NCBI RefSeq assembly: GCF_022267535.1
Contig: NZ_JAHNZV010000005.1
Span: 1-64,000, forward strand
DNA: 64,000 bases
Direction of reading: 5' to 3'
From: Psychromonas antarctica
Lineage (GTDB): Bacteria; Pseudomonadota; Gammaproteobacteria; Enterobacterales; Psychromonadaceae
Under the pieces are notes generated by a model that saw only the letters and a program-made list of their open reading frames with translations, was not told the DNA's origin and did no database searches. A program made the position numbers and the translations under genes. Below are positions 1-64,000 of the stretch, piece by piece (position 1 is the first letter of the stretch; the number at the start of each line of letters is the position of its first letter).

Positions 1-122
1 ATTGTTATAGATTTAATCGTCGTTTCACGCTTGAGGATATGCTGCCTCGGTTTATGTTCGTTGCCTTACGTACTCCGCCTATGCCACAACGCTATTTAAG
101 CATGGCTGAGCTTTATGGGTAA
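1..122 (+). mobile_element. IS1595-family transposase, C-terminal fragment
   Basis: An open frame enters from the left edge and stops with TAA at 120-122, giving about 39 residues. It contains CYRFNRRF followed by RTPPMP and a final AELYG. This combination is what I recall for the C-terminus of DDE transposases of the IS1595 (ISSod11-like) group, where the FNRRF segment closes the catalytic domain. The rest of the gene lies outside the window, so intactness cannot be judged. I could not place the right inverted repeat with confidence in the following 80 bases. The family call rests on memory of short motifs. Confidence 0.6.
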
Positions 123-202
123 TCAGGTATATTTATGTCTGACGAGATAAAAGAAAAGTGTTTTTATAAACAGCAGGATCCCCCCACTTTCTGTAACAAC
201 AT

Positions 203-231
203 AAAAAAGGGGCCGTGAACTTGCCCCTTTA
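203..231 (-). terminator. Rho-independent terminator of the persulfide reductase operon
   Basis: The stem AAAGGGGC (206-213) pairs with GCCCCTTT (223-230) around a 9-base loop. On the minus strand it ends in a run of T, and it lies just past the stop of the gene ending at 249. Confidence 0.8.
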
Positions 232-248
232 ATATTAAGCCATCTGCT

Positions 249-1955
249 CTATATCTTTGAAAATTTGTAGGTTCGATAACCACCAATCAGGTTATAAGCT
301 GTGTAGCCATTATTGACAAGCTGACGATATGCCACATTACCACGTAGTCCCACTTGACAATAAATAACAATTTCTTTGTCTTTAGGCAACTCTCCCATGC
401 GTTGACGAAGTTCGTCAACAGGGATATTAATCGCACCTGCAATATAACCCTCATTTTGCAGTTCATCTGGATTGCGCACATCCAGCAAGATCTGCTGATC
501 GCTTAGATTATCAATTTCGTCATAATGGATCGGCATTGCATCGCCCTTGATGATATTACAAGCAACAAATGCTGCTTGGTTAATAACATCTTTGGCACTG
601 CCATAGGGTGGCGCATAGGTCAGCTCAAGGTGTTGCAGCTGCTCAACGGTCATACCGGCACGTTGCGCAACAGCCATGATATCAATACGCTTATCAACAC
701 CGTCTTTTCCTGCGGCTTGCGCACCTAAAATTTTACCTGTCTGAGGGTCAAAAAGCAGCTTGAACGATACAATTTCAGAGCCGGGGTAGTAACTCGCATG
801 GCTAGCCGTATGCACATAAACCTTTTCAAACTCGATTCCTTCGCGCTTAAGTTGCTTTTCATTTTTGCCAGTAGCCCCCACTGCGAGGTCGAAAATTTTA
901 CAAATTGCCGTCCCCTGTGTGCCTTGGTAAGTTTCCTGACGACCAAACATGTTATTTGCCGCCATCCGTCCTTGGCGATTCGCTGGTCCTGCGAGTGGGA
1001 CAATCGTTTGCTTACCGGTTACGAAATCGGTTTCTTCAATTGCGTCACCCACGGCGTAAATAAAGGGATCGCTGGTCTGCATCGTCGGCTTAGTCCAAAT
1101 ACCTCCGAGCTCTCCAATCTTAAGACCCGCTGCGGATGCAAGTGTAGTTTCAGGGCGAACGCCAATCGCCATAATGAGGATGTCAGTCTTGAGCGATTCC
1201 CCATTACTGAGCGACAGATTCAAATGGCCGTAAATATGCTGATGGTTAGTACTTTCACCCGAATCAAAGCTTGCGATATGAGTTTCAGGTACATATTCAA
1301 CAGCAGATAGTGCTTGTCCAAGACGTAAATCGATACCGTGACTACGGATTTCTGCGTGAGCAAAACCAGCTATTTCTCTGTCAACAGGTGCCATCACTTG
1401 ATCTGCTAGCTCTAACAACGTCGTTTTAATACCACGTTGATGGAATGCTTCCATCATTTCAAGACCAATAAAACCACCACCAACGACCGTCGCGTGCTCT
1501 ACGCTATTGGTTTTTATGGTATCAAGGATGCGATCCATATCTGGAATATTACGAAGGGAGTGCGTTATCGGGTTATCAATACCGGGGATGGGTGGAACGA
1601 TAGGGCCTGCACCAGGACTGAGCAGTAAGAAATCATAACTTTCTGTATATTCGCTACCGTCTAATCGATTATTGACAGTCACCGTTTTTTGTTCTTTATT
1701 AATAGTTAAAACTTCATGCCTAACTCGCACATCGACATTGAAGCGTGCCAAGAAACTTTCAGGTGTTTGCAGTATAAGCTTGCTACGATCCTCAATATCG
1801 CCACCAATATGATAAGGCAAACCACAATTGGCAAACGAAACGAAAGATCCACGCTCAAACATAATAATTTCAGCTTGTTCATCTAAACGTCGTGCTCTAG
1901 CAGCTGCAGATGCGCCACCTGCAACACCGCCAATAATTAATATTTTTTTAGACAT
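249..1955 (-). CDS. CoA-disulfide/persulfide reductase with C-terminal rhodanese domain
   Basis: A 568-residue FAD/NAD(P)H-dependent disulfide reductase. The N-terminal FAD-binding GGVAGG loop is at residues 9-14. The single redox cysteine C44 sits in SFANCGLPYH, typical of the CoA-disulfide reductase family. A second nucleotide-binding loop (GGGFIGLE) is near residue 160 and an AVGDA motif near 300. The last 100 residues are a rhodanese domain with active cysteine C533 in YCQVGLRG. Fusions of this type reduce CoA or glutathione persulfides and polysulfide (the Npsr type studied in Shewanella). A GGGGAA ribosome site precedes the ATG by about 6 bases. It lies 70 bases after the YgaP-like gene on the same strand, opposite a sulfur-responsive regulator and transporter, which supports a sulfane-sulfur role. 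Physiological substrate not determinable from sequence. Confidence 0.88.
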   Translation of the reverse strand: MSKKILIIGGVAGGASAAARARRLDEQAEIIMFERGSFVSFANCGLPYHIGGDIEDRSKLILQTPESFLARFNVDVRVRHEVLTINKEQKTVTVNNRLDGSEYTESYDFLLLSPGAGPIVPPIPGIDNPITHSLRNIPDMDRILDTIKTNSVEHATVVGGGFIGLEMMEAFHQRGIKTTLLELADQVMAPVDREIAGFAHAEIRSHGIDLRLGQALSAVEYVPETHIASFDSGESTNHQHIYGHLNLSLSNGESLKTDILIMAIGVRPETTLASAAGLKIGELGGIWTKPTMQTSDPFIYAVGDAIEETDFVTGKQTIVPLAGPANRQGRMAANNMFGRQETYQGTQGTAICKIFDLAVGATGKNEKQLKREGIEFEKVYVHTASHASYYPGSEIVSFKLLFDPQTGKILGAQAAGKDGVDKRIDIMAVAQRAGMTVEQLQHLELTYAPPYGSAKDVINQAAFVACNIIKGDAMPIHYDEIDNLSDQQILLDVRNPDELQNEGYIAGAINIPVDELRQRMGELPKDKEIVIYCQVGLRGNVAYRQLVNNGYTAYNLIGGYRTYKFSKI

Positions 1956-2025
1956 TGTTTTCCCCGAAGATAGTTACGTAAATATAATAATGAAATGGAA
2001 ATTTAAAATAGTCGCTAAGAATAAC

Positions 2026-2235
2026 TCACTTTTCTGAGTCCGATGGGGCGGATTTACAGCCACATTTCTTTAACAAAAACACCGCAGGACAGATCCCGGT
2101 AAAGGCGCTTTGCAGTAAATTAGCCCCCACAAAGAGGGTTAACCAAATAAAGGTGGGATGAACAAACTGTGTCAGGAAGACTGAAAGCAATATCATCAAA
2201 CCAGCCATCGCTCTAACGCCATTTTCAATTGTCAT
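2026..2235 (-). CDS. YgaP-like DUF2892 small membrane protein
   Basis: A 69-residue protein with two hydrophobic segments (about 10-28 and 30-47) and the family signature NLLQSAFTGICP, followed by a cysteine-rich tail (KKCGCK). It matches the membrane half of E. coli YgaP, in which a rhodanese domain is fused to this segment. Here the rhodanese activity is supplied by the next gene, so the two YgaP functions appear split. It is first in the minus-strand operon and faces the ArsR-family regulator. Biochemical role of the family is not settled; anchoring or a sulfur-related membrane function is inferred from context. Confidence 0.82.
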   Translation of the reverse strand: MTIENGVRAMAGLMILLSVFLTQFVHPTFIWLTLFVGANLLQSAFTGICPAVFLLKKCGCKSAPSDSEK

Positions 2236-2284
2236 TTCTATTTACCTTAAAAGTGAAGATTGATATACACAACAATGATAACCA

Positions 2285-2324
2285 ACTAAATTAGTGCTGT
2301 CTAATAAATATTACCCTAAATTAG
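2285..2324. promoter_or_regulatory. Candidate operators of the ArsR/BigR-type regulator
   Basis: The divergent promoter region holds a perfect palindrome ACTAAATTAGT (2285-2295), an overlapping inverted repeat ATTAG-N6-CTAAT (2290-2305) and a second CTAAATTAG (2316-2324). AT-rich inverted repeats of this kind are the usual operators of BigR/SqrR/YgaV repressors. Assignment to the regulator encoded at 2381 is inferred. Confidence 0.6.
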
Positions 2325-2380
2325 ATTGATTAATAATTTAACTATCTGTAATATGTTTTCACTCAAATTAAGGGGACAGA

Positions 2381-2701
2381 ATGAAAAATAAGTTAGCTAA
2401 AATTCATAATAAAGCAGCAGAAGTCAGTGAACTGCTAAAACTGATGGCACATGCTGATCGCATGGTTGTTTTATGCTTATTATCTGCGGGTGAAATGGGT
2501 GTTTCTGAACTGCGTGAACATACAAAATTAAGCCAATCCGCTTTCTCCCAACATCTGGGTGTATTAAGAAAAAATGAACTAGTCAAAATACGAAAAGAAT
2601 CTCAGCAGGTATTCTATTCCTTGGCTGATGGTCGAGTCAGTTTATTACTTAATGCCCTACAACAGGCTTTTTGTCCGCCAGACGAATCCGATAAAGAATA
2701 G
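2381..2701 (+). CDS. ArsR-family persulfide-responsive repressor (BigR/SqrR/YgaV type)
   Basis: A 106-residue winged-helix regulator with the ArsR DNA-recognition segment LSQSAFSQHLGVLRKNELV (about residues 49-67). Two cysteines, C32 (VVLCLLS) and C98 (QAFCPP), occupy the positions of the thiol pair that forms a polysulfide bridge in BigR, SqrR and YgaV. No other cysteine is present, so metal sensing of the classic ArsR kind is unlikely. A strong AAGGGG ribosome site lies before the ATG. The divergent YgaP-like/reductase operon and the downstream transporter are the expected targets, and shared palindromes occur at both promoters. Expected to repress until sulfane sulfur oxidises the thiols; inferred from the family. 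Confidence 0.85.
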   Translation: MKNKLAKIHNKAAEVSELLKLMAHADRMVVLCLLSAGEMGVSELREHTKLSQSAFSQHLGVLRKNELVKIRKESQQVFYSLADGRVSLLLNALQQAFCPPDESDKE

Positions 2702-2709
2702 CAAATTAT

Positions 2710-2717
2710 CTAATTAG
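2710..2717. promoter_or_regulatory. Second CTAATTAG palindrome before the transporter genes
   Basis: CTAATTAG lies 9 bases after the regulator stop and about 70 bases before the transporter start. It repeats the palindrome of the divergent promoter, suggesting the same repressor controls an internal promoter. Short palindromes of this kind also arise by chance in AT-rich DNA. Confidence 0.4.
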
Positions 2718-2788
2718 TAAAATTTATATAAATTTAGTCCAGCATGATATAAATCTAACTGCGACCATTTTAACATTTGGAGTTCACG

Positions 2789-3211
2789 ATGGAAAACTTT
2801 ACCCCTTGGTCAGCCTTAGCGGGTGGCGCGCTACTCGGTTTGTCTGCTTCCCTACTGATGTTGTTTTCAGGAAAAGTTGCAGGTATCAGTGGCATTATTG
2901 GTGGTTTATTAGCTCCGCAAAAAGGCGAGTTTACATGGCGACTTGCTTTTGCTGTCGGCATGGTGGGCAGTTTATTTCTTTTAAAGCCCTTTTCAATTGA
3001 TTTACCTGACCTAGTCAGCCAGCCGTCTGTGTATATTATACTAGCAGGCCTTCTAGTGGGTTTTGGTACACGTCTTGGTAATGGCTGTACCAGCGGGCAC
3101 GGTATTATCGGGCTGGGCCGTTTTTCTAAACGCTCTATTGCTGCCACCAGTGTTTTTATGATTGTTGCCGCCTTGGTAGTATTACTTCGTCAACAGTTTG
3201 GAGTTTTATAA
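2789..3211 (+). CDS. YeeE/YedE (TsuA-like) sulfur transporter, first half
   Basis: A 140-residue membrane protein. The ATG at 2789 is preferred over an upstream TTG at 2777 because GGAG at 2779-2782 sits 6 bases before it. It has about four hydrophobic segments and the family signature GNGCTSGHGIIGLGR near residues 94-108; in TsuA the conserved cysteines of such motifs hand thiosulfate through the membrane. In TsuA one chain carries both halves, while here the protein covers only the first and the next gene supplies the second, as in the PmpA/PmpB pair of Serratia. The stop and the next start overlap as TAATG, so translation is probably coupled. Cargo (thiosulfate or another sulfur species) is inferred. 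Confidence 0.85.
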   Translation: MENFTPWSALAGGALLGLSASLLMLFSGKVAGISGIIGGLLAPQKGEFTWRLAFAVGMVGSLFLLKPFSIDLPDLVSQPSVYIILAGLLVGFGTRLGNGCTSGHGIIGLGRFSKRSIAATSVFMIVAALVVLLRQQFGVL

Positions 3212-3669
3212 TGTTAAAAGTTATCATCGCTTTAATTTCTGGCATCTTATTCGGTGCAGGCATGATCATCTCAGCCATGGTTGATCCTACCAAAGTGATC
3301 GCCTTTTTAAATGTAACAGGCAACTGGGATCCAAGCCTCGCATTTGTGATGGGGGGGGCACTGGCAGTTTTTACCCCTTGCTACCACCTGCTCATCAAAA
3401 AACGCAGCCATGCATTAAATGGAGACAAATTTAGCTGGACCAGCAATACTAAAATTGACCGCACATTGCTTTCTGGAGCCGCAATTTTTGGCGCTGGCTG
3501 GGGGCTTGCAGGATTTTGTCCTGGCCCCGCGATGGCAAGTATAGGTGGCGGTTCGACAACTATTTTCATTTTTATTATCAGCATGCTAATCGGTATTGTC
3601 TTAGCGAAACAATACCTACAAGGCCGGCTACCTTTTATTGGACGACGTAAAAAAGGGTGTGCTGTTTAA
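3211..3669 (+). CDS. YeeE/YedE (TsuA-like) sulfur transporter, second half
   Basis: A 152-residue membrane protein with four or so hydrophobic segments and the signature GLAGFCPGPAMASIGGG near residues 102-118, whose cysteine corresponds to the second-half cysteine of TsuA. It begins inside the stop codon of the first-half gene, so a 1:1 complex is expected. It ends in a basic, cysteine-containing tail (GRRKKGCAV). With the regulator, YgaP-like protein and persulfide reductase it completes a sulfur import and reduction cluster. Same substrate caveat as its partner. Confidence 0.85.
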   Translation: MLKVIIALISGILFGAGMIISAMVDPTKVIAFLNVTGNWDPSLAFVMGGALAVFTPCYHLLIKKRSHALNGDKFSWTSNTKIDRTLLSGAAIFGAGWGLAGFCPGPAMASIGGGSTTIFIFIISMLIGIVLAKQYLQGRLPFIGRRKKGCAV

Positions 3670-4011
3670 GAGCTGCTCAAGATAAAAACACATATGGATA
3701 AAATAGCTGTCATGATTTAATAATTTGCCAGCTATCCTACCTTCTCATCTTCCTATATAAAATGTCCACGCACCATAACAGGCTCGAACACTTCACTTCT
3801 TAAACAAAGCATTAACTGCAAATAGCAGAAAAATCAGAATGAAAAAAGATAAAATTTATATGCTTTGTCCCAAAAAACAAAATGTAAAAAATGTTGACTT
3901 GATTTTTATATTCGAGGTGTTTAATCTCAATCGCGTCTATAAACAAAACCCCTACAAATGTGATGACAGAAGCTTGGGTATCCACCCCATTATCAAGGAA
4001 AGGATAAAATA
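3670..4011. other. Intergenic region before the Kelch gene
   Basis: No convincing gene. A short minus-strand frame over the Kelch start has no family features and poor composition. A TTGACT hexamer at 3894-3899 could be a -35 element, but I see no well-spaced -10. An AAAGGA ribosome site lies just before the ATG at 4012. Confidence 0.5.
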
Positions 4012-7000
4012 ATGAACACGGGTAAAAGATCATTTAATACACTCTTCAGCACGATCACAGTGATGCTCTTATTATTTATGCTCGGTTGCCAGTCTGAAAA
4101 TAAAGAGCTTAACAATATAGTCGTTACACCCAAATCACTTATTTTAGATGTTGGTGAGAATGTTAGCCTTTCAGTTACCGGTATCTATTTAGATCAGACA
4201 GAGGCAGATATTACTCCTTTAATGCTTGATTCCGGTCTTTGGCTAAGTGCCAATGAATCAATCGTCACCATTAATAAAGGAACAGTTACTGCGGTTGGTC
4301 TAGGTGAAACCTATTTAATGATCAAACTAAATACTCATTCAGCAAAAATTAACGTAGTCGTATCAGCAAATAAGGCAAAAGCAGCCGAAAAAAATGGACA
4401 ACAAGACAATGCATTACAACCCGCTGACCACAAGTACTTAAAAATAGGTGCCACACTCAAAACAAAACGCTACCAACACAGCAGTAGTATAATCAACGGT
4501 AAACTTTACGTCGTTGGGGGGAACTCAGAAAGCGGCACCCTAAGCAGTATGGAGATATATGATCCCAAAACTGATAGTTGGACTGCGGGCGCACCATTAG
4601 CTACCGCCAGAAAAATGCATTCAGCGAATGTACTCGGTGGGAAACTTTATGTCGTTGGTGGTCGTGATGCTAAGGATAATGATCTAAATAGCCTTGAAGT
4701 TTATGATCCCGCCACCAATAAATGGCAATCAGGAGAGGCATTATCCACAGCACGTTATATGCACAGTAGCAGCGTGCTCAAAAATAAGCTCTATATAGTT
4801 GCCGGCGCCAATGCAAAAGGCTCTTTGGATAGCCTTGAGGTTTATGATCCAGTCACTGGAAGTTGGACAGTACGCGCGCATCTGAAAAAAGTGCGACGCG
4901 AACATAGTAGCAGCGTTCTAAACGATAAACTTTATGTTGTCGGCGGATATGGTACAACGCAATCATTAAATAGCGCAGAGCTATATGATCCGCTTAAAAA
5001 TAGCTGGACGGAGATAGCCCCTTTAGCTATAGCCCGCCGTGGACATACCTCGACAGTCGTTAAAGGTAAACTTTATGTTGTTGCAGGTTATGGTGTACTT
5101 GGTTACTTAAACAGTGTTGAAGTTTATAACCCAGCAACAGGTAGTTGGACAACCCAGTCCGCATTGGCTAATGCACAATATCGGCATACCACCAGCCTGA
5201 TAGACGGCATACTCTATTATATTGGCGGTAATGGCGAGGCGGGTAACTTAGATAACGTCAATAGTAATAATCTTGTTCAAGATAAATGGGTCCCGAGCAC
5301 AACCTTGAAAACGGCGCGACGAGATCACACCAGCAATATCATTAATGGCAAGCTTTATGTCCTAGGCGGACAAAATGATATTGGCACACTCAACAGTCTA
5401 GAAATTTTTGATTTCACAGCAGATACTTCAACCTCGGCAGCAAGTGACGTTGTCATTGCACCATCAACGCGAACCACTGCTACCGATAAAAACACGGCGA
5501 AAGCATCGCTTCAAGTAGCCATGCAACCATTGCCTCAACCTGAAATTTTGCTATTAGAAACGGCCACTGAAAGTAGCCTGAATGTTGCTTGGAAAGCCGT
5601 CGACAAAGCCACTATTTATAGTGTTTATGTGGCAGAAAAAACGCTTGCTGGTACGACTAACTTTGCTAAAGCAGGGACCACCAGCTCAATTAACTACAAT
5701 ATCAGCGGACTGATACAGGGTAAGCAATACAGTGTCAAAGTAGAGGCTTCTAACGACAGCAGCAGCGCTATCTCCGATATTAAATCAGCCTTGCTATATT
5801 CCAATACTCCTCACCTAGCAGTGGGCAGTCCATTAGTAAGTAACAGATACCAACATACGACTAACAATATCAATGGTAAGTTTTATATTGTCGGGGGGCA
5901 GAATAAAAATGGCACCCTAAGCAGTGTCGAGATTTATGATCCGGCTAATGACAGCTGGACAACGGGGACATCATTAAGAACAGCCCGAGATCTACATAGC
6001 AGCAGCGTAGTGGGAGGGAAGCTTTATATCGTCGGCGGGCGAGATAGTGAAGGCAACTATTTACGCAGTATGGAAATTTATAACCCGACGACAGACTCTT
6101 GGGCAAAAGGACCATCATTAACAAATGCACGTTATCTACACAGTAACAATGTTATCAATGGTAAAATTTATGTGCTTGGCGGTAGTGATCAAAATGGTTA
6201 CTCAAATAGTGTTGAAGTTTACAATCCAGCCACTCGGCGTTGGAGAGAGCGCGCGACACTAACAACCGCTCGAGAACAACACAGTAGCAATGTCATAGAA
6301 GGAAAAATTTATGTCACCGGCGGTTATAATGAGAGTGGATCATTAAACAGCACTGAGGTTTACGATCCCATTAGAAACCGTTGGACAATGGGTGCTACAT
6401 TAGCAACCGCTCGACGTTACCACACCAGTAATGTTATCAAGGGCAAGTTATATATTTTAGGCGGCTATTCCGCCAGTGGATATTTAAACAGCGTGGAGAT
6501 TTATGACCCGCTCGCAAATACGTGGACAAAGGGTCCAGCCATGACGACGGCTCGCTATGGGCATACCAGTAACCTTATCAATGGTAAATTGACAGTTATT
6601 GGCGGTATTGGTGAGACGGGACAATTAAACACGGTGGAGATCCTTGACAGCACTACTGATATCTGGACCGCGGGTAGCCCATTATCAACACGGCGCTATG
6701 GGCATAGCACCACCGTTAGCAATAACAAACTGTATATTATTGCTGGGTATAATGATAATAACTACCTAAATGATCTGGAGATTTACAATACTGCAGTTGA
6801 CAAATGGACTGACTCTATTGCTTTGTCGATAGCTCGTTATGAACACACAAGTAACGTACTCGATGGCAAACTGTATATTGTAGGTGGATATGGTGATGGC
6901 AACGCCTTAACCAATATGGAAGTTTTTGATCCAAGCTCTGCGCGTTGGGCTTCCGCTCCCGCATTGCAAACTGCTCGATACGCGCATACGAGTAGCGTTA

Positions 7001-7644
7001 TAAATAACAAACTTTATGTGATCGGTGGTCGTGATAGTCAAGGTGGCGATCTAGATAGTGTAGAAATTTATGATCCGGTCAGCCAAAGTTGGAGTACTGG
7101 AGAAAAAATGTTTACCGGTCGCTATCAACACACTAGCACTGTCATAAAAGGTGAAATTTATGTTGTTGGCGGATTTAATCGCAATAATGAGCCGTTAACC
7201 AGTATGGAGGTTTACGATCCGGTTACGAACAAATGGACCCGTAGTGCCAACTTAGCAATGGCAAGATATATGCACAGCAGCAATCTGCTTAATGATGAGC
7301 TTTATGTAACGGGAGGTTACAATGGCAGCGAAGGCGCCTTAAGTAATACTCAGACTTATGATCTAGTGACATTAATGGATCCCAGTGTTGTGGCTACATC
7401 CAGCAATCAAATAACGATCAGCTGGCCTGCAATATCTGCGGCAAGTGAATATCGTCTGCATTGGAATAAGAAAGGTAAGGTGGACAAGGAGGATAAATTC
7501 ATCACCATCGCTGCGATGGAGAATCCCACTTATGTACATAATAAACTGGCCGCTAATACGCAATATTATTATCGCTTATCTTGGCTGATTGGAGGAAAAG
7601 AGATTGTGCTTTCTAACGAGCAGTCTGCGATAAGCAAACGTTAA
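4012..7644 (+). CDS. Giant Kelch-repeat lipoprotein with Ig-like and fibronectin-III domains
   Basis: A 1210-residue lipoprotein. The signal peptide ends in LFMLGC, giving lipidated C26. A Big_2-type Ig-like domain (about 35-115) follows. Then come seven Kelch repeats (about 146-475), a fibronectin-III domain (about 509-593), eleven more Kelch repeats (about 605-1118) and a terminal fibronectin-III domain (about 1123-1210). Each 46-48-residue repeat has the pattern R-x-x-H-[ST]-[ST]-x-V-x-x-x-[KL]-[LI]-Y-V-x-G-G, then V-E-[IV]-Y-[DN]-P and a tryptophan. Kelch repeats form beta-propellers for binding or, rarely, catalysis; no galactose-oxidase copper ligands were recognised. It stands alone, with no operon partner. 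Ligand unknown; surface adhesion or carbohydrate binding is a guess. Confidence 0.85.
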   Translation: MNTGKRSFNTLFSTITVMLLLFMLGCQSENKELNNIVVTPKSLILDVGENVSLSVTGIYLDQTEADITPLMLDSGLWLSANESIVTINKGTVTAVGLGETYLMIKLNTHSAKINVVVSANKAKAAEKNGQQDNALQPADHKYLKIGATLKTKRYQHSSSIINGKLYVVGGNSESGTLSSMEIYDPKTDSWTAGAPLATARKMHSANVLGGKLYVVGGRDAKDNDLNSLEVYDPATNKWQSGEALSTARYMHSSSVLKNKLYIVAGANAKGSLDSLEVYDPVTGSWTVRAHLKKVRREHSSSVLNDKLYVVGGYGTTQSLNSAELYDPLKNSWTEIAPLAIARRGHTSTVVKGKLYVVAGYGVLGYLNSVEVYNPATGSWTTQSALANAQYRHTTSLIDGILYYIGGNGEAGNLDNVNSNNLVQDKWVPSTTLKTARRDHTSNIINGKLYVLGGQNDIGTLNSLEIFDFTADTSTSAASDVVIAPSTRTTATDKNTAKASLQVAMQPLPQPEILLLETATESSLNVAWKAVDKATIYSVYVAEKTLAGTTNFAKAGTTSSINYNISGLIQGKQYSVKVEASNDSSSAISDIKSALLYSNTPHLAVGSPLVSNRYQHTTNNINGKFYIVGGQNKNGTLSSVEIYDPANDSWTTGTSLRTARDLHSSSVVGGKLYIVGGRDSEGNYLRSMEIYNPTTDSWAKGPSLTNARYLHSNNVINGKIYVLGGSDQNGYSNSVEVYNPATRRWRERATLTTAREQHSSNVIEGKIYVTGGYNESGSLNSTEVYDPIRNRWTMGATLATARRYHTSNVIKGKLYILGGYSASGYLNSVEIYDPLANTWTKGPAMTTARYGHTSNLINGKLTVIGGIGETGQLNTVEILDSTTDIWTAGSPLSTRRYGHSTTVSNNKLYIIAGYNDNNYLNDLEIYNTAVDKWTDSIALSIARYEHTSNVLDGKLYIVGGYGDGNALTNMEVFDPSSARWASAPALQTARYAHTSSVINNKLYVIGGRDSQGGDLDSVEIYDPVSQSWSTGEKMFTGRYQHTSTVIKGEIYVVGGFNRNNEPLTSMEVYDPVTNKWTRSANLAMARYMHSSNLLNDELYVTGGYNGSEGALSNTQTYDLVTLMDPSVVATSSNQITISWPAISAASEYRLHWNKKGKVDKEDKFITIAAMENPTYVHNKLAANTQYYYRLSWLIGGKEIVLSNEQSAISKR

Positions 7645-7661
7645 ACAAGTCAGTTAAGCCA

Positions 7662-7692
7662 CTAGGGAAATGCACCAAAGTGCATTCCCTAG
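7662..7692 (+). terminator. Strong hairpin after the Kelch gene, no T-tract
   Basis: CTAGGGAAATGCAC (7662-7675) pairs with GTGCATTCCCTAG (7680-7692) with one bulged A and a tight loop. It starts 18 bases past the stop. There is no run of T, so it may stabilise the 3' end or act Rho-dependently rather than as a classic terminator. Confidence 0.5.
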
Positions 7693-7810
7693 CCAAGATT
7701 ATCTAATACTCACCGCTGATAGGGATAATGAAAACGCAATTATCTTTAATATTAGAAAGTTAAAATTTCATCCCCTACAGTGCTGACAGTCTTGTGCTGT
7801 TCAAGGCAAG

Positions 7811-7837
7811 TCAACCTAGCTATTGCTGCTAGGTTGA
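7811..7837. terminator. Hairpin between Kelch gene and relA
   Basis: A perfect 10-bp stem (TCAACCTAGC at 7811-7820, GCTAGGTTGA at 7828-7837) with a 7-base loop, between convergent genes. Only a short T run follows on the plus strand, so termination is plausible but unproven. Confidence 0.45.
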
Positions 7838-7845
7838 TTTAACGC

Positions 7846-7880
7846 GAAAATGGCCGCTCTGTATCAATTTGCTTATTGCC
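7846..7880 (+). repeat. Dispersed GAAATAGCGG-core repeat, copy A (degenerate)
   Basis: Contains CTGTATCAATTTGCTTAT, shared with copies at 22912, 25877, 34387 and 46968. It lies immediately downstream of relA. The upstream half is shortened compared with the fullest copies. Confidence 0.5.
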
Positions 7881-7892
7881 TATGGAGGTTAC

Positions 7893-10106
7893 CTACAAAC
7901 GCCTCGCATCGAGCACATTTTTTAACTGTGTTAATTTAGTTAATAACAGGGAGATCTCTTCTCTATTATGAACCTCTAAATTCAGGTCAATAGTGGCTGA
8001 TTGATTTTTTATATTAGAGAGGCTGTTTACAGCCAATAGATTCACTTTTTCATTGGACAACAATGTCGTAATATCTTTTAATAGCCCGCTGCGATCCAGC
8101 GCCTCAACACGCACGGTTAATGAATAACCGGAAGAGTGAGATTCCCCCCATGAAGCGTCAATAATCCTTTCCGGATGTGCCTCGCGTAGATCAGCAAGTT
8201 GTTCACACTGCTTACGATGCACAGAAATCCCCCGCCCTTGGGTGATATAACCTTCGATAGGTTCACCGGGAATGGGTTGGCAACAACGGGCCATTGTATG
8301 CATTAAATTACCAACACCATCTATGATGATATTCTTACTAACCGTCTTAGGTGTAAAACTATTTTTACGTTTTTCTAGCGCCTCAAGCACCGCAAGATCT
8401 TGTTGAGCCAATGTTTGCTGATGATGATAATTATCTAAAAAATGTATTAATTGGTTAATACGCAAATCACCATTACCAATACCGGCAAAAATATCCTCGT
8501 TTGAAGTGACATTAAAACGTTCAATCGCAGGGCTAATATCCGTTAATTTTAGTTTTACTTTACTCAGTTCAACTTCTAATAGTTCGCGCCCAGCTTGCAC
8601 ATTCTTATCACGGGCCTGTTGTCTGAACCAACTGGCTACTTTATGTCTTGCGCGCGGTGCATTGATATAACCTAAGTTCGGATTCAGCCAATCGCGACTC
8701 GGATTAGCTTCTTTTTGAGTTAGAATTTCAACTTGATCACCGGTCTTTAGTTGGTAAGTAAAAGGCACAATATGGTTTGCTATTTTAGCGCCAATACAGC
8801 GATGACCAACTTGGCTATGAATATAATAAGCGAAATCTAGTGGTGTCGCCCCTGCAGGCAAATCAATCACCTCTCCTTTGGGAGTAAATACATAAACACG
8901 ATCATCAAATACCTGACTGCGCACTTCATCAACTAAGTTTTCAGTATCAGAAATATCTTCCTGCCATGCCAGCAGTTTACGTAACCAAGCTATCTTCTCT
9001 TCATACCCACCCGCAGCCTTACCACCCGCAGCCCCTTCTTTATATTTCCAATGAGCAGCGACACCCAACTCGGCATTATCATGCATCTGTTGGGTACGAA
9101 TTTGCACCTCGATCGCTTTCCCTTCAGCACCCAACACAACCGTATGGATAGATTGATAGCCGTTAGGTTTGGGATTGGCAATATAATCATCAAATTCACT
9201 GGGAATATGGCGCCACTGGGTATGAATAATGCCTAATGCAGCATAACAATCTTGCAGTTTTTCAACCACCACCCGCACCGCTCGCACATCATACAGATCT
9301 TCAAATTGGAGATTCTTTTTCTGCATTTTTCGATAAATACTATAGATATGTTTTGGACGGCCATAGGCTGTACCATTAACCTGCATCTCTTTTAGCGAAT
9401 TTTTTACACGTTCAACAAACTCATGAATATAATTTTCTCGGTCAATACGTTTTTCATCAAGTTGTTTTGCTATTTTTTTATAGATCTCAGGTTGTAGGTA
9501 ACGAAAAGAGAGATCTTCTAATTCCCATTTTAATTGACCAATGCCTAAGCGATTTGCAAGGGGCGCATAAATTGATGATATTTCACCTGCTACTAGCACC
9601 TTTTTCTGCTCATCAGCGTCCTTAACTTGACGCAAAAAACATATCCGCTCGGCTAATTTGATCACCACTGCTCGTACATCTGCAACCATGGCCAACAACA
9701 TATGGCGTAAGTTATCGACTTGTGAGACGCTGATTTGTGATCCGCCTTGATTCTGCAGCGCGCGGATCCCTTCCATATCGGTCGCCCCCTTAACGAGTTT
9801 GCCGATACGTTTCCCCCATAATTCATCAACCTGCTCTTGGGTTAATATTTTATGATCAAGTAAGGGGAAAATAAGTGCAGCATTTAAGGTGTCCATATCC
9901 ATATTCAGGGTAACCAAAATTTCGACCATTTCGGTACCCAATTCTAATAGGTTTAATTGTTCAGGATGAGAACATAATGCAATGATTTTGTTGTTATTTT
10001 CTAATAACTTTTGTTGGTCTGAGGCACTTAACCCCAGTGTGGTCACCCATTTTTCAGGATCTTTCTGCGCGGTTTGATAAAAATGCGAATCTCGAACTGA
10101 AACCAT
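7893..10106 (-). CDS. relA: RelA, ribosome-associated (p)ppGpp synthetase I
   Basis: A 737-residue protein from the ATG at 10106, which follows GGGAG; a TTG 15 bases upstream would add five residues but breaks the conserved MVSVR start. The N-terminal hydrolase region lacks the HD metal motif, as in RelA and unlike SpoT. The synthetase domain has EFDDYIANPKPNGYQSIH and EVQIRT. TGS, a zinc-finger-type CC motif (ARCCQPIPG) and a C-terminal ACT domain follow. Length matches E. coli RelA (744). It makes pppGpp on stalled ribosomes when uncharged tRNA enters the A site. Transcribed alone, with an unusual hexamer-repeat leader directly upstream. Confidence 0.96.
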   Translation of the reverse strand: MVSVRDSHFYQTAQKDPEKWVTTLGLSASDQQKLLENNNKIIALCSHPEQLNLLELGTEMVEILVTLNMDMDTLNAALIFPLLDHKILTQEQVDELWGKRIGKLVKGATDMEGIRALQNQGGSQISVSQVDNLRHMLLAMVADVRAVVIKLAERICFLRQVKDADEQKKVLVAGEISSIYAPLANRLGIGQLKWELEDLSFRYLQPEIYKKIAKQLDEKRIDRENYIHEFVERVKNSLKEMQVNGTAYGRPKHIYSIYRKMQKKNLQFEDLYDVRAVRVVVEKLQDCYAALGIIHTQWRHIPSEFDDYIANPKPNGYQSIHTVVLGAEGKAIEVQIRTQQMHDNAELGVAAHWKYKEGAAGGKAAGGYEEKIAWLRKLLAWQEDISDTENLVDEVRSQVFDDRVYVFTPKGEVIDLPAGATPLDFAYYIHSQVGHRCIGAKIANHIVPFTYQLKTGDQVEILTQKEANPSRDWLNPNLGYINAPRARHKVASWFRQQARDKNVQAGRELLEVELSKVKLKLTDISPAIERFNVTSNEDIFAGIGNGDLRINQLIHFLDNYHHQQTLAQQDLAVLEALEKRKNSFTPKTVSKNIIIDGVGNLMHTMARCCQPIPGEPIEGYITQGRGISVHRKQCEQLADLREAHPERIIDASWGESHSSGYSLTVRVEALDRSGLLKDITTLLSNEKVNLLAVNSLSNIKNQSATIDLNLEVHNREEISLLLTKLTQLKNVLDARRL

Positions 10107-10120
10107 AGAAGCAACTCCCA

Positions 10121-10169
10121 AAACAAAAACAAAAACAAAAAAAATACAAATACAAATACAAATACAAAA
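10121..10169. repeat. Two hexanucleotide arrays in the relA leader
   Basis: Read on the plus strand, CAAAAA units have C at 10124, 10130 and 10136. TACAAA units then follow with C at 10147, 10153, 10159 and 10165. Both have a 6-bp period. The tract starts 15 bases upstream of the relA ATG, between the ribosome site and any promoter. Confidence 0.8.
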
Positions 10170-10249
10170 GAAGAGTTATCAAACTAGACTTTTATTTTAA
10201 TCACAAACCACTCAGCAATAAACCGTAATAGCCGATTTAAATACACAAA

Positions 10250-11587
10250 TTAGCAACGGATAAATAGCGCCATTGACTCCATATGTCCTGTCTGTGGGAA
10301 CATATCGAGTAAACCTAACTTATCTAACTTATAGCCTTTCTCAAGCAGCAACCCACTATCACGGGCGAGTGTCACTGGATCGCACGATACATAAACAATA
10401 TGTGATGGCTTAAGTGAGAGGATAAAAGGAATACAATCAAGTGCACCCGCGCGCGCAGGATCAAGCAATATTTTATTAAATTTCTGCATTGCCCAATGTT
10501 GTTTACCTAAATCAACGGCACTTAAATCAGCTTGGTAAAAAGTCGCATTGTTAATATGGTTAAGAGCCGCATTAGCAGTGGCACGATCCACCATTTTTTG
10601 TATCCCTTCAACCCCCACCGCAGAAGCCACTTTTTTAGCTATCGGCAGGGTAAAGTTACCCAAGCCACAAAAGAGATCTAAAACGATATCACCTTGGCTT
10701 AAGGCTAGCCAGTTCAAGGCCTGCGCGACCATTTTCTGGTTTACCTTACTATTAACCTGTAAAAAATCCGTGGGGCTAAAAGTATACGAGCAATCCCATT
10801 CAGGTAAGCGGTAACTAAGCTGCTCACTACCACTTAAACACACTAATGTAGAGGTAGAGTCTTGAGTGAAAAAATTTAATTGATGCAGCTCAGAAAACTG
10901 TTCAATCAGTTGCCGATCACTTTCAGGTAACGCCTTAAGATGTCGCAATAAAACGACAACACCTTGATCTGAAAAGATAAGTTCAATATGGCCTAAATCC
11001 ATTTTACTTTTAAATGAATTTAATAAGCTTTTTAGCGGCAAAATTAAACACTCTAATTCGGGCAGTAAAACAGGGCAAACTTTTTGAGTAATGAGATCGT
11101 TACTTTGCGGACGGCGAAATCCCATTTTCAACTGTTTCAGTTTTTTATCATATTGCAGTCCAAAACGCGCGCTACGTCGATAACACCATGCTTTATCAAC
11201 AATGGGCTCGGCAAGTTGCTGGGGCGATTGCTTCGCAAAACGTTTAAATAATGAAATTAAACCTGCCGATTTGATTTCAATCTGTTGTTGATGGCTTACG
11301 TGCTGCAAATGGCAACCACCACATTCATAATAGTGAGGGCAGCTCGCCTCGACACGCAACTCACTCACTTTATTGATTTTCTTAATCAAACCTGTGCTAT
11401 AACGTTTTTTACTTTCTAAAATCTGAATATCCAGCAATTCACCGATAAGCGCGCCATCAATAAAAAGTGGCTTATTGTCGAAAGAAGCGATACCACGACC
11501 TTGATGGTCCAAATTTCCTACTTGTACATTTTTTAAAATACGATTTTTTGCATTATTTGTGCGTGATGCTTTAAAGAACTGAGCCAT
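10250..11587 (-). CDS. rlmD: RlmD, 23S rRNA (uracil-1939-C5)-methyltransferase
   Basis: A 445-residue RumA/RlmD methyltransferase. An N-terminal TRAM domain (about 15-75) is followed by the 4Fe-4S ligand cluster CPHYYECGGC plus a later KVCPVL cysteine. The SAM-binding motif is LDLFCGLGNFTLPIA. The nucleophile is in YVSCDPVTLARD near the C-terminus. It methylates U1939 of 23S rRNA using S-adenosylmethionine. It is divergent from barA with about 125 bases between, the same pairing as in E. coli and Vibrio. Confidence 0.95.
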   Translation of the reverse strand: MAQFFKASRTNNAKNRILKNVQVGNLDHQGRGIASFDNKPLFIDGALIGELLDIQILESKKRYSTGLIKKINKVSELRVEASCPHYYECGGCHLQHVSHQQQIEIKSAGLISLFKRFAKQSPQQLAEPIVDKAWCYRRSARFGLQYDKKLKQLKMGFRRPQSNDLITQKVCPVLLPELECLILPLKSLLNSFKSKMDLGHIELIFSDQGVVVLLRHLKALPESDRQLIEQFSELHQLNFFTQDSTSTLVCLSGSEQLSYRLPEWDCSYTFSPTDFLQVNSKVNQKMVAQALNWLALSQGDIVLDLFCGLGNFTLPIAKKVASAVGVEGIQKMVDRATANAALNHINNATFYQADLSAVDLGKQHWAMQKFNKILLDPARAGALDCIPFILSLKPSHIVYVSCDPVTLARDSGLLLEKGYKLDKLGLLDMFPQTGHMESMALFIRC

Positions 11588-11714
11588 AAGTTATTCACAG
11601 GTGAGAGAAGCTATGCCATCATAGCTTTATATGTATAATTATCAATTGTACCATTGTCACAATGGTACGCAGAAAAGAATTCTTTACTCCCGACTCATTT
11701 TAGAAATAAGACCT

Positions 11715-14504
11715 ATGACAAAATATGGACTGCGCGCTCAAGTTATTGCTTATACCATTTTGCCGACTATTCTTATCGGCGGATTATTAGCGAGTTATTT
11801 CTCATTTCATCGATATCAGCAAGCCAATGATTATTTAATTAACCGTGCGATTAATATTAGCGAACCACTCGCGATTGCTAGTGAATCGGGCATGTTAGAT
11901 GAAACAAGAACCATCTTGCGCCGCCTGATCAGCGCAACGCATCGTAAAAACACACCAATGATTAAAAGCATCGCTATTTTTGATGCGAAAAATAAACTCT
12001 TTGTGACCAGTAATTATCATCGTAATTTCGAGATGTTACGTATCCAAGACGGTCAAAAAATTCCTGAGCTCACGAAAGTGACACATTTCCAAGACTCGAT
12101 CATAATTCAGAGTCCAATCATAGACGAAACTAATTTTTTAGAATACCAATTAACCTTTGATCAACCACGAGAAATTGTTGGGTATGTTGCGCTGGAGGTA
12201 AATACCGATGAAGTTGAGTTGCAACTATATCGCGATACGGCGATCTCTTTTGCGATTGTGTTATTAGGTATCTTGGGCAGTTTATATCTAGCCTTTATGC
12301 AAGCCAGACGAATAACCGCGCCTATTTCTGAAATGGCTTCAGTGGTCGAAAAAATAAGCCTTGGACGCCTTAACTCTCGGGTAGAAGGTGATTATTCTGG
12401 CGAAATAGCACTTTTGCAACAAGGTATTAATGAGATGGCAGTGGCAATGTCGAAACATCATGAGGAGATGCAAGATAGTATAGACCTTGCCACCAGTGAA
12501 CTACGAGAAACACTGGATCAGATGGAAATACAAAATATTGAGCTAGATATCACCCGAAAAGAGGCGCAACAAGCGGCGCTGGTGAAATCTGAATTCTTAG
12601 CGAATATGAGTCATGAATTACGCACCCCGTTAAATGGCGTAATCGGTTTTGCGCGGCAACTACTTAAAACTCAACTGAGCAATAACCAAGCGGATTATCT
12701 GCAGACTATTGAGCGTTCTGCGGGTAATCTCCTCAATATCATTAATGATATCCTCGACTTTTCGCGGTTAGAAGCGGGAAAATTAACCCTTGAACATATT
12801 CCCTTTGATCTACGCGACTGTCTCAATGAAACAATGCACCTGCTGGCCCCCAGTGCACATGAGAAAAATCTTGAGCTGACCATTATAATTGACAGTGAGA
12901 TACCACATGAAGTCGTGGGTGATGCCATGCGTTTACAACAAATCCTAACCAACTTAATTGGTAATGCAATTAAATTCACACGCCAAGGCCATATCGAAGT
13001 ACAAATTCAGAAAGTCAATGTAACACCAGAGAAAGAAGGTTATGTCACCTTGAAGATGATGATTTCCGACAGCGGCATCGGCATTTCAGAGAAGCAGCAA
13101 ACGCACTTATTTAAAGCCTTTGGTCAAGCAGATACGAGCATCACACGTCAGTATGGCGGCACAGGATTGGGGCTGGTGATCACGCAAAAACTGGTCAAAG
13201 AGATGTGTGGTCGTATTGAACTAAAATCGGTGCCTACGCAAGGATCGACCTTTTGGTTTACCATTGAAATGGAAAAAAATCCTCACAGCCCCCTAGTTAG
13301 CTTAGCAATAGAGAGTTTACAGCAACAATCGGTCTTGGTTTATGAAACAAATCAGTATGCCGCGCGAGCTTGCTCACAACTGCTTAAACAATGGGAAACC
13401 AAGCTGTCACTAGCAGAAACCTCGCAACAGTGGCAAGAGCGGCTTAATAAACAATACGATAATATTATAATTGGTTATAGCCAGTGTGAAAACTTGCAGC
13501 CGCTTTTCAAACAAATACGCCAGGCTCGCCAATTTACAAGCAATATCATCGTACTCATCAATTCAAGTGATCCCAGTATTTATGAACAACTGATGGCAAC
13601 GGGCATCAACCATTGTTTAAGCAAACCTATCAATCATAAAAACTTAGCCAACACACTTATTTCAGATAAATCAATGCTTACTGAGCTTGGACTGCCAAAA
13701 GCACTTGCGCTTGAGGTACGAAAAGATATTAATGTGATGGCCGTCGATGATAATCCAGCCAACCTTAAACTAATTTCGGCGATGCTCGCTGACCGAGTTC
13801 ATCATGTCATCACCTGCATTGATGGCCAGCAGGCCGTTGAGCAAGCAAAAAATCAGGAATTTGATCTTATTTTTATGGATATACAGATGCCAGTACTTGA
13901 TGGTATCAGTGCTTGCTTAGAGATAAAAAAGGGTAAAACCAACGCCAATACGCCGATAATTGCGGTCACTGCACATGTATTACCCAGTGAAAAAGAGCAG
14001 TTTTTACAGCAAGGGATGGATGATTGCTTAGCGAAACCGATTGATGAAATAGCGCTGCAACATATTATTAATAAATGGGCGCAAGATAAACCCGTACTGG
14101 AAAGTATAGCAGCGCAAATTGTCTCCGCTCAAACCTCGCTAGACAGCCATAACGGTATAACGAATAGCTCCTTTGATTGGTCACTGGCATTGCAACAATC
14201 TGCGGGCAAAGAAGATCTTGCCAAAGAGATGTTGCTTATGTTGATTGATGATTTTGCAACAATCAAAATGGAAACGAATAAAGCAATTGTGGGAAAAATA
14301 GATACTGCTGATTTTGTACAAATTATTCATAAATTCCACGGTGGCTGCAGTTACAGTGGCGTACCTAAATTAAAAAAGATTGCCGGCTTGATTGAGGAGG
14401 AGTTAAAACAAGGGATCAAACCAGCGTTACTCGAGCCTGAGTTATTAGAGCTGCTCGATGAACTCGATAATGTACAACACGCCGCACAGGTTTATTTAAC
14501 CTAA
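11715..14504 (+). CDS. barA: BarA, hybrid sensor histidine kinase of the BarA/UvrY system
   Basis: A 929-residue membrane kinase. The start at 11715 (MTKYGLRAQ) aligns with E. coli BarA; 28 extra codons upstream look non-coding. Order: TM1 (about 10-30), periplasmic sensor, TM2 (about 165-187), HAMP, HisKA with phosphorylated H300 in NMSHELRTPLNG, and an ATPase domain with the GTGLGL lid. A degenerate receiver comes next, then a true receiver with D722 in FMDIQMP. A C-terminal Hpt domain has H875 in KFHGGCSYSG. It signals to UvrY and on to Csr small RNAs, switching carbon metabolism. UvrY is not in the window. Confidence 0.94.
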   Translation: MTKYGLRAQVIAYTILPTILIGGLLASYFSFHRYQQANDYLINRAINISEPLAIASESGMLDETRTILRRLISATHRKNTPMIKSIAIFDAKNKLFVTSNYHRNFEMLRIQDGQKIPELTKVTHFQDSIIIQSPIIDETNFLEYQLTFDQPREIVGYVALEVNTDEVELQLYRDTAISFAIVLLGILGSLYLAFMQARRITAPISEMASVVEKISLGRLNSRVEGDYSGEIALLQQGINEMAVAMSKHHEEMQDSIDLATSELRETLDQMEIQNIELDITRKEAQQAALVKSEFLANMSHELRTPLNGVIGFARQLLKTQLSNNQADYLQTIERSAGNLLNIINDILDFSRLEAGKLTLEHIPFDLRDCLNETMHLLAPSAHEKNLELTIIIDSEIPHEVVGDAMRLQQILTNLIGNAIKFTRQGHIEVQIQKVNVTPEKEGYVTLKMMISDSGIGISEKQQTHLFKAFGQADTSITRQYGGTGLGLVITQKLVKEMCGRIELKSVPTQGSTFWFTIEMEKNPHSPLVSLAIESLQQQSVLVYETNQYAARACSQLLKQWETKLSLAETSQQWQERLNKQYDNIIIGYSQCENLQPLFKQIRQARQFTSNIIVLINSSDPSIYEQLMATGINHCLSKPINHKNLANTLISDKSMLTELGLPKALALEVRKDINVMAVDDNPANLKLISAMLADRVHHVITCIDGQQAVEQAKNQEFDLIFMDIQMPVLDGISACLEIKKGKTNANTPIIAVTAHVLPSEKEQFLQQGMDDCLAKPIDEIALQHIINKWAQDKPVLESIAAQIVSAQTSLDSHNGITNSSFDWSLALQQSAGKEDLAKEMLLMLIDDFATIKMETNKAIVGKIDTADFVQIIHKFHGGCSYSGVPKLKKIAGLIEEELKQGIKPALLEPELLELLDELDNVQHAAQVYLT

Positions 14505-14554
14505 AGCGGCTATTTAAACTAAAAAACGGCCTTGTTAACCCAACAGCAAGACAA

Positions 14555-15637
14555 CTATCCTACCTCTTTAATGGGTGGCGTGATATGCAGTTGCCGAGTT
14601 GGGAAAGCAAATTGTGCTTGATGAGACTCAACAATATTAGCAACCTTAAGTAATACATCTTGTTTGATCTTATGATATAAAACCCAGTCAGTCGTTTTGG
14701 TGAAAGTATAAATAAAGAAGTCCAGCGAACTATTATTAAATAAATCAAAGTTAACAATTAACGTCTGCCCCTGATCAATATCAGGGTGTGACACTAGCAT
14801 CTGCCTAACCGCTTCAATAATATCTTCTACTTGATGCATGTCGCTATAACGTAAAGCAAATGTTTCTTTAATACGGCGATTACTCATGCGTGATGCATTT
14901 TCAACAACAATCTGTGTAAATAAACTATTGGGCACATATAACGGCCGTTTATCAAAGGTGCGAATACGTGTAATACGCCAACCGATAGCTTCAACGGTGC
15001 CCTCGATGGATTTGTCTGGACTCCGAATCCAGTCGCCAACCTTAAAAGGTTTATCCATATAAACCATTAATGCACCAAAAAGATTAGACAGCAGATCCTT
15101 GGCTGCCATACCGACAACCAAGCCCCCCATACCACCAAAAGCAAGTACCCCAGAGATGCTAACGCCCAATGTTTGGATAATAGAAAGTGAAATGATAACC
15201 AGTATTGATAATTTTGCTAATTTAGCAAAGGCAGTGACTGTCGTTGTGTCTTTATCATCATGACCGATAAATACCAGCTCAGCTTTATTCACTAGACGTA
15301 AAAAAATCCAACCGATTAGCAATAAAATAGATATCTTTTGCACTACGGGCAGGTAATCTGAGATTAGTAACTGTTCACTTTCAGCGATAACACGCAACCC
15401 CATAGATCCGCCCATCAATAGAATCAACCAATTCATAGGGCGAGAGAGTGCATACCAAACAATGTCATCCCAGTGGTTATCGGTATGGTCGATAATACGT
15501 TGTGTTCTTTTAGTAAACCCACGCCACATTAACTGTAGTAGCAGCGTAATAGCCAATACCAAACTAAAATTCAACGCCCAATTACCTATATTTAAGGAAA
15601 CTAATAATCCCTGTAAATACAGCTCAACTTTGTCCAT
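14555..15637 (-). CDS. ynaI: YnaI-type MscS-family mechanosensitive channel
   Basis: A 360-residue membrane protein from the ATG at 15637, preceded by AGAGGA. Four or five hydrophobic helices end in the pore-lining glycine/alanine-rich segment GMGGLVVGMAAKDLLSNLFG. The beta domain follows, with VGDWIRSP, EGTVEAIGWR and RPLYVPN. The C-terminal segment VNFDLFNNSSLDFFIYTFTKTT resembles E. coli YnaI more than MscS. Such channels open with membrane tension during hypo-osmotic shock. It is monocistronic. The paralogue name is the less certain part. Confidence 0.8.
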   Translation of the reverse strand: MDKVELYLQGLLVSLNIGNWALNFSLVLAITLLLQLMWRGFTKRTQRIIDHTDNHWDDIVWYALSRPMNWLILLMGGSMGLRVIAESEQLLISDYLPVVQKISILLLIGWIFLRLVNKAELVFIGHDDKDTTTVTAFAKLAKLSILVIISLSIIQTLGVSISGVLAFGGMGGLVVGMAAKDLLSNLFGALMVYMDKPFKVGDWIRSPDKSIEGTVEAIGWRITRIRTFDKRPLYVPNSLFTQIVVENASRMSNRRIKETFALRYSDMHQVEDIIEAVRQMLVSHPDIDQGQTLIVNFDLFNNSSLDFFIYTFTKTTDWVLYHKIKQDVLLKVANIVESHQAQFAFPTRQLHITPPIKEVG

Positions 15638-16019
15638 CACCCTATTCCTCTTAAATACAAATAAGCCATCTATTAATACCAATCCTACTAATTAGATAAT
15701 TTATTCAGGCGCAGGAAAAACCCATAAAAGCAAGGGTTTTATTTCCGTAACTAGTTGTTTTAATTGTAAAATCAATAACAAATGCAAATATTATTTGCGT
15801 CTAGCTAAGATCCTTTTTAACAAGCATCAGTGAATATAAAATTAGTAGATTCGCTATAAGCATATCAAATCATGGCTTTTAAATAGAAAAAATCTTAAAT
15901 TAAAGACTGTTATTCAACAGCTGATCACTTTTCTGCTGATAAACAAGTGAGTGTAGTAATAAAAAAACAGTCGCGGGAGATAGAGCTCCGCTCTTTAATT
16001 TAGCTTTCAATAAGTCAAA
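15638..16019. other. Intergenic region between ynaI and obgE
   Basis: No gene recognised. A small hairpin (AAAACCC 15717-15723, GGGTTTT 15734-15740, followed by ATTT) resembles a plus-strand terminator, but no plus-strand gene precedes it. Confidence 0.5.
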
Positions 16020-16056
16020 AAAAATACCCTTTAGATTGCTCTAAACGGTATTTTCA
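16020..16056 (-). terminator. Terminator of obgE
   Basis: AAATACCCTTTAGA (16022-16035) pairs with TCTAAACGGTATTT (16040-16053) with one mismatch and a TTGC loop. A long T run follows on the minus strand. Confidence 0.85.
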
Positions 16057-16096
16057 ATAGGTTTGAATAATTAACTATAAATTACATTTGCAGCAA

Positions 16097-17269
<1,173 letters not shown>

Positions 17270-17362
17270 CTATAGACCTATCGAACAGCCACGAATTACC
17301 GCTCGATTATACGCATTTCTATTGAATATAGATCACATTTTTTATATGCATCTTATTTAAGA

Positions 17363-17391
17363 TAAAAAAAAACCTCGCATCAGCGAGGCTT
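17363..17391 (-). terminator. Terminator of rplU-rpmA
   Basis: ACCTCGC/GCGAGGC stem around ATCA (17372-17389) with a T8-9 run on the minus strand, located between rpmA and obgE. Confidence 0.85.
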
Positions 17392-17416
17392 TAAAACTTT
17401 TTAGTCGACGCTGAAG

Positions 17417-17674
17417 TTATTCAGCAACGATGCTAATGAAGCTACGCATCTTAGGACCTTTCTTTTCAAACTTAACTACACCAGTAGCTTTAGCAAAAAG
17501 AGTATGGTCTTTACCAACACCAACATTAGAACCAGCGTGGAATTGAGTACCACGTTGACGTACAAGAATATTACCAGCTAGCACTGATTCGCCACCGAAA
17601 CGTTTAACACCTAAGCGTTTACTTTCCGAATCGCGACCGTTATTAGTACTACCACCAGCTTTTTTATGTGCCAT
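17417..17674 (-). CDS. rpmA: 50S ribosomal protein L27
   Basis: An 85-residue basic protein beginning [16 protein letters not shown], the conserved L27 N-terminus that reaches the peptidyl-transferase centre. The segment [15 protein letters not shown] is also diagnostic. Length equals E. coli L27. It lies 16 bases after rplU in the same transcript, with a ribosome site in the gap. No leader sequence of the Firmicutes type is present. Confidence 0.98.
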
Positions 17675-17690
17675 TTTTAATAACTCCTAA

Positions 17691-18002
17691 TTAAGCGTTA
17701 ATTGCAGTAATTTTAACTTCAGTAAACCACTGACGATGACCCGCTTTGGTACGCGAATGCTTGCGACGGCGGAACTTAACGATTGTAACTTTCTTGCCAC
17801 GACCATGAGCAACTACTTCAGCAGTAACTTTACTTCCTTCAACGTATGGAACACCAACTTTAACGTCTTCAGCACTTGCTACTAAAAGAACTTTATCAAA
17901 TTCTATAGTCGCGCCAGCTTCAACGTCTAGTTTTTCCAAACGAAGAGTTTGTTCAACAGCTACACGGTGTTGCTTGCCACCACTCTGGATAACAGCGTAC
18001 AT
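17691..18002 (-). CDS. rplU: 50S ribosomal protein L21
   Basis: A 103-residue protein starting [14 protein letters not shown] and containing [16 protein letters not shown], both L21 signatures. Length equals the E. coli protein. It binds 23S rRNA in the large subunit. First gene of the rplU-rpmA operon, served by a good sigma-70 promoter at 18085-18113. Confidence 0.98.
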
Positions 18003-18084
18003 GTTTCTTACTCCGTTCAGGCATCTCGTGCTATTTTATTTAAAATTTGCATCGAGAGCACACTTATTAATTTCAATGAGGCGG

Positions 18085-18113
18085 AGTCTACGGCAAATGA
18101 TAGTAATTGGCAA
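18085..18113 (-). promoter_or_regulatory. Sigma-70 promoter of rplU-rpmA
   Basis: On the minus strand, TTGCCA (18108-18113) and TAGACT (18085-18090) are separated by exactly 17 bases. The leader to the rplU start is about 80 bases. Confidence 0.65.
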
Positions 18114-18356
18114 TAATATTTAGTAAAAACATGGCGATTTTATTAAAGATTAAATTAAGGCCACTAATAGCAAACATAAAAATCAGATATTTATCATAAA
18201 TATCATAAAGTTACCCACAATAATCAAGCTTCAACCATGAACAATATCAAGACTAAATTAGTTACACTTTTAACCACCAACGGAGTTGAGATAAAGCCAA
18301 TAAACGGCAATAATACCACTACTTATTTAAGTGCTAAAATTCGGAACTTTAAGATT

Positions 18357-19328
18357 ATGAATATAAAAGAAATTCAGCAAATATCGACAACTGAAATGCA
18401 GCATGTGAATGAACTGATCACTGCACAATTAAGTTCAGATGTAGCTTTAATCAACCAACTGGGTTTTTATATTATCAATAGTGGCGGCAAGCGTATTCGT
18501 CCATTAATTACCGTTCTAGCAGCTAAAGCACTTAATATCTATGATCTTAAAATAACCAAACTCGCGACAATTATTGAATTTATTCATACCGCCACCCTAC
18601 TTCACGATGATGTTGTAGATGAATCTGATCTGCGCCGTGGTAAAAAAACAGCAAATGCACTCTTTGGTAATGCCGCCAGTGTATTAGTCGGTGACTTTCT
18701 ACATACACGCTCATTTCAGATGATGACTGAATTACAAAATTTAAAAGTACTCGACGTACTCTCTTCTGCAACCAATGTTATTGCCGAAGGTGAAGTTTTA
18801 CAACTGATGAACTGCAACGATCCCGATACCACAGAAAAAAGTTACATGGATGTTATCTACTTTAAAACAGCCAAGCTCTTTGAAGCAACAAGTCAACTAG
18901 TTGCTGTATTGGGCGAGCAGTCAGCCGACGTGGAAAACGCATTACTGAATTACGGAAAATATTTAGGTACCGCATTCCAATTGACTGATGATGTGATGGA
19001 CTACAGCTCAGACGCCTTAGTAATGGGTAAAAATACCGGCGATGATTTAGCTGAAGGCAAGCCAACTCTGCCTCTGATTTATGCAATGCAACATGGAAGT
19101 GAGCAGCAACGAGCACTTATTCGAGAAGCGATAGAGAAAGCCAATGGCATGGCGAACTTTGACAAGATAATGCAGGCCCTACATGAGACAAAAGCGCTGG
19201 AATATACAAAAGAACGGGCTCTTGAAGAAGCCCAAAAAGCAATTAATGCACTGTCAATCATCCCTAACAATCAATACAAACAAGCATTGATCAGCTTGGC
19301 GCACCTAGCTGCTAATCGAAAATATTAG
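18357..19328 (+). CDS. ispB: Octaprenyl diphosphate synthase
   Basis: From the ATG at 18357 the product is 323 residues, the same as E. coli IspB; an upstream ATG at 18237 would add 40 AT-rich codons with no counterpart in the family. Two aspartate-rich motifs are present: DDVVDESD from residue 84 and TDDVMD around residue 211, with GGKRIRP near the N-terminus. It makes the side chain of ubiquinone and menaquinone, linking it to the men genes downstream. Divergent from rplU, as in E. coli. The ribosome site is weak. Confidence 0.95.
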   Translation: MNIKEIQQISTTEMQHVNELITAQLSSDVALINQLGFYIINSGGKRIRPLITVLAAKALNIYDLKITKLATIIEFIHTATLLHDDVVDESDLRRGKKTANALFGNAASVLVGDFLHTRSFQMMTELQNLKVLDVLSSATNVIAEGEVLQLMNCNDPDTTEKSYMDVIYFKTAKLFEATSQLVAVLGEQSADVENALLNYGKYLGTAFQLTDDVMDYSSDALVMGKNTGDDLAEGKPTLPLIYAMQHGSEQQRALIREAIEKANGMANFDKIMQALHETKALEYTKERALEEAQKAINALSIIPNNQYKQALISLAHLAANRKY

Positions 19329-19340
19329 GTTTTACTCTAG

Positions 19341-19384
19341 ATAAAAAAGCCTTTAACACGACAGAGAAGTCAAAGGCTTTTCCT
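19341..19384. terminator. Bidirectional terminator between ispB and treC
   Basis: AAAAAAGCCTTT and AAAGGCTTTT form a 10-bp stem around a 17-base loop, between convergent genes. A T run follows on both strands. Confidence 0.8.
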
Positions 19385-19405
19385 TACTGCCGATCACGGC
19401 TCACA

Positions 19406-21088
19406 TCAATGATGTTCGATGAGTAAAACTCGGCTCTCATAAGGTTCGAGTTTTAGCAGATGCTGCGGTTTACCTAACATCAGCTCAGGGTAATTTCCGA
19501 GGATGTATTTGCCTTGTTGGATCTGCAAATTACTCGGTAATTCACATTCTACCGATTCACCATAATAGTTATTAATGCAGATAAGCGTTTGTTGCTCGCT
19601 ACGGCGTTGATAACAAAATAGCTGCGGATGTTCAGGCATTAAATCGCTATAATCACCCGTGGTGATCACATCAACCTCTTTGCGTATCTCTATCAGCTTT
19701 CTGTAATAATGAAAAACTGAATTTTTATCTGCAAGCGCCTGCTGTACATTTATCTTTTTGTAATTTTCAGCCACACCTAACCAAGGAACTCCTTTTGTAA
19801 AACCACCGTTTTCCGTGTTATCCCATTGAATAGGTGTACGAGAATTGTCTCGCGATTTCTGGGCTAGAATAGCGAGTACGTCTTGTTTATTTTTACCTAG
19901 CTTATTAATCATGATTTCATACATATTGGTACTTTCAAGATCACGGTACTGCTCGATTGAAGAATAGCCTGGATTAGTCATAGCAATCTCTTCACCTTGA
20001 TAAATATAAGGCGTTCCTTGCATCATATGTAGTGAAGTCGCTAGCATTTTTGCCGACTCAACACGATACTGTTGATCATCTCCTAAACGGCTAACGATGC
20101 GCGGCTGATCATGATTACACCAGAATAGGGCTGACCATCCTTTAGCAAACATGCCTTGCTGCCAATGATTAAAAATGCTTTTTAGTTGTAAGAAATCAAA
20201 TGGCGCATTAGTCCATTTTTCACCCTTTGCATAATCGACTTTGAGATGGTGAAAATTAAACACCATCGATAATTCTTTTCCATCGAGCGATGAATATTTT
20301 TGACACTCTTGGAGTGTGGTGGAAGACATCTCACCCACGGTAACAGCGCCATATTTATTAAACACCGACTCACTGAGATCCCGTAAGTATTCATGCACAC
20401 GCGGTCCATCGGTATAGAAGCGGCGCCCATCACCTTGTTCATCATTTAAATAATCTTGCTGCTTAGAGATCAAGTTAATGACATCTAGACGAAAACCATC
20501 AACGCCTTTTTCAGCCCAGAAGCTGATTATATTTTTCACTTGATCACGAACGTTGGGGTTTTCCCAATTCAAATCGGCTTGCTCTTTCGCAAAAAGGTGC
20601 AGGTAATATTGATCCGTTTTCTTATCTAATTCCCATGCATTGCCGCCAAATTTAGACACCCAGTTAGTCGGAGCCTGACCATTAATAGGATCCTTCCAAA
20701 TATAATAATCTCGATATTCACTTTCTTTATTACCCAGTGCTGATTTAAACCAGTGATGCTCTGTTGAAGTATGATTAACCACAATATCAAGAATAATACG
20801 GATGCCTCTTTGATGAGCATTTTCCAGCAACAGATCAAAATCGCCCATACAACCAAAATCAGGGTTAATAGTATAATAATCGGAGATATCATAACCATTA
20901 TCAATCATCGGTGATAAGTAAATTGGGGTAAGCCAAATTGCATCAATACCTAAGGTTTTAAGATAATCTAGTTTAGAGATAATACCGTTAATATCTCCGG
21001 TGCCTTTATCACTACTGTCACAAAAACTTTTAGGATAAATCTGATAAATAGTCGCGCTACGCCACCATTCCCTTTCTACTTTATTCAT
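19406..21088 (-). CDS. treC: Trehalose-6-phosphate hydrolase
   Basis: A 560-residue GH13 enzyme. It shows DAIWLTPIY, DIVVNHTS, GFRLDVINLIS (nucleophile Asp), VGEMSS (acid/base Glu) and WCNHDQPRIVSR (third carboxylate), the four conserved GH13 regions. The start MNKVEREWWRSATIYQIYP is typical of TreC. It cleaves trehalose-6-phosphate from the PTS into glucose and glucose-6-phosphate in the cytoplasm. It follows treB on the same strand, with an intercistronic hairpin in the 88-base gap. Confidence 0.93.
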   Translation of the reverse strand: MNKVEREWWRSATIYQIYPKSFCDSSDKGTGDINGIISKLDYLKTLGIDAIWLTPIYLSPMIDNGYDISDYYTINPDFGCMGDFDLLLENAHQRGIRIILDIVVNHTSTEHHWFKSALGNKESEYRDYYIWKDPINGQAPTNWVSKFGGNAWELDKKTDQYYLHLFAKEQADLNWENPNVRDQVKNIISFWAEKGVDGFRLDVINLISKQQDYLNDEQGDGRRFYTDGPRVHEYLRDLSESVFNKYGAVTVGEMSSTTLQECQKYSSLDGKELSMVFNFHHLKVDYAKGEKWTNAPFDFLQLKSIFNHWQQGMFAKGWSALFWCNHDQPRIVSRLGDDQQYRVESAKMLATSLHMMQGTPYIYQGEEIAMTNPGYSSIEQYRDLESTNMYEIMINKLGKNKQDVLAILAQKSRDNSRTPIQWDNTENGGFTKGVPWLGVAENYKKINVQQALADKNSVFHYYRKLIEIRKEVDVITTGDYSDLMPEHPQLFCYQRRSEQQTLICINNYYGESVECELPSNLQIQQGKYILGNYPELMLGKPQHLLKLEPYESRVLLIEHH

Positions 21089-21121
21089 ATATATTAGCTC
21101 TTAGATTTCTTTAATTAATAA

Positions 21122-21153
21122 AACCGTTGAGTCGCACTTAATACTCAACGGTT
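21122..21153 (-). terminator. Intercistronic hairpin between treB and treC
   Basis: A perfect 11-bp stem (AACCGTTGAGT and ACTCAACGGTT) around a 10-base loop. On the minus strand it is followed by TTATTAAT. It could attenuate transcription into treC or stabilise treB mRNA. Confidence 0.6.
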
Positions 21154-21176
21154 GAGATCTTTTTCAAGATCATGGG

Positions 21177-22634
21177 TTAACTAACCGCAGTTTCTAGCTC
21201 CTCATCAATTAAATCAACTTCCTTAAGATCACCTTTCTTTTCAGCTCGTTTATAAAAAATCATGGTTAAAGCAATTGGTACAACGATAGCAGCAAGCATC
21301 GCCACAGCGTAAACACCCCAGTATTGTGGCTGAATAGATAAAATACCTGGTAGTCCACCTACGCCAATCCCATTAGCCATTACTCCGGCAAGACCACAAA
21401 TACCCGCAGCAACTGCAGAACCTACCATTGCACTTAGCATTGGGAATTTATATTTTAGATTGATACCGTACATAGCTGGCTCGGTGACACCTAGAAATGC
21501 TGAGATTGCCGCAGGTATCGAAATTTCACGCTCATTATGTTTTTTACTGATCCAGATAATACCGGCAACAGCAGAACCTTGGGCGATATTCGATAATGCA
21601 ATTAACGGCCAGATGGGTGTTCCGCCCATATCCTGCATTAACTGTAAGTCAACCGCATTAGTTGTATGGTGAATGCCCGTTATAACCAATGGAGCATAAA
21701 AGAAACCAAAAATCATCGACCCAAATACAGCAAAATCACCGGTCATGGCCACCTTGGCTGCATAGCCGACAGCATTGCCAATTTCACGTCCGATTGGGCC
21801 AATAATCGCATGCGCCAAAAAGACCGCTGCTAATAAAGAGATAAAAGGCACAACCACTAAATACAAATAGGCAGGAATAATACGCTTCAGGTTTGTTTCA
21901 ATCAGAGCTAATACAACACCGGCTAAGATAGCTGGAATAACCTGCGCTTGATAACCTACTTTCTCCATAACGAAAAAGCCGAAATCCCAAACATCTGGCG
22001 TTCCCGAGCCGATACCGTAAGCATTCATCAATTGTGGCGACACCAATGTAATGCCCAATACAATACCGAGAACAGGAGTTCCCCCGAGTTTCTTCACCGT
22101 CGACCAACAAACAGCAACGGGTAAGAAGTGGAATATAGCTTCACCGAGTAACCAAAGAAAAGAGTGAACCGCTGCCCAAAACTGGCTAATTTCAACCAAG
22201 GTTTTACCATCGAACATACGAATATCGCCGATGACATTTCTAAAACCGAGAATTAGACCACCCGTAATAATCGCCGGTAAAAGAGGTACAAAAATTTCCG
22301 CCATATGAGAGATACCGCGCTCAAGCAGGTTCATATTTTTTCGTGCAGCCAATTTTGTGGCTTCTTTATCCGCTTCTTTACTGCCGGTTATCTCAGTTAA
22401 TATTTTATAAACTTCATCAACTTCAGTTCCGATCACGATTTGAAACTGCCCCGCAGTCGTAAAGGCACCCTTTACCATCGGAATTTTTTCAATTTCTTTG
22501 ACTTTTGCTACGTCAGGATTGTTTAAGGCAAAGCGCAAGCGCGTTAAGCAATGGCTGACACTTGCTATATTGCTCTGCCCCCCAATAAGCTCAATCAAGC
22601 GTTCAACTTGTTGCGGATCAATTTTTTTACTCAT
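21177..22634 (-). CDS. treB: PTS trehalose-specific IIBC component
   Basis: A 485-residue membrane permease. The N-terminal IIB domain has its phosphorylated cysteine in SHCLTRLRFAL (C28). The IIC domain has about ten hydrophobic segments and the family sequence GITEPA-like GVTEPAMYGINLKYKFP. It imports trehalose as trehalose-6-phosphate; the IIA-Glc partner is encoded elsewhere. First gene of treB-treC, with two mirror-image operators just upstream and treR beyond them. Confidence 0.94.
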   Translation of the reverse strand: MSKKIDPQQVERLIELIGGQSNIASVSHCLTRLRFALNNPDVAKVKEIEKIPMVKGAFTTAGQFQIVIGTEVDEVYKILTEITGSKEADKEATKLAARKNMNLLERGISHMAEIFVPLLPAIITGGLILGFRNVIGDIRMFDGKTLVEISQFWAAVHSFLWLLGEAIFHFLPVAVCWSTVKKLGGTPVLGIVLGITLVSPQLMNAYGIGSGTPDVWDFGFFVMEKVGYQAQVIPAILAGVVLALIETNLKRIIPAYLYLVVVPFISLLAAVFLAHAIIGPIGREIGNAVGYAAKVAMTGDFAVFGSMIFGFFYAPLVITGIHHTTNAVDLQLMQDMGGTPIWPLIALSNIAQGSAVAGIIWISKKHNEREISIPAAISAFLGVTEPAMYGINLKYKFPMLSAMVGSAVAAGICGLAGVMANGIGVGGLPGILSIQPQYWGVYAVAMLAAIVVPIALTMIFYKRAEKKGDLKEVDLIDEELETAVS

Positions 22635-22666
22635 TTCAATTCCCTTCTGTTGTGAGAGTTAATAAA

Positions 22667-22682
22667 ATGGGACCGCTCCCAT
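22667..22682. promoter_or_regulatory. TreR operator 1 (ATGGGACCGCTCCCAT)
   Basis: A near-palindrome with the central CG typical of LacI-family operators, 33 bases upstream of the treB start. TreR boxes in related bacteria have a GGGA...TCCC core. The regulator gene is adjacent. Confidence 0.75.
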
Positions 22683-22718
22683 ATACCCTTATGGTAACGC
22701 AAGCGACTTCCAACTTAA

Positions 22719-22734
22719 ATGGGAGCGGTCCCAT
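22719..22734. promoter_or_regulatory. TreR operator 2 (ATGGGAGCGGTCCCAT)
   Basis: The exact reverse complement of operator 1, 52 bases away centre to centre, about five helical turns, which would suit looping. On the plus side a possible Crp site (TGGGT-N6-TCACA, 22737-22752) overlaps a CATAAT -10-like hexamer (22751-22756). Confidence 0.72.
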
Positions 22735-22824
22735 TTTGGGTTGTAAATCACATAATAGGGGTAACCAGCACAGATAAAGCGTAGGAAAAAAGTACCAATT
22801 ATGTGCAGCCTGAGGAGCTTTAAT

Positions 22825-22887
22825 ATGACCAAACTGATCACGATTCTAATCATCGTACTGTTTTGCGTACTTCAAGACGATTGTTAG
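22825..22887 (+). CDS. Possible 20-residue hydrophobic peptide
   Basis: An ATG with GAGGAG eight bases upstream opens a 20-codon frame, MTKLITILIIVLFCVLQDDC. It has a short basic start, about 13 hydrophobic residues and an acidic, cysteine-ended tail. The layout resembles small membrane toxins of the Ibs type in E. coli (about 19 residues, M-x-[KR]-L-[VI]-x-I-L-I pattern), but no antisense RNA or terminator was recognised. It is divergent from treB and could share the TreR/Crp region. Expression is unproven; it may be chance or a remnant. Confidence 0.4.
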   Translation: MTKLITILIIVLFCVLQDDC

Positions 22888-22911
22888 CAGGGGTAGCTCA
22901 GAAAAAAGATA

Positions 22912-22950
22912 GAAATAGCGGCACTGTATCAATTGGCTTATCCTGGGTGG
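22912..22950 (+). repeat. Dispersed GAAATAGCGG-core repeat, copy B
   Basis: GAAATAGCGGCACTGTATCA followed by ATT(G)GCTTATCC matches the other copies. Upstream, TAGCTCAG corresponds to TAGCTGAG in copy D, but the spacer between is shorter. A GTTACCTCGAGATG segment at about 23008-23021 resembles the far end of copy C in inverted orientation. Confidence 0.6.
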
Positions 22951-23140
22951 AGATGATCTAGATGGCTCGATCTACCCCGCCATTTTTGCGAAGCATACTA
23001 TCTCCATGTTACCTCGAGATGATATTCAAGCTAATTACCGTGGGGCAAGTTAAGTTGCACATATCTTCGCAGTTATAAAACATCAAGGTAAAGTGACTAT
23101 GTTGCAATTTTATGCCGAGAAGCTAAGCACAATTTAGTTT

Positions 23141-23172
23141 CTGATTTTGCATCTTGAAGTATCATGGGTATA
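23141..23172. repeat. One end of a MITE-like element
   Basis: CTGATTTTGCAT followed by a tract ending ATGGGTATA matches, as reverse complement, about 27 of 32 bases at the left end of the 49300-49620 element. I could not find a partner end, so it is probably a solo or decayed copy. Confidence 0.5.
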
Positions 23173-23192
23173 AAGGTTACTACCCCTTTACT

Positions 23193-24149
23193 TCAAACGT
23201 TTTGATTTATAGGTATTTTTTGCGTTAAATGTGTTACTTCTTGATCTCCCCCTAACTGTTTGATTAGCAAGTTAGCGGATGCCTCTCCAGCGGCATAGTA
23301 ACCAGGATCGACACTAAATGTATTGGGGAAAATAAATGCTAACAACTCCGTCGCGCCAACCCCCGAAACCAATATATCAGCACGATCAAGTTCTTGTAAA
23401 CGCTTGGCAACCCCGATAGCCAAGGTATCACTAGCACAAACAATTGCTTGAGTTTCCGACGTAAGGACTAAATCAGTCAATTCATAGGCACTTTTATAAC
23501 TAAGCTGTCCGGTCTGAAAGCACGCCTTAATATTTGCTGCTTTACAATAATCCAAATAAGCATTAAGGCGCATTAGCCCCGTCGTTTTATCCTTAACATC
23601 AACACCAATAAAGCTAATATGTTGCTTTTTCTGCTTTGTAATATAAGCGATCACCTGATTAATAATGCCGTAATTATCATAACCAACAGAAGAAACATTA
23701 TCACTATCCACTGCAATTACGACCGCTTTATGCGCTAATTTTTCAAGCGTAGATAGATCGTACCCAGTAAAACCAAATAGAATCACGCCATCAACATTTC
23801 TTTTTTGTAGGACAGCTAAGTGCTCATTTGTTTTAGCGCTGCTAAATTGTCCTTCCATAATAAGGGCATCATAGCCTGCAGCATAAACAGTATCTAGAAT
23901 GCCACTCACCGCTTTATTTTCAGAGACGGAATCAAGGCGAGAAACAATAATCCCCACCACTTTGCTACGTCCGCCTCCCATAGCCTGAGCCGACTTAGAC
24001 GGTACAAAACCAGACTCTTGAATAAGCCGTTCAACTTTTTCTCTGGTGCTCGCCTTTACCTTAGGATGATTGGTTAACACACGAGAAACGGTCGATTTTC
24101 CAACCCCAGCTAACTTTGCAATGTCGACGATGGTAAGTTTTTTTGTCAT
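23193..24149 (-). CDS. treR: TreR, LacI-family trehalose operon repressor
   Basis: A 318-residue LacI/GalR regulator. The N-terminal helix-turn-helix and hinge read TIVDIAKLAGVGKSTVSRVL (6-25), ending in SAQAMGGGRSKVVGIIV. The periplasmic-binding-type effector domain follows (60-310). Length and the MEGQFS segment agree with TreR, whose inducer is trehalose-6-phosphate. It lies behind treB on the same strand but is separated by 558 bases with operators and repeats, so it has its own promoter. A shared terminator shields it from purA. Confidence 0.9.
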   Translation of the reverse strand: MTKKLTIVDIAKLAGVGKSTVSRVLTNHPKVKASTREKVERLIQESGFVPSKSAQAMGGGRSKVVGIIVSRLDSVSENKAVSGILDTVYAAGYDALIMEGQFSSAKTNEHLAVLQKRNVDGVILFGFTGYDLSTLEKLAHKAVVIAVDSDNVSSVGYDNYGIINQVIAYITKQKKQHISFIGVDVKDKTTGLMRLNAYLDYCKAANIKACFQTGQLSYKSAYELTDLVLTSETQAIVCASDTLAIGVAKRLQELDRADILVSGVGATELLAFIFPNTFSVDPGYYAAGEASANLLIKQLGGDQEVTHLTQKIPINQNV

Positions 24150-24240
24150 AAATTTATTCGACCTAAAAGATACTGTTTGGATATCGCCGTAAGGCGATTC
24201 TTTAATTATTGTGATTAGAATTGTTCAATAGTGTAGAGCA

Positions 24241-24281
24241 AAAAAAACCGTATCACTTTTCAGTAGTACGGTTTTTTATTA
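24241..24281 (-). terminator. Terminator of purA
   Basis: AAAACCGTA/TACGGTTTT stem with a 14-base loop and A/T runs on both sides, 19 bases past the purA stop and upstream of treR. Confidence 0.85.
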
Positions 24282-24299
24282 GGCTTTTAAATTAACGAT

Positions 24300-25628
<1,329 letters not shown>

Positions 25629-25876
25629 CTAGCGAATTGAGAAAAGATTTTAGCAAACATTAATCGTCCATTTCAATCTCTTTATGATTAAATCCGAAGG
25701 GAAACGAATCTAAATCAACTAGTTGTAATATCCTTCGCTTTCATTAAAACTGTAACCCATTATTTTTTATAACTATTTCAATTATCGTCGGGTATTTTTT
25801 AGGGAAAGTATTAATACCTTAACTGGCAATTTCGACGCGCGTAACGGTCAGATGACAGAGGGCTTTTAGTCAATAA

Positions 25877-25975
25877 CCTCAGCTCGGGGTAAGCAAATCG
25901 ATACAGTACCGCTATTTCCGAGGATTTCTACGTAAACTCAGCGACCAATAGCCCGCTATTGCCACACAGAGTTAC
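25877..25975 (-). repeat. Dispersed GAAATAGCGG-core repeat, copy C (full length)
   Basis: Read on the minus strand it runs GTAACTC...GGCAATAGCGG...TATTGGT.GCTGAG...GGAAATAGCGGTACTG...GCTTACCCCGAGCTGAGG. It aligns over nearly 100 bases with copy D at 34387, with small gaps. It lies in the 624-base gap between purA and fusA, which holds no gene. Confidence 0.7.
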
Positions 25976-26187
25976 CTCGATCTACACAAAACCATCAATA
26001 ATAGATGGTGTGAGTTTTTAACTTTATGATCTTGATGTAAATTTCGCATTCATTCTCCCGAGTTGAGGTTAAATATAATTACTTAACCACCTTCCAAGTT
26101 GAACAGAAATAAATAACAGAGGGTTGCGCTGTAACAAGCAAACAGAATAGAGAGCGATATCTACTCCATCTAGCTTCGCTGGGCAAA

Positions 26188-26227
26188 CAAAAAAGCCCCG
26201 CTTATTTTCATAAGCGGGGCTTTTTTC
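26188..26227 (-). terminator. Terminator of fusA
   Basis: AAAAAAGCCCCGCTTA pairs perfectly with TAAGCGGGGCTTTTTT around TTTTCA, 20 bases past the stop. Confidence 0.92.
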
Positions 26228-26246
26228 AAAAGTCAGCTAAAAGAGT

Positions 26247-28343
26247 TTATTTCTTAGCAGCTGCTTTGTCGGCTTTAACTTTTTCAATAACAGCTTCTGA
26301 AACACTGCCAGGACAAGGCATGTAGTTCTTAAACTGCATTGAGTACTGGCCACGGCCTGAAGTCATTGTACGTAGTGAACCGATGTAACCAAACATTTCT
26401 GAAAGTGGAACATCCGCTTTAATACGTACGCCAGAAGCACCAGCTTCTTGACCAGCGATCATGCCACGACGACGACTAAGGTCACCGATAACATCACCAA
26501 CATGGTCATCTGGCGTGAACACGTCTACAGCCATAATAGGCTCCAGAAGTTGTGCACCCGCTTTAGGGATTGACTGACGGAATGCGCCACGAGCTGCTAA
26601 TTCAAATGCGACTGCAGATGAATCCACGGCGTGGAAACCACCATCGAAAAGCTCGATTTCAACGTCAAGTACAGGGAAACCAGCAAGTACACCCGTATTC
26701 ATCATGCTCTTGAAGCCTTTCTCAATCGCAGGGAAGAACTCTTTAGGAACATTACCACCAACAACTTTCGAGGTGAATACAAAACCACTTCCAGCTTCAC
26801 CAGGCTTGATACGGTAATCGATTTTACCGAACTGACCAGAACCACCAGACTGTTTCTTGTGCGTGTAAGAATCTTCAATTTCTTGAGTGATTGTTTCACG
26901 GTAAGCAACTTGAGGTTCACCTACTATTAAGTCAACACCGTAAGTACGTTTAAGGATATCTACTTTGATATCTAAGTGAAGCTCACCCATACCAGACAGG
27001 ATTGTTTCACCTGAATCGATATCAGTTTCAACTTTAAACGTTGGATCTTCAGCAACCATTTTACCGATAGCAATACCCATTTTCTCAGTTGAACCTTTAT
27101 CTTTAGGTGTAACTGAGATAGAGATTACTGGGTTAGGGAATACCATCGCTTCAAGGATGATTGGATCTTTTGGATCACATAATGTGTGACCCGTTTGCAC
27201 GTTAGTCTTCATACCAACGATAGCGATGATATCACCCGCTTGTGCTGAAGTAAGTTCGTTACGGTCATCTGCCTGCATTTCACACATACGGCCAACACGC
27301 TCAGTTTTACCTGTTGCGGCATTCATGATCGTATCGCCTTTCTTAAGTGTACCTGAGTAGATACGTACGAAAGTAAGCGAACCAAAACGGTCATCTGTGA
27401 TTTTGAATGCTAACGCTTTAAATGATTCATCTGCAGAAACCAATGCAAATTTACCATTAGGCTCACCTTCTTCGTCTGTAAGCGGTTGCGGATCAACTTC
27501 ATGTGGAGCAGGTAGATAATCAACAACAGCATCAAGAATGTTTTGCACACCCTTGTTTTTAAACGCAGAACCACAGTAAGTTGGGAAGAAGTCCATTGTA
27601 CGTGTACCTTTACGGATACAACGCTTGATTTCTTCTAGAGAAGGCTCAACACCCTCTTCTAAATACGCTTCCATTAGATCATCATCTTGCTCAACCGCTG
27701 TTTCGATCAGTTTTTCACGGTATTCTTCAACAAGATCAACCATGTCTGCAGGAATATCAGTAATTTCGTAGTTTTCTGGAAGACCAGTATCATCCCAGAT
27801 GTATGCTTTACGTGTAAGCAAGTCAACAACGCCACAAAATTCATCTTCAATACCGATTGGTAGAACCATTACTAGTGGGTTCGCACCTAATACGGTTTCA
27901 GTTTGCTTAACAACGCGGTAAAAATCAGCACCCATACGGTCTAATTTATTAACGAAGATAATACGTGCAACTTTTGAGTCATTCGCATAACGCCAGTTGG
28001 TTTCTGATTGCGGTTCAACACCACCACTACCACAGAATACACCGATACCACCATCCAATACTTTAAGAGAACGGTATACTTCAACAGTGAAGTCAACGTG
28101 TCCAGGAGTATCGATAACATTTAAACGGTGATCTTTCCAGAAACAAGTTACAGCAGCAGACTGGATAGTAATACCGCGCTCAGCTTCCTGTTCCATAAAG
28201 TCAGTTGTAGATTCGCCGTCATGTACTTCACCAGTTTTGTGGATCTGACCGGTAAGCTTTAGGATACGCTCGGTTGTGGTAGTTTTACCCGCATCAACGT
28301 GCGCGAAAATACCAATATTTCTGTATTTTGTTAAATCTTTCAT
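26247..28343 (-). CDS. fusA: Elongation factor G, second copy (EF-G 2 type)
   Basis: A 698-residue translational GTPase with AHVDAGKTT (14-22), [11 protein letters not shown] (switch I), DTPGHVDFT and [10 protein letters not shown]. Domains II-V are complete, with the domain IV loop [12 protein letters not shown] drives tRNA-mRNA translocation and, with RRF, ribosome recycling. It stands alone between purA and menA, without rpsL, rpsG or tuf, which is where marine gammaproteobacteria often carry a second EF-G. The str-operon copy should exist elsewhere; that is inference. It has its own strong terminator. Confidence 0.93.
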
Positions 28344-28550
28344 TTTTTATACTCAGTCAGTTAATAAAAATCGAATCAATATTCCGAGGCATTATACAAT
28401 CTTTACCGTTAAACAGAACACGGAATTTAAAAAAAACAGAAAATATGTTGATTTTTTCGCCATTATTTTGCTTGATTTTAAAAAAACAGGCTAAATAGTG
28501 AGAAAACGAGCCTCTCCTATAAATTACAGCAGCTATTTTAAATCGTCATT

Positions 28551-29474
28551 CTAATTAATAGGAATGAAAATCAGGGCAAACAGTGCAGAAAAAGCAAATG
28601 TACTTAAAGCCGTATTTTTTAATTCTTTATTAAACGTATCTCCGTCACGAAGATCCTTGCTAATAGCATGATGTAAAGACAAGCAACTTTTGCCTAGCGG
28701 ACCTAAAGAAAGCAGGAAACAAAATTGCCAGTAGTACAACGTTCCACTATTCATTAAATACACGGCGGCGAGTAAAGGCGCTGTTAAAACTAAAAAAAGG
28801 TGGTATATAAATGCCGATTTACGTCCCCATAAGACCACCAGTGTAATTTTATGAGCCGCTTGATCGCTGTACATGTCGCGGATATTATTAATATTCAATA
28901 CTGCAACAGACAACATGCCGACGCTGCATGCCGGTAGCAACAACCACCAGTTAAAGGTGTGCGCGTACAGGTAGTAGCTACCAACAACGCCTAATAAACC
29001 AAAAAAAATAAATACAGCTAAATCACCCAGTGCATAATAGCCATAAGGTACTTTTCCCATTGTATAAGAGATAGCGGCGGCAATCGCGAGCAAGCCAAAG
29101 AGTAAAAATAGTAACCAACTTTTGAGATCACTGCCTAATGCGACCACCAGCAAACACAACCCAGAGATAAAACACAACGCAGTGGTTAGCATAATCGCTT
29201 TTTTCATACCGCTTTGGCTAATCAAACCAGTTTGCATTGCCCGCGTGGGGCCAACTCGCGTTTCATTATCAGTGCCAGAGACCGCATCACCATAATCGTT
29301 GGCGAGATTAGATAATATTTGTAGTAGCAGCGCAGTGAGCAGCGCAAAGCTAAAAATAAGCACATTGAAGATACCCGCTTGTGCGGCGAGACCAGCGGCT
29401 AACAGAATCGATGCGGCAGCAAGAGGTAGAGTACGTAACCGTAAGGCGCTTATCCAAACCGAAACCTTGTTCAT
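28551..29474 (-). CDS. menA: 1,4-dihydroxy-2-naphthoate octaprenyltransferase
   Basis: A 307-residue UbiA-superfamily membrane enzyme with about eight helices. The first prenyl-diphosphate site is NDYGDAVSGTDNE; the second is NNIRDMYSDQAAHK. It attaches the isoprenoid tail (from IspB-type synthases) to DHNA to give demethylmenaquinone. It is divergent from menF-D-H-B, with about 130 bases between, so both arms of menaquinone synthesis may share regulation. No terminator was identified after it. Confidence 0.93.
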   Translation of the reverse strand: MNKVSVWISALRLRTLPLAAASILLAAGLAAQAGIFNVLIFSFALLTALLLQILSNLANDYGDAVSGTDNETRVGPTRAMQTGLISQSGMKKAIMLTTALCFISGLCLLVVALGSDLKSWLLFLLFGLLAIAAAISYTMGKVPYGYYALGDLAVFIFFGLLGVVGSYYLYAHTFNWWLLLPACSVGMLSVAVLNINNIRDMYSDQAAHKITLVVLWGRKSAFIYHLFLVLTAPLLAAVYLMNSGTLYYWQFCFLLSLGPLGKSCLSLHHAISKDLRDGDTFNKELKNTALSTFAFSALFALIFIPIN

Positions 29475-29602
29475 CTAAATTTTCCTAAGTATGATATGCA
29501 CTCTTCCAATTAGGAATAAAGCGTAATTCGCGCTACATTAGCAAACTTGAATCTACAATACCAATAGCTACCTAAGGTTGCACCAAGCAAAACGTTAACT
29601 CC

Positions 29603-30886
29603 ATGATTAATTTAATTAACAAACAGCTACAGCAATTTGCACAAACAGCAGGCGACAAACCCCGTACCAATTTAGTTATTCATCTGGCGGCGGTTAATCT
29701 ATTGGCTTTATTAAAAGGGCAATCACTCGGCAAAGATCCTATTTATCCTGCAATTTATTGGCAAGACAAAGAGCAGCAACAGACCATCGCTTGTCTAGGA
29801 CAGATTGAAGAGTGCACAAATATACCTCAACCCACAGCTCAAGCTTGCTATTTTGGCGGATTAGCTTTCCAGCAACAAGGCGAGCAGTGGCTAGATTTTC
29901 CTGCTATACGCTTTATTCGCCCCGCCTTAGAATTTAAGTTACAACAACAAAAATTGACGCTAACCTGCCATTTCAATGGTTTACACCGCATTGACAAAAC
30001 CATCGCACTAGTCAATATGTTGCAGCCACCGCAAGCGTTAACCGCAGTGGAGACTACCATTCTCTCGCGCAGCGATTTACCCAATCAAGCGCAGTGGGCA
30101 GATTTAGTGGATCTGGCTATTGAATATAAAGCATTACTACCCAAAGTTGTCTTATCCCGTGAAACACAACTGCTATGTAAAAACAGGGTTAACCACTTAG
30201 ATCTGCTTGCACAATGGCAACAGGCAAATCCCAATAGTTTTCATTTCAGCGTGCAGTTTTCGCAAAAACATGCTTTTATTAGCTGCTCTCCCGAGCGTCT
30301 TTTCTGTCGCAAAAAGTCACAGCTAAAAACAGAAGCATTAGCAGGCACGATTAACCGTGGGCGCACTGAACGAGAAGATGCCTTTTTATCGCAAAGTCTG
30401 TTAACAGATAAGAAAATAGATCGTGAAAACTACCTTGTACAGGAGTTTATTATCGCCAATCTTAAGCAACTAAAAGCAAAAATATCTTGTGAGGATGCAT
30501 ATGTCATGCAGTTACAGAATGTACAACATTTATGCGTACCGATTAACGCCACATTAAATGCACAGACAACAGATGCTAACCTATTATACAAACTCCACCC
30601 AACGCCTGCTGTTGGCGGCTCACCTAAACTCCCTGCGCTGCAATTCATTAATGATAAAGAGCCTTACCTGCGGGGCTGGTATGCGGGTGCGGTGGGTTAT
30701 TTAAGTAGTGAAAAAAGTGATTTCAGTGTTGCCATTCGCAGTGCATTAATGACAGATCATAGTATAAAGCTGTTTGCCGGGGCGGGCATAGTAACCGGCT
30801 CCATTGCGGCGCAGGAATGGCAAGAGTTGGATAATAAAATAGGCACTGTTTTAGATATTTTATCAGCACAAAAAGGTGTTCGTTAA
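29603..30886 (+). CDS. menF: Isochorismate synthase
   Basis: A 427-residue chorismate-using enzyme. The C-terminal half has the family core: SFHFSVQF, SCSPERLF, KTEALAGTINRG (active Lys/Glu region), HPTPAVGGSPK and RGWYAGAVGY. The N-terminal half is weakly conserved, as usual for MenF. It isomerises chorismate to isochorismate, the first step of menaquinone synthesis. menD starts two bases after its stop, so the genes are translationally coupled. Confidence 0.92.
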   Translation: MINLINKQLQQFAQTAGDKPRTNLVIHLAAVNLLALLKGQSLGKDPIYPAIYWQDKEQQQTIACLGQIEECTNIPQPTAQACYFGGLAFQQQGEQWLDFPAIRFIRPALEFKLQQQKLTLTCHFNGLHRIDKTIALVNMLQPPQALTAVETTILSRSDLPNQAQWADLVDLAIEYKALLPKVVLSRETQLLCKNRVNHLDLLAQWQQANPNSFHFSVQFSQKHAFISCSPERLFCRKKSQLKTEALAGTINRGRTEREDAFLSQSLLTDKKIDRENYLVQEFIIANLKQLKAKISCEDAYVMQLQNVQHLCVPINATLNAQTTDANLLYKLHPTPAVGGSPKLPALQFINDKEPYLRGWYAGAVGYLSSEKSDFSVAIRSALMTDHSIKLFAGAGIVTGSIAAQEWQELDNKIGTVLDILSAQKGVR

Positions 30887-30887
30887 T

Positions 30888-32627
30888 ATGAGTGAAGTAG
30901 CAGCAAGCAATTCAACCTTTATGCACACCTCTGCAAATATTAATTTGTTGTGGGCTTCACTTCTTATCGAGGAGTTAGTGCGTCATAATATTTGTGATTT
31001 TTGCATCGCGCCGGGGTCTCGATCTACTCCGTTAACATTAGCAGCAGCTAGTCATAAAGCGGTTAACACACATGTTCATTTTGATGAACGTGGCCTCGGT
31101 TTTTTTGCACTCGGGCTGAGTCTATCCAGTCAGAAACCGGTGGTAGTTATCACCACCTCAGGAACGGCAGTGGCCAACCTTTACCCCGCAGTAATTGAAG
31201 CGAGGCAAAGTGCTATCCCGCTGATTATATTATCGGCTGACAGACCTCCTGAACTGCTTCACTGCGGCGCAAATCAAGCGATTGATCAATACGCTATTTT
31301 TAGCCATTATCCAGTTTTTTTCAGGCAAATCCCAAGCCCTACTTTACAAATAAAACCTAATTACCTATTAACTACCATTAATCAGGGTCTCGTTAAACAG
31401 CAGAACAGCCCTGCGCCAATCCATTTTAATGTCGCTTTTGCAGAGCCTTTATATCCGCAAGAAACACAGCTTAACTATCAACAATATCTATCTCCTTTAA
31501 AAAAATGGCTCACGAATCGGCATCCTTTCAGCCACTATCTTCAAGGGCAAAAGCGTTATGAAGGTAGATCAACGTTTTCTCTGCTAGGTAAAAAAGTTGT
31601 CGTCATTGCAGGACGCTTAGACAAAAAAGAGCAAGTCTTACAGATAGCCGAATTTGCTAAAAAAAATCACTACCCTCTGCTCGCAGATATTCAATCATCA
31701 CTAACGGGCGCGATCAACAATCTTTGTTATTATGATCTTCTGCTGCTCAATAAAACGTTCCAACGGGCATTAGCGGAAGCGGATATTATTATCCAATTTG
31801 GCGACAAACTTATTTCTACAAGGTTGGCACAATTTATTGCTGAGTTTGCTGGTGACTATTGGTTAATCAAAAAGGGCGAACAAAGCATTGATCCTAACCT
31901 GCAGCTGACAACGCGTTTTGATAGCGATGCCAATGGATGGATTCAATCACAACATCTATTACAGCCAATAGATGAAAAGTGGCTAGTTAAGCTTACGCAG
32001 TATAATCAGAAAATTGCGCAGCAAATCATCGCCCCCTTTATGGCCAATACCCCCCTTTGTGAAATAAATTTAGTTGCTAGTTTGGATAACCTACTGAGTA
32101 ATGATAGCCCGTTATTTATCGCTAATAGTATGCCCATTAGAATCACCGATATGTTTATGAAAAACAACCTCTCGCGGGTGTTTACTAATCGTGGTGCCAG
32201 TGGTATTGATGGCTTACTTGCCACCGCTGTCGGCATCGCTAAAAATGCGCGACAAACGACGACTTTATTGATAGGCGATACCGCTTTTCTTTATGATTTA
32301 AACTCCCTAACCTTATTAAAACAGCTTAGCCACCCTTTTATCATTATTCTGATTAATAATGACGGTGGTGCGATCTTTAACTTACTGCCCGTACCCGCAC
32401 AACAAAAGCAAAAATTTTACCAACTCCCCCATGGTTTAACTTTTGCCGAGAGTTGCAAACAGTTCGCTATCGATTATTACAAACCGAGTCGACTTGATGA
32501 ATTTAAAGCTGATTATAAAAAAGCATTAAAAAACAGGGGAGCACTGATTGAAGTTTGCGTGGAAAACAACCAAACTAGTGATCAACTTGAACAACTTAAA
32601 AAGCAGATAACAAATGCCACTTTTTAG
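30888..32627 (+). CDS. menD: SEPHCHC synthase (2-succinyl-5-enolpyruvyl-6-hydroxy-3-cyclohexene-1-carboxylate synthase)
   Basis: A 579-residue thiamine-diphosphate enzyme from the ATG at 30888; a GTG at 30876 would overlap menF. The N-terminal domain has FCIAPGSRSTPLT and HFDERGLGFFALG (catalytic Glu). The C-terminal cofactor site is IGDTAFLYDLNSL...NNDGGAIF. It joins isochorismate and 2-oxoglutarate. menH overlaps its end by 14 bases. Confidence 0.93.
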   Translation: MSEVAASNSTFMHTSANINLLWASLLIEELVRHNICDFCIAPGSRSTPLTLAAASHKAVNTHVHFDERGLGFFALGLSLSSQKPVVVITTSGTAVANLYPAVIEARQSAIPLIILSADRPPELLHCGANQAIDQYAIFSHYPVFFRQIPSPTLQIKPNYLLTTINQGLVKQQNSPAPIHFNVAFAEPLYPQETQLNYQQYLSPLKKWLTNRHPFSHYLQGQKRYEGRSTFSLLGKKVVVIAGRLDKKEQVLQIAEFAKKNHYPLLADIQSSLTGAINNLCYYDLLLLNKTFQRALAEADIIIQFGDKLISTRLAQFIAEFAGDYWLIKKGEQSIDPNLQLTTRFDSDANGWIQSQHLLQPIDEKWLVKLTQYNQKIAQQIIAPFMANTPLCEINLVASLDNLLSNDSPLFIANSMPIRITDMFMKNNLSRVFTNRGASGIDGLLATAVGIAKNARQTTTLLIGDTAFLYDLNSLTLLKQLSHPFIIILINNDGGAIFNLLPVPAQQKQKFYQLPHGLTFAESCKQFAIDYYKPSRLDEFKADYKKALKNRGALIEVCVENNQTSDQLEQLKKQITNATF

Positions 32628-33411
32628 TCAGACGCAAGGCGATCCCACCCACCCCACATTGGTTTTTTTACATGGTTTTTTAGGCAGTGTTAATGATTGG
32701 TCCGAGACCATTAACCATCTTAAAGGAAGTTACTATTGTGTTTGTTTAGATTTACCGGGTCATGGACATTCAGCCTCAATCACAGCACCATTAGAAGCAG
32801 GTTTTACGTACTGCCACCGTTTAATTCGATGTGCCTTAGATGACCTAAAAATTAACCAGTACACCCTAGTCGGCTACTCTTTGGGTGGCAGAATAGCGCT
32901 TGATTACGCGCGTACACAAAACGATCCGGACTTAAAAAATCTTATTTTAGAATCAGCACATATCGGTTTAGCTAGCGCAGAAGAGAAAGCACAACGTTAT
33001 AGCCATGATCTTAATTGGGCGAAACGTTTTGCGACTGAAAATATAATGCAAAGCATCTATGAGTGGTACGAACAAACTGTTTTTAGTGATCTTTCTTGCA
33101 GCGAAAAAGATCGTCTAATTAATAGCCGAAGTTGTAACTATGGGGTCTGTTTAGCCAATATGTTATTGGCAACAAGCCTTGCTCGGCAAACAGATATGCA
33201 CCCTTTTCTGGAAAGTAACCATTTGCGCATCACGGCGTTGCCTATTTATTATTGTTTTGGCGAGAAAGATCAGAAATTTAAAAATTTGGCGAAGCAATTA
33301 TCCATACAACACAAGCTTAATGTTACTCAATTTGATGCTGTAGGGCATAATATTCATCAGCAAGCACCACTGCAATATGCACAATTTATAGCAAAGCAGA
33401 TAACAACATAA
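32614..33411 (+). CDS. menH: SHCHC synthase, alpha/beta hydrolase
   Basis: A 265-residue alpha/beta-hydrolase fold protein with FLHGFLGS near the N-terminus and the nucleophile elbow GYSLGGR (Ser). The Asp is around GEKDQKF and the His is in AVGHNIHQQAP. It eliminates pyruvate from SEPHCHC to give SHCHC. It starts inside the end of menD. Slightly longer than E. coli MenH (252). Confidence 0.88.
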   Translation: MPLFSQTQGDPTHPTLVFLHGFLGSVNDWSETINHLKGSYYCVCLDLPGHGHSASITAPLEAGFTYCHRLIRCALDDLKINQYTLVGYSLGGRIALDYARTQNDPDLKNLILESAHIGLASAEEKAQRYSHDLNWAKRFATENIMQSIYEWYEQTVFSDLSCSEKDRLINSRSCNYGVCLANMLLATSLARQTDMHPFLESNHLRITALPIYYCFGEKDQKFKNLAKQLSIQHKLNVTQFDAVGHNIHQQAPLQYAQFIAKQITT

Positions 33412-33457
33412 CTTTACACTAGGGTGAATAAACCCGAACAACTAATATGAGAAGAAA

Positions 33458-34300
33458 ATGGCTGAACAAGATTCTTACACACCTATTTTTTGGGAAAAGA
33501 GCGAGCTGCAATTCACCGATATTATTTATAATAAAGCTGATGGAATAGCAAAAATCACCATAAACCGCCCACAACTACGCAATGCCTTTCGGCCACAAAC
33601 AGTCAACGAGATGATGCAGGCACTTAATGATGCGCGTTATGATAATAAAATTGGCGTGGTCATTTTGACCGGTCAAGGGGATTTGGCTTTCTGTTCAGGT
33701 GGCGATCAAGGGGTGCGTGGTGATTCTGGTTATAAAGATGAAGTCGGTGGGCACCATCTTAACGTGCTAGATTTTCAACGCCAAATCCGCACTTGCCCCA
33801 AGCCTATTATTGCAATGGTAGCGGGGTATGCCGTAGGTGGCGGTCATGTTTTACATATGATGTGTGATTTAACCATCGCCGCTGACAATGCGCAATTTGG
33901 TCAAACTGGGCCTAAAGTGGGATCTTTTGATGGTGGCTGGGGGGCGAGCTATATGGCACGTATCGTTGGCCAGAAAAAAGCCCGAGAAATCTGGTTTCTA
34001 TGTCGGATGTACAGTGCGCAAGATGCTGTGGATATGGGCTTAGTCAATACCGTTGTGCCACTTGCCGATTTAGAAAAAGAAACCGTTAAATGGTGTCGTG
34101 AAATATTACAAAACAGTCCAATGGCGCTACGTTGCTTAAAGGCCGCACTTAATGCGGATTGCGACGGGCAGGCTGGTCTGCAAGAATTAGCAGGTAATGC
34201 CACCATGTTATTTTATATGAGTGAAGAAGGCCAAGAAGGACGTAATGCCTTTAACGAAAAACGTAAACCGGACTTTTCGAAGTATGGCCGTAATCCTTAA
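33458..34300 (+). CDS. menB: 1,4-dihydroxy-2-naphthoyl-CoA synthase
   Basis: A 280-residue crotonase-family enzyme. Signatures are [10 protein letters not shown], the oxyanion loop [16 protein letters not shown] and [11 protein letters not shown], all diagnostic of MenB. It closes the second ring of DHNA-CoA from O-succinylbenzoyl-CoA. In E. coli menC and menE follow; here a repeat and a peroxiredoxin gene follow instead, so those two steps are encoded elsewhere. The 46-base gap after menH carries its ribosome site. Confidence 0.94.
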
Positions 34301-34386
34301 ATAACTTCAACACAGAGAATGAAGGAGAGGCTCTGTTTAACCTCATAAAGTAACAAACTCAGACCATACCGTGTTGATAGTTTTAT

Positions 34387-34487
34387 GTAACTCGAGGCAA
34401 TTCAACATAGCGGTATTGGTAGCTGAGTCAACGCAAAAACACAAGGAAACAGCGGCACTGTTTCAATTTATTTATCCCTCGCTGAGG
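34387..34487 (+). repeat. Dispersed GAAATAGCGG-core repeat, copy D (full length)
   Basis: Begins GTAACTCGAGGCAATT and contains ATAGCGGTATTGGTAGCTGA, GGAAACAGCGGCACTG and TTTATCCCTCGCTGAGG. It aligns along its whole length with copy C. The last part can fold through TTATTTA and TAAATAA. It lies in the 368-base gap between menB and the peroxiredoxin gene, which holds no convincing gene. Confidence 0.7.
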
Positions 34488-34668
34488 CTAAATAAGCAAC
34501 AGATCAAAATCTGCCTCTCAAACCTATATCTAGTAATTTTTTTTTTGATAGAGATAAACTATCAACTTGATTGGTATAAACAGTTCGATTCTGACTATAC
34601 TTTCACGCATGCTAGGCAACGATATAGCAAGCACAATATGATTAACTGATTATTAAAAGGAAAACATC

Positions 34669-35271
34669 ATGGTATTAGTAGGAAAGCAAGCACCTGACTT
34701 TACAGCCGCAGCAGTGCTCGGTAATGGCGACATTGTCGATAGCTTTAATCTTAAAGACTTTACCCAAGGTAAAGAAGTGGTTATATTCTTCTACCCTCTT
34801 GATTTTACTTTTGTATGTCCCTCTGAGCTAATTGCATTCGATAAACGTTTTGGTGAATTCCAAGCACGCGGTGTTGAAGTGATTGGTATTTCAATTGACT
34901 CTCAATTTACTCATAATGCATGGCGTAATACGGCTATCAATGATGGTGGTATTGGTGCGGTTCAGTATCCGCTGGTTGCAGATGTGAAACATGAAATTTG
35001 TAAAGCCTACGATGTTGAGTTAGCAGAGGCTGGTGTTGCATTACGCGGTTCATTCTTAATCGACAAAAATGGCTTAGTTCGTCATCAAGTGGTTAACGAT
35101 CTTCCACTGGGTCGTAATATTGATGAGATGTTACGTATGGTTGATGCGCTGCAATTCCACGAAGAGCATGGCGAAGTTTGTCCTGCACAATGGGCAAAAG
35201 ATAAAGCGGGTATGGAAGCCACTCCAGAAGGTGTGGCTAAGTACCTAGCAGCTAACAGCGACGATTTATAA
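34669..35271 (+). CDS. Typical 2-Cys peroxiredoxin (AhpC/Prx1 family)
   Basis: A 200-residue peroxidase. The peroxidatic C50 sits in FYPLDFTFVCP and the resolving C171 in HGEVCPAQW. GGIG takes the place of the eukaryotic-type GGLG and the tail lacks a terminal YF motif, so a robust, inactivation-resistant form is likely. It reduces H2O2 and organic peroxides using thioredoxin or AhpF; no ahpF is adjacent. It has an AAAGGA ribosome site and its own terminator. It could be called ahpC or tsaA; the sequence alone does not decide the reductant. Confidence 0.92.
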   Translation: MVLVGKQAPDFTAAAVLGNGDIVDSFNLKDFTQGKEVVIFFYPLDFTFVCPSELIAFDKRFGEFQARGVEVIGISIDSQFTHNAWRNTAINDGGIGAVQYPLVADVKHEICKAYDVELAEAGVALRGSFLIDKNGLVRHQVVNDLPLGRNIDEMLRMVDALQFHEEHGEVCPAQWAKDKAGMEATPEGVAKYLAANSDDL

Positions 35272-35298
35272 GCGATCATCAGTAAGCCCGTGAATTAA

Positions 35299-35332
35299 TA
35301 AAGCGGCCTCTTTATAGAGGTCGTTTTATTAT
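35299..35332 (+). terminator. Terminator of the peroxiredoxin gene
   Basis: A GCGGCCTC/GAGGTCGT stem with one G-U pair around TTTATA, followed by TTTTATT; 28 bases past the stop. Confidence 0.78.
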
Positions 35333-35340
35333 CCCTGAGT

Positions 35341-35646
35341 TTATTTTAATGAGGCGTAGTAAGCCGCTAAGTTGGCCATCTCAATATCCGAGAGTAGATC
35401 GGCTTGTGCTTTCATAATGACAGACAGACCACCTTGGCGCTGACCTGATTTGTAAGCTTTTAATGACGCGTATAAATAAGCTTCTTTTTGTCCTCTTAAA
35501 TTTGGATAGATAGGTACCGCAGAGATACCACCAGCACCATGGCACACCGTACAAGCAGCTGATCTAGCTTGACCTGCGCTAATATTTGCAGCCGATACTA
35601 GCGTCGGCAATGCAAACATTAATGAAACAAGTAATATTTTTTTCAT
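35341..35646 (-). CDS. Periplasmic monohaem cytochrome c (c553/c4-like)
   Basis: A 101-residue protein from the ATG at 35646, set by AAGGAG five bases upstream. Residues 1-19 are a signal peptide ending LVSA. The haem site CTVCH is at 32-36 and the likely distal ligand is M78 in SVIMKA. This is a class I cytochrome c of one domain, resembling half of cytochrome c4 or c553 electron carriers. Its partner is unknown; it is monocistronic and convergent with the peroxiredoxin gene. Confidence 0.88.
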
Positions 35647-35726
35647 TAAGTCTCCTTTTATTCTGGTTAAATGATTCTCCGTCGACAGCATCTACTATTC
35701 TAAATAGAGAATGCCTTCCCCCTGAT

Positions 35727-35800
35727 ATACCCATCATACCTCAAGGTGCTTTCTCAGGACTTAGCGTAAGCCAAATTGCATATTGAGGTGACATGGGTAT
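35727..35800. repeat. Short MITE-like element with inverted ATACCCAT ends
   Basis: The left end (ATACCCAT, then CATACCTCAAGGTGC) and the reverse complement of the right end (ATACCCAT, then GTCACCTCAATATGC) agree at 18 of 23 bases, the first 8 perfectly. The 74-base element sits between cytochrome c and carbonic anhydrase genes and could fold into a long hairpin. Confidence 0.65.
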
Positions 35801-35803
35801 CGA

Positions 35804-36433
35804 TTAACCAATATGGTATAAATCATTAATTTTATCTAAGTTATCAAAATTCATATTGAGGTCCTTTAAACGTCCATCTTTCACTGAATAAATAAATCCA
35901 TGCACCGTTAATGCCTGTCCTCTTGCCCACGCTTGCTGAACACAAGTGGTATGACAGACATTTTTCGCTTGTTCAATTACATTAAGTTCTGTCAAATAGT
36001 TTAAACGTTGCTCATCGGTCATCTGCTCATCAAAACTATCGCTATATTTTACATAGGTATCTTTAATGTTGCGCAGCCACCCATCAATTAAATCATAGGA
36101 CTGCTTTTTCATAGCAGCCTTTATGCCACCACAATCATAATGCCCCGTAACAATAATATGTTTTACCTTGAGTACATCCACCGCATATTGAATAACTGAC
36201 ATACAGCTTAAATCGGTATGGATCACCAAATTGGCAATATTACGATGTACGAAAATATCACCCGGCATCATGCCTAAAAGTTGAATCGCAGGTACTCGGC
36301 TATCAGAACAGCCAATCCATAAATAATCGGGTGATTGTTGTTCCGCCAGTTGAGAAAAAAAGGTTGGATCTTCTTTATTTATTTTCGCGGCCCACTCTTC
36401 ATTTCTCTTTAATAACTCATCTAATAAGCTCAT
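35804..36433 (-). CDS. can: Beta-class carbonic anhydrase
   Basis: A 209-residue zinc enzyme. The ligands C42, H98 and C101 and the D44-R46 dyad (CSDSR, GHYDCGG) are all present. It interconverts CO2 and bicarbonate in the cytoplasm, feeding carboxylation reactions. Length is close to E. coli Can (220). It ends four bases from a MITE-like repeat that may act as its transcript end. It is divergent from yheU. Confidence 0.94.
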   Translation of the reverse strand: MSLLDELLKRNEEWAAKINKEDPTFFSQLAEQQSPDYLWIGCSDSRVPAIQLLGMMPGDIFVHRNIANLVIHTDLSCMSVIQYAVDVLKVKHIIVTGHYDCGGIKAAMKKQSYDLIDGWLRNIKDTYVKYSDSFDEQMTDEQRLNYLTELNVIEQAKNVCHTTCVQQAWARGQALTVHGFIYSVKDGRLKDLNMNFDNLDKINDLYHIG

Positions 36434-36536
36434 ACTTCACCTTTTATATATATACCTAAGCGACATTTGGGTATGCCCAAATAGTTTCGATATAATCGAC
36501 TTTAGCCCTCATTGCCACTGACATTGTAGGAAAGAT

Positions 36537-36755
36537 ATGCTTATACCCTATCAAGATCTAGATTTCGACACATTACATAATTTAATCGAGTATTTTATAT
36601 TGCGAGAAGGAACAGACTACGGTGAGCAAGAAGTCTCTTTGCTGGAAAAAACTGAAAATGTGTTGCAGCAACTCAAAAAAGGAACGGTGGTTATCTTATA
36701 TTCAGAACTCTCTGAGAGTGTTACGCTGATTCGTAAAAGCCAGCTTAATTCTTAG
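36537..36755 (+). CDS. yheU: YheU family protein (UPF0270)
   Basis: A 72-residue protein starting MLIPYQDLDFDTLHNLIE and containing FILREGTDYGEQE, which aligns along its whole length with E. coli YheU. The function of the family is unknown. In E. coli yheU lies near crp, and here crp is the next gene, so this is conserved gene order. Confidence 0.92.
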   Translation: MLIPYQDLDFDTLHNLIEYFILREGTDYGEQEVSLLEKTENVLQQLKKGTVVILYSELSESVTLIRKSQLNS

Positions 36756-36989
36756 GTGCTTACTAATTAAGCACTCAATTACGTCTGCTAGCTTTAAAAT
36801 ATATTAAAACAAACGTTTGATTGATAAAACCTTTGTTTTTTTTGACAAAGATCTAAGTTCTTCAACAACATAAAAAGATAAGTGTTATCGACAGCACGTA
36901 AAAAGAGATACAATTACTATTATTAATCTCATATTGAAAAACAACTTGAGATAGCAAATTAGCTACTCAATACCGATTAAGGGAAATCT

Positions 36990-37628
36990 ATGATCATCAC
37001 CAAACCTCAAGCCGATCCAACCTTAGAGTGGTTTTTATCACACTGCCATACACATAAATACCCGGCCAAAAGTATGCTTATCCACGCAGGTGAAAAAGCC
37101 GATACTCTTTACTTTATCGTGAAAGGATCAGTCGCTGTTTTGATCAAAGATGAAGAAGGTAAAGAGATGATCTTATCTTACCTCAATCAAGGAGACTTTC
37201 TTGGTGAATTAGGCTTATTTGATAAAGAAGAAGATCCAATTCGCAGTGCATCTGTTAAAGCCAAATCGTCTTGCGAAGTAGCAGAAATCTCGTATAAGAA
37301 GTTTACTCAACTGATTACTGTTAATCCTGAAATTTTAATGCGTTTATCACGCCAAATGGCAAATCGCCTACAAATCACCAGTCAGAAAGTCGGTAGTTTA
37401 GCCTTCTTAGATGTCACTGGCCGTATTGCGAATACATTACTTGACCTTGCAAAACAACCGGATGCGATGACGCATCCTGATGGTATGCAGATCAAAATTA
37501 CTCGTCAAGAAATTGGGCAAATTGTAGGCTGCTCGCGCGAAACTGTTGGGCGAATCCTGAAAATGCTTGAAGAGCAAGGTTTAATCTCTGCTCACGGTAA
37601 AACCATTGTTGTATTTGGCACCCGTTAA
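36990..37628 (+). CDS. crp: Crp, cyclic AMP receptor protein
   Basis: A 212-residue global regulator, highly similar to E. coli Crp. The cAMP pocket has GELGLF and RSA; the linker and helix-turn-helix have [19 protein letters not shown]. The loop between them ([12 protein letters not shown]) is two residues longer than in E. coli, but the contact Arg and Ser are kept. A poor TGTTA-N6-GCACG site at 36883-36898 may allow autoregulation. It lies one gene away from the maltose locus, whose promoters it would be expected to control. Confidence 0.97.
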
Positions 37629-38029
37629 TGAAATAGAGTAGGGTGAGGTGCCTGCCTCATCCCTCTCATTGCCCCATAAATCTAGCTTTTCTCACCACTA
37701 ACAGCCCATCAAGCAGCAGCACCTCGCAGCGACAATAGAATTAGAGTTTCCTTTGCAGTTTATAACTTGAGAAAACGCCAGATTCCCTCCGCTATTGTAG
37801 CAACTCCCAGTTAAGACAGCCCTGCCATCATGCACTGTATTGGCCAGTCGGAGTATCAGGGTTAACGCTATTTTAGAAACTTACTCGCCAGCGGAACAGT
37901 TTTTGTACCTTCAACTTCTCCAGTGGCTTCTTTCCTCCCCCTGTTAACTAGAGACGCACTTGCCAGTCAAATTATTCACCCGTAATAATACTTTCTTATA
38001 AGCAGTTAAGGGAACAGGTTGCGCCGATT
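37629..38029. other. Intergenic region between crp and malG
   Basis: A hairpin just after crp (GGGTGAGG and CCTCATCCC, about 37641-37663) may end its transcript. The rest shows no gene, no tRNA and no clear repeat. On the minus strand a GGGGGAGGA string (about 37930-37941) resembles a MalT box, but it sits downstream of malG. Confidence 0.4.
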
Positions 38030-38066
38030 AAACAAAAAAAAACAGCCCCCGAAGGAGCTGTTTGCA
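38030..38066 (-). terminator. Terminator of malE-malF-malG
   Basis: AACAGCTCC/GGGGCTGTT stem with a TTCG-type loop and a T10 run on the minus strand, 22 bases past malG. Confidence 0.85.
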
Positions 38067-38087
38067 AAACTGAATAACGACTAGCCG

Positions 38088-38984
38088 TTAGCCTTTGTTA
38101 CCACCTGCAGTTAAACCACCCACTAACCATCTCTGTGCAAGCATAAACACGATAGTGATAGGCATTGCAGAAAGTACTGCTGCGGCTGCGAAATCACCCC
38201 ACAGGTAGTTTTGCGGCTGCAAGTACTGTTGCATACCTACTGCAAGGGTATATTTATCAACGGGAACATCCACTAGCAGCAATGATGCCACAGGCACTTC
38301 AGTTACCGCCCCCACAAATGAGAGAATAAATACTACAGCTAAAATTGGCACAGAAAGGGGTAATAGAACCAATCTAAATGCTTGCCAAGGCGTTGCACCA
38401 TCTAATGATGCGGCCTCTTCTAGCGAGATATCAATGGTCTCAAAATAGCCTTTGATAGTCCAAACGTGTAGTGCAATCCCCCCTAAATAAGCGAAGATTA
38501 GACCACCGTGCGTATTTAAACCAAGGAAGGGGATGTATTCACCAACTTTATCAAACAACGCATATAATGCAACCAATGCAAGTACTGCAGGAAACATTTG
38601 AAATATCAACATTCCTTCTAACAATACTTTTTTACCCGCAAATTTCATTCGCGCAAAAGCATATGCAGAGGTCGTTGATAATGCAACCACCAAAATAGAG
38701 GTGATCCCTGCAACCTTCACTGAGTTCCACAGCCAAGACAACACTGGAAATGGTGGATTTGTAATCGAACCATCCGCATTATCAACCGCAAAACCGAGTG
38801 CAAGTTTCCAATGCTCTAAAGTTGGGTGCTCTGGAATCAAAGATCCTGCGGCAAAGTTACCTTCTCGAAATGAGATAGCAATAACCATTAATAATGGAAA
38901 TAAGATTGTTGCACAAAATAACAGTAAAAACAGATGGGCGAACCAAACGCGTTTTTTTTCATTTTTAGATTTTACAATTGGCAT
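38088..38984 (-). CDS. malG: Maltose/maltodextrin ABC transporter permease MalG
   Basis: A 298-residue inner-membrane permease with six helices. The EAA loop that docks on MalK reads [21 protein letters not shown]. The C-terminus [15 protein letters not shown] matches E. coli MalG, including the tail that reaches into the MalE binding site. It follows malF by 11 bases in the malE-F-G operon. With MalF it forms the translocation pore for maltose and maltodextrins. Confidence 0.96.
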
Positions 38985-38995
38985 AACATTATTCC

Positions 38996-40555
38996 TTAAG
39001 CTTGCTGTCTTTTTGAAACACGTAGGTTAATAAACGCGAGTGCACCAACCATCAAGAAGATTAATGTTGCGATTGCACTTGCCAAGCCAAAGTCTTGACC
39101 GCCACCACCTTCGAAAGCGATTCGGTAAGTATAACTCACTAATAAATCCGTATGTCCAGCAGGCGTCGATGAGCCAAGGATATCGGGTGTACCGTTAGTT
39201 AAGAGTTGAATCAATACAAAGTTATTAAAGTTAAACGCAAAACTGGCGATTAACAATGGTGCTAATGGCTTAATGATTAATGGAAAAGTAATCTTGAAAA
39301 AGTTATCAAGCGGGCCTGCACCATCAATTGCTGATGCTTCGTAAAGATCGCTTGGAATTGATTTTAACAGCCCCATACATAAGATCATCACGTAGGGATA
39401 GCCCAACCAGGTATTAACGATTAAGATCATTGTTTTAGCCAGGTAAGGTTCAGTAAACCACTGCAGCTTGACATGAAATAAGGCGTTTAATAGTTCGTTA
39501 ATTTCACCAAAACTTTGATTAAATAAACCTTTAAAGATCAAGATTGAAATAAACGCAGGAACAGCATAAGGTAAAATAAGTAACATACGGTAAACCGCTT
39601 TACCTTTTAACTCATCCCATTGCACAACTGTTGCTAATACCAAACCAAATATCAATGTCAGCCCTACCGAGCCAGCCGAGAAAACCACTGTCCAGATAAA
39701 TATTTGTAGAAACGGTCCTCTAATACCTTTATCTATAAAGATGCGTTTGAAGTTTGTCCAACCGGTATTAACCACAAATCCAGGGGACAGAATTTTTCCT
39801 GTAAAGGCTCCGTTTTCATCTACAACTTGGTAATTCCCAATTTCAAAATTTGGTTTCATCGCAGTATTGTCAATGCGATTAACTAACGTAATTTGATCGT
39901 CTTGTAGTTGATAGCGAGGTACAGTTTCTGAGAATTTACGCAACCCCCCCATACTCAAAATCTGACCCGTTTCTGTATTAAGTGATAGTTCGCTTAGTGC
40001 TTCACGATTTTTAACAAGAAAACGTATTTGAGCACGCTTTCCTTGCTTCTCACCCATTAATGCCGTCAGCGCAATATTCTTATTTTTTTGCCCTAACATT
40101 AGCGGCTCAGAAACGAATTCTTGATCACCTTTGCTCAGATGAAGTTGAATTTTATTACCCTCTAACAGGTAAACTTCAAAAGCATAACTTGTTCCCGGCT
40201 GCTCATATTCTTGCTCTAGAAATTGAGATTGTACACGTTCAAATGTTAATTGATTCGAACCACTGTAATTAGTAAAGGCAATACCCACGGTGTACACAAG
40301 TGGAAAAATAATAAACAAAAACATGGCTGCGATGCCAGGGTAAATATACCGATGAGAATAGGTATCTTTACGGCCAAAAATAACCACACCCGAGGAGACC
40401 AAAATTAAGGTTACCAGCGCAAACGCAATTTCACCTTGCGCGTACATTAGAACAACTGCATAACCTGCTACTAATGATATAAGTGTTAATAAAATCCACT
40501 TTATCCAATTCGCACGAGAAGATTGTGCATTTTCCGATTTAATAGATAGTTCCAT
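38996..40555 (-). CDS. malF: Maltose/maltodextrin ABC transporter permease MalF
   Basis: A 519-residue permease, close to E. coli MalF (514). The first three helices are followed by the large periplasmic P2 loop (about 95-275) that contacts MalE. Five more helices follow, with the EAA loop [21 protein letters not shown]. It binds maltose in the membrane cavity during transport. It is 80 bases behind malE. No sign of truncation. Confidence 0.96.
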
Positions 40556-40635
40556 AAATTCCTCAGAGGTAAAACCAGCTCAATAAAGGCCCTTAGGTAA
40601 ATTACCCTAAGAGCCCCTTTTAACTTACTTTTTAA

Positions 40636-41820
40636 TTATTTAACGATACGTGCAGCTGCAGCATCAAGTGCTTCAGATACTGTTTGACGGCCTTGTACAG
40701 CATTGTTGATTGCCGCGCCTTCAGCGTACCAGAACTTAGACATTTCAGGAATGTTCGGCATTAATTCACCTGTTTGTGCATTCTGCATTGTTGCAGCAAT
40801 ACGCGGATCGGTGTCTAATTTAGCTTGGAAAGAGTTCAATGCAACAGCGCCAAGAGGTTTGTCGTTATTTACCATCTCTAAGCCAGCATCTGTTAGTAGG
40901 TAGTTTTCAATAAACTCTTTTGCAAGTTCTTGATTTGGGCTTGAAATATTAACACCAGCCGTTAACACACCAACAAATGGTTTAGCTGATTTGCCTTTGA
41001 ATGTTGGTAATACAGCAACACCGTAATTGATACCACTTTTATCGATATTACCCCAGCTCCAAGGACCATTAATAGTCATTGCAGTTTCACCTTTAGTGAA
41101 TGCAGCTTCAGCAACCGAGTAATCAACATCAGCACTGATTTCTTTACGCGCAATCATATCAAGAAGGAACTGTAATGCCCCTTTAGAACCTGCATTATTT
41201 ACGCCTGTATCTTTAACGTCGTAAGCACCATTTGAGAATTTAAATGCATAACCGCCATCCGCAGCAATAAGAGGCCATGTGAAGAACGGTTCTTTTAAGT
41301 TCCACATAATTGCAGATTTACCGTCTTTTTTAAGTTTTGCATCAATCGCGCTAATTTCTTCCCACGATTTTGGTGGTGTTGGCAATAAATCTTTATTGTA
41401 GATAAGAGAAAGTGCTTCAACCGCGATAGGGTAACCAATGTATTTACCATTGTAAGTAACCGCATCCCATGTGAAATCAGCCATTTTAGCTTTTAATGCT
41501 TTGCTTGGTTTGATTTCTGTTAATAGTCCAGCTTTAGCCCATCCACCAAAACGGTCATGTGCCCAAAAAACGATATCTGGACCCGCTCCTGTTGCTGCTA
41601 CTTGTCCATATTTTTCTTCTAATTTATCAGGATGAGCAACGATGACTTGCACACCAGTATCAGCTTCGAACTTTTTACCAACTTCAGCTAAGCCGTCATA
41701 GCCTTTATCACCATTAATCCAGATGGTGATTTTGCCTTCGTCCATTTTTGCATGCGCAATGTTTACACTGCCTAATGCAACAAGTACTGAAACAGCTAAT
41801 GTACCTAATACTTTTTTCAT
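40636..41820 (-). CDS. malE: Periplasmic maltose/maltodextrin-binding protein MalE
   Basis: A 394-residue secreted protein with a signal peptide of about 24 residues ending in AHAK. The mature protein has [50 protein letters not shown] and the aromatic C-terminal pocket [12 protein letters not shown], matching E. coli MalE. It binds maltose and linear maltodextrins and delivers them to MalFGK. First gene of the operon; its 5' region carries G-rich boxes that may be MalT sites. Confidence 0.97.
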
Positions 41821-41989
41821 AAATATTCCTTTAAAATAAATAGTAGTGTGTTGTTCTGTTCAACTTAAGCAACTTTATAGTCGTTTAACGTTTCTTTTAC
41901 TTCTAATATCGTTTCTCAAGTGGTTTATTTAACCTTAAAAACGATGCAGACAATAGTATGCTCACCTAGCATCGTCACCCTCCTTTTTT

Positions 41990-42129
41990 CTACGCCCCCC
42001 TTGACAAGGGTTGTTTATTGCCAAGAATGTTACCTACCGCACTAATTTACCTCCTCTATCCCCATATACGGTTGCAATGCCCCTCTTTTTGTTGCACTTT
42101 AGACGCACGGAGTGGGCTATCCCCCCCCC
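41990..42129 (-). promoter_or_regulatory. malE upstream region with G-rich candidate MalT boxes and a C9 tract
   Basis: Read toward malE, GGGGGGCGTAG is at 41990-42000, GGGGATAG followed by AGGAGG at 42049-42063 and a second GGGGATAG at 42117-42124. The last lies at the edge of an uninterrupted C9 (42121-42129). MalT boxes in enterics are G-rich with a GGGGA-K-GAGG core, so these are reasonable candidates, but spacing and exact core do not match perfectly. No other gene is seen in 41821-42399. Confidence 0.45.
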
Positions 42130-42399
42130 ATAAAATGTTGACAGCCGTAGTTTATTTTTACTTTGTAACTAGATTACCGCTCAATTAAAAGTTTAAATGC
42201 TTTTATTTCCCCATAATTACTTTCAAATTCATGTAGTTAGTCTGGTCTGGTTGTGTTTAATACCGCACCTACTTAAGGGGGCGGAGATGAAGCGACAATC
42301 AACCGTGAAAATAACCCAGGTATGACAGGGAAAGTAAGAAACAAGTAGCCATGTAAAATGCCAAACGGCGATGGTTACTTCTTTTATTTAAGGTTTAGT

Positions 42400-45087
42400 A
42401 TGATTATCAGATCAAAGTTATCAGCGCCAGCAGCACTCAAAAATGGTATCCTCCGCGAACGTTTAATGCACAATTTGGCAGACGCCAGATTAGGGTTAAT
42501 TTGTGCACCCGCAGGATATGGAAAAAGCACGGCCATTGCTGACTGGACCAAAAACAAAAAGAATTTGGCTTGGTTTACGATTGATCGTTTTGACGATAAT
42601 ACCAGTCAGTTTTGCAATTATTTTATTCATGCAATTAAACAAATTCAAGCTATCTCTTGTCCCGCGTCTTTAGAGGCGGTAAAACAAAGCCAGTACCCTG
42701 ACTTAATAAACCTGTTTACACTCTTTATTAGTGAGTTGGCCGAATTTAACGTGCCAATTTGCATTGTATTGGATGATTACCACCACATCAAAAACCCAGT
42801 GATCCATCAAGGTTTAGCTTTTTTTATTAAAAATATGCCTGCAAAATGGCAACTACTGATAGCCAGTAGAACTTCGCCACCGTTACCTGTATCAACTTTA
42901 CGTATTAAACAGCAACTCTTTGAGATAAATGAAACAGATTTAGCTTTTACCGATTTAGAGACTGATAATTTTTTCTCAAAATGCACAACTTTTTTCCGTG
43001 ACCCCGTCAAGCAACAAGCTTTAAGAGAAAATGTAGATGGTTGGCCAACTGCATTGCAACTTGTCTCTATTTTAAGTAAAGACACCGCAAGCTTTAATGC
43101 GTGTGCTGAACAGATAGGCAAAAGTAACCATGCTTACCTGTGGGACTATCTTGAAGAAGAGGTATTTTCCCCCTTAAATGCAACATTACAAGCATTACTA
43201 TTAACCATTGCGCCACTTAATAAAGTGGATGCCAATATTGTCAATAAACTGTGTAATATTGACGATGGTCAAGTTCAGCTAGAGCGACTGCAAGAGCAAG
43301 GTGCGTTTATTGTTGCGGTTGATAACCAACAAGATTGGTTTACTTTTCACTCCTTTTTTAAAGCTTTTCTGCTACACAAATGTAAGCATACACCGAACTT
43401 TAAATGTGATCATAAAAAAATAGCCAGTCTGTGGCTAGAAAGAGGGAATATTGAAGAGGCATTGCCGCACGCTTTAAAAAGTCAAAATGAACAGCTCATT
43501 ATTGATTTATTAAAAGAAGCCGGTTGGCAGTTATTTGATGCGGGTCAGTTAAACAGCTTAGAAGAGTGCTTTTCATTAATCAGGGACGCGGTGTGGGACA
43601 ACCCAGACTTAATATTGTTAGAGCTATGGATGCTTCAAAGCCGACATCAAGGTTATAAAGTAGTACCTTTGATCAAAAAAGCAGAGCTAATCTTCGCTGA
43701 ACAAAATATCGTTTTATCGGAACAACTGAAAAATGAATTTGCTGTTATCCATGCACAGATAGCTATCAATCACGGGAAAATAGATAGTGCATTAAAGCAA
43801 GCTGAGAAAACGCTATTATCCGTAGAAAGTAACAGCACCAGAGTCAACATTGTCGCACAAGCGATTGTTGGGGAAGCATACCATTGCCTAGGTAAACTGC
43901 CTTTAGCTTATCAATATTTTCAAGAAGTGAAGAAACTCGCTAGCCTGCAAAATATGCACCAAAATGTGATTTGGGCTTTATATCAACAAGGGGAAATACT
44001 ACATGCACAAAGTAACCATGTTGAAGCCGATAGGCATATAGACGCTGCGATTAGCTCAATTAACAGATATCGTCTACAAAAGCTCCCATTGTATGCATTT
44101 CCGCTACATTTTAAAGCGCAACAAGCTTATCAAGAAGGTGATTTTGACCTCGCAGAGCGTTTATGCGCGCAAGCGCTCAAGGTTATCTCGCCTTACGGCG
44201 AACAGTGGCGAGTGTACACTTACACTCTACAAGCTAAAATTGCTCTTGAAAAAAACGACCTTCAACAAGGAGGATTATTAGTTGAAGAGATCGAAAGATT
44301 ATTGCGCAATCAGCATTTTCACAGTGACTGGATTGCCGCTGCTAATTACACGCGTATTAAATATTGGCGAGCAACTAAAGACATTACAGCCATCGAGCGT
44401 TGGTTAGCGAGTGGACCGCGTCCCAAAAATGCATTTAACCATTTTGATCAATGTCATAACCGAAATCGGGCGCGTGCTTTCATCCAGCTAGGTGAGTTAC
44501 AGACCGCGCACAATATATTGGAAAAAAATATCAATGATGCGCAACAATATCAGCTGCAAATGGAAATCAACCGTAATCTCATTCTTTTAACCAGTGTTGA
44601 GAGTCTGTTAAAACAATTTACTAATGCAAAGATTCATTTGACGCAAGCATTAGAGTTATCACTACAGACTGGTTTAAATACTTGCTTTGTGCGCGAAGCG
44701 GTTAATCTAAAACCTGTTTATCAAGAGTTAGCCAACGATTCTTCATTAATCAATTCAGTCAAAGAAAAATTGGCTTACTTGCTCTTGTTATCAGGTATCA
44801 ATTTAAATGAAACACCTAAGAACCCATTTGATCCGGCCTCTGTGAGTAAAATCCAAGCGCATCCGCGCACCCCAAGGTTAGTTAAAAATATTCAACTAAC
44901 ACCAAGGGAATGGCAGGTACTCGGCTTTATTCACTCTGGATATCGCAATCACCAGATAGCAAAAGCGATGGCTGTTGCCCCGACCACCGTCAAATCGCAT
45001 ATACGTAATGTTTATCAGAAATTAGGATTAGAAGATCGCAATGAAGCCTTACTATTAAGTTCCGAACTCGTGGGCTTAATCGAGTGA
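42400..45087 (+). CDS. malT: MalT, ATP-dependent transcriptional activator of maltose genes
   Basis: An 895-residue STAND-class regulator. The start at 42400 (MIIRSKLSAP) aligns with E. coli MalT and follows AAGG by six bases; 14 upstream codons are rejected. The Walker A motif APAGYGKST is at 36-44, with VLDDYHHI as Walker B. A winged-helix and a TPR-like superhelical sensor domain follow (about 400-800). A LuxR-type helix-turn-helix ends the protein (TPREWQVLGFIHSGYRNHQIA). It is activated by maltotriose and ATP. It sits between malE and malK rather than beside malPQ as in E. coli. Confidence 0.95.
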   Translation: MIIRSKLSAPAALKNGILRERLMHNLADARLGLICAPAGYGKSTAIADWTKNKKNLAWFTIDRFDDNTSQFCNYFIHAIKQIQAISCPASLEAVKQSQYPDLINLFTLFISELAEFNVPICIVLDDYHHIKNPVIHQGLAFFIKNMPAKWQLLIASRTSPPLPVSTLRIKQQLFEINETDLAFTDLETDNFFSKCTTFFRDPVKQQALRENVDGWPTALQLVSILSKDTASFNACAEQIGKSNHAYLWDYLEEEVFSPLNATLQALLLTIAPLNKVDANIVNKLCNIDDGQVQLERLQEQGAFIVAVDNQQDWFTFHSFFKAFLLHKCKHTPNFKCDHKKIASLWLERGNIEEALPHALKSQNEQLIIDLLKEAGWQLFDAGQLNSLEECFSLIRDAVWDNPDLILLELWMLQSRHQGYKVVPLIKKAELIFAEQNIVLSEQLKNEFAVIHAQIAINHGKIDSALKQAEKTLLSVESNSTRVNIVAQAIVGEAYHCLGKLPLAYQYFQEVKKLASLQNMHQNVIWALYQQGEILHAQSNHVEADRHIDAAISSINRYRLQKLPLYAFPLHFKAQQAYQEGDFDLAERLCAQALKVISPYGEQWRVYTYTLQAKIALEKNDLQQGGLLVEEIERLLRNQHFHSDWIAAANYTRIKYWRATKDITAIERWLASGPRPKNAFNHFDQCHNRNRARAFIQLGELQTAHNILEKNINDAQQYQLQMEINRNLILLTSVESLLKQFTNAKIHLTQALELSLQTGLNTCFVREAVNLKPVYQELANDSSLINSVKEKLAYLLLLSGINLNETPKNPFDPASVSKIQAHPRTPRLVKNIQLTPREWQVLGFIHSGYRNHQIAKAMAVAPTTVKSHIRNVYQKLGLEDRNEALLLSSELVGLIE

Positions 45088-45253
45088 AGAAAGACAAACA
45101 GGGGGCATGATTTTTTATACTCTAAGTAACATAAAGATAAACATCAACTGCATATAAAAACTAAAGCGAAACGGTTCAGAAACTACTCGAGACAACAAAA
45201 ATGAGAAATTAAAGTGTTAATGGTGAATAACGGGATCTGCTTCGCAAAAGCTT

Positions 45254-45300
45254 CGACTAAGCCCCCCTAAAAATACCTCTACGCCCCCCGGGGGAGGATG
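45254..45300 (+). promoter_or_regulatory. malK upstream region with G-rich candidate MalT boxes
   Basis: CTAAGCCCCCC (45257-45267) and CTACGCCCCCC (45279-45289) are near-identical and start exactly 22 bases apart. They are followed by CGGGGGAGGATG (45289-45300), close to the enteric MalT core on the plus strand. CTACGCCCCCC also occurs upstream of malE. Two-turn spacing suits cooperative MalT binding; the assignment is inference. Confidence 0.5.
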
Positions 45301-45446
45301 TTTCGCCGCTACCCATAGCACAAGATAAGTAAAGGAAAAATACAGATTCAGATTATTCTCTTAGTCATATGCTAGATGATGATGGTTGTCTTGTGCATGT
45401 GGGCTAAAAAATCTGGCAAACATCAAGAATTAAGAAGGTAAAATTA

Positions 45447-46580
45447 ATGGCAGGCGTCGTATTAAAAAAAATAACCAAAGCATTTGGTGATGTTATTGTA
45501 CAAAAAGATGTTGACCTCGAAGTTATTGATGGTGAGTTTATCGCTTTCGTTGGTCCATCTGGCTGTGGTAAAACAACATTATTGCGCATGATTGCGGGTT
45601 TAGAGGATATCACATCGGGAGATCTTTATATCGATGGCGCACGTGTGAATGATACACCTCCATCACAACGCTCTATCAGTATGGTTTTCCAATCTTATGC
45701 ACTTTATCCGCACTTAAACCTAAAAGATAATATGACTTTTGGTTTACGTTTAGCCAAAACCCCCGAAGCTGAGATTCAGGAGCGTCTAGATTACGCATCT
45801 TCAATTTTACAGCTAGGTTCGCAACTGCATAAAAGGCCAAAAGAGTTATCGGGTGGTCAACAGCAACGTGTAGCCATTGGTCGTACATTGGTTAACCGAC
45901 CAAAAGTACTCCTATTTGATGAACCACTTTCAAATCTTGATGCTTCATTACGCGTACAGATGAGAATTGAAATCACCAAATTACATAAACGCCTTAATTC
46001 AACTATGATCTACGTAACACATGATCAGGTAGAAGCGATGACCATGGCCGACCGAATTGTTGTTTTAGAGAATGGCAGAGTTGCACAAGTAGGTACGCCG
46101 CTTGAGCTTTACCACAACCCAGAAAACTTATTCGTAGCTGGTTTTATTGGTTCTCCAAAAATGAACTTCGTAAAAGCTAAAGTGCTTGAATTATCAGATG
46201 AAGGTGTCATTGTTGAATTGCCAAATAAATCTCCGCTAACAGTACAAGTTGAACATGACACATTAAAAATAGGTGATGCGGTTACGATTGGTATTCGACC
46301 TGAACATATTGATGTATCATGTTCAACTCAATGTGGCGACGGAACAGCTAAAGACTGTTTCACTGGTGAAATCTACGTGCTTGAGCAACTAGGTAGTGAA
46401 ACACAAATTTACTTAGATGCAAAAGAGATCGAAAGTGATTTAATCATCCGTTATTTCGACGTTGCAGAAATTGCTCTTGGACAGAATTTTTCATTCAAAT
46501 TCCCAGCGCAACGCTGTCATCTCTTTAAAGAAGATGGAATGGCTTGTAAACGTACGTTTAAAGAGATTGGAAGTAAATAG
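45447..46580 (+). CDS. malK: Maltose/maltodextrin ABC transporter ATPase MalK
   Basis: A 377-residue ABC ATPase: Walker A GPSGCGKTT (36-44), signature LSGGQQQR, Walker B LLFDEPLSNLDA and switch His in YVTHDQ. The C-terminal regulatory TOBE-type domain (about 235-377) has GIRPEHID. In enterics this domain also holds MalT inactive and binds IIA-Glc. It powers MalFG. No lamB or malM follows; a terminator closes the gene directly, so the outer-membrane porin is elsewhere or different. Confidence 0.95.
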   Translation: MAGVVLKKITKAFGDVIVQKDVDLEVIDGEFIAFVGPSGCGKTTLLRMIAGLEDITSGDLYIDGARVNDTPPSQRSISMVFQSYALYPHLNLKDNMTFGLRLAKTPEAEIQERLDYASSILQLGSQLHKRPKELSGGQQQRVAIGRTLVNRPKVLLFDEPLSNLDASLRVQMRIEITKLHKRLNSTMIYVTHDQVEAMTMADRIVVLENGRVAQVGTPLELYHNPENLFVAGFIGSPKMNFVKAKVLELSDEGVIVELPNKSPLTVQVEHDTLKIGDAVTIGIRPEHIDVSCSTQCGDGTAKDCFTGEIYVLEQLGSETQIYLDAKEIESDLIIRYFDVAEIALGQNFSFKFPAQRCHLFKEDGMACKRTFKEIGSK

Positions 46581-46609
46581 TCTTTTATAAAACAGCAAAG
46601 TGATAAATA

Positions 46610-46641
46610 AGAAAACAGGAGCCTAGTGCTCCTGTTTTTAT
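46610..46641 (+). terminator. Terminator of malK
   Basis: AAAACAGGAGC/GCTCCTGTTTTT perfect stem around CTAGT, 30 bases past the stop. Confidence 0.92.
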
Positions 46642-46967
46642 GTCAAGAAGTAAAAACCCTGCAAAGGCAATAATTTACACTTTTAATAAGCATCGCCTGC
46701 AGCGTAGCCATAACTTAGAAAATTTAGCCACCGCCCCAAAAAGTCAAATTATTATGCACTTAAAACCCAAGCAAATCAAACGATAAATCACAAATATATA
46801 AAATATAAGCCCACTAAAGAAGTTAAGTAATTTTGTCCTGCGTAGCTCGCCTTACCTCGTCGCGTATAATGATTAGAAAAGCCAACAATCACAATTTAAT
46901 TTAAGATATTAAATCAATGACTTAAATATTAACATCTCCAATTGGATGCGAGAGCGCAGAAATGCAT

Positions 46968-47006
46968 GGAAATAATTTCGCCGTGTCGATTTGCTTATCC
47001 CGATGA
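46968..47006 (+). repeat. Dispersed GAAATAGCGG-core repeat, copy E (diverged)
   Basis: GGAAATAATTTCGCCGTGTC followed by GATTTGCTTATCCC. The upstream ATTGG...GAG...GAAAT...GG frame also matches copy C. Confidence 0.55.
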
Positions 47007-47146
47007 CACAGATATTAAGTAAAGCTGCAAACAGTGAATAGTTAGATTTACAAGAAAGCGTGGAAAACTATTTTGTCAGTAACGGTTGTCTGACTCCGGT
47101 TCAGATCCATCAGTTAGTTAATAAGTTACTAGAAACAATTAACTAA
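47003..47146 (+). pseudogene. Possible small gene broken by an in-frame TAG
   Basis: An ATG at 47003 opens 12 codons to TAG (47039-47041). The same frame continues for 34 codons to TAA (47144-47146) with plausible coding composition, including ENYFVSNGCLTPVQIHQLV. No family was recognised and there is no good ribosome site, so this may be a remnant or chance. The rest of the 46641-47213 gap holds nothing else I can identify. Confidence 0.25.
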
Positions 47147-47213
47147 TATCTTTTCTAATGCTATACCTGTTTTTACAATCAAATCTGATACTCACTTTCC
47201 ATCCTAGTGAGTA

Positions 47214-48026
47214 TCAAACTCGATAATAATCTAACGATATAAAACCATAAGTCAAAAAACAGCGCTGTAATGCTACTGATTTTTGAGTTTCACACAAAGT
47301 AACAACAGGTTTAGTATAATAAGCGCGGTGTTGATTAGAAACCTCACCTCTACGCTGCTCTCCAAGTAGCTGATGTACTCTATTTGCAATCGCTTTCCCA
47401 GAATCGACCAATTGCACCTTATTTTTAAAACAGTTGGCAATCTCATTTTTTAATAGAGGGAAGTGAGTACAGCCCAACACTAAAGTATCCGGTCTTTTCT
47501 GTAAGAGTAACCAAGGCGCAAGTATTTTTTGTAAGCATTTTTGATCAAATGGTAAGCCAGCCATTTTTTCTTCTGCTAATTTAACTAACTCTGTCGAGCC
47601 GATTTTTAGCACTTCAATATTGGCGGCAAATTTATTAATTAGAAATGTCGTGTAGTTGCGTTTTATCGTGGCAGGTGTTGCCAATAAACCAATGACACCA
47701 TTTTTGCTCAATTGCGCGGCGGGTTTAATCGCTGGGACGACACCGACCACAGGAATAGACAGATGCTCACGTAGCACCTGCAATACCAATGTACTCGCTG
47801 AATTACAAGCAATAACAATTAAATCTATTCTGTGTGTTGCTAGAAAAGAGAGCAGTAACTCGGTAATGCGGGTAATTAGAAAATCATCTTCGAGTTCACC
47901 ATAAGGAAAATAAGCATTATCAAAGAGATAAAAATAATTTATATAAGGGTTTTGCTGCTGCACGTCTTGGAAAACCGATAACCCACCGACTCCTGAATCA
48001 AAGATCAAAACTTGTTTTATTAGCAT
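47214..48026 (-). CDS. murI: Glutamate racemase
   Basis: A 270-residue racemase from the ATG at 48026; an in-frame ATG at 48062 with an AGG ribosome site would give 282 residues and is a real alternative. The two catalytic cysteines lie in ACNSAST and GCTHFPLL, with the N-terminal FDSGVGGLSV phosphate-free substrate loop. It makes D-glutamate for peptidoglycan. It is divergent from trmA, as murI and trmA are close in many gammaproteobacteria. Confidence 0.93.
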   Translation of the reverse strand: MLIKQVLIFDSGVGGLSVFQDVQQQNPYINYFYLFDNAYFPYGELEDDFLITRITELLLSFLATHRIDLIVIACNSASTLVLQVLREHLSIPVVGVVPAIKPAAQLSKNGVIGLLATPATIKRNYTTFLINKFAANIEVLKIGSTELVKLAEEKMAGLPFDQKCLQKILAPWLLLQKRPDTLVLGCTHFPLLKNEIANCFKNKVQLVDSGKAIANRVHQLLGEQRRGEVSNQHRAYYTKPVVTLCETQKSVALQRCFLTYGFISLDYYRV

Positions 48027-48156
48027 TAATAGATCGCCGCTGGGTACATAGACAACCTGCATTTTAACCTGTAAAGGAAATAAAAAGAATATCTCTGGTC
48101 AAGTTGCAGAGGCTACTTTAAAATTCCTTTCTATTATTACGCTAATGAGGTTAAAA

Positions 48157-49254
48157 ATGAGTCTGCAATTTGTTGATCCCGATAATTATGATAAACAGTT
48201 AAATACCAAAAAAGAGCAATTTAACAGACAATTCGCTAGCTTTAATCTTCCCGCATTAGAATGTTTTGAATCACCAAAACTCAATTACCGCATGCGCTCA
48301 GAGTTTCGCGTTTGGCATGACGGAGATGATCTTTCTTACATTATGTTTGATAAAGAAAGCAAAGAAAAAATACGTATTGAACAGTTTCCGCCAGCAAGTA
48401 TGGCGATTAATCAGTTGATGCCACAATTAATCACCTTACTAAAAACAGCCGATATTTTACGGCGCAGGTTATTTCAGGTGGATTTTCTATCCAGTTTAAG
48501 TGGCCAAATCGTTGTCAGCTTGCTTTACCATAAACAGCTGGATGATAACTGGGTGGCAGAAGCGAATCGTATTAAACGAGAATTGTCGAAACAATTTAAC
48601 ATCAATTTAATCGGGCGCGCTAAAAAACAGAAAATATTGCTCGATCAAGATTATATTATTGAAGCCTTGGAAGTCGATGGTGAGAAATTATTTTATCAAC
48701 AAATTGAAAACAGCTTTACTCAGCCCAACGTCGAAGTGTCTATTAAGATGCTTGAATGGGCCATCGACTGCACGCGCAACAGCCATGGGGATTTACTTGA
48801 GCTGTACTGTGGTAATGGCAATTTCACACTGGCATTGGCTAAAAACTTTACTAAAGTCCTAGCGACCGAAGTGGCTAAAAGCTCAGTGCACTCTGCACAG
48901 TTTAATATAGCTAAAAACAATATTGAGAATGTCACCATTATTCGTATGTCTGCAGAAGAGTTTACTCAAGCGATTAATGGCGAGCGCGAATTTAATCGTT
49001 TACAGGGCATTAATTTAAGTGATTATCAATGTAATACTATTTTTGTCGATCCGCCACGCTCAGGTCTTGATGATGAGACCGTCAAGATGGTACAAAGTTA
49101 CGATAATATTTTATATATTAGCTGTAATCCTGATACTTTATATAATAATCTCAAAGTGTTTAATGATACCCATGAAGTAAAACGTTTCGCTCTGTTCGAT
49201 CAGTTTCCCTACACACATCACACTGAAGCTGGCCTTTATTTAGTCAGGCGTTAA
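48157..49254 (+). CDS. trmA: TrmA, tRNA (uracil-54-C5)-methyltransferase
   Basis: A 365-residue enzyme. The ATG at 48157 follows GAGG by seven bases and fits the E. coli length (366). Signatures include [16 protein letters not shown], the SAM motif [25 protein letters not shown] and the nucleophile in YISCNPDTL. The C-terminus FDQFPYTHH matches E. coli. It forms ribothymidine at position 54 of tRNAs. Unlike its paralogue RlmD in this window, it has no Fe-S cysteine cluster. Confidence 0.95.
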
Positions 49255-49299
49255 GCTCAGATTAGGAATCCTCTAGAGGCAATAAAATCTATCTACTGA

Positions 49300-49620
49300 T
49301 ATCCCCATATTACTTTAATATGCAAAATCAGCAGGCCAAATTACACTTAGATGCGAGGCATAAAATTGAAGTATAGTGATCCTATATTGATATATTATAA
49401 CGATGCAGATGAGGGCAATTTGGCTTCCCCTGCGAGGACTCAACAGGAAACCAGTATTGCAGCATTACCGTATTCAATAAGAGAACCGGCATCCAAAATG
49501 TTAAATACTTGCATTCACACCTAGCGATGTAGTTAATCGCTCGAAAAGCCGTCATGCTGCGCTTTATTCTGCTATCCCTCAGCAGGGGGCAAAAAAACAC
49601 TTTGAGGTATCATGGGGATA
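49300..49620. repeat. MITE-like element, about 320 bp
   Basis: Both ends start TATCCCCAT in inverted orientation, and similarity continues inward (left ATTACTTTAATATGC, right GATACCTCAAAGTG). GCAGG/CCTGC inverted bits follow. The interior has no plausible transposase. The left end also matches the solo end at 23141-23172. It fills the gap between trmA and the prephenate dehydratase gene. No clear target-site duplication was seen. Confidence 0.65.
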
Positions 49621-49630
49621 GTAAACTGTT

Positions 49631-50461
49631 TTATTGAAGCGCTTTAGTATATGAGCCGATCACTGTTACCTGATACTGATCTTTTATTTGCTGTAAGGCT
49701 TGCTTCACATTATCATCGAGCTGGTGCCCATCCACATCAATAAAAAAATGATATTTACCAAATTGAGACTTCGTTGGCCGTGACATGATTGAAGTTAGAT
49801 TCACTTTTTGTAGAGCAAATGCAGTCACTATATTACTTAAAACACCCGGGCAATCTTTTTCATTTTTGACGACCACGGTAGTTTTGTAACTGTTTCCTGC
49901 AATACGTGGCTGTTGTTGCGTCCCGATCACAAGAAAACGGGTTTGATTATTATCATAATTAGTAACGTTAACATTGATCAGAATATTTTTTTCAACCCGA
50001 TCCAATGCATGCTGAGGAATAATAGCCCCAGCTCCCCTGCCCTGTTTTTTGGCAAGTACTAACGATTCCATATTGCTCTGCGTATTGTGTATGGTGATAT
50101 TTTGTAATTTACCGATGAATTCAGAACATTGACCATAGGCAACAAACTGTACATAAAGATCCGTTAATTGCGACAAATGATCGCAGTAAGCAACGAACGA
50201 GAACTGAATGGGCAAAAGCAATTCAGAAACCACCACTAAATCGGTATCAAACAGATGGTCGAGTACCACCTGAACATAACCTTCCGACAAGTTCTCTATG
50301 GGCAGGACAGCTATTTCACAACCTTTACCAATCGCGTTAAATGTATCAGAAAGGCTGCTGAAATACTGGACATCAAATTGGCTATCTTGGCTTTTTAAAT
50401 ATTGCTGGGTTGCCAAATCGGAGAATGTGTCTTTAGGACCAAGCGTTGCAATTTTAGGCAT
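49631..50461 (-). CDS. Divergent monofunctional prephenate dehydratase
   Basis: A 276-residue protein with the prephenate dehydratase layout: LGPKDTFSDLA at the N-terminus, PIENLSEG, the catalytic Thr in NQTRFLVIG and a C-terminal ACT domain (about 194-270). No chorismate mutase domain is fused, unlike enteric PheA. Several motifs are altered: the SHPQ segment before QC is replaced by FVAYGQC, and the phenylalanine-binding ESRP of the ACT domain reads MSRP. It should convert prephenate to phenylpyruvate if active. It may be a desensitised or repurposed paralogue. Confidence 0.78.
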   Translation of the reverse strand: MPKIATLGPKDTFSDLATQQYLKSQDSQFDVQYFSSLSDTFNAIGKGCEIAVLPIENLSEGYVQVVLDHLFDTDLVVVSELLLPIQFSFVAYCDHLSQLTDLYVQFVAYGQCSEFIGKLQNITIHNTQSNMESLVLAKKQGRGAGAIIPQHALDRVEKNILINVNVTNYDNNQTRFLVIGTQQQPRIAGNSYKTTVVVKNEKDCPGVLSNIVTAFALQKVNLTSIMSRPTKSQFGKYHFFIDVDGHQLDDNVKQALQQIKDQYQVTVIGSYTKALQ

Positions 50462-50494
50462 GAACCACCGAGCAGTAATGAAAAATTAAAGAGG

Positions 50495-50526
50495 GAAAAA
50501 GGTGAGCTTACTGCTCACCCTTTTAT
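50495..50526 (-). terminator. Terminator of rpoH
   Basis: GGTGAGC (50501-50507) and GCTCACC (50513-50519) around TTACT, with a T run on both strands, immediately past the rpoH stop. Confidence 0.82.
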
Positions 50527-51378
50527 TTATGCTAAATCCATATTCGATTGTAATTTTTTCATGGCATTCGCTTCTAATTGGCGAACACGTTCCGCTGAAA
50601 TACTATATCGAGCAGCAAGATCTTGCAAAGTTGCCTTGGGCTCACTTAACCAACGGGCGCTTACAATATCTTGGCTTCTTTCATCAAGCAGGGATAATGC
50701 CGAATAGAGTTTATTTTTCAAATGTGATTGCGAATTTTCAGCTTCCACAGCAATAGCAATATCTGCACTTTTGTCTTCAAGATATTGAACAGGAGCAAAA
50801 TTTGCTTCATCATCATCGTTAGCACCTAAATCAAAAGACAAATCCTGGCCATTTAACCGAGATTCCATTTCTAATACATCGGTGGTGCTAACATTCAAGT
50901 GTTCAGCAACCGTTGCAACTTCATCGTGACTAAACCAACCCAAACGTTTCTTTGCTTTGCGCAGATTAAAAAACAATTTGCGTTGTGCTTTAGTTGTTGC
51001 GACCTTAACCATACGCCAGTTACGAATAACATATTCATGAATTTCCGCTTTTATCCAATGCACAGCGAAGGAAACCAGGCGCACCCCAACAGAAGGATCA
51101 AAACGTTTAACAGCCTTCATTAGGCCAACATTACCTTCTTGGATTAAATCAGCTTGCGGCAAACCATAACCCGCATAACCTTTAGCGACATAAACAACAA
51201 AACGTAAATGTGACATCACCAACTTTTTGGCAGCGTCTAGATCACCTTCATTGAATAAACGTTCCGCAAGTTCATTTTCCTCTTCCGCGCTAAGCATAGA
51301 GAACTGATTGACAGATTGAACATAGGCTCCAATACTTCCTTGAGGAACTAAACTCATTGAATTTATTGTTTTACTCAT
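50527..51378 (-). CDS. rpoH: RNA polymerase sigma-32 (heat-shock sigma factor)
   Basis: A 283-residue sigma factor. Region 2 has [18 protein letters not shown] and [20 protein letters not shown]. The RpoH box [12 protein letters not shown], absent from other sigma factors, is present. Region 4 helix-turn-helix has [19 protein letters not shown]. It directs heat-shock transcription and is regulated by DnaK and FtsH. It follows ftsYEX on the same strand, the E. coli order ftsY-ftsE-ftsX-rpoH, but with about 510 bases and a terminator between. Confidence 0.97.
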
Positions 51379-51833
51379 GTTTCACCTTATTGATTTCCGA
51401 TGGATGATAAAAATGTAAAATGGGCACTTAATATATTGTGTTTTTTATTTAACAACAAACATCCATATACAAATACCAAGTGATAAAAATAACACTAAAA
51501 GTATTAACTGGCGAGTAAAAATTTGAGCTACACATTAATACTCAGATAACAATTTTAGACGACTCAGGCAAATCGTGGTCTCTATGATACCCGAAGATTG
51601 AGCGAGAGAAAATTAACAGTCATTACATTCAAAGTAGCATTATCAATGGCAATAACAATAACATCTAAGCAACCAATAAGTAACTCAGTCTATAATATTC
51701 AGATTATAATTTTTTTTGTGCTCATTCTCACAAATCAGAGTTTAGCACATAGGGAAAATAGAGATTAATTCAATGTTAATTAATTTTTGTTTTTTATAAT
51801 TCAAAATACAGATAAGTAAATTCTATTTGCCAA
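51379..51833. other. rpoH upstream region
   Basis: A long AT-rich gap with no gene recognised. It must hold the rpoH promoters and mRNA leader, but I could not assign promoter elements with confidence. Confidence 0.5.
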
Positions 51834-51866
51834 ACAAAAAAAGAGATCAAGTAAGATCTCTTCTTT
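51834..51866 (-). terminator. Terminator of ftsY-ftsE-ftsX
   Basis: AAGAGATC (51841-51848) and GATCTCTT (51855-51862), T7 on the minus strand, 22 bases past ftsX. Confidence 0.83.
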
Positions 51867-51887
51867 AAATGCTATGACAATATTAAC

Positions 51888-52871
51888 TTATTTAGGCTCT
51901 ATCTTAACCAGGTATTGTTTAACTGAGATATAAGATGCAATAAAGCCAAGGAAAGTCGCGGTAGCGATTAGAATAGCGACCTCTTCTATGCTCATCGCCG
52001 AAATTTGAAATTGAGTCTGATATAAACCCATTAAATTATTCACCCCCGAGCGCAGCGATAGTACTAATCCAAAAGTTAGCAACCAGGCGATAACGCCACC
52101 TAAAAAACCATACCAAGCACCTGCATACAAGAATGGACGTTGAATAAAACTATTCGTTGCCCCCACTAATTTAAACACCTCTATTTCAGCGCGTTGATTT
52201 AATATATTTAAGCGAATGGTGTTACTGACAATTAATAATACTGATAGCAATAATAGAATAACAATCGCAATAACGATATCAACAACAACTGATAAAATAG
52301 CTTGTAGTTTTTCAATCCAGTCAATATCCACTCGAACCAACTCGACCCCTTGTTCACGTTTAAGTTTAGCAACAAGCAGTTTACTACCCGCTGCATTCAT
52401 CGCTTGTTCAACGGGCACTACAATTAAAACGTCAGGTAAAGGATTTTCATCCAGATAATTCAATGCCTTAGAGAAACCAGACATCTCTTTAAATTCCTCT
52501 AGCGCTTGATGAGATGAAATATAACTAACACTATCAATATCACTATATAACTCTAATTTGTTTATCAGTACCTGTATACGCGGTTCCGAAATATCCTTAT
52601 TCAAAAACAAGCTAATTTCAGACGCTTTGTCCCACTGGTCAGTGACATGCACAGTATTCTTATAGAGTACATGAAAAACACTGGGTAATGACAACGCCAC
52701 ACCTAATACTAAAATAGTCATAAATGTTGCAAAAGGCGTTTTCCATAATTCAGAAAAACTACTAAAAACCTGTTGAAAATGCTGCTGAAAAACCGATGCA
52801 ACACGCCCCAAAAAGGAAACTTTAGTAATACGTGGTGAGCCAGATAATAGATTTTTATTTTGCTTAGCCAT
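51888..52871 (-). CDS. ftsX: Cell-division ABC transporter permease FtsX
   Basis: A 327-residue membrane protein with four helices (about 50-70, 195-222, 250-272 and 295-318) and a periplasmic loop between the first two that in E. coli activates EnvC. The segment NTIRLNILNQRAEIEVFKLVGA is the conserved cytoplasmic coupling region. With FtsE it controls amidase activation at the septum. It overlaps ftsE by 8 bases. Confidence 0.94.
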   Translation of the reverse strand: MAKQNKNLLSGSPRITKVSFLGRVASVFQQHFQQVFSSFSELWKTPFATFMTILVLGVALSLPSVFHVLYKNTVHVTDQWDKASEISLFLNKDISEPRIQVLINKLELYSDIDSVSYISSHQALEEFKEMSGFSKALNYLDENPLPDVLIVVPVEQAMNAAGSKLLVAKLKREQGVELVRVDIDWIEKLQAILSVVVDIVIAIVILLLLSVLLIVSNTIRLNILNQRAEIEVFKLVGATNSFIQRPFLYAGAWYGFLGGVIAWLLTFGLVLSLRSGVNNLMGLYQTQFQISAMSIEEVAILIATATFLGFIASYISVKQYLVKIEPK

Positions 52872-53544
52872 TGCGTTCTCTCATTAGTCCATCGTTAATC
52901 ATTTCACCATTTTTAAGGGTTAATGTGCGATAGCGCATTTTGGCTATCAACCCCAAGTCATGTGTTGCAATTAAGACAGACATGCCAAATTCATTTAATG
53001 ATTCAAATAAACTTAAAATCTCTAACGATAATTTAGGATCAAGATTCCCTGTTGGCTCATCAGCCAGCAGCAGAGGGGGTTGATTAATAATCGCCCGAGC
53101 AATACCAACACGCTGTTGTTCGCCACCGGAAAGGTGGATAGGTTCGTAATCTTCTTTACCAGACAAGCCTACCTTATCAAGCGCCACTAAACTACGACGT
53201 TTGATCTCATATTGATTGTAACCTTCAATTAATAGAGGCAACCCTACATTTTCTAATACCGTGCGGTTCATAAATAAGCGATGATCTTGGAATATCATAC
53301 CAATATGGCGACGCATATAAGGGATATCATTACCTTTAATATGACTGATATCATTCCCATTTATAACAATACGCCCCGTTGTTGGACGTTCCATTAAGCT
53401 GATTAATTTTAATAATGTACTCTTGCCGGAGCCAGAATGGCCCGTTAAAAAAGCCATTTCACCCTGTTTCAAGTGAAAATCCACCTCTTTCAATGCACAA
53501 AAATCACCAGCATAAATCTTATTGACCTCTTCAAATAAAATCAT
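52864..53544 (-). CDS. ftsE: Cell-division ABC transporter ATPase FtsE
   Basis: A 226-residue ATPase with Walker A GHSGSGKST (35-43), signature LSGGEQQR, Walker B LLLADEPTGNLD and switch His in IATHD. Length matches E. coli FtsE (222). ATP cycling is transmitted through FtsX to the periplasm. It overlaps ftsY by 4 bases and ftsX by 8, so the three genes are tightly coupled. Confidence 0.95.
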   Translation of the reverse strand: MILFEEVNKIYAGDFCALKEVDFHLKQGEMAFLTGHSGSGKSTLLKLISLMERPTTGRIVINGNDISHIKGNDIPYMRRHIGMIFQDHRLFMNRTVLENVGLPLLIEGYNQYEIKRRSLVALDKVGLSGKEDYEPIHLSGGEQQRVGIARAIINQPPLLLADEPTGNLDPKLSLEILSLFESLNEFGMSVLIATHDLGLIAKMRYRTLTLKNGEMINDGLMRERNG

Positions 53545-54905
53545 TGTTCATTCTCACCTTGTTCTAAATTTTCCTCTTTCGAGAAAAGTGCATCAATAAA
53601 CTCCTTGGCATTAAACTCCCGCAAATCATCAATGCCTTCACCTGTACCAATATAACGAATTGGTAATTTAAATCGGTCAGCAATCGAGAATATTATCCCT
53701 CCTTTTGCTGTTCCATCTAATTTAGTCAGCGTAATCCCCGTTAAACCAACCGATTGATCAAATAACTGTACTTGGCTAATCGCATTTTGCCCGGTACTCG
53801 CATCAATAGTAAGCATTATCTCATGGGGTGCGGTTACATCTTTTTTACGCATAATGCGCACCACTTTACTTAACTCATTCATTAAATGATCTTTGTTCTG
53901 TAAACGTCCAGCCGTATCTGCAATCAGAACGTCAATACCGCGAGCCTTCGCTGCATCCATCGCGTCAAATAAAACCGAGGCGCTATCTGAGCCTGTTTGT
54001 TGTGCAATAACAGGGATATTATTACGCTCTCCCCATACCTGTAACTGCTCGACAGCCGCTGCACGGAAAGTATCACCAGCAGCGAGCATGACCGATTTTC
54101 CTTGCTGCTGATATTTTTTAGCTAATTTACCTATGGTCGTTGTTTTACCAACACCATTGACTCCAACCATTAAAATAACAAAGGGTGATTGAGTTGCATC
54201 AATGATTAAAGGCTGCTCAACCTCATCTAATATTTCCAGAAGATCGGCTTTTAGTAGTCCGTATAAAGCCTCTGCATCTTTAAGCTGCTTGCGATCCGCA
54301 TGAACCGTCAGTTTATTAATTATTTTTGACGTGGTCTCTACGCCAATATCGGCAATAATTAACTGTTCTTCTAACTCTTCGAAGAGCTCATCATCAATTT
54401 TTTTCCCTTTAAATAGCGAGAATAAACCACTGCCAATGCTTAAACGGGTTTTAGTTAAGCTTTGTCTGAAACGAGCAAAGAAACCCAATGTTTTTTCTTC
54501 TTTTTTAGACTCTCGCTTTTCTACAGCTCGCTTTTCTGCGGCTAGCTTTTCTGCGGCTAACTTTTCTGCAGCTTGCTTTTCTGCAGCTAACTTTTCTGCA
54601 GCTAGCTTTTCTGCGGCTAACTTTTCTGCAGCTTGCTTTTCTGCAGCTAACTTTTCTGCAGCTAGTTTTTCTGCAGCTAGTTTTTCTACAGCTAGCTTTT
54701 CTGCAGCTAGTTTTTCTGCGGCTAGTTCTTCTGCAACTCGCTTTTCTGCAGCTAGTTTTTCTGCAGCTCGCTTTTCTGCGGCTAGTTTTTCTGCAACTCG
54801 CTTTTCTGCGGCTAGCTTCTCTGCAACTAACTTCTTAGCTTCAATATTTTCATCTTGCGCTGATTTTTTACCAAACCAAGAAAATAGACCTTTCTTTTTT
54901 TCCAT
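53541..54905 (-). CDS. ftsY: Signal recognition particle receptor FtsY with expanded repeat region
   Basis: A 454-residue SRP receptor. After the membrane-binding start MEKKKGLFSWFGKK, residues 25-129 are 21 tandem five-residue units of the K-L-A-A-E type, predicted to be one long charged helix. The NG domain follows: GVNGVGKTTTIGKLA (G1), DTAGR (G3) and TKLDGTAKGG (G4). It docks SRP-ribosome complexes to SecYEG. The acidic A domain of E. coli FtsY is here replaced by the repeat helix. First gene of ftsY-E-X. Confidence 0.95.
   Translation of the reverse strand: MEKKKGLFSWFGKKSAQDENIEAKKLVAEKLAAEKRVAEKLAAEKRAAEKLAAEKRVAEELAAEKLAAEKLAVEKLAAEKLAAEKLAAEKQAAEKLAAEKLAAEKLAAEKQAAEKLAAEKLAAEKRAVEKRESKKEEKTLGFFARFRQSLTKTRLSIGSGLFSLFKGKKIDDELFEELEEQLIIADIGVETTSKIINKLTVHADRKQLKDAEALYGLLKADLLEILDEVEQPLIIDATQSPFVILMVGVNGVGKTTTIGKLAKKYQQQGKSVMLAAGDTFRAAAVEQLQVWGERNNIPVIAQQTGSDSASVLFDAMDAAKARGIDVLIADTAGRLQNKDHLMNELSKVVRIMRKKDVTAPHEIMLTIDASTGQNAISQVQLFDQSVGLTGITLTKLDGTAKGGIIFSIADRFKLPIRYIGTGEGIDDLREFNAKEFIDALFSKEENLEQGENEQ
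54519..54833 (-). repeat. In-gene 15-bp tandem repeat with a perfect 60-bp duplication
   Basis: Twenty-one 15-bp units encode the FtsY pentads. Bases 54541-54600 and 54601-54660 are identical, which indicates a recent tandem duplication of four units. The unit length keeps the frame. Confidence 0.9.
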
Positions 54906-55001
54906 TAATTAAAAACCTTACTCACAATCAATTTGAACTGCTAAAATAGCAATATCCTTTACAACAGTATATTACCACCATATCGCCGGACTAAAAATTA
55001 T

Positions 55002-55610
55002 ATGGGTAGAAATCTGCATATTAAATCTCAAGAAAAAAGCAAAAAACCGATCAAAAACGGGTTTATTCGTTTAATCTCTGGAAAATGGCGCGGTAAAAAG
55101 TTACCCGTTAAGGATAAAGAGGGTTTACGACCGACAACGGATCGTACCAAAGAGACACTCTTTAATTGGTTAATGCACGATATTCGTGATGCAAATTGCT
55201 TAGATTGTTTTAGTGGAAGTGGTAGTTTGGCTTTTGAAGCTTTATCTCGTTTTGCCAAACAGGCAATATTATTAGAACGCGATAAACAGGTTGCTCAACA
55301 ATTACGTAACAACTTAAAATCCTTGGACGTGGATAATGCAAGCGTAATTGAGATTGATTCACTGAACTATTTACAACAAATTGCAGGAGAGCAATTCGAT
55401 ATTGTATTTATCGATCCTCCTTTTAGTAAAGGTCTTGTACAACCTTGTTGTTCGGCTCTAGAAAAAAACGGCTATTTAGCACCGAAAGCATTAATCTATA
55501 TCGAAAGGGAAGTGCAATTGTCAGATCTTGAATTACCAATCAATTGGCAACTTTTAAAAGAGAAAACGACGGGACAAGTTTCCTATCAGCTTTATTTAAG
55601 AGATGAGTAA
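55002..55610 (+). CDS. rsmD: RsmD, 16S rRNA (guanine-966-N2)-methyltransferase
   Basis: A 202-residue methyltransferase with RLISGKWRGKKLPV and LRPTTDRTKETLFNWL at the N-terminus, the SAM motif LDCFSGSGSLAFEALSR and the catalytic FIDPPF. It methylates G966 of 16S rRNA in the 30S subunit. It is divergent from ftsY, the conserved gammaproteobacterial arrangement. Length matches E. coli (198). Confidence 0.94.
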   Translation: MGRNLHIKSQEKSKKPIKNGFIRLISGKWRGKKLPVKDKEGLRPTTDRTKETLFNWLMHDIRDANCLDCFSGSGSLAFEALSRFAKQAILLERDKQVAQQLRNNLKSLDVDNASVIEIDSLNYLQQIAGEQFDIVFIDPPFSKGLVQPCCSALEKNGYLAPKALIYIEREVQLSDLELPINWQLLKEKTTGQVSYQLYLRDE

Positions 55611-55973
55611 TGGGCTTAGATTTGCTAAGTTTACGATGATCATTATTGGAGATATTGCTGGGCAATCTATTTTCCCTTTGCAAGTCACATTACCACTTTT
55701 TTTAATCTGTTGTTAGGATTTGCACCTTAGCTAATGATTGCTTATTTACAGCGCATTTTCTGAAAACTTAAACTTACTCTATCAGAAGCCTTACCAATTT
55801 TTGTCTGGTGTATATTTAAACTTTGGCAGATAAAAGCACTTATAATTGATACTTTCATATTGCATACCATCACGAAAAGCCAGCAGAAAGGCTACGACTT
55901 GATTCGCTTCTTAGACAACAACCGGCACTGCTGAGATGTCAATTATCTAAGTAGCTTGCTAAGCAGCAATAAA
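55611..55973. other. Intergenic region after rsmD
   Basis: No gene recognised. Short frames occur (for example ATG at 55636, 26 codons, hydrophobic) without ribosome sites or family features; they may be remnants. Confidence 0.4.
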
Positions 55974-56009
55974 TATCAAAAACAGCGCGAGATTGTGCTG
56001 TTTTTGATA
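55974..56009. terminator. Bidirectional terminator between rsmD region and DUF4870-like gene
   Basis: TATCAAAAACAGC (55974-55986) pairs perfectly with GCTGTTTTTGATA (55997-56009). It lies 24 bases past the minus-strand stop at 56033. Confidence 0.85.
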
Positions 56010-56032
56010 ATCTATGCTTTGGTTTGCACTTA

Positions 56033-56398
56033 TTATCCGTTGTATGGCTTGTTTGAAGTGATTTTAGCTAACCCCTTAATTATTCTGTAGACAGACCAAA
56101 TCCATACGCCTAACAAGATAAAATAGCCAACGATAACAAAAGCTAAAATAAAACCTAGGATTGATAAACCCAGAACCCACCAGAAGGTATTCACAATATT
56201 TGCGTAATGATCTTCAAACAGAGTACCTACAGCTTCATCTCTTTTAACCATCGCCCAAATTGCACCAATGACCCAAAAGACACCTGTAAAGATGCCGACG
56301 ATCATCAGCCCGTAAGCTATCAGTGCGTTTGTTTTTGCTGCATCATCTTGAATAGACAAGCTCGTCATCTGGCGCTCATTTTGTTGTAATTCTGACAT
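56033..56398 (-). CDS. Small membrane protein, DUF4870-like
   Basis: A 121-residue protein with a hydrophilic start, then hydrophobic segments at about 25-50 and 70-108. WAMVKRDEAVGTLFEDHYAN lies between them and resembles the loop of DUF4870 and related membrane proteins, in which a charged segment links helices. No enzymatic motif. It stands alone, with GCCCCC-type strings about 150 bases upstream. Function unknown; the family assignment is tentative. Confidence 0.6.
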   Translation of the reverse strand: MSELQQNERQMTSLSIQDDAAKTNALIAYGLMIVGIFTGVFWVIGAIWAMVKRDEAVGTLFEDHYANIVNTFWWVLGLSILGFILAFVIVGYFILLGVWIWSVYRIIKGLAKITSNKPYNG

Positions 56399-56770
56399 TA
56401 TTATATCCTCTAGATTATCTGTTGATTGAAATTAATAATCGCCTACTCAGTGGCTTTTTTATTGGAACACCAGAACGCGAAAGTTTATTTATTTTGCAGG
56501 GATCTTTCGTTTCCCGATAGGCTTTCATAGCAAGTGAATTAGCCCCCTAATAGACGCCCCCTGTTTGTCAAAAAACATTTCTCAGTACGAGGATGCAGGT
56601 TGCCAACGCATTTACAGCATCCGCTAACTTTTCCTTACTTATATAATCAACGTAACAACAGAGCCTGACCTAGCCATTACTTTGATCTTCACAATATCGA
56701 GTCTTTCTATTTATATCAATGGCTTTTAAAAAGTCTAAATGAAAAAGCAACAGACAAGTTATAAAGAGGT
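56399..56770. other. Intergenic region between the DUF4870-like and glycoside hydrolase genes
   Basis: No gene recognised. TTAGCCCCCT (56539-56548) and AGACGCCCCC (56552-56561) resemble the C-rich strings near malE and malK. Confidence 0.35.
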
Positions 56771-56805
56771 AAAAAAACCCAATGGATTAATTCACTGGGT
56801 TTTTA
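56771..56805 (-). terminator. Terminator of the glycoside hydrolase gene
   Basis: AAAAACCCA/TGGGTTTTT outer stem extended inward with one mismatch; T run on the minus strand, 26 bases past the stop. Confidence 0.78.
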
Positions 56806-56830
56806 ATATTGGATCGTTTTTTAATACACA

Positions 56831-59800
56831 TTATTCTACTAAAGAATTCACTGGTTGAATACGAATAGCTGCAATATCAAACTTATTTACTGCACCTTCT
56901 GTACCACCACTACCTATAAAGCTGGTATTGCTAGACAGGTAACTCATATTATAAAAGTCTGTGACTTCCAATGAATAAGTGCCTGCAGCAAGATTTGCTG
57001 CAAGGGGAGTTGAGTAAACTAGTGGTTTTTTAGCATTTTTAACAGCAGCATGGGGCATCTGAATGACACCTTCAGCCAGTATATCTCCAGCAGCGTTTTT
57101 AACCTGCAACCATTTCACCCCATTGGTAATACCCAGGTTGATGGCATTAAAGCTATTATGATACTGCAACTGAATATCGTAGTCCCCTGCTGTTGCTAGT
57201 GTGATATTACTGACAGTTAAAATATCGTTTAAATCACCCCAGTTTTTTAGATAAGTACTTTCAATCTTACCATCAGCAGGAGTAACGGTGAGGTTAGAAA
57301 CGACCCGAACATCAGAGACTGAGATATTTTGCGTTGTCCCAAAACAGACCGGCGCACTATGATGAGAGTAATTTTTTGTCTCAGCATAGACCGCTTCTAC
57401 AGCATAACAACTACCTTCTCCGTTTGCTGGAGTAATAGTGTCAGCCACAATACCTTTGTCTACATTGGCTTTTACAAGCACACCATTACGGTACAGGTTG
57501 TAGCTAATATTACCCGTTTGCGTATCACTAAACTCCACAGCAAGATGTGTATCATCAGCAAATACACGCTGAATCAGCGGCTCTTTTGGTGCAAATACTG
57601 CTGCATCATTTGTACTGAGCGGATCAGCCGTCACTTTAGTAATATCAGTACTGCCGGCAACGAGATCACCTAAGGTAATGAGAATGTTATTAGTATCAGT
57701 AAGATCTGTCCAAGCAATCGCTTGAGTGGCTGCATTGCCATTGACTGTAACGCCTTGTATTGCATAATAACCAGTATCTTCAGACGCTTCCGGTAATACA
57801 ATTTCCAGATTAATCACTTTACCTTGAAGAGTCAGCCCTTGTAATTTAAGGTTGCCACTATCTGCAAATTGTTCTTTGCGTAAGTTGCTGGTAATAAATG
57901 GTTTAAGGTTGATCCCTTGATCGTCAGTGCTAACACCAAACACATCTTCGATTACCATACCTATATAAGCACCAACAGACCAAAGTTGACGTTGCGAGTT
58001 GATTACAGGTCCAGATAGCGATGGATTATCAAAATCTAACAGATTAGGCTTAAGTGATAGCCACTCAAGGTTTTCCATATTAGACAGGTTAAGTGCAGCA
58101 GCACGGAACAATGTCTGGTAAGCAGCATTCGCGACGGCAGTGTTGCCTGTTTGTGCGGCCGCTTTTAGACCATAAGCGGTAACAAATGGCCAGATAGCAC
58201 GGTTATGATAGATCGCAACATCAGGTTGTTGCGGGAAAATAACCGGTGCACCCATTGCGCTGTGCGGGTAACTTGCTAATACTTTATTGGCACGTGTTGT
58301 ATCTGCGATACCGGTAATGATAGTAAGAGATTGACCTAACCAATCAAACTTATGCAGCGGTGCTAAATCTTGATGTCCGGCCGTTAAGCTGCTGTACATG
58401 CCAGCATCTTCTAACCAAAAACGTTTATTGATTGCAATTTTAAGCGCATCAGCCCAGCCTTGATATTTAGTCGCCACTGTAGGTGCGCCTTGCTCTGTTG
58501 CTAATTTAGCGATTAATGTTAATGCCTGGTAATGTGCTGCATTAGTCGAAAGTGCTTTTGCACTGCCCATGCTGGCGATATCACCAACGATCCAGCTTGC
58601 ATAAGTTTGCTCTCGCCAATCAAGGAATGACTGCTCACCATTGTATAAACCGTCAACATTATCATAAGCTGCTTTACGATCATTTTCGACAGTATTAATC
58701 AATGCCTTATAAGCTTTTAATGCAAATGCATCACGTGTTTCACCGCTTAGATTTTGCAGTGCTTTTTCTGCGCCAAATGCCCAAGTTACACGGTCGGTAC
58801 TGATTGGCCAGCTACCGCCTGAACCCGTATCTTGTACGATTTGCAGACCACTATCGTCACCAGATGCTTGCGTTGGTTTGCTTACTCCATCACGATAACC
58901 AGAAAGTTTAAACTCCAATGATGTTTTTACACGTTCAGGATCAAGCAGCGCTAACCCTAGGTTTGCTGCATAAGAAAGATCGCGAGTCCATACATAATGC
59001 CATTTAGCACCTGTTTCGAAACAGTTACAATCAATAGCTTGACCGCCATTGTAACCGCCATCTTTAATCTCAGAAACACTGTTTTGCTCGGTTTCATTCA
59101 CTGCTAATGAAAAAAGCGCATCAAAGGCAAGGTTGCCAGAACGGATTGTTGGTTGCCCCGCTTTTTCTTGATAAATAACATAACCATCGCCAGGGTCGCG
59201 CAGATCCTGAGTGGTTGACTGTGCATAGCTGCGATATTGAGCTGTTACATCATCTGCCGAGAAGGTGGCTGCTTCTTCTTTGTCATCATAAGTGGTGAAC
59301 GTCAGTTTTTGTATATTTTCACGCCCTGCATGCGGATTCACTTCCACTCCCTCACTGCCATCTGTGGCAACTATATGCAGTACAGGCGCAGCTGCGTCTG
59401 ATGCATCGACTGTAAATTTATAGTAACCCGTCTCGGTAACAAAGAAGCTGGCATTAGCGCCGCCACCAATCATTGTGTAGTCATTCTCTAACTCAGCTGT
59501 TACAGCCTCTTCACCTAATACCCATTCGCTTGACCAGTCATCTGCTGCTAGTTTAAATTCATGGTTACCGGGTGCAACTTTCATGATCACTTGGTAAATG
59601 TTATCCCCAAGGTATTTCAGTTGGTTGTCAGTACTCCAGCCGTTGAACCCACCACGAATATAGAGATCGTAATCTAAAGGTGCAACATCTTGCGCATAGC
59701 TGAATGTTGGATGAAGCAGGTCATCACCCACTTCTAGTTTAAAATCATATAAACCCGCGTTTGTAATTAAAAGCGCCATATTAGAAGCGCCGTCGCCTGT

Positions 59801-60199
59801 TTGCAGAGTATAAACTGTATCAGGCTCTACTTGTGTAAGGTTTTCTATATCTACAGTGAAACTCGTATCGACAGCCCATGCATCATCAGCCACCTTGAAC
59901 TCTGGAATACCAGCAACAAATTCTACATTCTCAAGGTAATAACCATCATCTTTGAAAATCAATTTGAAGGTATCTTCAGCACCCCAACCACTGAATCCAC
60001 CTTTAAGGTAAAGATCTACTGCGTAAGGCGCTGTGGGTTCAGGAATGATACAAGCTGTTTGTGTTTCATCTAAAATTTGCGGCAGATCACAAGTTAATAT
60101 TGTGTTGTTTTCGTCATTTGCACACCCTGTCAACACGGTGCCAACGGCAAGTAAAATAGCTGTAGCAAGGTATTTTTTTGTAAATTTAAAATTTTTCAT
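56831..60199 (-). CDS. Large secreted lipoprotein glycoside hydrolase, (alpha/alpha)6 barrel
   Basis: An 1122-residue lipoprotein: signal peptide with lipobox LTGC (C26). Two starch-enzyme-like beta modules follow (about 60-165 and 178-280, LYLKGGFSGWG and LYIRGGFNGW), similar to X25/pullulanase modules. Then a six-hairpin glycosidase domain (about 320-830) has WHYVWTRDLSYAANLG near 405 and YHNRAIWPF near 663, recalling GH15 and debranching-type families. A fibronectin-III-like segment (about 880-965) and a C-terminal carbohydrate-binding-like domain end it. A glucan substrate is inferred from the modules and the window's mal genes; exact family and catalytic acids were not assigned. Confidence 0.72.
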   Translation of the reverse strand: MKNFKFTKKYLATAILLAVGTVLTGCANDENNTILTCDLPQILDETQTACIIPEPTAPYAVDLYLKGGFSGWGAEDTFKLIFKDDGYYLENVEFVAGIPEFKVADDAWAVDTSFTVDIENLTQVEPDTVYTLQTGDGASNMALLITNAGLYDFKLEVGDDLLHPTFSYAQDVAPLDYDLYIRGGFNGWSTDNQLKYLGDNIYQVIMKVAPGNHEFKLAADDWSSEWVLGEEAVTAELENDYTMIGGGANASFFVTETGYYKFTVDASDAAAPVLHIVATDGSEGVEVNPHAGRENIQKLTFTTYDDKEEAATFSADDVTAQYRSYAQSTTQDLRDPGDGYVIYQEKAGQPTIRSGNLAFDALFSLAVNETEQNSVSEIKDGGYNGGQAIDCNCFETGAKWHYVWTRDLSYAANLGLALLDPERVKTSLEFKLSGYRDGVSKPTQASGDDSGLQIVQDTGSGGSWPISTDRVTWAFGAEKALQNLSGETRDAFALKAYKALINTVENDRKAAYDNVDGLYNGEQSFLDWREQTYASWIVGDIASMGSAKALSTNAAHYQALTLIAKLATEQGAPTVATKYQGWADALKIAINKRFWLEDAGMYSSLTAGHQDLAPLHKFDWLGQSLTIITGIADTTRANKVLASYPHSAMGAPVIFPQQPDVAIYHNRAIWPFVTAYGLKAAAQTGNTAVANAAYQTLFRAAALNLSNMENLEWLSLKPNLLDFDNPSLSGPVINSQRQLWSVGAYIGMVIEDVFGVSTDDQGINLKPFITSNLRKEQFADSGNLKLQGLTLQGKVINLEIVLPEASEDTGYYAIQGVTVNGNAATQAIAWTDLTDTNNILITLGDLVAGSTDITKVTADPLSTNDAAVFAPKEPLIQRVFADDTHLAVEFSDTQTGNISYNLYRNGVLVKANVDKGIVADTITPANGEGSCYAVEAVYAETKNYSHHSAPVCFGTTQNISVSDVRVVSNLTVTPADGKIESTYLKNWGDLNDILTVSNITLATAGDYDIQLQYHNSFNAINLGITNGVKWLQVKNAAGDILAEGVIQMPHAAVKNAKKPLVYSTPLAANLAAGTYSLEVTDFYNMSYLSSNTSFIGSGGTEGAVNKFDIAAIRIQPVNSLVE

Positions 60200-60730
60200 A
60201 GGGTAATAAAATCCTTTTATATTTCATGGTCAGAAATGGCAGCGGGTCTGCTTTGAGCACCACCTGAATGAATATCTATTTATCTATTAAGTATGCTTTT
60301 CAGACACACATAAAATTGATTTAAAAGGAGGAATCTAGCGCAGCAAAGTATTTTTTAAAATATAAACCAATAAAAGCAACACTTTATAGCACCTCTTTGT
60401 AGATCACTTTAAAGTCAGGATAGTGAAATTAAAGTAACAATGATATCGCTTGTTAATTTCATTGTTTTTTTTGAGGCGTTGCGCTTCTTTTTGGAAAAGT
60501 AAGATAGATGGATGCAAAAAGTTGAACCGGCAAAGGCTTAAATATTAAAACGTGGAGTTACTGTCATTGAATAGTATATGTTACCTTCAATATGTGATGC
60601 CCATAATACGACTATCTGATCTACGTTATCAGTGAGGGTATATGCGTATTTTTTATCTCACCTGTTTTTTACTGGCGCCCCCCTAGACTAACAACTCGCC
60701 TTTTCTGAATTAGGCTGCAACATTATGCCA
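60200..60730. other. Intergenic region between the glycoside hydrolase and nifM
   Basis: No gene recognised. AAAAGGAGGAAT (about 60325-60337) and CTGGCGCCCCCC (60672-60683) recall the G-rich boxes near malE and malK. No terminator for nifM was found. Confidence 0.35.
60424..60472 (+). terminator. Orphan plus-strand terminator-like hairpin
   Basis: TGAAATTAA (60424-60432) can pair with TTAATTTCA (60453-60461), or AACAATGA with TCATTGTT, and eight T follow. No plus-strand gene precedes it. Confidence 0.4.
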
Positions 60731-61591
60731 TTAGGTGTTGAGCAATAAATCCTTTAACCACTGGCGCTCATTCTTTTTCTGGCGGTGTTCATTAAGCTGA
60801 TGGCGAATTGCCTTAAGCGCATCCGCTTCTGTTTGCTCCCCGGCAGGAAAAATTTCATGACAAAGCAGTACATGTAAGCCCATTTCACTTTCAATGATGG
60901 CGCTAAGAGTACCAACTTGTAGCGTAAACAGCGCGTTATCTAATTGCGGGTAAAGTTGGCCGCGCGTTACATTGCCAATTAAGCCTTTGTTTAATGCGCT
61001 CGGACATTCAGAGTGTTGCAGGGCTAACGCTGGGAAATTGTCGATATTAGCGCATAATTGAGCATGCAATTTGGTCAATCGTCGAGTAGCTTCTTTTTTG
61101 CTGTTTTCAGGATATTTATCGTTAATGGTGATCAAGATATGGCTTACTTTGCGCTGCTCTGGGTGCTTAAATCTGGCGCGATTTTTTTGATAATAATCAA
61201 ATGCCTCCAGCTCGGTCACTGCACGGTAATTTTGGCTTTGCGCAGCAATGATTTTTTCACAAAGCAGATCCTGATAGATAGCTTGTTGCAATTGCACCTC
61301 GCTTAATCCCTGCTCTTTCAGTGACAGAATAAAACTTTGGTGATTTCCAAACTGCTGCTGCAATTGTTTAATCACAAAATCAACCTCTTCTTCCCGCACC
61401 AGATGATCTTTTGCGGTGCTGCTCTGCAATACCGCCGTTATTAATTTCCCAGCCACTTCAGCCTGTTTCTGGAGGTTTTCTTGGGTACAAATATCCAAGG
61501 ATTCTGGACCGCTTTGAGCGTGATTCCATGCAAGCTTAATTAGTTGATAAGAGAGGCTGACTGGGGTGCTGCTTTGCACTTTACTTAACAT
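60731..61591 (-). CDS. nifM: NifM, peptidyl-prolyl isomerase for nitrogenase iron protein
   Basis: A 286-residue protein. The N-terminal helical half (1-135) is followed by a parvulin-type PPIase domain (about 145-240) with RKVSHILITIND, SECPSALNKGLIG and GLHVLLCHEIFPA. NifM is needed for maturation of NifH in Klebsiella and Azotobacter. Its start overlaps the end of nifZ by 7 bases, and it is last in the run nifS-V-Z-M. No terminator follows that I can see. Confidence 0.9.
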   Translation of the reverse strand: MLSKVQSSTPVSLSYQLIKLAWNHAQSGPESLDICTQENLQKQAEVAGKLITAVLQSSTAKDHLVREEEVDFVIKQLQQQFGNHQSFILSLKEQGLSEVQLQQAIYQDLLCEKIIAAQSQNYRAVTELEAFDYYQKNRARFKHPEQRKVSHILITINDKYPENSKKEATRRLTKLHAQLCANIDNFPALALQHSECPSALNKGLIGNVTRGQLYPQLDNALFTLQVGTLSAIIESEMGLHVLLCHEIFPAGEQTEADALKAIRHQLNEHRQKKNERQWLKDLLLNT

Positions 61592-62085
61592 AGCATCCTT
61601 CCTGATTCATTTTTTACAGACACGCTTACTCCGGATTCATCCAATTTCAATACCGTCTCAGGTATCAACCACGAATTGCTATCTAGGCTATTTTCACGCA
61701 TAAATGACACTCGGTAGTAGAGCGGTTTTTGATTGCTTTCTAGGCCTAAAATGGTGCCGCTGTCACCCACACTAACAACAACCACCCCAGCACTGGTTAG
61801 TGATTTTTGCACAATGACACTATCACCGCGCTCGAACAATCTATCCACCCAAGGCGTTGTTAAATCGCCAAGCTCTGACTCGCGGCAACCTACCGTGCAC
61901 CCCTGCTCAAGAAAATGGACCTGGTAGATGACCTGATCTTGGAGAAATTTACCAACCCCTTTAATATAACCGACACTGCCTCTTCGGATAATGAGATCAC
62001 CACGATTTGTGCCCATAAATGTGCCATCATTCCTAATATTTTTAATCACTCTGACTTTATCGCCATAATCAAAACAAGCATTCAT
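61585..62085 (-). CDS. nifZ: NifZ, MoFe-protein P-cluster maturation factor
   Basis: A 166-residue protein from the ATG at 62085, preceded by AAGGAT; an upstream TTG would overlap nifV. The N-terminal NifZ domain has FDYGDKVRVIKNIRNDGT, RRGSVGYIKGVGKFLQDQVI and HFLEQGCTVGCRESEL. A second, similar domain (about 74-140) has FERGDSVIV and GDSGTILGL. NifZ assists formation of the second P cluster. It overlaps nifM by 7 bases and starts 17 bases after the nifV stop; nifW is not between them. Confidence 0.92.
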   Translation of the reverse strand: MNACFDYGDKVRVIKNIRNDGTFMGTNRGDLIIRRGSVGYIKGVGKFLQDQVIYQVHFLEQGCTVGCRESELGDLTTPWVDRLFERGDSVIVQKSLTSAGVVVVSVGDSGTILGLESNQKPLYYRVSFMRENSLDSNSWLIPETVLKLDESGVSVSVKNESGRMLC

Positions 62086-62101
62086 TATCAATATCCTTAA
62101 A

Positions 62102-63223
62102 TTAGTGTTCTGAGCCAAAAATCAGGCTGCTGATCCCCAGTAACTCGGTGTCGGATGGGTTACGTTTACGACAAATTGCAAACGCCTGCACCGCAGATAA
62201 TAACTTGCTACTCTGGGGCTTATTTAATCTAATGCCAATCCGCGCAAATACGGCTCTGACCGCAGCTTGACCTGAATGTTTGCCTAACACGAAGGTATGA
62301 TTGCGCCCTAATAACTGCGGATCTAATCCTTGATAATTGCGCACATCTTTAATTAAACCATCAACATGGATACCCGATTCATGAGTAAAAACCCGTTCAC
62401 CCACTAAACTTTTTTGTGTCGGTATGGGCCGGCCAGCAGCTAACGAAACCGCTTCACAAAGCGCGGGAAAACCGAGCAGATCGATTCCAGTATCTATCTG
62501 GTAACACTGTGCTAACGCAGCAACCACTTCTTCTAATGCGGCATTGCCAGCGCGCTCGCCTAGCCCCACTACGGTTGTATTGGCATAACACGCGCCCGCT
62601 TTAATAGCAGCAAGCGTATTGGCTGTTGCCAACCCTAAATCATCATGACAATGAATTTCAATCGCTAGCGGCTGAGCACTACTGAGCAGTTTGATTTGCT
62701 CATAAGTTGTAAAAGGGTCGAGCAAACCGAGCGTATCGGCGTAACGCAAGCGTGCTGCACCCGCGCGGCTGGCAACAATGCCAATTTCAATTAAAAAATG
62801 TAGCGAAGCGCGTGATGCATCTTCACAACCGACACATACCTGCAAACCCAGCGATACCGCGTAGCAAATGGCTCTTTGCAGCTCCGCTAAAATAACCTCT
62901 TTGGTGCACCTTAATTTATGCCTGAGCATCTGATCTGAACTGGGAATGGAGATATCAACCCAGTCAAGTTGCAGTTCTGCAGATCGTTTTATCTCTTTCA
63001 ATTTAGGGCGACACCATCCCATTAATATCGCTTTAGGCAGCTCAGCGCGAATAGCGGCGATGGTCAAGCATTCCTCATTGCCCATCGCCGGAATGCCCAC
63101 TTCTAAATGCGTCACTCCCGCCGCCACCAGCATGCTCGCTAAGGACACTTTTTCTTGGCGCGTAAAGGAAACACCGGGCGTTTGCTCCCCATCTCTTAGC
63201 GTTGTATCGTTAATAATGACCAT
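62102..63223 (-). CDS. nifV: Homocitrate synthase NifV
   Basis: A 373-residue enzyme of the isopropylmalate-synthase superfamily. The N-terminal site NDTTLRDGEQTPGV, IHCHDDLGLATAN and GLGERAGNA are the TIM-barrel signatures. The C-terminal part has THESGIHVDGL and LGKHSG. It lacks the leucine-regulatory domain. It makes homocitrate, the organic ligand of FeMo-cofactor, from acetyl-CoA and 2-oxoglutarate. It is 12 bases behind nifS in the same transcript. Confidence 0.94.
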   Translation of the reverse strand: MVIINDTTLRDGEQTPGVSFTRQEKVSLASMLVAAGVTHLEVGIPAMGNEECLTIAAIRAELPKAILMGWCRPKLKEIKRSAELQLDWVDISIPSSDQMLRHKLRCTKEVILAELQRAICYAVSLGLQVCVGCEDASRASLHFLIEIGIVASRAGAARLRYADTLGLLDPFTTYEQIKLLSSAQPLAIEIHCHDDLGLATANTLAAIKAGACYANTTVVGLGERAGNAALEEVVAALAQCYQIDTGIDLLGFPALCEAVSLAAGRPIPTQKSLVGERVFTHESGIHVDGLIKDVRNYQGLDPQLLGRNHTFVLGKHSGQAAVRAVFARIGIRLNKPQSSKLLSAVQAFAICRKRNPSDTELLGISSLIFGSEH

Positions 63224-63235
63224 AAGTACAACCTA

Positions 63236-64000
63236 TTAGGCAAATGTGGGCGCAAAACGTTCCATCTCAACGGGCTTACCATTCTGCCAATAAGGCGATA
63301 ACAAGCGCAGCTTATCAATGATTGCAGCAATCACATCGATCACTTTGTCTATCTCTTTTTCTGTTGTATAACGCGACAACGAAAAGCGAATAGTGCCGTG
63401 CGCTGCGGTGAATGGAATCGACATCGCCTGCATAACATGGGAAGGCTCAAGTGAGCCGGAGGTACATGCACTGCCACTTGATGCGGCAATTCCCTGTTGA
63501 TTAAGGAGCATCAAAATGGCTTCACCTTCCACATATTCAAAGGCGATATTACAAGTATTAGCGGTACGATTACTCGGATCACCAGTAACAAAAGCATGTT
63601 CGACCTGCGCCAAGATCCCTTTTTCAAGTTTATCGCGCAGTGTTTTGATTCTCCCATTCATAGTTTCCAGATGCAGCTCTGCCTGCTCAGCGGCCACGCC
63701 GAAGGCAACAATACTGGCACAGTTTTCAGTCCCTGCTCGGCGACCGCGTTCCTGATGACCGCCACGTAATAGCGGGCGATAACGGATACCTCGACGTACA
63801 TATAAAGCACCAATTCCTTTCGGTGCATGCAATTTATGGCCAGAAAATGAGAGCATATCGATGCCCGAATCTTGTACTTCAATAGGGATTTTACCCGCCG
63901 CCTGCACCGCATCGGTGTGAAATAATATTCCTTTTTGACGGGCTAACTGCGCCATTTCAAGAATAGGAAATAACGTTCCCGTTTCATTATTAGCCCACAT
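63236..64000 (-). CDS. nifS: NifS cysteine desulfurase, C-terminal part (cut by window edge)
   Basis: The last 254 residues of a class V aminotransferase-fold enzyme; the start lies beyond 64000. The PLP lysine is in SFSGHKLHAPKG and the sulfur-carrying cysteine is in SSGSACTSGSLEPSH. Further motifs are FHTDAVQAAGK and RAGTENCASIVAFG. It releases sulfur from cysteine for nitrogenase Fe-S cofactors, usually with NifU, which would lie just outside. The nif context rather than the sequence separates it from IscS. Confidence 0.9.
   Translation of the reverse strand: MWANNETGTLFPILEMAQLARQKGILFHTDAVQAAGKIPIEVQDSGIDMLSFSGHKLHAPKGIGALYVRRGIRYRPLLRGGHQERGRRAGTENCASIVAFGVAAEQAELHLETMNGRIKTLRDKLEKGILAQVEHAFVTGDPSNRTANTCNIAFEYVEGEAILMLLNQQGIAASSGSACTSGSLEPSHVMQAMSIPFTAAHGTIRFSLSRYTTEKEIDKVIDVIAAIIDKLRLLSPYWQNGKPVEMERFAPTFA

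Follow-up and report, generated by a model that had tools for sequence, protein, structure and literature searches.

The relA leader of Psychromonas antarctica carries an array of T-rich hexamers directly before the Shine-Dalgarno site. The position of this array, its uniqueness, its presence in two sister species and its differing unit number are direct observations. It is probably a young, lineage-specific microsatellite in a U-rich leader, grown by slippage from a T-rich tract, and its change from about three to eight units is likely to be neutral or of small effect. In such a scheme, a T-rich tract before the Shine-Dalgarno site, common in Psychromonas relA, would have expanded by replication slippage, and the resulting array would be transcribed as a U-rich part of the relA 5' leader where, by analogy with other leaders, it may aid ribosome loading via a putative binding of ribosomal protein S1. 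The array is rated as ordinary, and a regulatory role has a low probability. It cleanly illustrates the rise of a short array in one lineage, within a T-rich leader.

The hexamer array and the start of relA

The window, which is the whole stretch of DNA that was analysed, comprises 64,000 nucleotides of contig NZ_JAHNZV010000005.1. In it, relA (7893..10106, minus strand) encodes a protein of 737 residues with RelA_SpoT, HD_4, TGS, ACT_4 and RelA_AH_RIS domains. It is preceded by an rlmD-like (uracil-5) RNA methyltransferase gene (10250..11587, minus strand; tRNA_U5-meth_tr and TRAM domains), which we take to be rlmD from the synteny with barA-rlmD-relA of E. coli. The gap between the two genes is the relA leader (10107..10249, minus strand; 143 nt). 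The array (10120..10169, minus strand; about 50 bases, 78% T) lies between the rlmD stop and the Shine-Dalgarno site GGGAG (10115..10119, minus strand), which directly adjoins its 3' end, and the distance from the array to the relA ATG is 13 nt, the Shine-Dalgarno site included. On the coding strand the order is TTTTG, three TATTTG units, TATTTTTTTTG, two TTTTTG units and TTTT, followed by GGGAG. The original prediction had described the plus-strand letters of the same stretch as two hexanucleotide arrays, CAAAAA x3 and TACAAA x4, in the relA leader just before the ribosome site. These repeats and their placement are confirmed, and TRF joins the two blocks into one array (period 6, 8.5 copies, score 65, 91% matches). 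Since relA and the preceding rlmD are both minus-strand genes, that strand is the better one to read, and on it the array is a single T-rich run of T[A/T]TTTG units. The units are imperfect and interrupted, and the array falls outside the relA reading frame.

The start of relA is best placed at the ATG at 10106-10104 (minus strand), since all 24 genus genomes match RelA from residue 1. This ATG is separated from GGGAG by 8 nt, and GGAG or a near form begins 9-13 nt 5' of the ATG in 24 of the 24 Psychromonas relA leaders. The TTG listed as an open reading frame start (10119..10121, minus strand), for which an interplay with the array at initiation had been proposed, is unlikely to be in use. 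It overlaps the Shine-Dalgarno site, its G being shared with GGGAG, and upstream of it there are only U-rich repeats, without a Shine-Dalgarno site of its own. Such an interplay is not supported, as the 24 genus RelA proteins align from the ATG.

Among arrays with a period of at most 8, the relA-leader array has the highest TRF score in the window. Over 100 shuffles of the window that preserve dinucleotides, the best score for such periods is 39, compared with 65 for the real array, and 3 of the 100 reach 65 at a longer period. When the leader is shuffled in the same way (141 nt, two bases off the final leader coordinates), a period-6 array with a score of at least 50 is seen in none of 5000 shuffles, and a score of 65 is reached at other periods in 21 of the 5000, because the leader is so T-rich. 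The array exceeds chance for period 6, and the head-to-tail arrangement of short units beyond chance is as in a microsatellite. The exact core of three TATTTG units occurs once in the 3.9 Mb genome (300 contigs), and 305 kb of this genome, window included, holds one other array with a period of at most 8 and a score of at least 50 (7-bp unit, 3.9 copies, score 54).

Occurrence of the array in Psychromonas and in the order

The genus comparison covers 24 Psychromonas genomes (P. antarctica and 23 others), with one genome per species. The array is found in two of them, P. antarctica and its sister, the MAG GLG-1, and the other 22 lack it, what precedes GGAG in them being a short T-run or less. 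In GLG-1, one TATTTG, two TTTTTG and TTTT precede GGAG, which TRF scores as about 3.3 copies (a number from one metagenome assembly, for a MAG that is 85% complete), compared with 8.5 copies in P. antarctica. The earlier suggestion that the repeat number can change is therefore borne out between species, and a unit number differing between relatives, at one genome per species, is again as in a microsatellite. In the RelA tree the two array-bearing species group together, consistent with one change, with a support of 88/87 that falls under the starred level of the tool. The array appears to be young, and it varies between species, because only these two species carry it, with different unit numbers. 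In its short head-to-tail unit, its apparent youth and the unit number differing between close relatives, the relA array is like the bacterial microsatellites that change by slipped-strand mispairing. It is unlike them in being imperfect and interrupted, in lying outside a reading frame and outside a promoter spacer, and in that its variation is known only between species.

The unit itself is found elsewhere in the order. Runs of four exact TWTTTG units occur in 13 of 394 genomes, and P. antarctica is absent from this set because its units are interrupted. Fifteen such arrays were viewed (one in each of 12 genomes and three in the sister), of which several lie inside long reading frames. Judged from its occurrence in 13 of 394 genomes and in these reading frames, the TWTTTG unit seems generally slippage-prone. 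Before relA, a period-6 array with a score of at least 30 is found in none of 79 of 80 contig loci except that of the sister (L032). In this set, L065 was excluded (its match begins at a contig edge), and Psychromonas accounts for 17 of the 80 loci, which overlap largely with the records of the genus comparison. An order-wide pattern of two units before a RelA-like start matches in 3 of 394 genomes, P. antarctica, the sister and G233. The G233 match falls within a different gene and was rejected as a relA array.

It is possible, but unlikely, that the array is a selected U-rich enhancer of fixed length, kept for RelA translation and invariant within a species. A T-rich tract before GGAG is seen in many Psychromonas relA genes, and the 20 nt that lead up to the Shine-Dalgarno site have a mean T content of 0.56 in the 24 Psychromonas relA leaders, compared with 0.35 over 75 genes in 305 kb of the P. 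antarctica genome. For P. antarctica relA it is 0.80, and no other gene among the 75 reaches 0.7. These T contents also favour the preferred reading, in which the array grew from such a tract. The array core is also more conserved than the surrounding gap: the two species are identical in 22 of 25 columns over the last array units together with the first bases of the Shine-Dalgarno site, in 60 of 126 columns over the gap minus the array core, and in 59 of 73 columns over the rlmD tail. This conservation could reflect selection, which would count against near-neutrality, and slippage homogenisation could also give it. Against a selected enhancer, 22 of the 24 species lack the array and the only two carriers differ in unit number.

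S1 binds with higher affinity to U- or AU-rich sites upstream of the Shine-Dalgarno site, and these may be translational enhancers (PMC10931766). The relA array resembles them in its place immediately before the Shine-Dalgarno site and, as its T contents indicate, in its U-richness. It differs from them in being built of repeats and present in two species only, with a role of S1 that is putative. The S1 part of the preferred reading is also opposed by Flow-seq of natural E. coli leaders, in which U-rich sequences are commoner in leaders of lower efficiency (PMC9604319).

Predicted folding of the leader

The relA leader does not appear to be a structured element, as its folding energy is near that of shuffles (z -0.64), and no Rfam family matches at E <=1 in 9900-10500. 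It had been proposed that a change in unit number could alter the leader structure. Predicted folding at 37 C does not support an alteration that hides the start: for 0 to 8 TATTTG units the unpaired probability is 0.19-0.20 at the Shine-Dalgarno site and 0.58 at the ATG. At 10 C the predicted value for the Shine-Dalgarno site varies within 0.07-0.14 over 0-8 units, with no trend. In the 40 nt that precede this site, the unpaired value at 37 C is highest at two to four units (0.73-0.76), compared with 0.66 at eight units and 0.59 in the absence of units, and the predicted effect of unit number on the openness of this region is modest.

These calculations also bear on the view that the array is a contingency locus, in which frequent slippage would lengthen or shorten a U-rich standby site for ribosomes, tune the translation of RelA and give a heritable cell-to-cell variety of the stringent response. 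This is very unlikely, and the further notion that such a slippage-prone standby site is a heritable dial for RelA translation, giving populations of this species cells with differing stringent-response set points, deserves slightly less credence still. The variable stringent-response output of the original prediction would require unit number to vary within a species or a culture. In favour of a contingency locus are the differing unit number of the two species, the array abutting the Shine-Dalgarno site, and the 40 nt before this site in P. antarctica, which at 10 C are predicted to be the least paired (0.556) among the 23 of 24 genus leaders that could be scored. Against it, unit number hardly affects how far the Shine-Dalgarno site and the ATG are predicted to pair at 37 C, and at 10 C the value for the Shine-Dalgarno site shows no trend. 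The array is also made of imperfect, interrupted units, a feature that as a rule reduces slippage. The literature searches on this yielded no example of a relA repeat, only papers on C9orf72 and related repeat-expansion disease and one on mecillinam resistance in Klebsiella. If the unit number did set the RelA output, a central stress regulator, and not a surface structure, would be subject to variation by repeats.

Dispersed elements, promoters and other repeats

A dispersed element of ~130-200 bp, which has inverted ends (ATACCAATCCGC ... GCGGATTGGTAT) and contains a (TTTTTG)n that varies in length, is seen at L162:1470-1640, L146, L155 and L173-L192 of the sister genome (G018) and at L193 and L194 of P. 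antarctica. It has the appearance of a small repeat, either palindromic or mobile and non-autonomous, and a literature search on Psychromonas repeats and MITEs found nothing. Counting pieces apart, the element has 58 matches in the sister, 20 in G006 and 7 in P. antarctica. Copies in the sister hold about one to six TTTTTG units, and the three TWTTTG arrays of the sister sit inside the element.

That the relA array is a remnant of this element, common in the sister, has only a slight chance of being correct. The shared TTTTTG unit, which adjoins TATTTG in one element copy, and the matches in both array-bearing genomes are in agreement with such an origin. It is weakened by the flanks: local alignment finds no element flanks beside either relA array, with chance-level scores in seven of eight comparisons (one p 0.047), and both anchored alignments are also at chance (p 0.36 and 0.79). 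The derivation from the element was therefore rejected.

To return to the reading as a young microsatellite, transcription probably runs through the array and makes it a U-rich portion of the 5' leader. This follows from three points. A consensus scan of the minus strand of the leader finds no sigma-70-like match. In E. coli, three relA promoters are reported within rlmD and one at its end (PMC7593582), and one of them is a sigma-54 promoter that yields a long leader (PMC4591121). Finally, the rlmD-relA gap, which ranges from 30 to 292 nt over the 24 genomes, is only 30-65 nt in 6 of them, which leaves little room for a promoter. One strict sigma-54-like pattern has no match in rlmD, where a sigma-54 site may nevertheless be present. 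No intrinsic terminator was found in the relA leader, and the sole terminator-like site on the minus strand (10457-10442) lies within rlmD and is no more than shuffles give. If the array is transcribed, slippage would alter the length of the leader, and neither promoter spacing nor the distance between the Shine-Dalgarno site and the ATG.

In a promoter-spacing switch, unit number would alter transcription because the array separates two promoter elements, or the promoter from an activator site. This design is known at nadA, porA and hifA/hifB (PMC3899988), but it is hardly credible here, because the 13 nt from array to ATG exclude a promoter element downstream of the array on a leadered transcript, the consensus scan finds no sigma-70-like elements in the leader for the array to lie between, the E. 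coli promoters lie in and at the end of rlmD, and the gap is so short in six species. The spacing change between promoter and start that had been envisaged in the original prediction is thus not upheld. The relA array shares with the nadA, porA and hifA/hifB repeats a short repeat array upstream of a gene; it differs in lying downstream of the likely promoter region and in being without known on/off switching. More generally, upstream repeats need checks of strand, start codon and promoter before they are called switches.

By eye, the rlmD-relA gaps of one Psychromonas subclade (L015, L017, L019, L020, L021, L022 and L023) hold a recurring block like CTTTATAAGTTAATAATTTTAAGTATTATTA, which could be a terminator or a promoter, and the gap of L007 holds a long inverted repeat of about AGGACTGAAGTCCC ... 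GGGACTTTAGTCCT.

Two other repeats lie in the window. At 54515-54833 there is a 15-bp repeat (21.3 copies, TRF score 428) within the reading frame 53541-54905 (minus strand), which presumably encodes FtsY with a long N-terminal stretch of the AEKLA type. At 4012-7644 a protein of 1210 residues with, by eye, a lipoprotein-like start has many LYVVGG-type units that resemble kelch repeats.
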